Positions 1-35,797 of a DNA stretch of 35,797 nucleotides are shown here, piece after piece. The first letter of the stretch is position 1. Every line of letters starts with the position of its first letter. The notes beneath the pieces were generated by a model, which saw nothing but the letters and a program-made list of their open reading frames with translations, was not told the DNA's origin and did no database searches. The position numbers were made by a program, and so were the translations under genes. Source of the stretch: Methanobrevibacter sp. (GTDB taxonomy: Archaea; Methanobacteriota; Methanobacteria; Methanobacteriales; Methanobacteriaceae); NCBI GenBank assembly GCA_017434555.1, contig JAFRFB010000086.1, positions 1 to 35,797 on the forward strand. Reading direction: 5' to 3'.

Positions 1-610
1 CCGTTAAAGCATTTTTTCGATCCGTTGCATCTATCGCGGAAATCTCTATTACTGGAATATCCGATCCTTCCTCATAAAGATAAGAAATATTAAGATTATC
101 AGATGCGTACGGTAATACTGATATTAAAGGGTATTTATTTAAAGGGTTAGCCGACGCATTTGCTATCGTGGCTAAATATTCAGTAATATATTTATTTTTA
201 TTACGAACTTCACTTATAACTCGATCAGGAATATCGGCTTCTTTTAAAACGTCTTCAGTATAAACCTGACCATTATACAAAATATCATATTCATTCCCCT
301 CCCCCTTTATGATCAACAAGGAGCTATCGCCATATTCATCCGCCGTAATGTTTGTCACTAAAATAATCGTATAGTCACCAACTTTTGATATTTGATGCAT
401 TACATAATCATCAACATCAGATTCATATTCATCTCCAATTGCTTGCATTAATGTAGCATCTATATCAGATCGCAAAGCCTCTTCTTCAGAAATTGAGATT
501 TCTTCCTGTGTAAGATTAGTTACCAGCAACACAACTAATGGCACAATAATAAATAGACTATAACAAATTATTAAACCCCACCTAACCAATAAGCTTCTTC
601 TTTCCTCCAT
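1..610 (-). CDS. Membrane-anchored protein of unknown function, 3' end cut by window edge
   Basis: An open minus-strand frame begins at ATG 608-610 and runs off the left edge (about 203 codons visible). The product starts MEERRSLLVRWG, followed by one hydrophobic segment at about residues 12-30 and then an acidic soluble region, so it is probably an N-terminally anchored protein facing outward. I recognise no family. It lies 41 bp downstream of the multi-domain hydrolase on the same strand. A TATAAT hexamer at 645-650 (minus) would give a leader of about 30 nt. The true C-terminus and length are unknown. Confidence 0.7.
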   Translation of the reverse strand, partial: MEERRSLLVRWGLIICYSLFIIVPLVVLLVTNLTQEEISISEEEALRSDIDATLMQAIGDEYESDVDDYVMHQISKVGDYTIILVTNITADEYGDSSLLIIKGEGNEYDILYNGQVYTEDVLKEADIPDRVISEVRNKNKYITEYLATIANASANPLNKYPLISVLPYASDNLNISYLYEEGSDIPVIEISAIDATDRKNALT

Positions 611-644
611 AGTTATCATATATTATTATTTTAACATAATCTTC

Positions 645-650
645 ATTATA
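645..650 (-). promoter_or_regulatory. Candidate -10 box for the left-edge gene
   Basis: TATAAT on the minus strand, directly beside the hydrolase stop codon (652-654). It lacks the TG extension seen at most promoters here. Seven bases downstream is an ATG that reaches a stop after two sense codons. The real gene start at 610 lies about 28 nt further on, so the transcript would have a short leader. Confidence 0.35.
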
Positions 651-651
651 T

Positions 652-3600
652 TTAATGACCAAACCACCAAACTGAAGACCCAGCCCTAAATAGTTTATAT
701 AAATCATCTTCAGTGTAACCAATTGAAGAAACTTTTACACTTGGAGCAGAATCTTTTACCCAATACTTACCATTTTCATATTTGTAAAACATAATTGCGT
801 GACTACTACGTGTTCTAGTTGGCCCACCAGTGTTTAACAAAAACAGTGGACGAACACCATTCTTTTCAAATATACTCGCCACTATCATGTGCCCACTTTG
901 TAAATGACTTCTTAAAGTGCTAATTTTACGGGCATTAGCTTTACCAGCAAACACTTCACCAGACCTTAGACCGTACAATTTAGGAGCACTTTCTCGTAAT
1001 GCCCACCAGTTAATATCATCACTATGTCCATTACCATAATCATGCCATCCAGATACCTCACTCTTTATTTTTTGTGACACTGCCATTGGAGTAAGACTCT
1101 GATCGTTATTTAATATCGCAATGGCCATCGTTGTAGCTATTAAACCACAAGCCGATGTTGCACCAAATTTCGCAGAGTCACACGACCCACTACACTGTCT
1201 AAACATTAACGATTCACCCCAGGAATTTAGCACTGCACCAATCTCGGCTGTCGCTCCTTCAGTATTTCTAAATACATGATAACCTTCATTTATATATTGA
1301 GAAATATCCGACGCATAATCTGATGTTGGCCACCACTGACAATAAGAAGCCGATGCCATCGGACTACTAAATCCAATGTCACCAACATATATTAATACAT
1401 GTCCAATAGTATAACTTGGGCATGTAATCCCCGCAGCATTATTACAAATAATCACATCGCCAGGCATTGCATCACTGTTATTCTTTATTTTAGATGTCAC
1501 ATCATCCCATTTATCAGATTTTCGCAAATATGGTACCTGATCATAAGTTCCGCTAGGTACATAATCTGTATCCCATCCGCTTTCGTATATCAGATTATAA
1601 ACAAAAGAACCGCAATCTTTTCCAGCCAAGCCACAAGCGCCCGCCCCCGGATGCTTTGTATGCTTCATTACATTAGCATAAGCCGTCTTAGGAGTATTTA
1701 ATTTACTATTAAAATCTTCGTAGGCCCATTCCTTTACTAGTGCTTGCAAACCACTTGCATCCTTTGCTACATATGTAGAGCAAGAACCCGTACTATCACC
1801 ACAACCTACTGCACCGAATTGCGCCACCACCGCCTGGCCCTCTGGACTATTAATATATTCAGTTAAAGAGTTGATAGAATTCTTCATTCCATCAATCGTA
1901 CTATATCCAGGACCATTAGAGTCACCCTGCACCCACACTGGACCTAAGGCCTTTAGATATTCAAATGGATCAGTTTGTTTTAGCGCAACATCGTAATACC
2001 CATTATGAATCGTTTTTCCATACAGCTCAAATCCCTCACCCAAATTAGTGACATTGGAACCACCACCAGTACCAGTGCCAGGGTAGCAGGCTATACCCCA
2101 GAAATTATTATTACCACACACCGCTTTAGGATCTTCATATCTACCTTGTACCAATATAGCAATCCACGGAATTCCATAAGCGTTACCAGTCCGATAAGCC
2201 AAATCACCATAATTTTCTAACAATGTCTTCATAGATGCATTATCACCATCCCCGAATGTTAGCGGTCCTACCTCGTTTGCTTGTTTTTCAGCATTTTTTG
2301 CACCAGATATACTATCTTCATTTGTACTTAAGTTACAATCGCTTCTACTGAGTGCCGCCTGTACAAATGGCCAAATATTACCAGTATCATTATGATTATT
2401 TATACCCGGTACGTGCATATGTGCTAAAATTCCCGTCGCCTTTTTAAAGGCACTTTCCGTCATTCTTAATTTATTCACATCTCCCTTCCAAGATACAGGA
2501 GTTGTCAATGGAAGATTAGCGCCATTAGCACTCCCCCATTTGTTAATAGCTGTTAATAGTTTTCCTAAATAATTCCAGCCATCTACGCTTATTTTAGAAA
2601 AACAATATTTACTACCAGTATAATCAGTACCGTCTATTATGCATTTAGAAGTTTCACTAGGGTTATCCGGATTATCTGCCTGAAAGCCAAATCCCACAAT
2701 TTCTATCTGAATATTATCCATCACATCAGCTGAGTCCACTAAAGCTCCAGATGGCACGCTTATAGGATAGTGTTGTGATACCTTTTTATTTAATAAATCA
2801 ATCGTAAAATGCGCGGCTGCCCTCTTGTCGCCATATGCCGCCAATCCCGCCGTCTCACCTTGAGTGTAGTGAAGGATAATTTTGTTTGGTTTACCACCAT
2901 CATATTTAGTATTAAGAGCAGGCGCTTCTTCTTTGGTGTATCCCTCCATACCCCCAGTAATCCAGCCTTCCGTGCTCCATTCTACATTACTCGCCGAATC
3001 ATCCGACTCAACCGTAGTTAACCCCACTGATTGGCTACCGCCACATTGAGATTTCATACTATCGCTCCAAGTTTCCGTATTATCCCATCCCCAGCATTCC
3101 CAACCACTATTAATATTACCACCTGCAGCACTTATCATTTCCGAACACATTCCACCATTTTTATACGGCGATGAATCATAATCTAAATCTTTACACTCAC
3201 CGCCATTTTCATTATCACTATTCACCCATAGACAAGAGAGGTGTCCTCCCGTACCAGCATCTCCACCCGGATACCAAGATGCATTTCCAGTTGCAAAATT
3301 TGTTACGTTACTTCCAGCTAAGGCCTTCTCTATCCATCTTTGCTCTCTTTCCGAAATACTATGACTACCAGAACACGGCTGCCCTCCCCTAAATGCGCCA
3401 CATAAGCCATTTAACCAACCATTCAGATTGCCATTAGACCTGGCTATCACCTGGTTCATATAACCTTCTATTCCAGCCAATGAGTCATTTTCGTGCGACA
3501 CCACATACATAAAGTTTTCTTTATCTTTGTCGGATGCACTATCCCACATCGCCGTTCTCAGCTCAGCTAATTTAGTACACCCACCTTCCGCCGTCGTCAT

Positions 3601-3786
3601 CTTCCTCGCCAAACTAGAACCTCCATCACACGGGTCATAGAAATAAATATCGTTTTGAGAAAATACCCCACCTAGCCCATTTCTTTGTAGATAATTCCAG
3701 TCCGCATAAGCATCATTAGTATTAAAGTCAAACAGGCATAAAAAACCGAGCAAACATAACCCACCAATAAGATTCTTAGCCTTCAC
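652..3786 (-). CDS. Secreted multi-domain cell-wall hydrolase (amidase, glucosaminidase-like, NlpC/P60-like, C39-like)
   Basis: 1044 residues, GTG start, with a signal peptide or N-terminal anchor (about 1-28, ending near DAYADW). Modules in order, by motif reading: (a) 90-180, a possible SleB-like wall hydrolase with candidate Glu99, tentative; (b) 295-475, an Amidase_2/PGRP-like N-acetylmuramoyl-L-alanine amidase with likely zinc ligands His306 (ILHYT), His456 and Asp467 (NHNDTG); (c) 510-650, a glucosaminidase/lysozyme-like region with NNFWGIACYPGTGTGG and NLGEGFELYGKT; (d) 700-840, an NlpC/P60- or CHAP-like cysteine peptidase with Cys725 (KDCGSFV) and His796 (GHVLIYVG); (e) 850-1044, a C39-like papain-fold domain with Cys880, His996 and Asp1012. 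It is probably exported and acts on peptidoglycan, its own or a host's. The gene follows uvrA by 8 bp and has its own leaderless promoter. Domain boundaries are approximate. Confidence 0.85.
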   Translation of the reverse strand: MKAKNLIGGLCLLGFLCLFDFNTNDAYADWNYLQRNGLGGVFSQNDIYFYDPCDGGSSLARKMTTAEGGCTKLAELRTAMWDSASDKDKENFMYVVSHENDSLAGIEGYMNQVIARSNGNLNGWLNGLCGAFRGGQPCSGSHSISEREQRWIEKALAGSNVTNFATGNASWYPGGDAGTGGHLSCLWVNSDNENGGECKDLDYDSSPYKNGGMCSEMISAAGGNINSGWECWGWDNTETWSDSMKSQCGGSQSVGLTTVESDDSASNVEWSTEGWITGGMEGYTKEEAPALNTKYDGGKPNKIILHYTQGETAGLAAYGDKRAAAHFTIDLLNKKVSQHYPISVPSGALVDSADVMDNIQIEIVGFGFQADNPDNPSETSKCIIDGTDYTGSKYCFSKISVDGWNYLGKLLTAINKWGSANGANLPLTTPVSWKGDVNKLRMTESAFKKATGILAHMHVPGINNHNDTGNIWPFVQAALSRSDCNLSTNEDSISGAKNAEKQANEVGPLTFGDGDNASMKTLLENYGDLAYRTGNAYGIPWIAILVQGRYEDPKAVCGNNNFWGIACYPGTGTGGGSNVTNLGEGFELYGKTIHNGYYDVALKQTDPFEYLKALGPVWVQGDSNGPGYSTIDGMKNSINSLTEYINSPEGQAVVAQFGAVGCGDSTGSCSTYVAKDASGLQALVKEWAYEDFNSKLNTPKTAYANVMKHTKHPGAGACGLAGKDCGSFVYNLIYESGWDTDYVPSGTYDQVPYLRKSDKWDDVTSKIKNNSDAMPGDVIICNNAAGITCPSYTIGHVLIYVGDIGFSSPMASASYCQWWPTSDYASDISQYINEGYHVFRNTEGATAEIGAVLNSWGESLMFRQCSGSCDSAKFGATSACGLIATTMAIAILNNDQSLTPMAVSQKIKSEVSGWHDYGNGHSDDINWWALRESAPKLYGLRSGEVFAGKANARKISTLRSHLQSGHMIVASIFEKNGVRPLFLLNTGGPTRTRSSHAIMFYKYENGKYWVKDSAPSVKVSSIGYTEDDLYKLFRAGSSVWWFGH

Positions 3787-3793
3787 AATTTTA

Positions 3794-3802
3794 ATTATAA
3801 CA
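3794..3802 (-). promoter_or_regulatory. Extended -10 promoter of the wall hydrolase, overlapping the uvrA stop
   Basis: Minus-strand TGTTATAAT; the hexamer (3794-3799) is separated by 7 nt from the GTG start at 3786. Transcription would start at or within a base or two of the start codon. The uvrA stop codon (3795-3797) lies inside the hexamer. Confidence 0.6.
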
Positions 3803-6728
3803 CGATTTTCCGCAAATATTCACCAGTAGGCGTTTTTGCACTTTTGGCTAATTCTTCCGGCGTGCCAGCTGCTACTACCATTCCACCTTTTTGTCCACCT
3901 TCAGGGCCCATATCAATCACATAGTCTGCCGATTTAATAACATGTAAATTATGTTCAATTATAATCATCGTGTTTCCGCCGTCCACTAATCTATTCAAAA
4001 TCCCGAGTAACCTTTTTACATCATCCGTATGTAAACCTGTAGTTGGTTCATCTAAAATATATAAAGTTTTACCGGTAGAACGTCTTGCGAGCTCAGTAGC
4101 TAACTTAATTCTTTGTGCCTCACCGCCACTAAATGTTGTAGCCGGTTGACCTAGCTTAATATAACCCAATCCTACCTCTTGGATCGTTTTTAATTTGCCT
4201 GCAATCGATGGGATATTTGCAAAAAACTCCACCGCCTCATCAATTGTCATATCTAGCACCTGTGAGATGTCTTTACCTTTATATTTAATCTCCAAAGCCT
4301 CTGCATTATATCTCTTACCGTGACATTTTGGACATGTCACATAAACATCTGGCAAAAAATGCATCTCAATCTTATTTACACCATCTCCCTGACAATTTTC
4401 ACATCTACCACCTTTAACATTGAAAGAAAATCTACCGGCTTTATATCCACGCACCTCCGCTTCTGGTTGCCCCGCAAATAATTCGCGAATTTGCGTAAAT
4501 ACACCAGTGTATGTAGCTGGATTACTTCTCGGCGTCCTCCCAATCGGTGATTGATCAATTACAATTACCTTATTAATATTTTCAATTCCGTCAATCCTTT
4601 CATGCGTACCAGACACCGTCTGCGCACGATGTAATCTCGCCAATAATTCATTTGCAAGTATACTATTAACCAATGTAGATTTGCCAGATCCAGACACACC
4701 AGACACTACCGTCATTACTCCAAGCGGAAAATGCACATCAATGTTTTTCAAATTATTTTCCCGCGCACCTACTACTACCAATTCCTGCCCCCGTTTTGCT
4801 TTTCTCCTCTTTTTAGGTACTGGAATCTTCTCTTCTCCACGTAAATATTTACCGGTAATAGAATTCGGATTGTTCATAATTTCTTCCGGTGTGCCAGCCG
4901 CCACTAAACGTCCACCCTGTTTTCCAGCTCCTGGACCAATATCAATAATATAATCCGACGCCAACATCGTGTCCTCATCATGTTCAACCACCAGCACGGT
5001 ATTCTTAAGATCTCTCAAGTGTTTAAGCGTTGAAATTAATTTATCATTATCCCTTTGGTGTAATCCGATCGAAGGTTCATCAAGCACATAAAGTACGCCT
5101 TGCAATCCCGAGCCAATCTGAGTTGCTAAGCGAATTCTTTGCGCCTCGCCACCAGACAATGTATTCGCCGCCCTTCCTAATTCCAAATAGCCTAATCCCA
5201 CATCCTGCATAAACTTTACTCGTTCTCTTATTTCTTTTAAGATGGGTTTAGCAATCAAATCTTCCGACTCACTGAATCCTAAATCTTGATTTAATACTTC
5301 TAACGTAGAATCCACATCCAAATTACACATGTCCATAATATTTAAGTCATGCACTGTGACTGCTAGTACCGCCGGTTTCAATCTAGCGCCATGGCACTCC
5401 TGACATTCCCTTACCCGCATAAACCTTTCAATATCTTTTTTCATAAATTCAGAAATTTTTGGATCATTATAACGTCTTTCCAGTGTCGGTATTACTCCTT
5501 CATAGGTGGTTTGGTATACAGTTCCATCTGCAAATCTACCAGAACCACTAATTCGCATTTCATACTTTTCCTCACCTGTACCATATAAAATAATTTGTCG
5601 TTGTTCTTCCGTGAGCTCTCCAATTGGCACGTGTAAAGAAAATCCGTGTTTTGCGCCCACACCAGCCAATCTTTTCATCCACCAGGAATCTTGCTGCACT
5701 CGATTAAAAGGCCTAATTCCACCTTCAGCAATTGTTAAATTTTTGTTAAAAACCAAACTCGGATCAATTTCCATCCTAGAACCAAGCCCAGTGCAAACCG
5801 GACAGGCCCCTTCTGGGGCATTAAAACTAAAAAGTCTAGGAGTTAACTCTGGGATCAGTTCATCTGGATGATCCGGACAAGCATAACGCTGAGAATATAC
5901 CAAGACCTCTGTTTTATTCGGGTCTATTTTTGATTCTCCTACAGCCGTAGTTGTATCATTTATCTTTAATAACTGGATCACTCCCTGTCCAATTTCTAAG
6001 GCCTGTTCTATAGAACCAGCAATCCTCGTCTTTAATTCCGGATTCAATACAAATCTATCGATTACGATTTCAATATTGTGCCGTTCATTTTTATTTAATT
6101 CTGGAAATTCGTCTAAAGCGTAAATAATCCCGTCCACTCTTACCCTGGAAAAACCCTTTGCCGAATATTGTTCCGGCACGTGCAAAAATTCGCCTTTTTT
6201 GGATTGAATAATTGGTGCAAGTAACATTAATTTAGAACCTAAAGGTAATTTAAGGACTTCGTTCACGATATCCTCAACTGATCTTTTAGAGACTGGCTTA
6301 TGGCAAACCGGACAATGAGGTACCCCCACTCGCGCAAATAATAACCTTAAATAATCATAAACTTCCGTTACCGTAGCTACTGTAGAGCGCGGATTTCTAG
6401 ATGTTGATTTTTGATCTATTGAAATTGCCGGCGAAAGTCCCGTAATAGAATCTACGTCCGGTTTATCCATAATCCCCAAAAACATTCTTGCATAGGAACT
6501 CAAAGACTCCACGTATCGTCTTTGCCCTTCCGCATAGACAGTATCAAAGGCGAGCGACGATTTACCAGAACCAGAAAGACCAGTAATGATTACTAGTTTA
6601 TCTCTCGGAATATCCACATCTAAATTTTGCAAGTTGTTTTGTCTTGCCCCACGCACCCGAATCACATTATCATTACCAAAAATTTCCCCCTTCAAATCCC
6701 TGTCTTTTATCTCTTTATCCGTATCCAT
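3795..6728 (-). CDS. uvrA: UvrABC excinuclease subunit A
   Basis: 977 residues, full length for UvrA, the damage-recognition ATPase that loads UvrB in nucleotide-excision repair. Two ABC ATPase halves are visible: Walker [10 protein letters not shown] near residue 50 and GVSGSGKST in the second half, with signatures [12 protein letters not shown] and [12 protein letters not shown] and Walker B regions [10 protein letters not shown] and [10 protein letters not shown]. Zinc-module cysteines are present ([18 protein letters not shown] and CPKCHG). Unlike many neighbours the gene has a leader of about 26 nt with a purine-rich AGGCAGG before ATG 6728. Its promoter is back-to-back with that of gtrA, and a 7-bp inverted repeat overlaps both. 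Confidence 0.98.
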
Positions 6729-6760
6729 TTTTCCTGCCTTCGCTTAAAATAAACGCGTAT

Positions 6761-6789
6761 ATTATACCAAAATATTCAAGTTTTGTCTA
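6761..6789 (-). promoter_or_regulatory. uvrA promoter (-35 TAGACA, extended -10 TGGTATAAT)
   Basis: On the minus strand the -10 hexamer is at 6761-6766 with TGG before it. A -35-like TAGACA (6784-6789) sits exactly 17 bp upstream. This is the only promoter in the window where I see a plausible -35 as well. The -35 falls inside one arm of the inverted repeat at 6784-6803. Confidence 0.6.
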
Positions 6790-6803
6790 TGATATAATAG
6801 ACA
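6784..6803. promoter_or_regulatory. Inverted repeat over the uvrA/gtrA divergent promoters (possible operator)
   Basis: Perfect 7-bp arms, TGTCTAT (6784-6790) and ATAGACA (6797-6803), with a 6-bp centre. The repeat contains the uvrA -35 and the gtrA extended -10, so a bound protein could control both genes. The binding factor is unknown. A chance palindrome in AT-rich DNA is possible. Confidence 0.4.
6790..6798 (+). promoter_or_regulatory. Extended -10 promoter of gtrA (leaderless)
   Basis: TGATATAAT, with the hexamer at 6793-6798. Seven bases separate it from the GTG at 6806, which places transcription start next to the start codon. I see no clear -35. Confidence 0.6.
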
Positions 6804-6805
6804 AT

Positions 6806-7312
6806 GTGAAACAAAACGAAAGACCAACGCAGGATGTCAAAACCAGCCAGCATGCTCTTAGGTATTTTTTTGTCGGCGTCGGAATCACCCTGTTCAATTA
6901 CGTTCTTTTCGCCATCATCGCCAATTTAATTATAAAAAACAACAATTTTCTTTGGCTCTCCAATCTAATTGCCACTTCAATTACCGTTATCGTAGCTTAT
7001 ATCGCACATTCCAAAATCACTTGGAAAGAACGCGATGTTACAAAATATTCAATCATGAGATTTTTCATCTGGAATGCCCTCCTTGCTATTCTTATTAGCC
7101 CTGCCCTTACCCAGTTATTCAGTTTTTTTACTCCACTTTATGAGCTCGCCTTTAATATCACCAACGCAATTCATCTATCTTTTTCTTATGAATTCATTCT
7201 CACTACTGGCGCCTTTGCTTTGACTTCTGTTGTTATTATGGTTTTAAATTTCCTATTTTACGACAAGTTTGTTTTTCAAAGGAATAAACAAACAGAGAAA
7301 AAAGATGAATAA
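6806..7312 (+). CDS. GtrA family membrane protein
   Basis: 168 residues from GTG 6806. The frame is open further upstream, but those codons lie antisense to uvrA and through the promoter; the extended -10 7 nt before this GTG decides the start. GtrA proteins are small four-helix membrane proteins, proposed to help flip polyprenyl-phosphate-linked sugars or otherwise support surface polysaccharide synthesis. Visible features are RYFFVGVGITLFNYVLF near residue 19, typical of the family's first helix, three more hydrophobic segments, and a C-terminal FYDKFVFQ motif after the last helix. It overlaps the following GT2 gene by 8 bp, and such pairs are common in glycosylation loci. Confidence 0.88.
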   Translation: MKQNERPTQDVKTSQHALRYFFVGVGITLFNYVLFAIIANLIIKNNNFLWLSNLIATSITVIVAYIAHSKITWKERDVTKYSIMRFFIWNALLAILISPALTQLFSFFTPLYELAFNITNAIHLSFSYEFILTTGAFALTSVVIMVLNFLFYDKFVFQRNKQTEKKDE

Positions 7313-8252
7313 ACCCATAGTTACAATCATAGTTCCAGTTTATAATACAGCCAAATATATTTCTCGATGCTTAGACTCCATCATTAACCAAACTTATTCT
7401 TTTCTCGAAATCATCTGTGTTAACGATGGCTCCAACGATAATTCCGCCAAAATCCTTCAAGAATACTCAAAAAAAGACAGCCGTATTAAGATTATTAATC
7501 AAGAAAATCAAGGATTATCGTCTGCTCGCAACACAGGCCTCAAGCACGCAACCGGTAAATTTATCACTTTTGTTGATTCTGATGACGAAATAACTCCATC
7601 TATGGTTTCTGATTTATTAAATGCTATTAAATCAACTAACTCCGACATTTCTATCTGTTCTTTTATAGAAACATTTCAAAACGGAAAAACGAAACCATTC
7701 CCACATGTTGTAAAACAAAAAACCTATTCCACTGTGCAGGCCATTAGAGCAATGTTAAAAGAAGAGAATTTCAATCTAACCGCCACCATGAAATTATATA
7801 AAGCTAGTATTGTAAAAAATCTCACGTTTCCCGTAGGCAAACTTCACGAAGATGTTGGTTTTACTTATCAAGCTTTTACAAAAGCTTCAAAAATTGTCTT
7901 CACTCCAAACGACGATTACATTTATCATCATCACGGTAATTCTATTGTTTCTAAATTTGACAGCCGTAAATTCGATCTTATTGAGCTCACCGATAAAATG
8001 TGTAGAGAAATAGACGCAAGTTTTCCTCAACTCAAGAATTCTACCCACGAACGCCGCATGCGCGCCAGGTTTTCAATTCTTCGACAAATCCCACTAGACC
8101 ATCCACGCAAAAAAGAACTTATAGATTACCTAAAAACCCACAAAACCTTCATCACCAAAAATCCAGAAGCCAGCCTTAAAGACAAACTCGCCCTAAGGCT
8201 CGCGCTTCTTAGTCCAAAACTTTTTCAAAAATCTTATAAATTATTCAAATAA
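7305..8252 (+). CDS. Family 2 glycosyltransferase
   Basis: 315 residues from ATG 7305. An upstream in-frame ATG (7269) would lie deep within gtrA and give a non-homologous N-terminus, so the later start preceding NKPIVTIIVPVYNTAKYI is chosen. The GT-A fold is shown by VPVYNT, the nucleotide-sugar motif VNDGSNDNS and the DxD-like FVDSDDEI. No membrane helices are evident, so it is probably cytoplasmic or membrane-peripheral and acts on a lipid-linked acceptor. Donor and acceptor cannot be read from sequence. Its end overlaps the convergent galE by 19 bp. Confidence 0.92.
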   Translation: MNKPIVTIIVPVYNTAKYISRCLDSIINQTYSFLEIICVNDGSNDNSAKILQEYSKKDSRIKIINQENQGLSSARNTGLKHATGKFITFVDSDDEITPSMVSDLLNAIKSTNSDISICSFIETFQNGKTKPFPHVVKQKTYSTVQAIRAMLKEENFNLTATMKLYKASIVKNLTFPVGKLHEDVGFTYQAFTKASKIVFTPNDDYIYHHHGNSIVSKFDSRKFDLIELTDKMCREIDASFPQLKNSTHERRMRARFSILRQIPLDHPRKKELIDYLKTHKTFITKNPEASLKDKLALRLALLSPKLFQKSYKLFK

Positions 8253-9232
8253 GTAATCGTATCACGCATCGCATCTTCTACTGTCAATTCAGTTTTCCAA
8301 CCAAGTTCTCTTTCAGCCTTCGACGGATCCGCATAAATCTCCGCTAAATCACCGGCTCTTCGCCCAACTACCTTATATGGTAATTTCTTTTTACTTGCTT
8401 TTTCAAACGCCTTAATCATCTCAAAAACCGACGTTCCTTTACCAGTCCCAAGATTATAAATCGACACGCCAGGCTTAATACCGTTAATCGCAGCTACATG
8501 TCCCTTTGCAAGATCCACTACATGAATATAATCACGTAAACATGTTCCATCCAAAGTTGGATAGTCATCACCGAATACCGACAACTCTTTTATTTCTCCT
8601 CGTGCCACTTTCATAATGATTGGCATTAAATTATTCGGAATGCCCTTCGGATCTTCTCCTATAAGTCCAGATTCATGGTTACCTACTGGATTAAAGTATC
8701 GCAAAATCACGACTTCAAATTCTGGGTCAGACTCCACAATATCCTTCAAAATTTCTTCAATCATGTGCTTAGTTTCGCCATAAGGATTTGTAATACCAAT
8801 TCCTGTTGGCATTGTTTCCACTAACTTAGCTACCGGCTGTTCACCATATACTGTCGCTGAAGACGAAAAGATAATTTTTTTCACGCCATATGCTTTCATG
8901 CACTTTAGTAGATTAATTGTTCCGCCAATATTATTTTCATAATATCTCAATGGTTGTTCTACCGATTCGCCTACCGCTTTCAGTCCCGCAAAATGAATTA
9001 CTAAATCATATTGATTTTCTTCAAATATTTTTTTCAACGCATCATAATTAAGTAAATCAACTTCGTAAAAATTCGGCTTCTTCCCAGCAATCTCCTTAAT
9101 CTTATCTAAAACTTCAATTTTAGAATTTACCAGATTATCTATTACGTCAATCTCGTAATCTTGCTTATATAATTCAATAATTGTATGTGAACCAATATAT
9201 CCGGTTCCTCCCGTTACTAGTATCCTCTTCAT
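8234..9232 (-). CDS. galE: UDP-glucose 4-epimerase
   Basis: 332 residues, full length. This extended short-chain dehydrogenase interconverts UDP-glucose and UDP-galactose using bound NAD. The Rossmann motif GGTGYIGSH is at residues 8-16, the catalytic serine region SSSATVYGE at 123-131, and the catalytic Tyr151-x3-Lys155 in NPYGETK. RYFNPVGNH and the C-terminal RRAGDLAEIYADPSKA are also typical of GalE. It supplies UDP-galactose, the substrate of the UDP-galactopyranose mutase at 15290-16459. It stands alone on the minus strand inside the polymer cluster, divergent from the ABC permease, with a leaderless promoter 6 nt from its ATG. Confidence 0.95.
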   Translation of the reverse strand: MKRILVTGGTGYIGSHTIIELYKQDYEIDVIDNLVNSKIEVLDKIKEIAGKKPNFYEVDLLNYDALKKIFEENQYDLVIHFAGLKAVGESVEQPLRYYENNIGGTINLLKCMKAYGVKKIIFSSSATVYGEQPVAKLVETMPTGIGITNPYGETKHMIEEILKDIVESDPEFEVVILRYFNPVGNHESGLIGEDPKGIPNNLMPIIMKVARGEIKELSVFGDDYPTLDGTCLRDYIHVVDLAKGHVAAINGIKPGVSIYNLGTGKGTSVFEMIKAFEKASKKKLPYKVVGRRAGDLAEIYADPSKAERELGWKTELTVEDAMRDTITYLNNL

Positions 9233-9238
9233 ATGACA

Positions 9239-9247
9239 ATTATACCA
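9239..9247 (-). promoter_or_regulatory. Extended -10 promoter of galE (leaderless)
   Basis: Minus-strand TGGTATAAT; the hexamer (9239-9244) ends 6 nt before ATG 9232. It is back-to-back with the permease promoter, with only 37 bp between the two start codons. Confidence 0.6.
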
Positions 9248-9252
9248 TTCTA

Positions 9253-9261
9253 TGGTAAAAT
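9253..9261 (+). promoter_or_regulatory. Extended -10 promoter of the ABC permease (leaderless)
   Basis: TGGTAAAAT; the hexamer (9256-9261) is 8 nt before ATG 9270. An earlier in-frame ATG at 9252 overlaps the TG extension and is therefore unlikely to be the start. Confidence 0.55.
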
Positions 9262-9269
9262 TAATAGGT

Positions 9270-10082
9270 ATGAATATTCCTCACGTGTTGAATAAAAAGA
9301 ACCGAGTCCTCCTATCCGAGTTAACCAAAACTGATTTTAAACTCCGTTATCAAGGCTCAGTTCTTGGCTATCTATGGGCTTTACTTCGCCCTTTAATGAT
9401 GTTTGCTATTCTTTATATTGTTTTTGCAAAATTACTTCGCTTTGGCGGCGATATTCCTCATTACCCAGTCTACCTTCTTACCGGCACAACAATGTGGAGC
9501 TTCTTTACCGAATGTACTTCCCAAGGTATTCAAGCCATGGTTGTACGTGGCGATCTTATTCGTAAAATTTCTTTTCCTAAATACATAGTTGTAGTCTCCG
9601 CAACATTAACCGCAGTCATCAATATGCTCATCAATCTAGTCGTTGTCGTAATTTTTGCTCTTATCAACGGAGTCGAACCTAGCTGGACCTGGTTACTAGT
9701 GCCGCTATCTCTCGTCGAATTATATACCCTGGCCCTTGGCATTTCTTTCCTGCTTGGCGCCATTAACGTCAAATATCGTGATATTACGTCAATCTGGGAC
9801 GTCTGTATCCAAGCTCTTTTCTACGCCGTGCCAATCATCTATCCTATCACTATGGTAGCAAGCACCAGCACTATCGCCGCCAAAATTATCCTTATCAATC
9901 CTATCGCCCAGGCCATCCAAGACATCCGCTATAATCTCATTACGCATGAAACCATCACAACCTGGAATTACGTAAGCAATTTTTGGCTGCAAATTCTTCC
10001 AATCATAATCATCGTTCTTATTCTCGTTTTTGCAACAATATATTTCCGTAAGAAGTCAAAATATTTCGCGGAGAATGTATAA
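9270..10082 (+). CDS. ABC-2 type polysaccharide export permease (Wzm/TagG-like)
   Basis: 270 residues from ATG 9270; the ATG at 9252 is rejected because it lies in the -10 region. The product is a polytopic membrane protein with about six hydrophobic helices. The N-terminal amphipathic region contains TDFKLRYQGSVLGYLWALLRP, the typical opening of Wzm/TagG/RfbA permeases in the ABC2_membrane family, and the end carries the YFRKKSKYFAENV tail common to the group. It should form the channel through which a completed lipid-linked polymer crosses the membrane, powered by the ATPase encoded next. The two genes overlap as TAATG, suggesting coupled translation. Confidence 0.92.
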   Translation: MNIPHVLNKKNRVLLSELTKTDFKLRYQGSVLGYLWALLRPLMMFAILYIVFAKLLRFGGDIPHYPVYLLTGTTMWSFFTECTSQGIQAMVVRGDLIRKISFPKYIVVVSATLTAVINMLINLVVVVIFALINGVEPSWTWLLVPLSLVELYTLALGISFLLGAINVKYRDITSIWDVCIQALFYAVPIIYPITMVASTSTIAAKIILINPIAQAIQDIRYNLITHETITTWNYVSNFWLQILPIIIIVLILVFATIYFRKKSKYFAENV

Positions 10083-11332
10083 TGAAAAAAATAATAGGAA
10101 CGCGAATTGAAGTAAACGACCCAAACAACGATACCGTTATTAAAGTCGACGGACTTTCCAAATCATTTAAGCTTCCAACCGAACGTTCAGATAGTCTTAA
10201 GGGCTCAGTTTTTAATTTCATTCGTGGCATTAAAGGATACAAAAAACAAACTGTCCTTAAAAACATTAATTTTGAAGTCAAACGTGGCGATTTTCTTGGT
10301 ATCGTTGGCCGCAACGGCTCGGGCAAATCCACCTTACTTAAGATTCTCGCTGGCGTCTATTATCCAGAAAAAGGCCGAATCACCGTTAATGGTAATTTAA
10401 TTCCTTTTATCGAACTTGGCGTTGGTTTTAATCCAGAACTCACTGGACGTGAAAATGTCTATCTTAATGGCTCACTCTTAGGTTTTTCTAATAAAGAAAT
10501 GGACGCCATGTACGACGAAATTGTCGAGTTCGCCGAACTCGAAGATTTTATGGACCAAAAACTTAAAAACTTCTCTTCCGGCATGCAGGTCCGTCTAGCC
10601 TTTTCTATTGCCATCAAAGCCCAGGGTGATATTTTAGTACTCGATGAAGTCCTTGCCGTTGGCGACGAAGCCTTCCAGACTAAATGCAATCAATTTTTTA
10701 ATAAAATAAAAAAAGACAAGACTAAAACCGTTATTCTCGTTACTCATTCTATGGAAAACGTTCGCCAATATTGCAATCGCGCCATCCTCATTCGTGATGG
10801 AATCGTCAAAATCGATGGTAGTCCAGAAGACGTTGCTAATAGTTATAGCCTAGAAAATGCCGAACGCTCTAAATCCAATAAAAATGGAGGCGGAATTTTT
10901 AAAGATAATCCGATCAAAAACCTCAAAGTAAAACTAGACTCGCCAAAACAAATCAGCCAAAAAGATACCTTAAAAATTAATATCACTTATGACGTAGAAG
11001 AAAACATTAATACTTTTGCTGCTATCACGCTATGGGATATAGCTCGTAGTCAAACCTTGATTAATAGTAATTCCAGAAACAAACCTTGTAAAGGAAAAGG
11101 TCAAAAATCTCTAAGTTTTAATTTTGACTTATCCGCCCTAAATGATACAAATATTCGCATTTATTGTTCCGTCCGAGATATCGATGGCTCCATTCTCTCC
11201 TATAGCCTAGATGAACTATCTCCAACCATTGTCTTCCGACGTGACGATTATGAAAACATGAATAAGAAAACTACAGATGCTATATTATTCAATCGTGGAG
11301 AATACTCAAACCATGAAAAAAACAGATCATAA
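10082..11332 (+). CDS. ABC transporter ATPase for polysaccharide export (Wzt/TagH-like)
   Basis: 416 residues: an ABC ATPase (about 1-245) plus a C-terminal extension (about 265-400). Walker A GRNGSGKS is at 76-83, signature FSSGMQVR at 164-171 and Walker B ILVLDEVLAVGD at 184-195, the last wording typical of the Wzt/TagH branch. The extension is beta-rich with ITYDVEENINTFAAITLWD and resembles the Wzt C-terminal carbohydrate-binding domain that checks the end of the polymer. Partner of the permease at 9270-10082. Its 3' end overlaps the next gene by 20 bp. Confidence 0.93.
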   Translation: MKKIIGTRIEVNDPNNDTVIKVDGLSKSFKLPTERSDSLKGSVFNFIRGIKGYKKQTVLKNINFEVKRGDFLGIVGRNGSGKSTLLKILAGVYYPEKGRITVNGNLIPFIELGVGFNPELTGRENVYLNGSLLGFSNKEMDAMYDEIVEFAELEDFMDQKLKNFSSGMQVRLAFSIAIKAQGDILVLDEVLAVGDEAFQTKCNQFFNKIKKDKTKTVILVTHSMENVRQYCNRAILIRDGIVKIDGSPEDVANSYSLENAERSKSNKNGGGIFKDNPIKNLKVKLDSPKQISQKDTLKINITYDVEENINTFAAITLWDIARSQTLINSNSRNKPCKGKGQKSLSFNFDLSALNDTNIRIYCSVRDIDGSILSYSLDELSPTIVFRRDDYENMNKKTTDAILFNRGEYSNHEKNRS

Positions 11333-12536
11333 TTTAGCTATAGTATTTGACGATCTAACCGAATTCTTTGTCATGCAACCAGCAATCAATGCTATGGAAA
11401 AAACAAACATCAAAGTTGATATTATTGTTCCATACGATAGTGGTTATAATCATCTTGCAGAATATACTTTTAAAAAAATCAAATCTCTGGGTTATTCTCC
11501 CCTCAAAGACGCCCCCAACAACGTTCGCTATAAAATATTACTTACTCCATATCCTGGACTAGATATTGTTAAACGCTTAAACTACGTATATCATATCCGA
11601 TACCCTTATGGGGCCTTTTCTGCAAAACCTAACCCCACTTATCTTCCGGAATGCAAAATCGATTATGATGCTATTTTTTCTTTTAATAAATACGAAACAT
11701 TTCTTAATGCTTACGGACCAATCATATATCCTCTACCATATTGGAGATATCATAATTTTAAAAGACAAGCAACAAACAACAAAAAACCCACGCTTCTTCT
11801 TTTACCCACTTTTGGTACGGACGTTAGCTTTATTAAGCATTTTACCACCAAGACTATGGAAGATATTAAGCAGCATTTTCATATTATTGCAAAAGCCCAC
11901 CATGCCGTTCATTTTGGTATAGACGGAGAAGAATCTCTTGAAATACTTGAGAATTTGTCTGACGAATTTTATGATTCGAGTGTTGCTATCGATACGCTTT
12001 TAAGTAAAGCTAATGTTGTTTTATCCGACAACTCCGGAGCAATCTTCGAAGCTATTTGCGCTGGCGTCCCTATTGCAATTTTTACTGACGATCCTAACGC
12101 TAGACACTTGAATAAATTAAACACCATGCAATACGAACTTGTACAAGAAAAAGTTATTCCTCAAGCAAAAAAACCCAACGAAATATTACCAATACTTTTA
12201 AATATCAAGAAGTATGCTAAAAAACAAGCAGAAACTAAAGAAAAACTCTTTATCTGTGATTACAAAAACCCATATAAAGATTTTCTAGATATCATCAATC
12301 ATTATCTAGAAATCGACGAAAACACAGACAAGCGCAAAATCTTACACGACATTCTTTTAGAAAAATTATCAGAACAAGAACTCAGAATCAAAAAACTAGA
12401 ACAAGAGATTATTAAAAAAGACGAAATATCCGCAAATCTTACTAAGCACATAGAGGCTATTTATAATTCTACTAGTTGGAAGATTACTAAACCTTTACGC
12501 ATAATAAAAACAAAAGGCCAATCAAATGCTAAATAA
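11313..12536 (+). CDS. CDP-glycerol glycerophosphotransferase-like protein (TagB/TagF family)
   Basis: 407 residues from ATG 11313, inside the end of the Wzt-like gene and preceded by GGAG; an ATG at 11277 is possible but adds residues without family likeness. The C-terminal half of the GT-B fold shows LLLLPTFG (161-168) and SDNSGAIFEAICAGVPIAIF (238-257), close to the DYSS...kP pattern of Glyphos_transf enzymes that polymerise poly(glycerol-phosphate) from CDP-glycerol. A coiled coil (about 345-385) and the tail NSTSWKITKPLR follow; that tail is common in cell-surface glycosyltransferases. A TagD-like gene lies two genes downstream, supporting a glycerol-phosphate role. A different GT-B substrate cannot be excluded. 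Confidence 0.75.
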   Translation: MKKTDHNLAIVFDDLTEFFVMQPAINAMEKTNIKVDIIVPYDSGYNHLAEYTFKKIKSLGYSPLKDAPNNVRYKILLTPYPGLDIVKRLNYVYHIRYPYGAFSAKPNPTYLPECKIDYDAIFSFNKYETFLNAYGPIIYPLPYWRYHNFKRQATNNKKPTLLLLPTFGTDVSFIKHFTTKTMEDIKQHFHIIAKAHHAVHFGIDGEESLEILENLSDEFYDSSVAIDTLLSKANVVLSDNSGAIFEAICAGVPIAIFTDDPNARHLNKLNTMQYELVQEKVIPQAKKPNEILPILLNIKKYAKKQAETKEKLFICDYKNPYKDFLDIINHYLEIDENTDKRKILHDILLEKLSEQELRIKKLEQEIIKKDEISANLTKHIEAIYNSTSWKITKPLRIIKTKGQSNAK

Positions 12537-13821
12537 TAAACGTTTTCTTATTACTCAACCAATCATTCGCTCAATCAATGGTTCTACCGTAGTCACTTTA
12601 GAACTAGCACAAGAATTAAAAAAACGTGGAGCCAAAGTTACAGTTTACACTTGCGATTATGCCGATCCCGCCAAAACAATATTCAAAAACTCTGGCATAC
12701 AAGTTGATCAAGCTAAAGACAATCCAAATTATCAACTATCAAATTTTGATTATATCTGGGTTCATTCTCAAATCATCCCGTTAAGTATTATCAAGCATTT
12801 ATCCAAAAAACTTCCTGCCAAATTACCTTCTTTTATCTTCTTGCATATGTCTGGAATGGATTGGATTCCAGATGAAAAACCATGGATTTATAATTTAGAA
12901 AACCAGCTCAGTAGTATGTCGTTATTTATCTGCGAAGAAGTAGAAAATGTTAATCAACCACTTCTTAACTCTAAAATACCTACAGACTACTTCAGAAACC
13001 CTGCCCCCGCTATTTATAAAGACCGCTCGCTAAAGCCTAACGAACAACTTCAAAAACTACTCATAGTATCTAGTCACCCTCCAGAAGAAGTTCTGGAAGC
13101 AAAACAAATCCTCCAATCCAAATATAATATCAAAGTCGATGTACTTGGTGAAGGTCAAGAAAAGTACGAGCTCTTTAGTAAAAAACTTCTGGAGCAATAC
13201 GATGCAGTTCTCACCATCGCAAAAACCGTTCAATACTGTCTGCTCTCTGGTACACCAGTTTATGTTTATGATGCCTATGGCGGCGGACCAGGTTGGCTCA
13301 ATAAAAAAAATATTAAAGACTCTAAAATACGTAATTTTTCTGGCTACCAAAATGATAAATATCCCAATTACGAAGGCGGCATTTTTCATTACAAAACCGC
13401 TAATCAAATTGTCACCGAATTATTGAACGGATATCATGACAGTCTTTTATTTCATCAAAAACACAAAAACGATTTTACAACAGATTTTTCAATCGACTCA
13501 GTATTACCAAAAATCTTCACTAAATTAAAACCTCACAAAATAACTCCATTCTCCTCGGAATACGCCAAGTCGGTAATTGCCGCTGAGCTATTCGCTGCAA
13601 GTAAATTCGAAATCGGTGGTCGTCTCTACGAAAAGGACCAAACCATCCGTTCATTAATTCAAGAAATAGACCGTCTAACTCAAGAAAACTCTCACCTTCT
13701 CACTTTCAAACAAAACGCCGAGGCGGTTTTTAATTCAAAATCATATAAATTATTTGATAAAGCTATTAAACCGTATAAAAAATTAAAAGAAAGGAACCTT
13801 CATCGTGTCAAATTCCAATAA
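12526..13821 (+). CDS. GT-B-like glycosyltransferase, specificity unknown
   Basis: 431 residues, overlapping the preceding gene by 11 bp. The N-terminus (FLITQPIIRSINGSTVVTLELAQELKKRG) resembles the first Rossmann domain of GT4 enzymes, where the GSTVVTLELAQEL helix follows the acceptor loop. The second half contains DAVLTIAKTVQYCLLSGTPV, matching the donor-site helix of such enzymes in outline, but the classic E-x7-E pattern is not obvious. A C-terminal coiled coil (about 375-400) and the tail FNSKSYKLFDKAIKPYKKL parallel the tail of the previous protein, suggesting shared docking to the membrane or to one another. It is assigned to the polymer operon by position; the function is inferred. 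Confidence 0.65.
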   Translation: MLNNKRFLITQPIIRSINGSTVVTLELAQELKKRGAKVTVYTCDYADPAKTIFKNSGIQVDQAKDNPNYQLSNFDYIWVHSQIIPLSIIKHLSKKLPAKLPSFIFLHMSGMDWIPDEKPWIYNLENQLSSMSLFICEEVENVNQPLLNSKIPTDYFRNPAPAIYKDRSLKPNEQLQKLLIVSSHPPEEVLEAKQILQSKYNIKVDVLGEGQEKYELFSKKLLEQYDAVLTIAKTVQYCLLSGTPVYVYDAYGGGPGWLNKKNIKDSKIRNFSGYQNDKYPNYEGGIFHYKTANQIVTELLNGYHDSLLFHQKHKNDFTTDFSIDSVLPKIFTKLKPHKITPFSSEYAKSVIAAELFAASKFEIGGRLYEKDQTIRSLIQEIDRLTQENSHLLTFKQNAEAVFNSKSYKLFDKAIKPYKKLKERNLHRVKFQ

Positions 13822-14248
13822 TCTAGTAATCGGATACGTTTCTGGCGCATGGGATATGTTTCATATCGGCCATTTAAACCTCCTCAGAAAAGCAAAAACC
13901 CATTGCGACTATCTAATAGTAGGAGTAAACACTGACAAGCGCATTATCGAACAAAAGAAACGAACGCCAGTTTTTCCATATAAAGATCGTGCCGCTATAG
14001 TCAAAGCTTGTAAATATGTCGATAAAGTTATCCCTCAAAACGATAGCGATAGGCTCTCCACTTGGAAAAAATATCACTTTAATAAACTTTTCGCTGGCTC
14101 TGACTGGAAAAATACACCAAGATGGAATGAATACGCAGAGCAGCTTAACCCTCTTGGCGTCGAAATCGTTTTCTTTCCTAGAACCAAAGGTATCTCAAGT
14201 ACTAAAATTAGAGAAACTATTCAAAAAATATCTGAAAAAGAATTATAA
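13805..14248 (+). CDS. tagD: Glycerol-3-phosphate cytidylyltransferase-like enzyme (TagD family)
   Basis: 147 residues, GTG start preceded by AAAGGAA and overlapping the previous gene by 17 bp. The nucleotidyltransferase fold is shown by the HxGH motif in MFHIGHLNLL (His20, His23) and the RTKGISSTKI signature near residues 131-140, characteristic of TagD-type enzymes that make CDP-glycerol from CTP and sn-glycerol 3-phosphate. It is somewhat longer than the usual 125-135 residues of TagD, with an insertion around KNTPRWNEYAEQL. Its pairing with a TagF-like gene and an export ABC pair points to a teichoic-acid-like polymer. Related cytidylyltransferases use ethanolamine or sugar phosphates, so the substrate is probable, not proven. 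Confidence 0.85.
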   Translation: MSNSNNLVIGYVSGAWDMFHIGHLNLLRKAKTHCDYLIVGVNTDKRIIEQKKRTPVFPYKDRAAIVKACKYVDKVIPQNDSDRLSTWKKYHFNKLFAGSDWKNTPRWNEYAEQLNPLGVEIVFFPRTKGISSTKIRETIQKISEKEL

Positions 14249-14254
14249 AGTCAA

Positions 14255-15277
14255 ATGAAAAGAATTAAAGATATAGATATCCTCAGGGCAATCGCTATCA
14301 TTCTAGTTATAGTAGGGCACACACCATATCCAGGATTTAACCCAGAATTACATAAATGGATTTACGCTTTTCATATTCCTCTTTTTTTCTTCGTCTCTGG
14401 TTTATCTTTATATTTCACCAATTATCATAACCTAAACTTAAAAAAGAATTTTAAAAAACGTTTCAATCGTATTTATTTACCATATTTAATATGGAGTATA
14501 GCTTTAGCTTTACCTAGTATTTCCGTAATGACTATACCTAAAATTCTCTATGGCACTCACCAGTCAATCGCCTCAGTTAGTAATAGCTCTCTCTGGTTTC
14601 TTCCAGTTTTATTCTTTGCGACAATCTTTTTAGATCTTATTCTATTTTTTTCCTACAAGAAAAACTGGCAAAAATATCTTCCATTTTTACTGATTATCTT
14701 TTTCCTTATCGTTCTACTCATACCATCTCAATCCTCTATTCAATACCTGTTAGGTGGACATAACTTACCTTTTGGTATAGATGTAGTGCCTATGGCCATT
14801 TTATTTATGTTGTCTGGTTATCTTTTTCAAATCCATCGCAAAACAAAAGAACTAAAAATACCAATTTTAATTTCCGTACCATTAATTATCTTATCTATAA
14901 CAATATTGACATACTTTAGTCTTCATAATAATACTAATTATGTCCTTATGGCGGAAAATCGCTACGGCAACTATTTGTATTTCTTTATTGCCGCTTTTTC
15001 AGGAATTATCGCTAGCTTCTTGATTTCTTTTACTATAGCCAGACACACCTCTAAATTATCAAAACTAATGCAAAAAATCGGTTCAGATACTATGATTATT
15101 TTCATATTACATAAATACCCCCTTCAATTAATTAATGACCTTATTTTACTAATCCCAGTTGCGCATATTTCAAATTATTTTATCATTCCACTTTATTTAA
15201 TTTTCGCATTAATCATATGTATACCAATTTCATCACTCATCAAAAAACATGCTTCGATCCTGATTGGTAAATTATAA
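14255..15277 (+). CDS. Acyltransferase 3 family membrane protein
   Basis: 340 residues with about ten hydrophobic helices. The opening RIKDIDILRAIAIILVIVGHTPYPGF with the conserved His22, and HKWIYAFHIPLFFFVSG after it, are hallmarks of the Acyl_transf_3 (OafA/WecH/NodX) family, which transfers acetyl or other acyl groups to sugars of surface polymers across the membrane. Six bp separate it from the TagD-like gene, so it is the last gene of the plus-strand polymer operon. It ends 12 bp from the convergent glf; no terminator hairpin is visible between them. Confidence 0.9.
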   Translation: MKRIKDIDILRAIAIILVIVGHTPYPGFNPELHKWIYAFHIPLFFFVSGLSLYFTNYHNLNLKKNFKKRFNRIYLPYLIWSIALALPSISVMTIPKILYGTHQSIASVSNSSLWFLPVLFFATIFLDLILFFSYKKNWQKYLPFLLIIFFLIVLLIPSQSSIQYLLGGHNLPFGIDVVPMAILFMLSGYLFQIHRKTKELKIPILISVPLIILSITILTYFSLHNNTNYVLMAENRYGNYLYFFIAAFSGIIASFLISFTIARHTSKLSKLMQKIGSDTMIIFILHKYPLQLINDLILLIPVAHISNYFIIPLYLIFALIICIPISSLIKKHASILIGKL

Positions 15278-15289
15278 TATTATCACCAC

Positions 15290-16459
15290 CTAGGAAAGCC
15301 TACTAATATTTCGCACATTCAGTAAATCTTTTGCTAGTTCCAATGCGTTTTTAATTGCCTTATCCATGTCCCAATATTGATATGCCCCCAACCTTCCACC
15401 TAGCACCATATTCGGATACTTTTTTTTGCATAGCTCAACATATTTATTATATAATTCACGCGATTCTTCACTATCTACCGGATAATATGCTTCTCCACCT
15501 TTTTCAAAATCCACCGGATATTCCCTCGCAATATAAGAAATTTTTTGTTCGATTACTTCTGGTTGATGAATTTGATAATATTTATAATCATGCGTTCTAG
15601 TATAGGGCACATTCTTGTCCGCTTCATTAATTACAGCTTCACCCAACCCATCTTCGGTTTTTTCTTCTTCAAATCTTAGAGATCGCCACGGCAAGACTCC
15701 AAATTCATAATCGAGTAGTTCGTCCACTTGTCCACAATAAATAATCTTTATATTTATTGGCAGATCTTTTTTAATATCTTTAAAATTCGTATTTAATTTT
15801 ACTTCAATGTTTTCTGAATAAAGCATATTTTTGATCATTTTAGTATATCCATCTTTTGGTATACCTTGATGTTTAGCTGTCATAAAATATCGGTTATCAT
15901 GCGAAAACCTTACCGGAATCCGACTTAAAATTTCGGCCGATAAGTTAGTCGCCGAAGTATTCCATTGCTTTTCGGTATAATTTTTAAGAAACGCCGTATA
16001 AAGTTTCTCCCCCACCAAACTAATCCCCTTTTCCTCAAAATTTTTTGGCTCAACAATTCCATACTTCTCGCTACCCTTTCTGGCCTCTTCAGTAATAAAT
16101 TTCTCCGCTTCTTCTGCCGACATCTCCGTTCCGTATAATAGATTAACTGTATCAAGATTAATTGGCATCGGATAAAGTTTGCCTTCATGTCTAGTATTCA
16201 CTGTATGGGTATAATTATTAAACTCAGTAAATTCAGTAATGTAATCCCAGACCTCATTCATCTCGGTATGAAAAATATGTGAACCATATTTATGAATTTC
16301 AATACCGGTTTCTTCGTCTGTATAGGAATAAATATTTCCCGCCAAATGAGAACGCCTATCAATTACTAAAACCTTTTTACCAGCCGAAGCTAATCTTTCC
16401 GCTACAGTAGCCCCAAATATCCCCGCCCCCACAATTAGATAGTCCTTATTAATTTCCAT
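15290..16459 (-). CDS. glf: UDP-galactopyranose mutase
   Basis: 389 residues, full length. This FAD enzyme converts UDP-galactopyranose to UDP-galactofuranose. The FAD-binding motif YLIVGAGIFGATVAERLASA begins near residue 7, followed by the family block IHKYGSHIFHT. Other conserved blocks include MPINLDTVN, FLKNYTEKQWN, RIPVRFSHDNRYF, PYTRTHDYKYY and the C-terminal GGRLGAYQYWDMDKAI. It indicates galactofuranose in a surface glycan, with GalE (8234-9232) making the precursor. ATG 16459 is preceded by GAAGGAGAG and lies inside the end of the upstream GT2 gene (11-bp overlap). Galactofuranose is typical of actinobacterial envelopes. Confidence 0.96.
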   Translation of the reverse strand: MEINKDYLIVGAGIFGATVAERLASAGKKVLVIDRRSHLAGNIYSYTDEETGIEIHKYGSHIFHTEMNEVWDYITEFTEFNNYTHTVNTRHEGKLYPMPINLDTVNLLYGTEMSAEEAEKFITEEARKGSEKYGIVEPKNFEEKGISLVGEKLYTAFLKNYTEKQWNTSATNLSAEILSRIPVRFSHDNRYFMTAKHQGIPKDGYTKMIKNMLYSENIEVKLNTNFKDIKKDLPINIKIIYCGQVDELLDYEFGVLPWRSLRFEEEKTEDGLGEAVINEADKNVPYTRTHDYKYYQIHQPEVIEQKISYIAREYPVDFEKGGEAYYPVDSEESRELYNKYVELCKKKYPNMVLGGRLGAYQYWDMDKAIKNALELAKDLLNVRNISRLS

Positions 16460-17552
16460 CTAGCTCTCCTTCAACTTCATTTACTTTTTCTGACATATCA
16501 TAAACGTTTTGCTCTAATTGCTCAATATTCTTATTTATAAAATCTTGCTGTTTATAAGCAATGTTTATTTTACGATATATTCTACTCATTTTCACTTTTA
16601 CGCCACGAATTATTTTATGCACCAAATCATTACGTAATATTATAAAAATTTTTTTCTTCACCTTAGGGTTATTGATTTGATATTTTTCAATATTCTTTAT
16701 TATAAAATCTTTTGCAATCTTATGGATCTCCCCATGAAACTTCCTCGCAGAATGTTCATATGAAAACCAATAACTTTCCGAAAACTGGTTCCAAAAAAAA
16801 TCTATATGTTTTTCTAAAAACCCATGCTTTTTATAAAAATTAAACAATTCCTTCACGACTAGCAGATGATCAGGCGAATATGACTGTTTATCAAAATTTT
16901 CCGACATAATTGAATTCTCATGACGAATATACGTATATAACTTTCGATTAACAAAGAAGATTGTTTTTGCTACGCTCATATATGCGTTATAAAAATAGTA
17001 ATCCTCATTATTCAATTTATCCGGAAAAGCAATTTTATACTTCCTAACAATTTCCGCTTTAAAGAGTTTATCACATACCGAAACATCAGTCTGTAGAGTT
17101 ATTGCTTCATTAATATAATTTTTTCCAAAAAACTTTATCCGGTAATAATTCTTATCGCTCTCCGCAATTTCAGAATGAGCATCATACTCCACTTCTGTAC
17201 CGCAAGCAACAATATCTACTTTTTCTCGCTCAATGGCTTGAACCATTATCTCGCACATTTCATTATCAAACTCATCATCCGCATCACAAAACATTAAGTA
17301 AGATGAGTTCGCATTTTTAATACCAGTATTTCGGGCAGAAGATAATCCACCATTCTTCTGATTAACTATTTTTATCCGTTTGTCTTTTTTTGCCCACGCT
17401 TCAAGAATTTCAAGAGACCCATCCGTAGAACCATCATTTACGCAAATAATTTCTATATCTTTCAAAGTTTGGTTTGTTAATTTTTCGAGACTACGATTAA
17501 CCAATTTTTCACAATTATAAACTGGCACAATCACACTGACCTTACTGCTCAT
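16449..17552 (-). CDS. Family 2 glycosyltransferase
   Basis: 367 residues. The GT-A domain has VIVPVYNCEKLV, VNDGSTDGS and the DxD-like FCDADDEF, plus LSSARNTGIKNA, the usual GT2 order. A basic, helical C-terminal part (about 265-367) ends in a predicted coiled coil (YDMSEKVNEVEGELDGN), likely for membrane or partner association. It starts 4 bp inside the upstream GT2 gene (ATGA overlap) and precedes glf, so it could be the transferase that uses UDP-galactofuranose, but this is inferred from position only. Confidence 0.92.
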   Translation of the reverse strand: MSSKVSVIVPVYNCEKLVNRSLEKLTNQTLKDIEIICVNDGSTDGSLEILEAWAKKDKRIKIVNQKNGGLSSARNTGIKNANSSYLMFCDADDEFDNEMCEIMVQAIEREKVDIVACGTEVEYDAHSEIAESDKNYYRIKFFGKNYINEAITLQTDVSVCDKLFKAEIVRKYKIAFPDKLNNEDYYFYNAYMSVAKTIFFVNRKLYTYIRHENSIMSENFDKQSYSPDHLLVVKELFNFYKKHGFLEKHIDFFWNQFSESYWFSYEHSARKFHGEIHKIAKDFIIKNIEKYQINNPKVKKKIFIILRNDLVHKIIRGVKVKMSRIYRKINIAYKQQDFINKNIEQLEQNVYDMSEKVNEVEGELDGN

Positions 17553-18694
17553 TTTTTATTATTCCTTTTTTCGATATTCTCAATTTTACTCGCTAGTTCT
17601 TCCTGCGCTACCCTCAACCTATCCAAAGCATCTATCGTCTTTAGCCTTTGTCGATACCGTGGCGAAATAGCTTTAACTACTTTAGAAACCGACGGCCTAA
17701 TCTTATTACGTAAATCATGTAAAGGTCGAAACAGAATATATATTTTTGGATATCGGATAGCAAACATTTTTGAGTTATGTTTTCCGACTTCATCTAATTT
17801 TGCAGAATCCAAATAACCACCCTCTTTTGCCCGCTTATAATCCGCTTTAACAACACTCGAAAACTTCAGAGCTGCTTTCCTATTCAATCTATGTAAATTC
17901 CAAATATACCCACCAAATCTACAAGTAAAAGCAACTGAACCGAGTTCATCCATTAAACCTTTTTCTTCCAAAAATTTTTCTACAGAATCGTATTCATCTT
18001 TTACGCAATAAATTTTACTTGCATCCTTAACCGACGAATTAGCATTATCCTGCCGATAATGTAAAAATGCTTTTTTTACAAAATAAGCTTTCCTTGCTAC
18101 CGACCATACTTTAAAATTAAAACCAGCATCCTGATAAGCCGCTCCAGGAGTCGGCAAAAAATTAATTCCGTTTTCTTTTAAAAAACTATTTTTATATATT
18201 GCTGCCCAAATACATGGTGGTTGATAGAAAATTTCTCTATGTTTCCTTGGATCAATTACCCTCCCTATCTGATCAGGCAAAAACATATCACTAACTGCAC
18301 TGTCTTTTTTAGTTTCACCATAATATTCATAAAAATTTGATTTTATTACTTCTACATCATATTTTTCCGCAATTCGATATAACTCCAAAAACGCATCCTT
18401 ATCAATAAAATCATCCGATTCGACAATTCCAACATATTCTCCAGTTGCCTTCTTTAACCCTTGATTTATCGAATCACCATAGCCAGAATTTTTCTTATCT
18501 ATTATTACTATTCGTTTATCATTTTTTGCATAATCTTTTATTATTTTTAAAGAATTATCCTTAGAACCATCATTTATACAGATTATTTCAATTTCTTTTA
18601 ACGTTTGGTTAACTAAACTATCCAAACACTCCGGCAAAAATTTTTCTACGTTATAAATCGGCACCAACACTGATACCTTTACTCTACTCTTCAT
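17549..18694 (-). CDS. Family 2 glycosyltransferase
   Basis: 381 residues. GT2 motifs are VLVPIYNVEKFL, INDGSKDNS and the ESDD metal/nucleotide site in YVGIVESDDFID. The NSGYGDSINQGLKKATGEY block distinguishes a subgroup often found in capsule and teichoic loci. The basic C-terminal region (about 290-381) ends with a short coiled coil. It is the first gene of a three-gene unit with the next GT2 and glf. An extended -10 stands 6 nt before ATG 18694, making the unit independently transcribed. Confidence 0.92.
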   Translation of the reverse strand: MKSRVKVSVLVPIYNVEKFLPECLDSLVNQTLKEIEIICINDGSKDNSLKIIKDYAKNDKRIVIIDKKNSGYGDSINQGLKKATGEYVGIVESDDFIDKDAFLELYRIAEKYDVEVIKSNFYEYYGETKKDSAVSDMFLPDQIGRVIDPRKHREIFYQPPCIWAAIYKNSFLKENGINFLPTPGAAYQDAGFNFKVWSVARKAYFVKKAFLHYRQDNANSSVKDASKIYCVKDEYDSVEKFLEEKGLMDELGSVAFTCRFGGYIWNLHRLNRKAALKFSSVVKADYKRAKEGGYLDSAKLDEVGKHNSKMFAIRYPKIYILFRPLHDLRNKIRPSVSKVVKAISPRYRQRLKTIDALDRLRVAQEELASKIENIEKRNNKK

Positions 18695-18700
18695 ACCTCT

Positions 18701-18709
18701 ATTATAGCA
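18701..18709 (-). promoter_or_regulatory. Extended -10 promoter of the GT2-GT2-glf unit (leaderless)
   Basis: Minus-strand TGCTATAAT; the hexamer (18701-18706) is 6 nt from ATG 18694. It lies in the 44-bp gap after the DPM1-like gene. Confidence 0.55.
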
Positions 18710-18738
18710 TAAATGCTACTCTTATCATATAGACTATT

Positions 18739-19662
18739 CTATTTTTTATTTCGAATATCAATCAATCTTTGTTCAAAATCCTGCCTATCTTTTTGCCTCA
18801 GAGTTTTTAAGATTAATCCTGCAAAAAAAGCCTGAATTGCTGTTAAAAAGACAAAACCACATACAATCAACGTCGGAAAATTTGGCACCAACCCAGTATT
18901 AATATATTCAATTAAAATTGGGATGAAAAAAACCGTCGCCACAAGTGTTAGCAAAAATGCAATTATTCCAAAAAAAGCCATCGGTCTATAGTTTCTAAAT
19001 AATCGGATTATCATCATAATAACTTTAAACCCATCCGAATAAGTATTTAGTTTTGAATCACTTCCTTTTGGACGATCCCTGTAATTAATTGGTATACTTT
19101 TAACTAACATATTTTTATCTATAGCCCAAATACTCATTTCCGTCTCAACCTCAAACCCTTGCGAAAGAACTGGGAAGCTTTTAACAAACTGATAATTAAA
19201 TGCCCTACAACCAGTCATAATATCCTTTATATCACTCCTAAAAAACGTATTGATAGCCCAACGTACTGCTGTATTTCCAATATTATGAAATGGCCTTTTA
19301 TTCTCTTTAAAGTAAGTTGAAGATAAGCGATCACCCACAACCATGTCCGCTCCATCACTGAAAACAGCATCAATCAACTCTTTTGATGAGTCCGCAGGAT
19401 AAGTATCATCACCGTCAATCATAATATAGCATTGCGCATCTACCTCACGAAACATTTTTCTAATTACATTTCCCTTACCTTGTTGTTTTACATATCTCAC
19501 TATCGCACCAGCTTTTTTAGCTATTTCATCGCTTCCATCAGAAGAATTATTGTCATACACATAAATTACCGCCTTAGGTAATGCTTTTTTCCAATCTGTC
19601 ACGACTTTACGTATTGTTTTTGCTTCATTATAACAAGGTATCAAAACAGCTATCTTATCCAT
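18739..19662 (-). CDS. DPM1-like family 2 glycosyltransferase with C-terminal membrane helices
   Basis: 307 residues. The GT2 domain (about 1-225) begins AVLIPCYNEAKTIRKVV and has DNNSSDGSDE and the DxD motif IMIDGDDTYPAD, as in dolichyl/polyprenyl-phosphate sugar synthases. GQGFEVETEMSIWAI and INYRDRPKGSDSKLNTYSDG are also typical of that group. Two hydrophobic helices follow (about 228-250 and 262-285). It probably loads a sugar onto polyprenyl phosphate, giving a donor for a GT-C enzyme outside the membrane. The preceding gene, which overlaps by 8 bp, is a polytopic membrane protein that could be that acceptor enzyme. Confidence 0.92.
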   Translation of the reverse strand: MDKIAVLIPCYNEAKTIRKVVTDWKKALPKAVIYVYDNNSSDGSDEIAKKAGAIVRYVKQQGKGNVIRKMFREVDAQCYIMIDGDDTYPADSSKELIDAVFSDGADMVVGDRLSSTYFKENKRPFHNIGNTAVRWAINTFFRSDIKDIMTGCRAFNYQFVKSFPVLSQGFEVETEMSIWAIDKNMLVKSIPINYRDRPKGSDSKLNTYSDGFKVIMMIIRLFRNYRPMAFFGIIAFLLTLVATVFFIPILIEYINTGLVPNFPTLIVCGFVFLTAIQAFFAGLILKTLRQKDRQDFEQRLIDIRNKK

Positions 19663-20926
19663 TTTTCCCTTTTCCCCATTCTTTTTTCTTGTTTAATTCC
19701 AATAAACTAACAATATAGCAACCAATTGCAAATACAAATATGCTAAGAGTTCTATAAGTAAAGAACATATGCCAATACGAATGATTAGCTATCACTAAGT
19801 ACCAAATTACTGAAATTAGTGAAACTAAAAGTATCCACAAATTATCGACCACCTTTTTACGATTAATTTTTATCTTTTTCATTAATAAAAACGCTACTAT
19901 CATGATTATTAAAAACATTACTATAAACCAAAACGGCCCCGTGAATACATTCTTAAATGCTTCTTCTATAGCTGCAGTTCGAGATATATCTTCGATTTCA
20001 GTAGCAGATGACGCCCTTGTTTCTGCCGCCTTAATAGCAGCATCAAATAAGTTCTTTCCAGTAATAATACTTCCAAGCGCCCATTTTCCCACCCATATCC
20101 CAAAATATCCCAAACACCATGCAATACTCCCAAAAATCAGCTGCTTGATGTTTTCCACTATAGTCCTTGATTCCTTTTTACTACAAAGCATCAACCATAT
20201 AAGTAGCGGTATCCCCAGTGTTACAACGGGATAAGTCAAAAGATCAAAATAACAAGTCATCATACCTATAATTAGGAACACAAAAACATAATTATTTGAC
20301 TGCTTAATTTTTTCATAAGATAATAGTTCTATCATTATAGCTAAATTGCAAATAGCAAAAACCGTAAAATATTGCATTGACCAAGACACTACGGCTGGAA
20401 ACATAATCGTCATTGCTAATGTATAAGGAATAATATATTTATCCATTTTCCGTTTTCCTAGCAAATATATCACTCCAACTATTAATAAGATCACTAAAAC
20501 GGATATTATAATTTGAATTTGATTATAACTAAAAAACATCAAGAGGGGTTTTAAAAATAATAAATACCCATGCCAATAACGACTATATGCTTGATGCTTA
20601 TTCAATGGATTTTCTAAGTCATTTATTATATCATAAGGATCTTTTCCATCTTGTCCTATATGGTAAGAATATATCGAAGCGGTAAAAGGATTTCTATCAT
20701 TTTCATTTTCTGCCGTAAGAAGCATCAAGGCATCAGTATAGTCATCAGTTTTCGTCGTAATAAAATCATTTACTAATATATGATACCCATTTTCAAAAGA
20801 TGGAGCAGATTTTACTACATTTTCGCGTATCCTTCCGAGCGGTAAACAAAAAACCATTACTAGTAGTAAATATCCAGCAAAAACACCTCCAAATAAAAAT
20901 AGTAATACCCTTAAAACCAATTTCAT
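19655..20926 (-). CDS. Polytopic membrane protein, possibly a GT-C glycosyltransferase
   Basis: 423 residues from ATG 20926; an in-frame ATG at 20953 lies upstream of the promoter element and is rejected. It has about ten hydrophobic helices. A larger soluble loop follows the first helix (about 30-115) and carries paired acidic residues (NDFITTKTDDYTDALML), in the place where GT-C enzymes carry an acidic first loop. I do not recognise a named family. The overlap with a DPM1-like synthase suggests a polyprenyl-phosphate-sugar-dependent transferase; O-antigen/capsule membrane proteins of other kinds remain possible. Confidence 0.75.
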   Translation of the reverse strand: MKLVLRVLLFLFGGVFAGYLLLVMVFCLPLGRIRENVVKSAPSFENGYHILVNDFITTKTDDYTDALMLLTAENENDRNPFTASIYSYHIGQDGKDPYDIINDLENPLNKHQAYSRYWHGYLLFLKPLLMFFSYNQIQIIISVLVILLIVGVIYLLGKRKMDKYIIPYTLAMTIMFPAVVSWSMQYFTVFAICNLAIMIELLSYEKIKQSNNYVFVFLIIGMMTCYFDLLTYPVVTLGIPLLIWLMLCSKKESRTIVENIKQLIFGSIAWCLGYFGIWVGKWALGSIITGKNLFDAAIKAAETRASSATEIEDISRTAAIEEAFKNVFTGPFWFIVMFLIIMIVAFLLMKKIKINRKKVVDNLWILLVSLISVIWYLVIANHSYWHMFFTYRTLSIFVFAIGCYIVSLLELNKKKEWGKGKNG

Positions 20927-20933
20927 TATATTA

Positions 20934-20942
20934 ATTATAACA
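20934..20942 (-). promoter_or_regulatory. Extended -10 promoter of the polytopic membrane protein (leaderless)
   Basis: Minus-strand TGTTATAAT; the hexamer (20934-20939) is 7 nt from ATG 20926. It decides this start over the in-frame ATG at 20953. Confidence 0.6.
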
Positions 20943-20959
20943 CCAAAAAACAATAATCC

Positions 20960-23140
20960 TTACAATTTCTTCAGGGACCACTTTTGTGCTTTCGTCCCAT
21001 TAGCTTCCCACAATTGAACATTGGTACCATTTTGTTTTTTTGCGCCGTCAACATCTAGAACCAAATTAGAACACGCAGAGCTAATTATATAACTATTATT
21101 TCCACCGTCATATATAGTCCATTTCTGAGCACACGTATTATTAGTAGACCATAAATGAATATTCGTACCTTTACTTATACCAGCCGCCTCCACGTCAAGA
21201 GCTTTTTTAGTATTAGGATTTACTATATTGTAATAATCGCTTTTTGGATCATATTCGATATTCCACTTTTGTGCTACCGTACCATTACTCTCCCATATCT
21301 GAATATTGGTACCGTTTAAATTTTGATTTGCGTTTATATCTACCACTTTATTATCATCTAGAACTGGAGCTATTTCATATTCCCCATCTTTTATTACACC
21401 AATTTCTTTAAGTAACCATTGTTGCGCCTTCGTATCATTTGCACCATATAGCTGAATATTTTGACCATTCATCGCCAAACCAGCCTCAAGATCAATCACT
21501 TTATTAGAACAGGCAGAGATAAAAGTATAATAATTATCATTTTTTAATATACTCCATTTTTGTGCACATGAATTGTTATTATCCCATACCTGTATATTAG
21601 TGCCATCACTGCTTAAGCCTGCATCAACATCAATTGTTTTTTTACTTTGATAATTGACTATCCTGTAATATCCATCATTTGTTTTCTCAATTTGCCATCT
21701 CTGCGCGCCAGTATTATTGTTATTCCATATTTGAATATTTGTTCCATTTCGCGCATTTTTTATTCCACCACTAATATCGATCACCTTCTTCTCATTTACT
21801 CTTGATTGAATCGTATATAATCCATCTTTTTCTAAACTATTTACCGGAATAATATTCCATCCTTGAGTAGTTTTTTCTTGATATTGCATTATGGCTATAT
21901 TTGGAGATTCATCTTTTTTAACATCTTCAACGCTTATAGCTTTTTCCGAACAAGCAGATAAAAATGCAACCAATCCATTCCCTTTATCAACTATTTTCCA
22001 CCGCTGGGCACAAGTTTCGTTTGACTCCCATAATTGAATATTAGTTCCATCCTCAATGCCAGCCCCTTCTACATCCAATGCTTTTCCACTTAAAGTATTA
22101 AAAATGGTATAATCCTGAGTTGCTGAATTATATTTTAAATACCATTTTTGTGCGTCAGAATCATTTTTTTCGAATACTTGAATATTCGTACCATTTATAT
22201 TTCTATTTGCATAAACATCAATTACTTTATTTATTTCTTTTTCCATTCTTATATAGTATGTACCGTCTGGAACTCTCATTCCGGTATATGTTTTTAACGA
22301 CCCACCGAACCAATCTTCAAAATATCTATAAAAGTTCAAATTTCCATAAGCGCTACAATTATCACTTCCACCCGCCAAAGTCACTGCATTTGGTTGATAC
22401 GGCGTATAACGATATAAAGCCGATGTAGCCAAGTTTCTAATATTTACCACCGATCCACCGCAAGACGCATTTGGGTTATATTGTATATAATTATTACCTA
22501 ATGGATAATTAGTCCATCCACCATCAAGTACCGTCCTAAACATTGCCGCAGCATTCCTAATTTGATTTTTTAGCCCATAATATTTAGAGGAACATTCTGC
22601 CGTATCCGGGCACCCATACCCAGTAGCCGAACGATATTGTTGACTATGTGGAAAGGTATCTCTTACTAGACTCTGCTCTTTTTCAAGTAAAACCAATAAA
22701 ACTTGTGGATTAATCCGGTAATCCTGCGCCGCTTGATAAATAATGTGCGCCGCCGTACCACCATCAAATACCTCATCCGCCATACAAACAAAATGACCAT
22801 CCTTAATGTGCCAAGTCCTTGGTGGCGACATTTCCGAAAAATACCCAACCTTTTCCCCAACCGTATATCTTCCAATGCTAGTATCATTACAGGAATTTTT
22901 TGATTTTAAAAATGCCTGTATCTGCGACTCATCCATTGAATTATAATTACTCATTTGATAATCGGAAATAATATACCCTGGATCGAATTTTGCTAGATTA
23001 ACTGCCTCCACTTCTTCATCTAATACCTTACCCCGCTGGACTAAAAATGAAAATACAAACACTGCCACAAACACCAAACCAACAAAATACCATGCTCTTT
23101 TATTTCTTCGTCTCACTGTCTTCTGCTCCATTTTAATCAT
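20960..23140 (-). CDS. Membrane-anchored lysozyme-like protein with three R-type (ricin) lectin domains
   Basis: 726 residues. A basic N-terminus precedes one membrane helix (about 16-35). Residues 48-282 form a domain I know from actinobacterial secreted proteins: FDPGYIISD, INPQVLLVLLEKEQSLV with candidate catalytic Glu153 or Glu155, YRSATGYGCPDTAEC and LNFYRYFEDWFGG; it looks like a lysozyme or lytic transglycosylase fold. Residues 290-430, 438-580 and 586-726 are three beta-trefoils with nine QxW-type repeats in all (AQKW at 330, 526, 671 and 718, for example). It is probably extracellular, binding glycans on its own or a host surface while cutting peptidoglycan. The gene overlaps the upstream one by 4 bp (ATGA). 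A second in-frame ATG at 23131 is an equally possible start. Confidence 0.88.
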   Translation of the reverse strand: MIKMEQKTVRRRNKRAWYFVGLVFVAVFVFSFLVQRGKVLDEEVEAVNLAKFDPGYIISDYQMSNYNSMDESQIQAFLKSKNSCNDTSIGRYTVGEKVGYFSEMSPPRTWHIKDGHFVCMADEVFDGGTAAHIIYQAAQDYRINPQVLLVLLEKEQSLVRDTFPHSQQYRSATGYGCPDTAECSSKYYGLKNQIRNAAAMFRTVLDGGWTNYPLGNNYIQYNPNASCGGSVVNIRNLATSALYRYTPYQPNAVTLAGGSDNCSAYGNLNFYRYFEDWFGGSLKTYTGMRVPDGTYYIRMEKEINKVIDVYANRNINGTNIQVFEKNDSDAQKWYLKYNSATQDYTIFNTLSGKALDVEGAGIEDGTNIQLWESNETCAQRWKIVDKGNGLVAFLSACSEKAISVEDVKKDESPNIAIMQYQEKTTQGWNIIPVNSLEKDGLYTIQSRVNEKKVIDISGGIKNARNGTNIQIWNNNNTGAQRWQIEKTNDGYYRIVNYQSKKTIDVDAGLSSDGTNIQVWDNNNSCAQKWSILKNDNYYTFISACSNKVIDLEAGLAMNGQNIQLYGANDTKAQQWLLKEIGVIKDGEYEIAPVLDDNKVVDINANQNLNGTNIQIWESNGTVAQKWNIEYDPKSDYYNIVNPNTKKALDVEAAGISKGTNIHLWSTNNTCAQKWTIYDGGNNSYIISSACSNLVLDVDGAKKQNGTNVQLWEANGTKAQKWSLKKL

Positions 23141-23688
23141 ATCCTAATTTCACCTTTTATACTACCAATCTTATCACCTGAAGAAAGTTTTATTACAATA
23201 TCATAGTTGCCTTCACCCATATTAGAAACCGGGATATCAAAACCTTCACAGGTAGCAGTAGAAGCCGAATTTATAATCTTAACATTTTCATTATATACTA
23301 CAGTTTCATCACTTATTAAACTTAGGGTACAATTTCCTTCACTCAAATATTGGTCGATATTTACTCTAATAGTAATTTTATCATTCATTATTCCGGCATA
23401 AGTCACCGAACCAGATAATTCTTCGTTTAAATTTGGGTCATTCCCCTCATACTGAACTACCTTTTTTTCATCATTCTCGCCATTAGATTTAGCCTCATCT
23501 TCTTCATTAATTATATTCTCATTCTCTTTTTTATCTTTTTCAACATACTTAGATTCCCCTATTTCTATAGTTTTGTCGTTGAAGTAATTATCCCATACTA
23601 AATAACAAATTGCTCCAGCTACAATTACCAAAACCAAAAACAATAACCATATGATCCAATTTTTATTTCTTTTACGTCTATTTACCAT
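23137..23688 (-). CDS. Small membrane-anchored protein with C-terminal beta domain, unknown function
   Basis: 183 residues. A basic N-terminus, one membrane helix (about 11-31), a charged Glu/Lys/Asn-rich linker (about 42-82) and a C-terminal beta-rich domain (about 88-183) with two cysteines (NCTLSL and ATCEGF) that could form a disulfide outside the cell. The pattern of short alternating strands resembles an Ig-like fold, but no family is recognised. It is co-transcribed and translationally coupled with the lectin/lysozyme-like protein, so it may be a surface partner. A leader is present: AGGAG about 12 nt before ATG and a TATGAT box further upstream. Confidence 0.78.
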   Translation of the reverse strand: MVNRRKRNKNWIIWLLFLVLVIVAGAICYLVWDNYFNDKTIEIGESKYVEKDKKENENIINEEDEAKSNGENDEKKVVQYEGNDPNLNEELSGSVTYAGIMNDKITIRVNIDQYLSEGNCTLSLISDETVVYNENVKIINSASTATCEGFDIPVSNMGEGNYDIVIKLSSGDKIGSIKGEIRI

Positions 23689-23742
23689 TAATTACAATAC
23701 TCCTATCATTATCATACCATAACAACTTTAAAATAAAAGATT

Positions 23743-25041
23743 TCACAGTGAGTTTATATAATTAGCACCATGCCAACCATATTGCAATTCAAAATGTTCA
23801 AACCTTCTCTTAACCCAGTCCTTCATTTCTTCTTTTTCAGATTGAAATTGTTTTTTATCCCATTTCCTAACATCAACCTCTGCACTCTTTTGTATATCAT
23901 TTAATCTTTCGTAAAGGATAGTTAAATATTCTATTTTCCTCCCTGATATTTTTTGATTAAAAATTTTTAAAACCTCATCCTTAAAATCACTAATTTCCAT
24001 TAAATAATAAAATATCCTTGCAATGCTTAAATCTTCCATTAAGCCGCCTTCACCAAAAGCCTCTTTTTTTCTAACCATATCTTCGGATGGCGAATAAAAG
24101 TCATCCCATATTTGTCCCCACCTCCAATCTTTATTTCCGAATGCTAAATCAAAATCCCATACTGGCCCAGCATAGATTTTATTATTTTTTCCATCCTGAT
24201 ATAAATAAAAACTCGATGAGTACGCATCTGGATCTACGGCGAATTCACTTACTAAAAAGAATTCCGCAAACGATTTTACATCAATCAAGTTCTTAATAGT
24301 CTCATAATCACCTTTTTCAGCCGCTATTTCGAACCTATTAAAAACATCAATAAATGCACCTACGTTTTTTATAACATCCCCACTGTCATTATAGTCTTTT
24401 AGTATTAAACAATTCCCAGCATAAGTCCAATAACAATTACCATCATTATGTAAATTATCTAGCTCAAATAATAAACCATCATCCTCTCGTATATCAACAG
24501 AAGCCTTTGATATTTCTATTTTTTCAATTAAATAATATAAACCTTCATATTCATTATTAAAGTAAACTTCAACAAATTTTCCTAAATTATTATATTTCAT
24601 ACCCAACATATCAGCAAACACAAAAGCCGCGTCATTTCGAATATAGCTCCCATCAAGATAATTAGCTAAAAGAATCCATTTTTTAGTCTTCCCAAGATCA
24701 AACAATTGAGTACTTTTAGAAAATGTAATTTGATAAGATTTTTTTGGTTGATCCCAGCTCAGGTTTCCTCTTCCCTTGATTTCTACTCCTCTATACCTCA
24801 AAATTTCTTCGTTGTCATATATCTGTAAATCATTTCCTTTATATTTTATATCTTTCGGCCCTTCTTTTATTTCGCTCAGCGTGACTCCATTCAGGTCAAT
24901 ATTAATTCTTGCTACACCCCTATCAGGAAAATAATTATATAGAGCTCTATCAATTATATTTTTAATCAAAATACCACCCAATAATACAATCATCAAAAAC
25001 AATCCAACCGAATACGCCATCCACCTTCCCCTGTCATTCAT
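23743..25041 (-). CDS. CotH kinase family protein, membrane-anchored
   Basis: 432 residues with an N-terminal membrane helix (about 9-28). CotH-family motifs follow in order: KGRGNLSWDQPKKSYQITF (89-107), LLANYLDGSYIRND, YFNNEYEGLYYLIEKIE (160-176) with Glu173 and Lys174, and GPVWDFDLAFGN (292-303), where the Asp residues match the metal-binding position. Known members include the Bacillus spore-coat kinase CotH and mucoralean surface invasins, so this is likely an extracytoplasmic atypical kinase or adhesin. It has its own leaderless promoter in the 22-bp gap after the HTH gene. Confidence 0.9.
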   Translation of the reverse strand: MNDRGRWMAYSVGLFLMIVLLGGILIKNIIDRALYNYFPDRGVARINIDLNGVTLSEIKEGPKDIKYKGNDLQIYDNEEILRYRGVEIKGRGNLSWDQPKKSYQITFSKSTQLFDLGKTKKWILLANYLDGSYIRNDAAFVFADMLGMKYNNLGKFVEVYFNNEYEGLYYLIEKIEISKASVDIREDDGLLFELDNLHNDGNCYWTYAGNCLILKDYNDSGDVIKNVGAFIDVFNRFEIAAEKGDYETIKNLIDVKSFAEFFLVSEFAVDPDAYSSSFYLYQDGKNNKIYAGPVWDFDLAFGNKDWRWGQIWDDFYSPSEDMVRKKEAFGEGGLMEDLSIARIFYYLMEISDFKDEVLKIFNQKISGRKIEYLTILYERLNDIQKSAEVDVRKWDKKQFQSEKEEMKDWVKRRFEHFELQYGWHGANYINSL

Positions 25042-25047
25042 ACCATT

Positions 25048-25056
25048 ATTCTATCA
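25048..25056 (-). promoter_or_regulatory. Extended -10 promoter of the CotH gene (leaderless)
   Basis: Minus-strand TGATAGAAT; the hexamer (25048-25053) is 6 nt from ATG 25041, between it and the HTH stop codon (25064-25066). Confidence 0.5.
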
Positions 25057-25063
25057 TATAAAA

Positions 25064-25393
25064 TTAATCTTCTAGATCTAATCTCAATATCTCTGCCGCC
25101 TTCTTTAATATCGTCTTCTGCTCCTCCGTACACAAAGTCATTCGCTCTTTAAACAATTCCACTGTTTCCTCATGCTTATAATCTAATATCTCGAGTGATC
25201 TAGCCGCACCAGGAACTTTTTTTAGTACACCCTTATTCACTAAATTATCAATATGCTCAGCCACCGCCGATACGCTAGACAGCCCCATTCCACTCATGAT
25301 TTCACGATATGAAGGAGAATAATTGTTTTCTGCTGTAAAATTTTCCAAAAACTCCAATAATGCTAATTGTTTTTTCGTTAACTTAAGACCCAT
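25064..25393 (-). CDS. LexA-like winged-helix DNA-binding protein lacking the peptidase domain
   Basis: 109 residues. Residues 3-68 match the LexA N-terminal DNA-binding domain: KLTKKQLALLEFLENF, YSPSYREI, and a recognition helix in LSSVSAVAEHIDNLVNKGVL, followed by GAARSLEIL. LexA proteins are about 200 residues with a C-terminal Ser-Lys autopeptidase; here only a short helical tail (about 75-109) follows, so there is no self-cleavage site. It is likely a transcription regulator that cannot respond to RecA by LexA-style cleavage. It is divergent from the LCP gene, with overlapping -10 boxes, which suggests that it may regulate that promoter and its own. Confidence 0.88.
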   Translation of the reverse strand: MGLKLTKKQLALLEFLENFTAENNYSPSYREIMSGMGLSSVSAVAEHIDNLVNKGVLKKVPGAARSLEILDYKHEETVELFKERMTLCTEEQKTILKKAAEILRLDLED

Positions 25394-25394
25394 A

Positions 25395-25410
25395 TGATAT
25401 AATTATACCT
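25395..25410. promoter_or_regulatory. Overlapping divergent leaderless promoters of the HTH and LCP genes
   Basis: Plus strand: TGATATAAT (hexamer 25398-25403), 8 nt before ATG 25412. Minus strand: TATAAT (25402-25407, without TG), 8 nt before ATG 25393. The hexamers share two bases inside the palindrome TATAATTATA, so polymerase could not occupy both at once. Confidence 0.6.
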
Positions 25411-25411
25411 A

Positions 25412-27094
25412 ATGGATAAGAATAAATCAATTGATGGGCTTAAACCTCGACAGTCCCAAAAAAAATCTACCCCTAAAAAAACTACTTCACCAAAAAAAGT
25501 AGCCTCTAATAAGAAGTCCGTTAAAAAATCAGCCGCCATAAACAAAACTACCCAAAAAACAGTCAAAAAAACTAAGGATAATATTTCATTAACTACCACC
25601 CAATTAAATAACCTAGATGATTCTTTAACTAATAATACCCCTCAAACCACAAATCCAGTCGAAGATTTTCTGAACCCAGTTCAAACCTTTGATTTTGATG
25701 AAGTAAGTGGTAATCTTAAAGCCACAGCTCCAACCAACCAAACAAAAGTTAAAAAACATCAACCAAAAGTCAAAAAACCTATGTCTAAAAAGCGTAAAAT
25801 TATTTTAATTATCATTCTAGTTATTCTTTTATTACTATTAGCTGCTGGTGTTGGTTTTATTTTGTGGGGTAATGATATTATTGCTAAAATCACTGGCGGA
25901 CAAGGTAATGTCTTTGATTTAGTTTTTCAGAATGACGTATATAAACCACTTAAAACCGATTCAAACGGTCGCACTAATATATTAGCCTTTGGTACTAGCG
26001 GCTACAATATGGATGGCGAAGAAGGTAATGGAGTACACGACGGTGCACAACTTACTGATTCCATAATGGTAATAAGCCTCGATCAAGAAACTGGCGACAT
26101 TGCTATGTTAAGTCTACCTCGTGACCTTAAAGCCTCACCTACTTGTACCGCAACCGGCAAAATTAATGAAGTCTACTGGTGTAATAATATGGATGGAGAC
26201 AATGAATCCGCCGGCGCCAACGCCTTAATGGAGGAAGTTAACCGTATTTTAGGTATAGATTTTCAGTATTATGCTCACCTAAACTGGGGGTCACTCATCC
26301 AAATCGTAGATGCACTTGGTGGTATCACTGTTACTTTAGATGAAGACATCTCGGACTACTACTATACCGGCGCAGTTTTTGAAGCCGGTAAAGAGTACAC
26401 TATTAATGGCGACCAAGCCTTAGGTTTAGCTCGCGCCCGCCACGGCACCGAATCTGGCGATTTTTCTCGTGGCGCTTCTCAACAAAAAATCCTTGTCGGG
26501 ATTAAAGATAAGGTCATAGAAAAAGGACTTTCTATTACCGATATTATCAATCTAGCTAGTGCACTAGGTGATAATCTTCGTACAAATTTTTCTATTGATG
26601 AAATAAAAACTTTAGCCCACTTATCATCCGAATTAGACTTTAATAGTATTCGTCAAGTTTCACTCATTGAGCCAGAAATACTTATGACCACTGGCACTAT
26701 AAATGGTATCTCTTATGTTCTTCCAGTAGGTGGAGCTGGTTATTATACTAGAATTCAAGATTACGTTGCAAAAATGTTTAGTAGTGATCCTAGAAATTAC
26801 GAAGATTACACTATTATTGTCTTAAACGCCTCGGAAACTCCTGGTATCGCAGCGTCCGAAAAAACCTCCCTAGAAGAGGATGGTTACAGTAATATCGAAA
26901 CTGGCGATACTACCATGGAAGATACTAGCGAAGAATATATCCTTTATTCACTCACAGACACCGCACCAGGCGTCAAAAAACTTCTCGAAGAAAAATATAA
27001 TACCACCTCTAAAACCGCAGAGGAACTCCCGCAAACCATTCCACACGAATACGATTTTATAATCATCATCAACAACACCCCAGAAACCAATTAA
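25412..27094 (+). CDS. LytR-CpsA-Psr (LCP) family cell-wall polymer ligase
   Basis: 560 residues. A lysine-rich cytoplasmic tail (1-128), one membrane helix (129-151), the extracellular LCP domain (about 186-400) and a LytR_C domain (about 460-555). LCP motifs: TDSIMVISLDQETGDIAML followed by SLPRDL, and GLARARHGTESGDFSRGASQ with the conserved arginines that bind polyprenyl pyrophosphate. The family transfers polymers from polyprenyl pyrophosphate onto peptidoglycan; this protein is the likely anchor for the glycan made by the neighbouring genes. The start ATG 25412 is set by an extended -10 box 8 nt upstream. A strong terminator follows at 27179-27210. Confidence 0.94.
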   Translation: MDKNKSIDGLKPRQSQKKSTPKKTTSPKKVASNKKSVKKSAAINKTTQKTVKKTKDNISLTTTQLNNLDDSLTNNTPQTTNPVEDFLNPVQTFDFDEVSGNLKATAPTNQTKVKKHQPKVKKPMSKKRKIILIIILVILLLLLAAGVGFILWGNDIIAKITGGQGNVFDLVFQNDVYKPLKTDSNGRTNILAFGTSGYNMDGEEGNGVHDGAQLTDSIMVISLDQETGDIAMLSLPRDLKASPTCTATGKINEVYWCNNMDGDNESAGANALMEEVNRILGIDFQYYAHLNWGSLIQIVDALGGITVTLDEDISDYYYTGAVFEAGKEYTINGDQALGLARARHGTESGDFSRGASQQKILVGIKDKVIEKGLSITDIINLASALGDNLRTNFSIDEIKTLAHLSSELDFNSIRQVSLIEPEILMTTGTINGISYVLPVGGAGYYTRIQDYVAKMFSSDPRNYEDYTIIVLNASETPGIAASEKTSLEEDGYSNIETGDTTMEDTSEEYILYSLTDTAPGVKKLLEEKYNTTSKTAEELPQTIPHEYDFIIIINNTPETN

Positions 27095-27101
27095 TACAAA
27101 A

Positions 27102-27273
27102 AATAATAAAATACTAAATTATTACATAATGAGATTTAGACCAGATTTATTTGATGCATTTTTTACAACTTAACAATGAAAAAATCTCCTAAATTATAAG
27201 GAGATTTTTTCTTGACTTATGTTGTAAACAAATACATCAAATAAGTCCAGTAATAATTTAGTATTTTATTATT
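27102..27273. repeat. 172-bp palindromic element between the LCP gene and jag (MITE-like)
   Basis: Perfect 24-bp inverted terminal arms (27102-27125 and 27250-27273). Further inside, a second, imperfect inverted pair shares the core TTATTTGATG, close to 27149 and 27235, and a terminator hairpin sits at the centre. The nested structure spans nearly the whole intergenic region and reaches into the jag stop codon. There is no coding capacity. It may be a miniature inverted-repeat element or an elaborate bidirectional terminator. Confidence 0.7.
27179..27210. terminator. Bidirectional rho-independent terminator
   Basis: A 12-bp perfect stem, AAAAAATCTCCT pairing with AGGAGATTTTTT, around an 8-nt loop. 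The A-run and T-run on the two sides let it serve both the LCP gene (plus) and the rpmH-rnpA-yidC-jag group (minus). Confidence 0.85.
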
Positions 27274-27727
27274 ATTTCTTACTAATTATCAACTTTCTTT
27301 CTCTTCCCTCCCCCTCAGAGTGTGTATCAATATCCGAATAATCTTGAGCTAATTTATGCACTACTCTTCTATCAGCCGCATTTAAATTAATTTCCATTGG
27401 CTCACCAGTTTCGCGTACTTTTTTAATCCATCCCTCTGCCTTTTCAGCAATTCTATCCGCTCTTTGTTTTTTATAGTTAGCAACGTCAACGTTAACTCTA
27501 GTTATTTCGGCTTCTTTAGATACTAATGCCATCGAAACAATATGCTGCAAAGCACGCAAATTATCCGCATTACGCCCAATCAGAAGTGAGTTAAGTGAAG
27601 TAGATGGTACCGATAATTGAATCACCTCATCATCTATCGTAGAATAAACTGCCACATTGATGCCAAAAAAGCTCAACAAGTCTTCTAGGTATTTAGCTGC
27701 AAACCTAATTGATTCATCTTTATTCAT
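27272..27727 (-). CDS. jag: Jag/KhpB-like RNA-binding protein (KH and R3H domains)
   Basis: 151 residues. An N-terminal to central KH domain with the GxxG-type loop in LIGRNADNLRALQHIV (about 51-66) and a C-terminal R3H domain with the signature ADRRVVHKLAQDY (about 118-130). It lacks the long N-terminal Jag_N extension of Firmicutes KhpB. The family binds RNA and influences cell division and envelope genes. Placement immediately after yidC (3-bp gap) is the conserved order rpmH-rnpA-yidC-jag. The stop codon lies inside the arm of the palindromic element. Confidence 0.93.
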   Translation of the reverse strand: MNKDESIRFAAKYLEDLLSFFGINVAVYSTIDDEVIQLSVPSTSLNSLLIGRNADNLRALQHIVSMALVSKEAEITRVNVDVANYKKQRADRIAEKAEGWIKKVRETGEPMEINLNAADRRVVHKLAQDYSDIDTHSEGEGRERKLIISKK

Positions 27728-27730
27728 TTA

Positions 27731-28831
27731 TTATCTCCTTTTCTTTTTAATATCACGTGCGGAGATTCTAGTAATTTTTGTTCCTGTTTTTTTATTTTCC
27801 ACCACCTGAGTTTCTTTAATATTTTTAAGTTCTTTTAATACTGCCTTATCAGTCATATCATCTATTTCTTTATCAATTCCCTTTAAAATAATTTTTTGTT
27901 GAATAACGGTAATAATATTACTTAAAAAGTAATAAAAAGCCAATGCGCCATTCAAATTAAACATGATTAAAAACATCATCACTGGCATCATATAGGACAT
28001 CTGACTAGTAGTCATACTGCTAATATCAGATTCATCAAGTTCTTTACCATCTTTTGCTTCTTTAAGTAGATCACGGAATTTCTTTTTCTTTTCGGATTTA
28101 CCTGATGGCATTTGTTGTTTTGTTGCTAAATATTGCACCACAGACGCTAATATTGCGCAAATTAAAATAAATAATGCACTGGGGCTAAACTTTCCAGTTA
28201 GTACATCACTTGCCTTTACATCTAATTTTATCCATCCAAATAATTCAGGATGAAAATCATATTCACTTTTTTCTTCTACAGGGATTTCCTCATTAGCTAA
28301 ATCATTTAAGTATATTTCCTGCTTTTCTTCTAGCGCTCTTATTTCCGAGCCCTCATAAGCCACAATATCGTACGCTCGGTTCATTAAATTATCAATTGGA
28401 AGTGGTGTAGCTATTACTCTAATTGCTGAAAAAATTGCAATAAAGATTGGTAACTGAATAAATAAGGTTAAAATCGATGCAAACGGTTTTACGTTATATC
28501 TCTTATAAAGATCCATCGTTTGCAACGATTCGAGCTGTTTATTACCATTACAATTCTTCTTAATTTGCGTTAATTCTGGCTGTAACTTACGCATTAATTT
28601 TGTTTGATTAAGCTGTCTTTTTGTAAGCGGCCACATTAGTAGCTTCACTAAAATCGTAAAGATAATAATAGCTAGACCAAAATCGTGTACTAAATTAAAA
28701 ATGACAAATAGTATATTAACTATCGGTCTTACAATGATAAAATCAATGAACTCAAATGGGCCTCCAGTAATAATTGAACCTACCACAAAAGCAATTAATA
28801 CACCCCACAGAATAACCTTTTTTACACTCAT
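27731..28831 (-). CDS. yidC: Membrane protein insertase YidC/Oxa1
   Basis: 366 residues. The product inserts and folds membrane proteins, alone or with Sec. The YidC/Oxa1 core is seen in LVHDFGLAIIIFTILVKLLMWPLT followed by KRQLNQTKLMRKLQPEL, then FASILTLFIQLPIFIAIFSA, and MMPVMMFLIMFNLNGALAFYYFLSN near the C-terminus, with a basic tail for ribosome contact. No large periplasmic P1 domain is present, but a hydrophilic loop (about 150-195) separates helices. The gene starts 7 nt after an extended -10 box that overlaps the rnpA stop, so it can be transcribed on its own as a leaderless mRNA. Confidence 0.96.
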   Translation of the reverse strand: MSVKKVILWGVLIAFVVGSIITGGPFEFIDFIIVRPIVNILFVIFNLVHDFGLAIIIFTILVKLLMWPLTKRQLNQTKLMRKLQPELTQIKKNCNGNKQLESLQTMDLYKRYNVKPFASILTLFIQLPIFIAIFSAIRVIATPLPIDNLMNRAYDIVAYEGSEIRALEEKQEIYLNDLANEEIPVEEKSEYDFHPELFGWIKLDVKASDVLTGKFSPSALFILICAILASVVQYLATKQQMPSGKSEKKKKFRDLLKEAKDGKELDESDISSMTTSQMSYMMPVMMFLIMFNLNGALAFYYFLSNIITVIQQKIILKGIDKEIDDMTDKAVLKELKNIKETQVVENKKTGTKITRISARDIKKKRR

Positions 28832-28838
28832 ATTATAT

Positions 28839-28847
28839 ATTATATCA
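28839..28847 (-). promoter_or_regulatory. Extended -10 promoter of yidC (leaderless), overlapping the rnpA stop
   Basis: Minus-strand TGATATAAT; the hexamer (28839-28844) is 7 nt from ATG 28831 and contains the rnpA stop codon (28840-28842). Confidence 0.6.
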
Positions 28848-29184
28848 CACCTTTACTTTGTTCTACTAACTCTCCCAGTCTAGACTCTAATTCATTAAAA
28901 GGAATTTTTAGTACATCCTTAGAATAAACTACGAAAATATAATCTCTTTTTTTAGGTAATAGATCAAAATTATTTCTGATAGCCTCATATATTCGCCGCC
29001 TTATCCTATTTCTACCTACTGCAGTTTTTTCAACTTTTTTAGATACCACCACACCAACTCTTGTAAAGCCACGCTCATTATCAACAAAAACCAATGACAT
29101 CTTTGGCGATCTTACGGTCTCCCCTTTTTGATATACATATCTAACTCCACCTCTAGAATGGAATCGATATTTTTTATTTAGCAT
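28840..29184 (-). CDS. rnpA: Ribonuclease P protein component
   Basis: 114 residues, the usual RnpA length. The protein helps the RNase P RNA remove 5' leaders from precursor tRNAs. The family signature is in KKVEKTAVGRNRIRRRIYEAI (about 56-76), preceded by RVGVVVSKK; the basic RNR-type helix binds RNA. It lies 15 bp after rpmH, the almost universal rpmH-rnpA pairing. A TATAAT 7 nt before ATG 29184, in the short rpmH-rnpA gap, suggests an additional leaderless transcript beyond readthrough from rpmH. Confidence 0.96.
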   Translation of the reverse strand: MLNKKYRFHSRGGVRYVYQKGETVRSPKMSLVFVDNERGFTRVGVVVSKKVEKTAVGRNRIRRRIYEAIRNNFDLLPKKRDYIFVVYSKDVLKIPFNELESRLGELVEQSKGVI

Positions 29185-29191
29185 AATATAT

Positions 29192-29197
29192 ATTATA
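29192..29197 (-). promoter_or_regulatory. -10 box of rnpA (leaderless)
   Basis: Minus-strand TATAAT, 7 nt before ATG 29184. The TG is one base out of register for a proper extended -10. It sits in the 15-bp gap between the rpmH stop (29200-29202) and rnpA. Confidence 0.45.
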
Positions 29198-29199
29198 CA

Positions 29200-29337
29200 C
29201 TAAGCAGTTAAACGTGCGCGTCCTTTAATCCGACGACGTTTTAAAACTTTTTGACCATTCTTAGTGGCATTTCTTTTCATGAAACCATGTTCAACTTTGC
29301 GTTGCCTTTTATGAGGCTGATATGTTCGCTTTGGCAT
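29200..29337 (-). CDS. rpmH: Ribosomal protein L34
   Basis: 45 residues, read directly from the sequence: [20 protein letters not shown], then a Lys/Arg-rich second half ending GRARLTA. L34 is the short, very basic large-subunit protein, and the opening MPKRTYQP is its hallmark. The central KVEHGFMKR block corresponds to the RRHGFRAR segment of most bacteria. AAGGAAT stands about 7 nt before the ATG, and a TATAAT on the minus strand at 29373-29378 gives a leader of about 30 nt. It begins the minus-strand group away from the origin. Confidence 0.95.
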
Positions 29338-29372
29338 ATTATTCCTTAAACTTTAATTTATTTCAAAAACTT

Positions 29373-29378
29373 ATTATA
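29373..29378 (-). promoter_or_regulatory. -10 box of rpmH
   Basis: Minus-strand TATAAT, 35 nt before ATG 29337, without TG extension. The leader includes AAGGAAT near the start codon. It lies beside the first DnaA box (29390-29398). Confidence 0.45.
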
Positions 29379-29389
29379 GTATAACTCAT

Positions 29390-29517
29390 TTTTCCACATT
29401 TTTCAATATCTTTTCCACATCATTAATAGAGGAAGCCCTTTTTATGTGGAAAACTATTAATCTGTTTATTCAAAACCAAATTATGACATATTTTTAAAAA
29501 AATAAACCTGTGGAAAA
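29390..29517. other. DnaA-box cluster upstream of dnaA (oriC part 1)
   Basis: Four identical TTTTCCACA boxes: plus strand at 29390-29398 and 29411-29419, minus strand at 29445-29453 and 29509-29517. They differ from the E. coli consensus TTATCCACA at one base. The rpmH-dnaA intergenic position and AT-rich setting fit the upstream half of a bipartite origin and dnaA autoregulation. Confidence 0.8.
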
Positions 29518-29530
29518 CTTCATTTTTTCG

Positions 29531-29553
29531 TGCTATACTCTTTTAAAAGGAGG
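29531..29553 (+). promoter_or_regulatory. dnaA promoter and Shine-Dalgarno
   Basis: Extended -10 TGCTATACT (29531-29539). AAGGAGG (29547-29553) lies 8 nt before ATG 29562. This is the strongest Shine-Dalgarno in the window and contrasts with the leaderless genes. The nearest DnaA box ends 13 bp upstream of the -10, allowing repression by DnaA. Confidence 0.7.
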
Positions 29554-29561
29554 TTGGAAGA

Positions 29562-30920
29562 ATGTACGATGTTTGGCAAAATGCCTTAGCTGAGATCGAG
29601 CAACAAATATCCGTTGCTAATTTTTCCACCTGGTTTCAAGATACTTCACTTATTACCGCCGAAGACGGAAATATTAAAATCGGTGTAAAAAACTCCTTCT
29701 ATGTTAAACAACTACGTGCTAGATATTACGACATTATCGCTAATGCTTTAAAAAACAACAACACCCAAGTTAATAACATAGAATTTGAAGTAGTATCCAC
29801 TAATAAACCCAAAATCAAACCTAGAGAAATCAGCACAGTTCAACCCATCAAGACTCAAATTAAAACCATTCGTAAGAATAACCACGAAATAAAATCTTTT
29901 AGTAATGGCTTAAATCCAAAATATACTTTAGATAATTTCGTAATTGGTTCTAATAATGAATTAGCGGTGGCAGCGGCTAAAAGTATTATTAACTCTCCAG
30001 GCGATAAATATAATCCCTTCTTCCTTTATGGTGGACCAGGCTTAGGTAAAACTCATCTAGTTCAGGCTATCGGTAACGAGCTTTTAAGGAATAATCCAGA
30101 CTGCAAAATCCTCTACACTCCAATTTCACATTTTTATTCAGATTTTATTGATGCAATTCAAAATGGCAAAGGTAAAGAGTTTAACTTAAAATTTCAGAAA
30201 TTAGACTGTTTAATTATTGATGATTTTCAATTTATTGTTAACAAAGAAAAAAGCCAGGAAGAATTTTTTAATATCTTTAATGATCTGTATCAATTAAATA
30301 AACAAATTATCGTTACGTCCGATCGTTTACCTAGCCAAATTAAAACCGTAGACGAACGTCTCTCCACTCGTTTAACCTGGGCTGGCGCCTTTGATATACA
30401 ATTACCAAAATTTGAGGATAAATGCGCCATCTTACGCGCCAAAGCTGAACTTCAGGGTGCAGAAATTGAGCCAGAAGCTATTGAATATATTGCGGAAAAC
30501 GTCAACACTAACATCCGTGACCTTGAAGGAGAGTTATCAACTATTCTCTTAATGTCAGAAGTTCGCGGCTTAACACCTTTAGAGTTAATTAATAACGGTT
30601 CAGTTTCCGTTAATAAAACCTCTAAACTCCGTCCGGTTTCCGCCAAACAAATCGTAGACAAAACTGCCAAATATTACAATTTATCCACCAAAGAGATGTG
30701 TGGAAAATCGCGTATTGCCAATATAAAAAACGCTCGTCAGGTTACCATGTTCTTATTATCTAAAGAACTAAATTTAAGTACAAATAAAATTGCGGCTGAA
30801 GTTGGAGTTAAAGATCACACCACTGTAATGCATGGAATTAAAAAAATCGAAAAAGATTTAAAACTTAACTTTATTTTACGCGATCAAATTGAAGAAATTA
30901 AGGAAAAAATCTATGGCTAA
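29562..30920 (+). CDS. dnaA: Chromosomal replication initiator DnaA
   Basis: 452 residues. Domain I (about 1-80) begins MYDVWQNALAEIEQQISVAN; a short linker follows. AAA+ domain III has Walker A GGPGLGKT (157-164), Walker B CLIIDDFQF (216-224) and the arginine-finger region DERLSTRLTWAG. Domain IV ends with the DnaA-box-binding signature KDHTTVMHGIKKI (about 417-429). It binds the boxes on either side of its own gene and opens the origin. It is transcribed away from the divergent rpmH group, as in many bacteria. Confidence 0.98.
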   Translation: MYDVWQNALAEIEQQISVANFSTWFQDTSLITAEDGNIKIGVKNSFYVKQLRARYYDIIANALKNNNTQVNNIEFEVVSTNKPKIKPREISTVQPIKTQIKTIRKNNHEIKSFSNGLNPKYTLDNFVIGSNNELAVAAAKSIINSPGDKYNPFFLYGGPGLGKTHLVQAIGNELLRNNPDCKILYTPISHFYSDFIDAIQNGKGKEFNLKFQKLDCLIIDDFQFIVNKEKSQEEFFNIFNDLYQLNKQIIVTSDRLPSQIKTVDERLSTRLTWAGAFDIQLPKFEDKCAILRAKAELQGAEIEPEAIEYIAENVNTNIRDLEGELSTILLMSEVRGLTPLELINNGSVSVNKTSKLRPVSAKQIVDKTAKYYNLSTKEMCGKSRIANIKNARQVTMFLLSKELNLSTNKIAAEVGVKDHTTVMHGIKKIEKDLKLNFILRDQIEEIKEKIYG

Positions 30921-31160
30921 AGTGGAAAAGATGTGTATAAAAATGTTAATTACTTTGTGTATAAAAAAAGTAAAACTCTGTGTAAAAAATATCAAAAATA
31001 ATTATTCATGTGCAAAAAATAGTTTATTCACTAAGTTTTCCATTATTTTGCACCACTTTTTACCCAGCCTAACACTCCCTGTTATTAATCAATCTTTTCC
31101 ACTATTCCACATACCCTACTATAACTACTACGATTATTATTTAATAGAAAGGATTAATAA
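30921..31160. other. Probable replication origin (oriC part 2) with DnaA boxes and DnaA-trios
   Basis: The 240-bp dnaA-dnaN gap holds minus-strand boxes at 30932-30940 and 30956-30964 (both exact TTATACACA in reverse), and variants at 30979-30987 and 31009-31017. Plus-strand variants lie at 31046-31054, 31095-31103 and 31103-31111. The last two are followed by a short C-rich step and then in-phase triplets from 31116: CTA CTA TAA CTA CTA CGA TTA TTA. This matches the box / GC-step / DnaA-trio order of the basal unwinding system described in Bacillus. The dnaN Shine-Dalgarno AAAGGA (31148-31153) closes the region. An open frame of about 90 codons across it has no coding character. Confidence 0.8.
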
Positions 31161-32261
31161 ATGAAAATAAAAGTCACACAAGAAAAACTAAGCAAAGCTC
31201 TTAACAATATTAGTCGCGTTGCGATCAGTAAAGCCACTTTACCGATATTAAATAATGTACTCATTCGTGTAGATAGTAAAAAGGTCTCCCTAACCACCAC
31301 TAATCTAGATATGGCAATAATTGACTTTTTACCAGTATCTAGTTCAGAAGACGGAGTCATCACTATACCAGCTAGATTATTAGCTGAATTTGTCTCTAAT
31401 CTACCAAGAGGTGAAAATATTGAAATTGAATCTAAAAACGATAAGGTTACCATCAGTGCTGGTAAATATTCCTCCACCATAAACGGTGCTCCTGCTGACG
31501 ACTTCCCTGAACTTCCAGAGATTAACGAAAAGAATGCTGTTATTTATAAAATTGGTGTAGACGATTTTAAAACTAGCGTTAGCCAAGTTGTTGTAGCTAG
31601 CTCCAATGATCTTACCCGTCCCGCTCTCACTGGTGTATTTTTTAATACAGATGGAAGCATATTAAGAATTGCCGCTACTGATGGTTATCGTCTTGCCGAG
31701 AAAAAAATCATAGACAATGTAGAAAGTGAGGTCAAAGCTATTGTTCCCACTAATTCACTTCAGGAAGTACTAAGATCAATTAGTGATGACGTGGAGGAAA
31801 TTGAGATTTCATTTAATGACGACTTAGTACGTTTTCGTTTAGGTGAAGTAGAAATTATATCAAAGCTTATCGATGCTAGCTTCCCTGATTATCAAAAATT
31901 AATACCTAAAAATCCAGAAATTAAAGTTATTTTGAACCGTGAAGAATTAACTCGTGTTACTAAACTAGCGGCCCTCTTTTCTAAATCGGTTGGTGGCTCA
32001 ATTATTTGCGAATCCAAAACCCCAGATACTTTTCTAGTTAAATCCATCGCAAATGAATTTGGTGAAAATGATTCTAAGATAGAAACCGAAGTAGAAAAAG
32101 ACGGCAAAATTAATCTTAATTCTCGCTTCTTATTGGATGCACTTAATGCTTTGGAAGATTCCGAGGTTAACTTTCAATTTTCCGGTCATGTTGCCCCAGT
32201 TATACTAAAAAATCAACATAACGATAAATATATTCACATTATAATGCCATTAAATTCATGA
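31161..32261 (+). CDS. dnaN: DNA polymerase III sliding clamp (beta subunit)
   Basis: 366 residues, full length, with the three similar domains of the beta clamp. Recognisable blocks are LSKALNNISRVAISKATLPIL, ATDGYRLAEKK in domain II and the C-terminal HVAPVILK followed by YIHIIMPLNS, which matches the ...PV.ii.MPmr end of clamps. The homodimer tethers the replicative polymerase to DNA and docks other repair factors. AAAGGA lies 7 nt before ATG 31161. The stop TGA overlaps the recF start (ATGA). Confidence 0.98.
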   Translation: MKIKVTQEKLSKALNNISRVAISKATLPILNNVLIRVDSKKVSLTTTNLDMAIIDFLPVSSSEDGVITIPARLLAEFVSNLPRGENIEIESKNDKVTISAGKYSSTINGAPADDFPELPEINEKNAVIYKIGVDDFKTSVSQVVVASSNDLTRPALTGVFFNTDGSILRIAATDGYRLAEKKIIDNVESEVKAIVPTNSLQEVLRSISDDVEEIEISFNDDLVRFRLGEVEIISKLIDASFPDYQKLIPKNPEIKVILNREELTRVTKLAALFSKSVGGSIICESKTPDTFLVKSIANEFGENDSKIETEVEKDGKINLNSRFLLDALNALEDSEVNFQFSGHVAPVILKNQHNDKYIHIIMPLNS

Positions 32262-33244
32262 TTATAAAATCCATCAAACTAATTAATTTTCGTAATCATA
32301 GTAGCTATAATTTACAATGTAAAGAGGATACTACTTTAATATTGGGAGAAAATGGCTCTGGTAAAACTTCCGTATTAGAGGCTATCTATATCTTAACTCA
32401 AGGTAAAAGTTTTAGGGCTACTGATCAAGAAATTATTAAAAGAGGCACTGATTTTTATCGGATAGAATTAAATTATTATAACGGCGACACTAACATAGCT
32501 ACATATGATCATAAAAATAAAAATTTTATTATACATGATCAAAAAACTAAACGCTTGCCTAAGAAAAATAAATACCCAGTAGTATTATTTTTGCCTTCAG
32601 ATTTGAATTTAATTAGTCATTCCCCTAGTCGTCGTCGTGATTATTTTGATCGAGTTTATAATGAATTTAACGAAAAATATCACGAATCTTTATTAAAATA
32701 TAATAAAACATTAAAACAGAGGAATGAGCTATTAAAAAAAGAATTTATTTCAAAAGATGCTATTTTTTCATGGAATCTATTATTGGCTAAGTTTGGCACA
32801 GAGCTATATAATTATAGAAATAATTATACAAAAGAAATAAATACTGAATATACCAACTATTACCAGTCAATCACTAAAAATCAAGATGAAGTGAGTATTA
32901 AATATAAAACCGAAGTTGATAATTTTACCGAAGAAAAATATCTTAAATATCTAGAGCAAAACTACGAAAAAGACACTTATCTTGGATACACTAGTTTCGG
33001 TATTCATCGTGACGATTATCTATTTAAACTTAATCATCAACCTGCGGATGGTTCTGCCTCTAGAGGCGAAACCCGCTCCATGATTTTAGCTCTAAAATTC
33101 ATAGAGGCTAAACTCATTGAAGAAAAAAATCATCGCAAACCATTAATTCTTCTGGATGATGTATTTTCGGAGCTAGATGAGACTCATAGAAATAGTTTAA
33201 TTAAAAATTTTAAGGATCATCAGATTATTCTAACCAGCGTATGA
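32258..33244 (+). CDS. recF: DNA replication and repair protein RecF
   Basis: 328 residues, overlapping dnaN by 4 bp. The SMC-like ATPase has Walker A GENGSGKT (30-37), the signature region ASRGETRS and Walker B LILLDDVFSELD. RecF loads RecA at gaps with RecO and RecR. It is shorter than the usual 355-375 residues and ends at DHQIILTSV, right after the final strand, without the customary C-terminal tail. Its TGA stop (33242-33244) forms the TGA of the next gene's extended -10. Confidence 0.95.
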   Translation: MIIKSIKLINFRNHSSYNLQCKEDTTLILGENGSGKTSVLEAIYILTQGKSFRATDQEIIKRGTDFYRIELNYYNGDTNIATYDHKNKNFIIHDQKTKRLPKKNKYPVVLFLPSDLNLISHSPSRRRDYFDRVYNEFNEKYHESLLKYNKTLKQRNELLKKEFISKDAIFSWNLLLAKFGTELYNYRNNYTKEINTEYTNYYQSITKNQDEVSIKYKTEVDNFTEEKYLKYLEQNYEKDTYLGYTSFGIHRDDYLFKLNHQPADGSASRGETRSMILALKFIEAKLIEEKNHRKPLILLDDVFSELDETHRNSLIKNFKDHQIILTSV

Positions 33245-33250
33245 TATAAT
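33242..33250 (+). promoter_or_regulatory. Extended -10 promoter of the methyltransferase gene (leaderless)
   Basis: TGATATAAT; the hexamer (33245-33250) is 6 nt before GTG 33257. The TGA portion is the recF stop codon itself. Confidence 0.6.
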
Positions 33251-33256
33251 CACAGA

Positions 33257-34504
33257 GTGATAAAGATAGAAAAAATAATCCCTGGCGGTCAGGCTTTGGG
33301 GCAAATGGAAGACGGCAAAAAAATCCTCTTTTGGAATGCCTTGCCAGGAGAAATTGTAACAGAGTATAATATAACTAAGCAAAAATCTCATTATTGTGAG
33401 GCTATTGCTACGTCAGTCATTAATCAATCAGATAAACGTATTACACCTAAAGATGATTGTTTTTTATCTACTTCCCCTTGGCAGATTATTGACTGGGATT
33501 ATGAAAATGATCTCAAAACAGATTTAATAGTTGAAATTTTCCGTGAACACGGAATTATTATAGATAAACCTAATAATTTTTCGGATAACCAAGAATATTT
33601 TTACCGTAATAAAATGGAATATGCACTTTATTGGGATCAACAAACTTCTAAGATTCAACTAGCTTTTCGTCATAGAGGAAGCCATAAGAAATTACCTATC
33701 TTTAAATCTTCCATAGAGCGTCCAGAGATTTTTGCTGCCGCTCAAAATATCATAGACGAACTCAATCAAAAACATGAAGAAGCTCGCAGATACCAAACCC
33801 TTCTCTTACGCTCTAATCAAAAAGGTGAAGTTTCCGGCGGCCTTTACGAAAATCATCAGCCACATCCTAAATTTAAAAATTTAAGTGATGAAATTTTAGG
33901 CTATCATTATTCTTATTCTCCTAATGGATTCTTTCAAATTAATTTACCAGTTTATGAACTCGCTCTTAAAGAAATAAAAAAAATCATTAAAACGGACGAA
34001 GTTTTAGATTTATACGCAGGTGTTGGCACAATCGGTCTTTCTATTGCTCGTGATAGAAAACTCACTCTTGTAGAGGTAGATAAATTTGCCTTTGAGGAAT
34101 TAAATAAAAATGTTATAAATATAATTCACGCTGAGAACATAGAGCGAGTGTCAAGCTGGCACGAGCAGAAGGCGCCTCCCGTAAAGACGGGCGGGCGACT
34201 GGGTTCTCGGAGTGAATTAATTAATACTGTCTTATCAAGATCCGAAGAAGCTTTAGATTATATTAAGCAAAACCAAACTGTAATTTTGGATCCTCCCCGT
34301 TCTGGCTGCGATGATAAACTTATCGAGAAATTAAACACCATTAAACCAACTACTATTATTTATTTATCCTGCAATCCTTCTACTCAAGCTAGAGATGTTA
34401 AGAAATTGCTAGATAATTACAAAATAAAAGATATAAAAACATTCAATTTTTTTCCACGTACACCACACATCGAAAATCTAGTAATTTTAAATAAATCATG
34501 CTAG
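33257..34504 (+). CDS. TrmA/RlmD-family RNA (uracil-5-)-methyltransferase with an in-frame insertion
   Basis: 415 residues, GTG start set by the extended -10 box 6 nt upstream. A TRAM-like N-terminal region (about 1-55) precedes the methyltransferase: SAM motif [12 protein letters not shown] (250-261), DPPRSG (345-350) and the catalytic cysteine in [10 protein letters not shown] (Cys372), as in enzymes that make 5-methyluridine in rRNA or tRNA. Only one Cys occurs where the iron-sulfur members have four, so a cluster is unlikely. Residues about 289-321 (within [20 protein letters not shown] and its flanks) come from a 96-bp GC-rich inverted-repeat element lying between the SAM motif and DPPRSG. 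The modified RNA position cannot be assigned. Confidence 0.92.
34123..34218. repeat. 96-bp palindromic GC-rich element inserted in frame in the methyltransferase gene
   Basis: Sixteen-bp terminal inverted repeats, AATTCACGCTGAGAAC (34123-34138) against the reverse complement of 34203-34218, match at 14 of 16 positions, with one mismatch able to wobble. Inside are two further hairpins: GTGTCA/TGGCAC near 34148-34162, and CCCGT/ACGGG (34178-34191) with CGCC/GGCG flanks. It is clearly richer in G+C than the surrounding gene. The length is 32 codons exactly, so the frame is kept. Confidence 0.7.
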
Positions 34505-34507
34505 AAT
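34499..34507 (+). promoter_or_regulatory. Extended -10 promoter of tRNA-Ser
   Basis: TGCTAGAAT; the hexamer (34502-34507) begins with the TAG stop of the methyltransferase gene (34502-34504). A start 7-8 nt later would leave a leader of only about 3 nt before the tRNA. Confidence 0.5.
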
Positions 34508-34517
34508 AACAAGAGAC

Positions 34518-34607
34518 GGAAAGGTGGCCGAGTGGTTGAAGGCGCACGCTTGGAAAGCGTGTGTGCGAGCAATCGTACCGCAGGTTCGAATCCTGTCCTT
34601 TCCGCCA
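34518..34607 (+). tRNA. tRNA-Ser (anticodon GGA)
   Basis: Acceptor GGAAAGG pairs with CCTTTCC, followed by discriminator G and encoded CCA (34605-34607). The anticodon stem CACGC/GCGTG holds the loop TTGGAAA, giving GGA, which reads UCC and UCU. There is a long class II variable arm and a T loop TTCGAAT. All parts fit a functional serine tRNA. Partial copies of its 3' end follow. Confidence 0.96.
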
Positions 34608-34768
34608 AATTAGCTAAAATAGAACTTGTTCTATTTTAGGAGATTTGAAGGAATGAAATGGGATTATTTTATCCTGTCCTTTCCGCCAAATTAGCGACAG
34701 AAGAGCTTGCTCTTCTGGAGATAATTTAAAGGAATGAATTTAGGATTAACATCCTGTCCTTTCCGCCA
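34590..34768 (+). repeat. Tandem repeats of the tRNA-Ser 3' end with a variable hairpin in each unit
   Basis: The segment ATCCTGTCCTTTCCGCCA occurs at 34590 (in the tRNA), 34671 and 34751, a period of 81 and 80 bp; the first two copies are identical for 25 nt, through AAATTAGC. Each spacer has a hairpin closed by CTTG but with different stem sequences: 34614-34639 (12 bp) and 34698-34717 (9 bp). GGAGAT, then AAGGAATGAA, then GGATTA follow in both. In the second unit AAAGGA (34728-34733) can pair with TCCTTT (34757-34762) around an AGGAT/ATCCT hairpin, giving a tRNA-3'-end-like fold. Confidence 0.8.
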
Positions 34769-34793
34769 TTTTTTCAGACAAATAGGAGTATAA

Positions 34794-35552
34794 GTGAGCG
34801 AAAATATTTTAATTGAGTTGAAAGGTTTAACCAAAAGTTATGGGTATGGCGATACGAAATATTTCGCTCTAAAAGATTTTGACCTCACCATTAAACGCGG
34901 CGAATTTATTATGATTATGGGGCCATCGGGTTGTGGCAAAACTACACTACTGAATATCATTGGCCTACTAGATCGTGCTACCAGAGGTGAATATATTTTA
35001 AATGGCGAAAATGTTGCCAATATTTCTATGCGTCGTCAAGCCAAACTTCGTGCTAAAAAGATTGGCTTTGTCTTTCAGAATTTTAATCTAATAGAAGATT
35101 TACCGATTATTGATAATGTTTCCCTCCCTTTAGTTTATACTGGCTATTCTAAAACCGCACAACTCAAAAACGCCTCATCTGCGCTCAGGCGCTTTCATCT
35201 TCAAGAAAAAGAATACTACTTACCATATCAACTATCCGGTGGTCAGCAGCAAAGAGTAGCAATAGCACGTGCTATTGTGAATGACCCTGAAATTATTTTG
35301 GCAGATGAGCCTACTGGTAACCTAGACTCACGCTCGTCTCATGTTGTGATGGAAGAGCTAAAGGCCATCCATGAAGAAGGCAACACTATTATTATGGTTA
35401 CCCATAATCCGGCACTTACTGTTTATGCTACCCGTGTTATTAATATGTTGGATGGTCAAATTGATACCGATATTAAAACTGTAGAAGATCAAAACCTTCC
35501 CCAACCCATTAGCGTCAAAATTAAAAAACGTAAAAAATCTCGGAGAAAATAA
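34794..35552 (+). CDS. ABC transporter ATPase, MacB/LolD type
   Basis: 252 residues, GTG start with AGGAG 6 nt upstream. Walker A is [10 protein letters not shown] (about 42-51), the Q-loop is FVFQNFNL, the signature is [14 protein letters not shown], and Walker B plus D-loop is [13 protein letters not shown], the wording typical of the MacB/LolD/FtsE group. A lysine/arginine-rich tail ends the protein. The stop is immediately followed by the ATG of a MacB-like permease, its partner. Such transporters drive mechanotransmission or export of peptides, lipoproteins or antibiotics. The substrate is unknown. Confidence 0.94.
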
Positions 35553-35797
35553 ATGGCTACTTTATTTAGGACTCATCTTAGATTGGCACGTACTTCTATC
35601 AAAGAGAATCGTACTCGTTCATTTTTAACTTGTCTCGGTATTGCTATTGGGGTGGCAAGTATAGTACTAATACTTTCTCTTATGGGTGGGATTTCGAATC
35701 TTATTAAAAACGAAATTAGTGAAATAGGTTCAGACTTAATTGTGGTCAGACCAAACTCCACTAAAGACTCCGTTACTAGTGTAATAGAAGAATTAAC
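35553..35797 (+). CDS. MacB-like ABC transporter permease, 3' end cut by window edge
   Basis: 81 codons are visible from ATG 35553, directly after the stop of the ATPase gene. The N-terminus MATLFRTHLRLARTSIKENR is followed by the first membrane helix (SFLTCLGIAIGVASIVLILSL, about 23-43) and the start of the extracytoplasmic MacB_PCD domain (EISEIGSDLIVVRP). This start pattern is typical of MacB/FtsX-type permeases. The rest of the protein lies outside the window. Confidence 0.9.
   Translation, partial: MATLFRTHLRLARTSIKENRTRSFLTCLGIAIGVASIVLILSLMGGISNLIKNEISEIGSDLIVVRPNSTKDSVTSVIEEL

Follow-up and report, generated by a model that had tools for sequence, protein, structure and literature searches.

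The Rickettsia palindromic elements (RPEs) were reported by Ogata et al. in 2000 and 2002 (as cited in PMC10969869 and PMC6649704), and the title of the 2002 paper presents protein-coding palindromes as unique to Rickettsia. Related repeats include the CGTC- and GTAG-tagged REPs, which are single hairpins of 20-40 bp with an unpaired end tag (PMC3733652), and the coding palindromes of Nematomorpha mitochondria, for which template switching has been proposed (PMC6649704). Here, we analyzed a GC-rich palindrome located within a methyltransferase gene of the window, i.e., the whole stretch of DNA under study (35,797 nucleotides). This segment is very probably one copy of a dispersed, non-autonomous family of palindromic elements of Saccharibacteria, about 100-115 bp long, which would be a selfish repeat tolerated in frame.

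Host gene and origin of the contig

The ORF carrying the palindrome matches PF05958 (E 1.1e-17) and the RumA model TIGR00479 (E 2.2e-44), and the predicted fold of its product matches RumA (1uwv/2bh2) and RlmCD (5xj1). In agreement with the preliminary description, which held that the insert leaves the frame intact, this rlmD ORF of 415 aa is uninterrupted across the palindrome, which encodes approximately residues 289-321. The window is an entire contig (G000:C116) of a 3.15-Mb bin belonging to another taxon. Its rlmD gene is absent from all genomes of the same genus as the bin, and it is 99% identical to its counterpart L013 in genome G041, a MAG of Candidatus Saccharibacteria obtained from goat duodenum. 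Because of these two observations, the contig appears to be saccharibacterial and misbinned in the MAG of another organism; the comparison was therefore centered on G041 and its genus. The window and G041 share 8.5 kb at 99.7% identity, with the element unaltered. A search of the window's own bin yielded no further copies above chance, since the bin represents a different organism.

Two other repeats were observed in the window. At 27090-27285 there is an AT-rich, nearly perfect nested palindrome with a terminator-like center (-63.8 kcal/mol at about 22% GC), perhaps a hairpin lengthened by the same copying process as the arms of the element. At 34600-34770, the 3' end of tRNA-Ser(GGA), TCCTGTCCTTTCCGCCA, recurs two more times downstream, each time after a hairpin, the sequence of which differs between the repeats.

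Table 1. Features of the rlmD host gene and of the palindromic element in the window.
Feature	Position	Strand	Evidence
rlmD/rumA-type 23S rRNA (uracil-5-)-methyltransferase gene, host of the element	33257..34504	+	PF05958, TIGR00479, fold match
Palindromic element, full covariance-model match	34113..34229	+	Model R1, E 1.7e-4; same place in G041
Outer arm left, site-specific	34123..34138	+	Fold; arms pair within, not between, copies
Inner hairpin P2, subfamily-specific	34144..34166	+	Fold
Inner hairpin P3 with family motif CCCGTAAAGACGGGC (34178-34192)	34173..34197	+	Fold; motif matches
Outer arm right, site-specific	34203..34218	+	Fold; arms pair within, not between, copies

Structure and extent of the window copy

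The fold described previously for 34123-34218, i.e., terminal inverted repeats around two inner hairpins, was reproduced exactly, with an energy of -45.5 kcal/mol (z = -5.1) that none of 200 shuffles equaled. The outer stem is paired at 15 of 16 positions and encloses both hairpins, forming a three-way junction. The GC content of the segment is 57%, compared to 32% for the remainder of the gene; among all 96-mers of the window only tRNA-Ser rivals it in this respect, and none equals it in folding. The 96-bp limits, on the other hand, were too narrow, as the covariance model extends the element somewhat on both sides (Table 1) and its outer arms are able to extend into the flanking codons.

The covariance model (R1) was built from 21 copies of genomes G051, G118, G075, and G073, leaving out the window's species. 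It nevertheless matches the window copy over its full length (model positions 1-114; E 1.7e-4 in 338 kb), this being the only match in the window, and recovers the copy of G041 at the same place (E 3.5e-4 for the genome). The segment thus belongs to the saccharibacterial family according to a model built without its own species. Rfam covariance models detected only tRNA in the host region and nothing over any of the copies tested, up to E values of 2-5; the element was accordingly assigned to no Rfam family.

Distribution across Saccharibacteria

The preliminary description had proposed searching for other copies, and these are indeed present in G041 and throughout its genus. Exact matches to the 15-nt hairpin motif CCCGTRAHGACGGGC number 15 in G041, 14 in G051, and 11 in G142, while the reversed motif used as control gave no match in the same genome sample. 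Within the genus, the motif was found in 54 of 60 species, with up to 25 copies per genome and 336 in total. Outside it the motif is rare: in a phylum sample it was found in 7 of 287 genomes, four of which (G041, G046, G056, and G107) had been recognized as carriers before, and the other three contained single matches. Genome-wide searches with the covariance model revealed copies in 21 of 101 genomes of the family and none in the remaining 80. In viral contigs, 54 matches to a 16-mer were obtained, which is about chance level by our estimate, and the arms are poorly paired in most of them.

Many copies per genome share the three-way junction, consisting of the outer stem, a variable P2, and P3 with the CCCGTRAHGACGGGC-type motif. 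The full fold was obtained from a subfamily alignment (A4), while a superfamily-wide MAFFT alignment recovered hairpin P3 only. All genomes are MAGs and the copies were read as stretches of these genomes; chimeric assembly is a possibility, but not one that would extend over dozens of species.

Multi-copy hairpin repeats of this kind recall the REP/BIME-type repeats moved by a RAYT (Y1 HUH) transposase, and in several subfamilies the P2 loop resembles the P3 loop (GTTACGAC and GTAACGAC), as if the element were a hairpin dimer. However, the Y1 transposase domain (PF01797) occurs in just 2 of 60 genomes of the genus and is absent from G041, which has 15 copies. With the enzyme nearly absent from the carrier genus, Y1 transposase was rejected as the mover, and a REP/RAYT system is a most improbable explanation.

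Copies within genes

Copies lie either in frame within conserved genes or between genes. Long ORFs span 59 of the 81 copies examined, and all 59 are open and in frame; the remaining 22 are intergenic. No broken ORF was seen among the 81 copies, and one copy (L102) forms the end of an ORF. The host genes, named by NCBIfam, include alaS, mnmA, truB, leuS (two copies), topA, argS, ileS, and uvrB in G041, murC, recG, typA, pheT (two copies), dnaX, and lepA in G051, and valS, dnaB, der, clpB, queA, and uvrA in further genomes. Certain sites are recurrent, namely a loop of valS (filled in L066, L104, and L123), a site in topA (L096, L126, and L138), and one in mnmA, which carries an antisense copy in L093 and a sense copy in L107. 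In G051, a copy marks the point at which TsaC and TrmB are joined in a fusion ORF (L111:1735-3078); the two genes may have been fused by the element.

Within genes, 52 of 56 copies are in sense orientation, compared to a fraction of 0.47 expected from open frames alone (p 3.5e-13). Intergenic copies occur in both orientations, and insertion is therefore probably non-directional. Peptides encoded in sense are more hydrophilic (GRAVY -1.12) than those encoded in antisense (-0.32; p 5e-18). Two sense frames are in use among the 52 sense copies, giving PVTTG-like (18 copies) and PRNDG-like (31 copies) peptides, each of them recurrent and neither universal; no Pfam family was matched by the encoded peptides. 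AlphaFold modelled the window protein with a mean pLDDT of 91.9, and only residues 299-312, which fall within the insert, form a stretch scoring below 50. The insert is thus predicted to be a disordered surface loop of RlmD, in line with the surface loop that had been suggested for modelling. We infer that selection on the encoded loop accounts best for the sense bias.

An intervening sequence that is spliced out or translationally bypassed, similar to the byp elements of Magnusiomyces mitochondria or to an unknown mini-intron, would agree with the strong conserved plus-strand fold and with the sense bias within genes. Excision, however, does not require an open frame, and all 59 gene-borne copies are open in frame, in contrast to intergenic copies, of whose sense frames 46% are open; moreover, intergenic copies exist in either orientation. 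This explanation is thus considered very unlikely.

Filled and empty sites at rlmD

In the first five saccharibacterial rlmD genes compared with that of the window, the insert is found at the identical point in all five. Its protein sequence is dissimilar in four of them and identical in L013, which represents the window's own species, and the hairpin is translated in differing frames (PVTTG in L014, PRNGG in L015). More distant orthologues lack the insert. The distance from DLYAG to DPPR is 65-76 aa in these insert-free orthologues and 98 aa in the window, so the gene reads through when the element is absent, as anticipated from the apparent continuity of the flanking protein sequence. Alignment with homologues, which had also been proposed, thus revealed empty sites; the opposite picture, in which all homologues carry the same segment and protein sequence and no copies exist elsewhere, did not arise.

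Across 90 distinct orthologues the insert is present in 43 and missing in 47. On an rlmD tree built without the loop, 21 gains or losses are needed, at least 14 of them on well-supported branches. The same site is filled or empty between related species, such as L034 (filled) and L204 (empty) or L037 (filled) and L218 (empty), while L035 and L184 are filled by different subfamilies and L219 is empty. The loops of L202, L041, and L032 look like deletion scars retaining the arms. In L164 and L039 the same site carries a second type of palindrome, without the CCCGTAACGACGGG motif and with a core like AAGCTTGGnCnAGCGnCyyTGAGCG. In L162, L171, and L181 the P3 stem is altered around an unchanged loop (CCTGTGGCGACAGG and similar), and the family is therefore wider than the exact motif.

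The length of the rlmD loop varies across all bacteria, and the insert could in principle be an ordinary variable protein loop in which the GC-rich palindrome is coincidental, or a surface loop of RlmD specific to this lineage. Yet this nucleotide fold and its motif are also present in unrelated genes and at intergenic sites, the motif is translated in two frames, and the arms covary at the nucleotide level. The dispersed copies refute this reading, to which we give practically no credence.

Fold conservation and maintenance of the arms

In the G051-type subfamily, 93.8% of the cells are paired, with 90 double-sided changes compared to 25 in shuffles. Over all copies, arm pairing amounts to -28.1 kcal/mol within a copy and -10.0 kcal/mol between copies, and between copies the cores resemble each other more than the arms do. 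Homologous rlmD arms of 12 species show 16 double-sided changes, compared to 6.3 in shuffles. Among arm mismatches, 91 are G-T (G-U) and 21 are A-C. Maintenance acting on double-stranded DNA only should treat both types alike, and for this reason the plus strand is the one that folds, either as RNA or as ssDNA.

Covariation in every helix and the excess of G-U over A-C, together with the sense bias within genes, could also indicate a cis-acting RNA element selected for a role in mRNA (pausing, RNase III processing, or stability) rather than a selfish repeat. Against this, site occupancy is erratic, as seen at rlmD, host genes are unrelated to each other, several intergenic copies are antisense to both neighboring genes, and the hydropathy of the peptides matches the sense bias. 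A regulatory element is therefore rather unlikely, although it deserves more weight than splicing or bypass.

The native left flank reappears in inverted form as the outer right arm in several rlmD copies. For example, in L034, next to the empty site of L204, the left codons AKNI yield NILA on the right. These inverted flanks suggest hairpin-templated copying of the host flank.

Spread of the element

Returning to the selfish repeat, the element would spread as selfish DNA and persist by landing in surface loops, where either of its two open sense frames would encode a peptide that is hydrophilic and disordered. Selection would eliminate the other insertions, leaving the strong bias for the sense orientation. 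The outer arms may be kept complementary through hairpin-templated copying (template switching, quasipalindrome correction), which may also lengthen the palindrome by adding the host flank in inverted form, while constraint on the folded plus strand, as RNA or ssDNA, would contribute to arm maintenance. Among the genomes compared, no near-identical pair of strains differing by one insertion was seen, nor was a target-site duplication established, and at some shared sites the insertion could be ancestral, its core having been replaced later, rather than fresh.

Neither Y1 transposase nor reverse-transcriptase candidates provided a mobilizing enzyme. Genes for reverse transcriptases are present in 40 of the 60 genomes of the genus, but their abundance is not correlated with the number of element copies (rho 0.13, p 0.31), leaving a link to the element unsupported. 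G041 has three such genes (L278, L279, and L280), one of them near a lectin-like variable protein; judged by eye from their neighborhood, they look like diversity-generating retroelements (DGRs).

A more speculative possibility, which we hold only tentatively and find doubtful, is a mobile family of structured RNA (or ssDNA) which would spread and be retained through hairpin-templated copying, with new cores entering or replacing the hearts of existing hairpins and arms being rewritten as inverted host flank. If true, this would be a selfish element without fixed ends or a transposase, its fold being kept by copying and not by selection on sequence.

Comparison with known systems

The likeness to RPEs noted in the preliminary description is borne out by the in-frame copies in unrelated genes. 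Both systems consist of palindromes of roughly 100-150 bp with several subfamilies, which are found in frame in unrelated housekeeping genes, where the peptide insertion is tolerated, as well as between genes, in reduced-genome, host-associated bacteria, and with no known transposase. The saccharibacterial element differs in phylum, three-way junction, and fixed hairpin motif, and its site-specific arms have been kept complementary despite deep divergence, in contrast to RPEs, which reportedly lose the identity between their repeats with time (PMC6649704). Judging by the distinct fold and phylum, membership in RPE-1 to RPE-10 is unlikely.

Like the CGTC- and GTAG-tagged REPs, the element is a dispersed hairpin repeat sometimes located within coding regions, and the CGTC class also lacks a dedicated transposase (PMC3733652). 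Unlike them, it measures approximately 100 nt and encloses two hairpins within a long stem; GACG, the complement of CGTC, sits in the paired P3 rather than in an unpaired tag, placing it outside the CGTC-tagged super-family. Given the scarcity of Y1 transposase it also falls outside the REP/RAYT definition, and its site-specific arms differ from the fixed terminal inverted repeats of MITEs. The palindromes of Nematomorpha mitochondria share with it the in-gene inverted repeats, the erratic gain and loss, and arms actively kept complementary (PMC6649704), but have no dispersed family core, while a conserved core defines the saccharibacterial family.

The preliminary description knew of no such family in its lineage, and a limited search of the open-access literature found no description of such elements in Saccharibacteria. 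We thus believe that the family works like RPEs yet is separate, and that it is likely to be new. It would represent a second large system of protein-coding palindromes, found in another phylum of host-dependent bacteria with reduced genomes. Translated repeat peptides in many housekeeping proteins of Saccharibacteria can introduce errors into annotation, alignments, and structure models. The family, with well over a hundred copies in dozens of species, offers material for comparative tests, which can address how peptide insertions enter essential enzymes, why repeats succeed in reduced genomes, and how arm complementarity is upheld.
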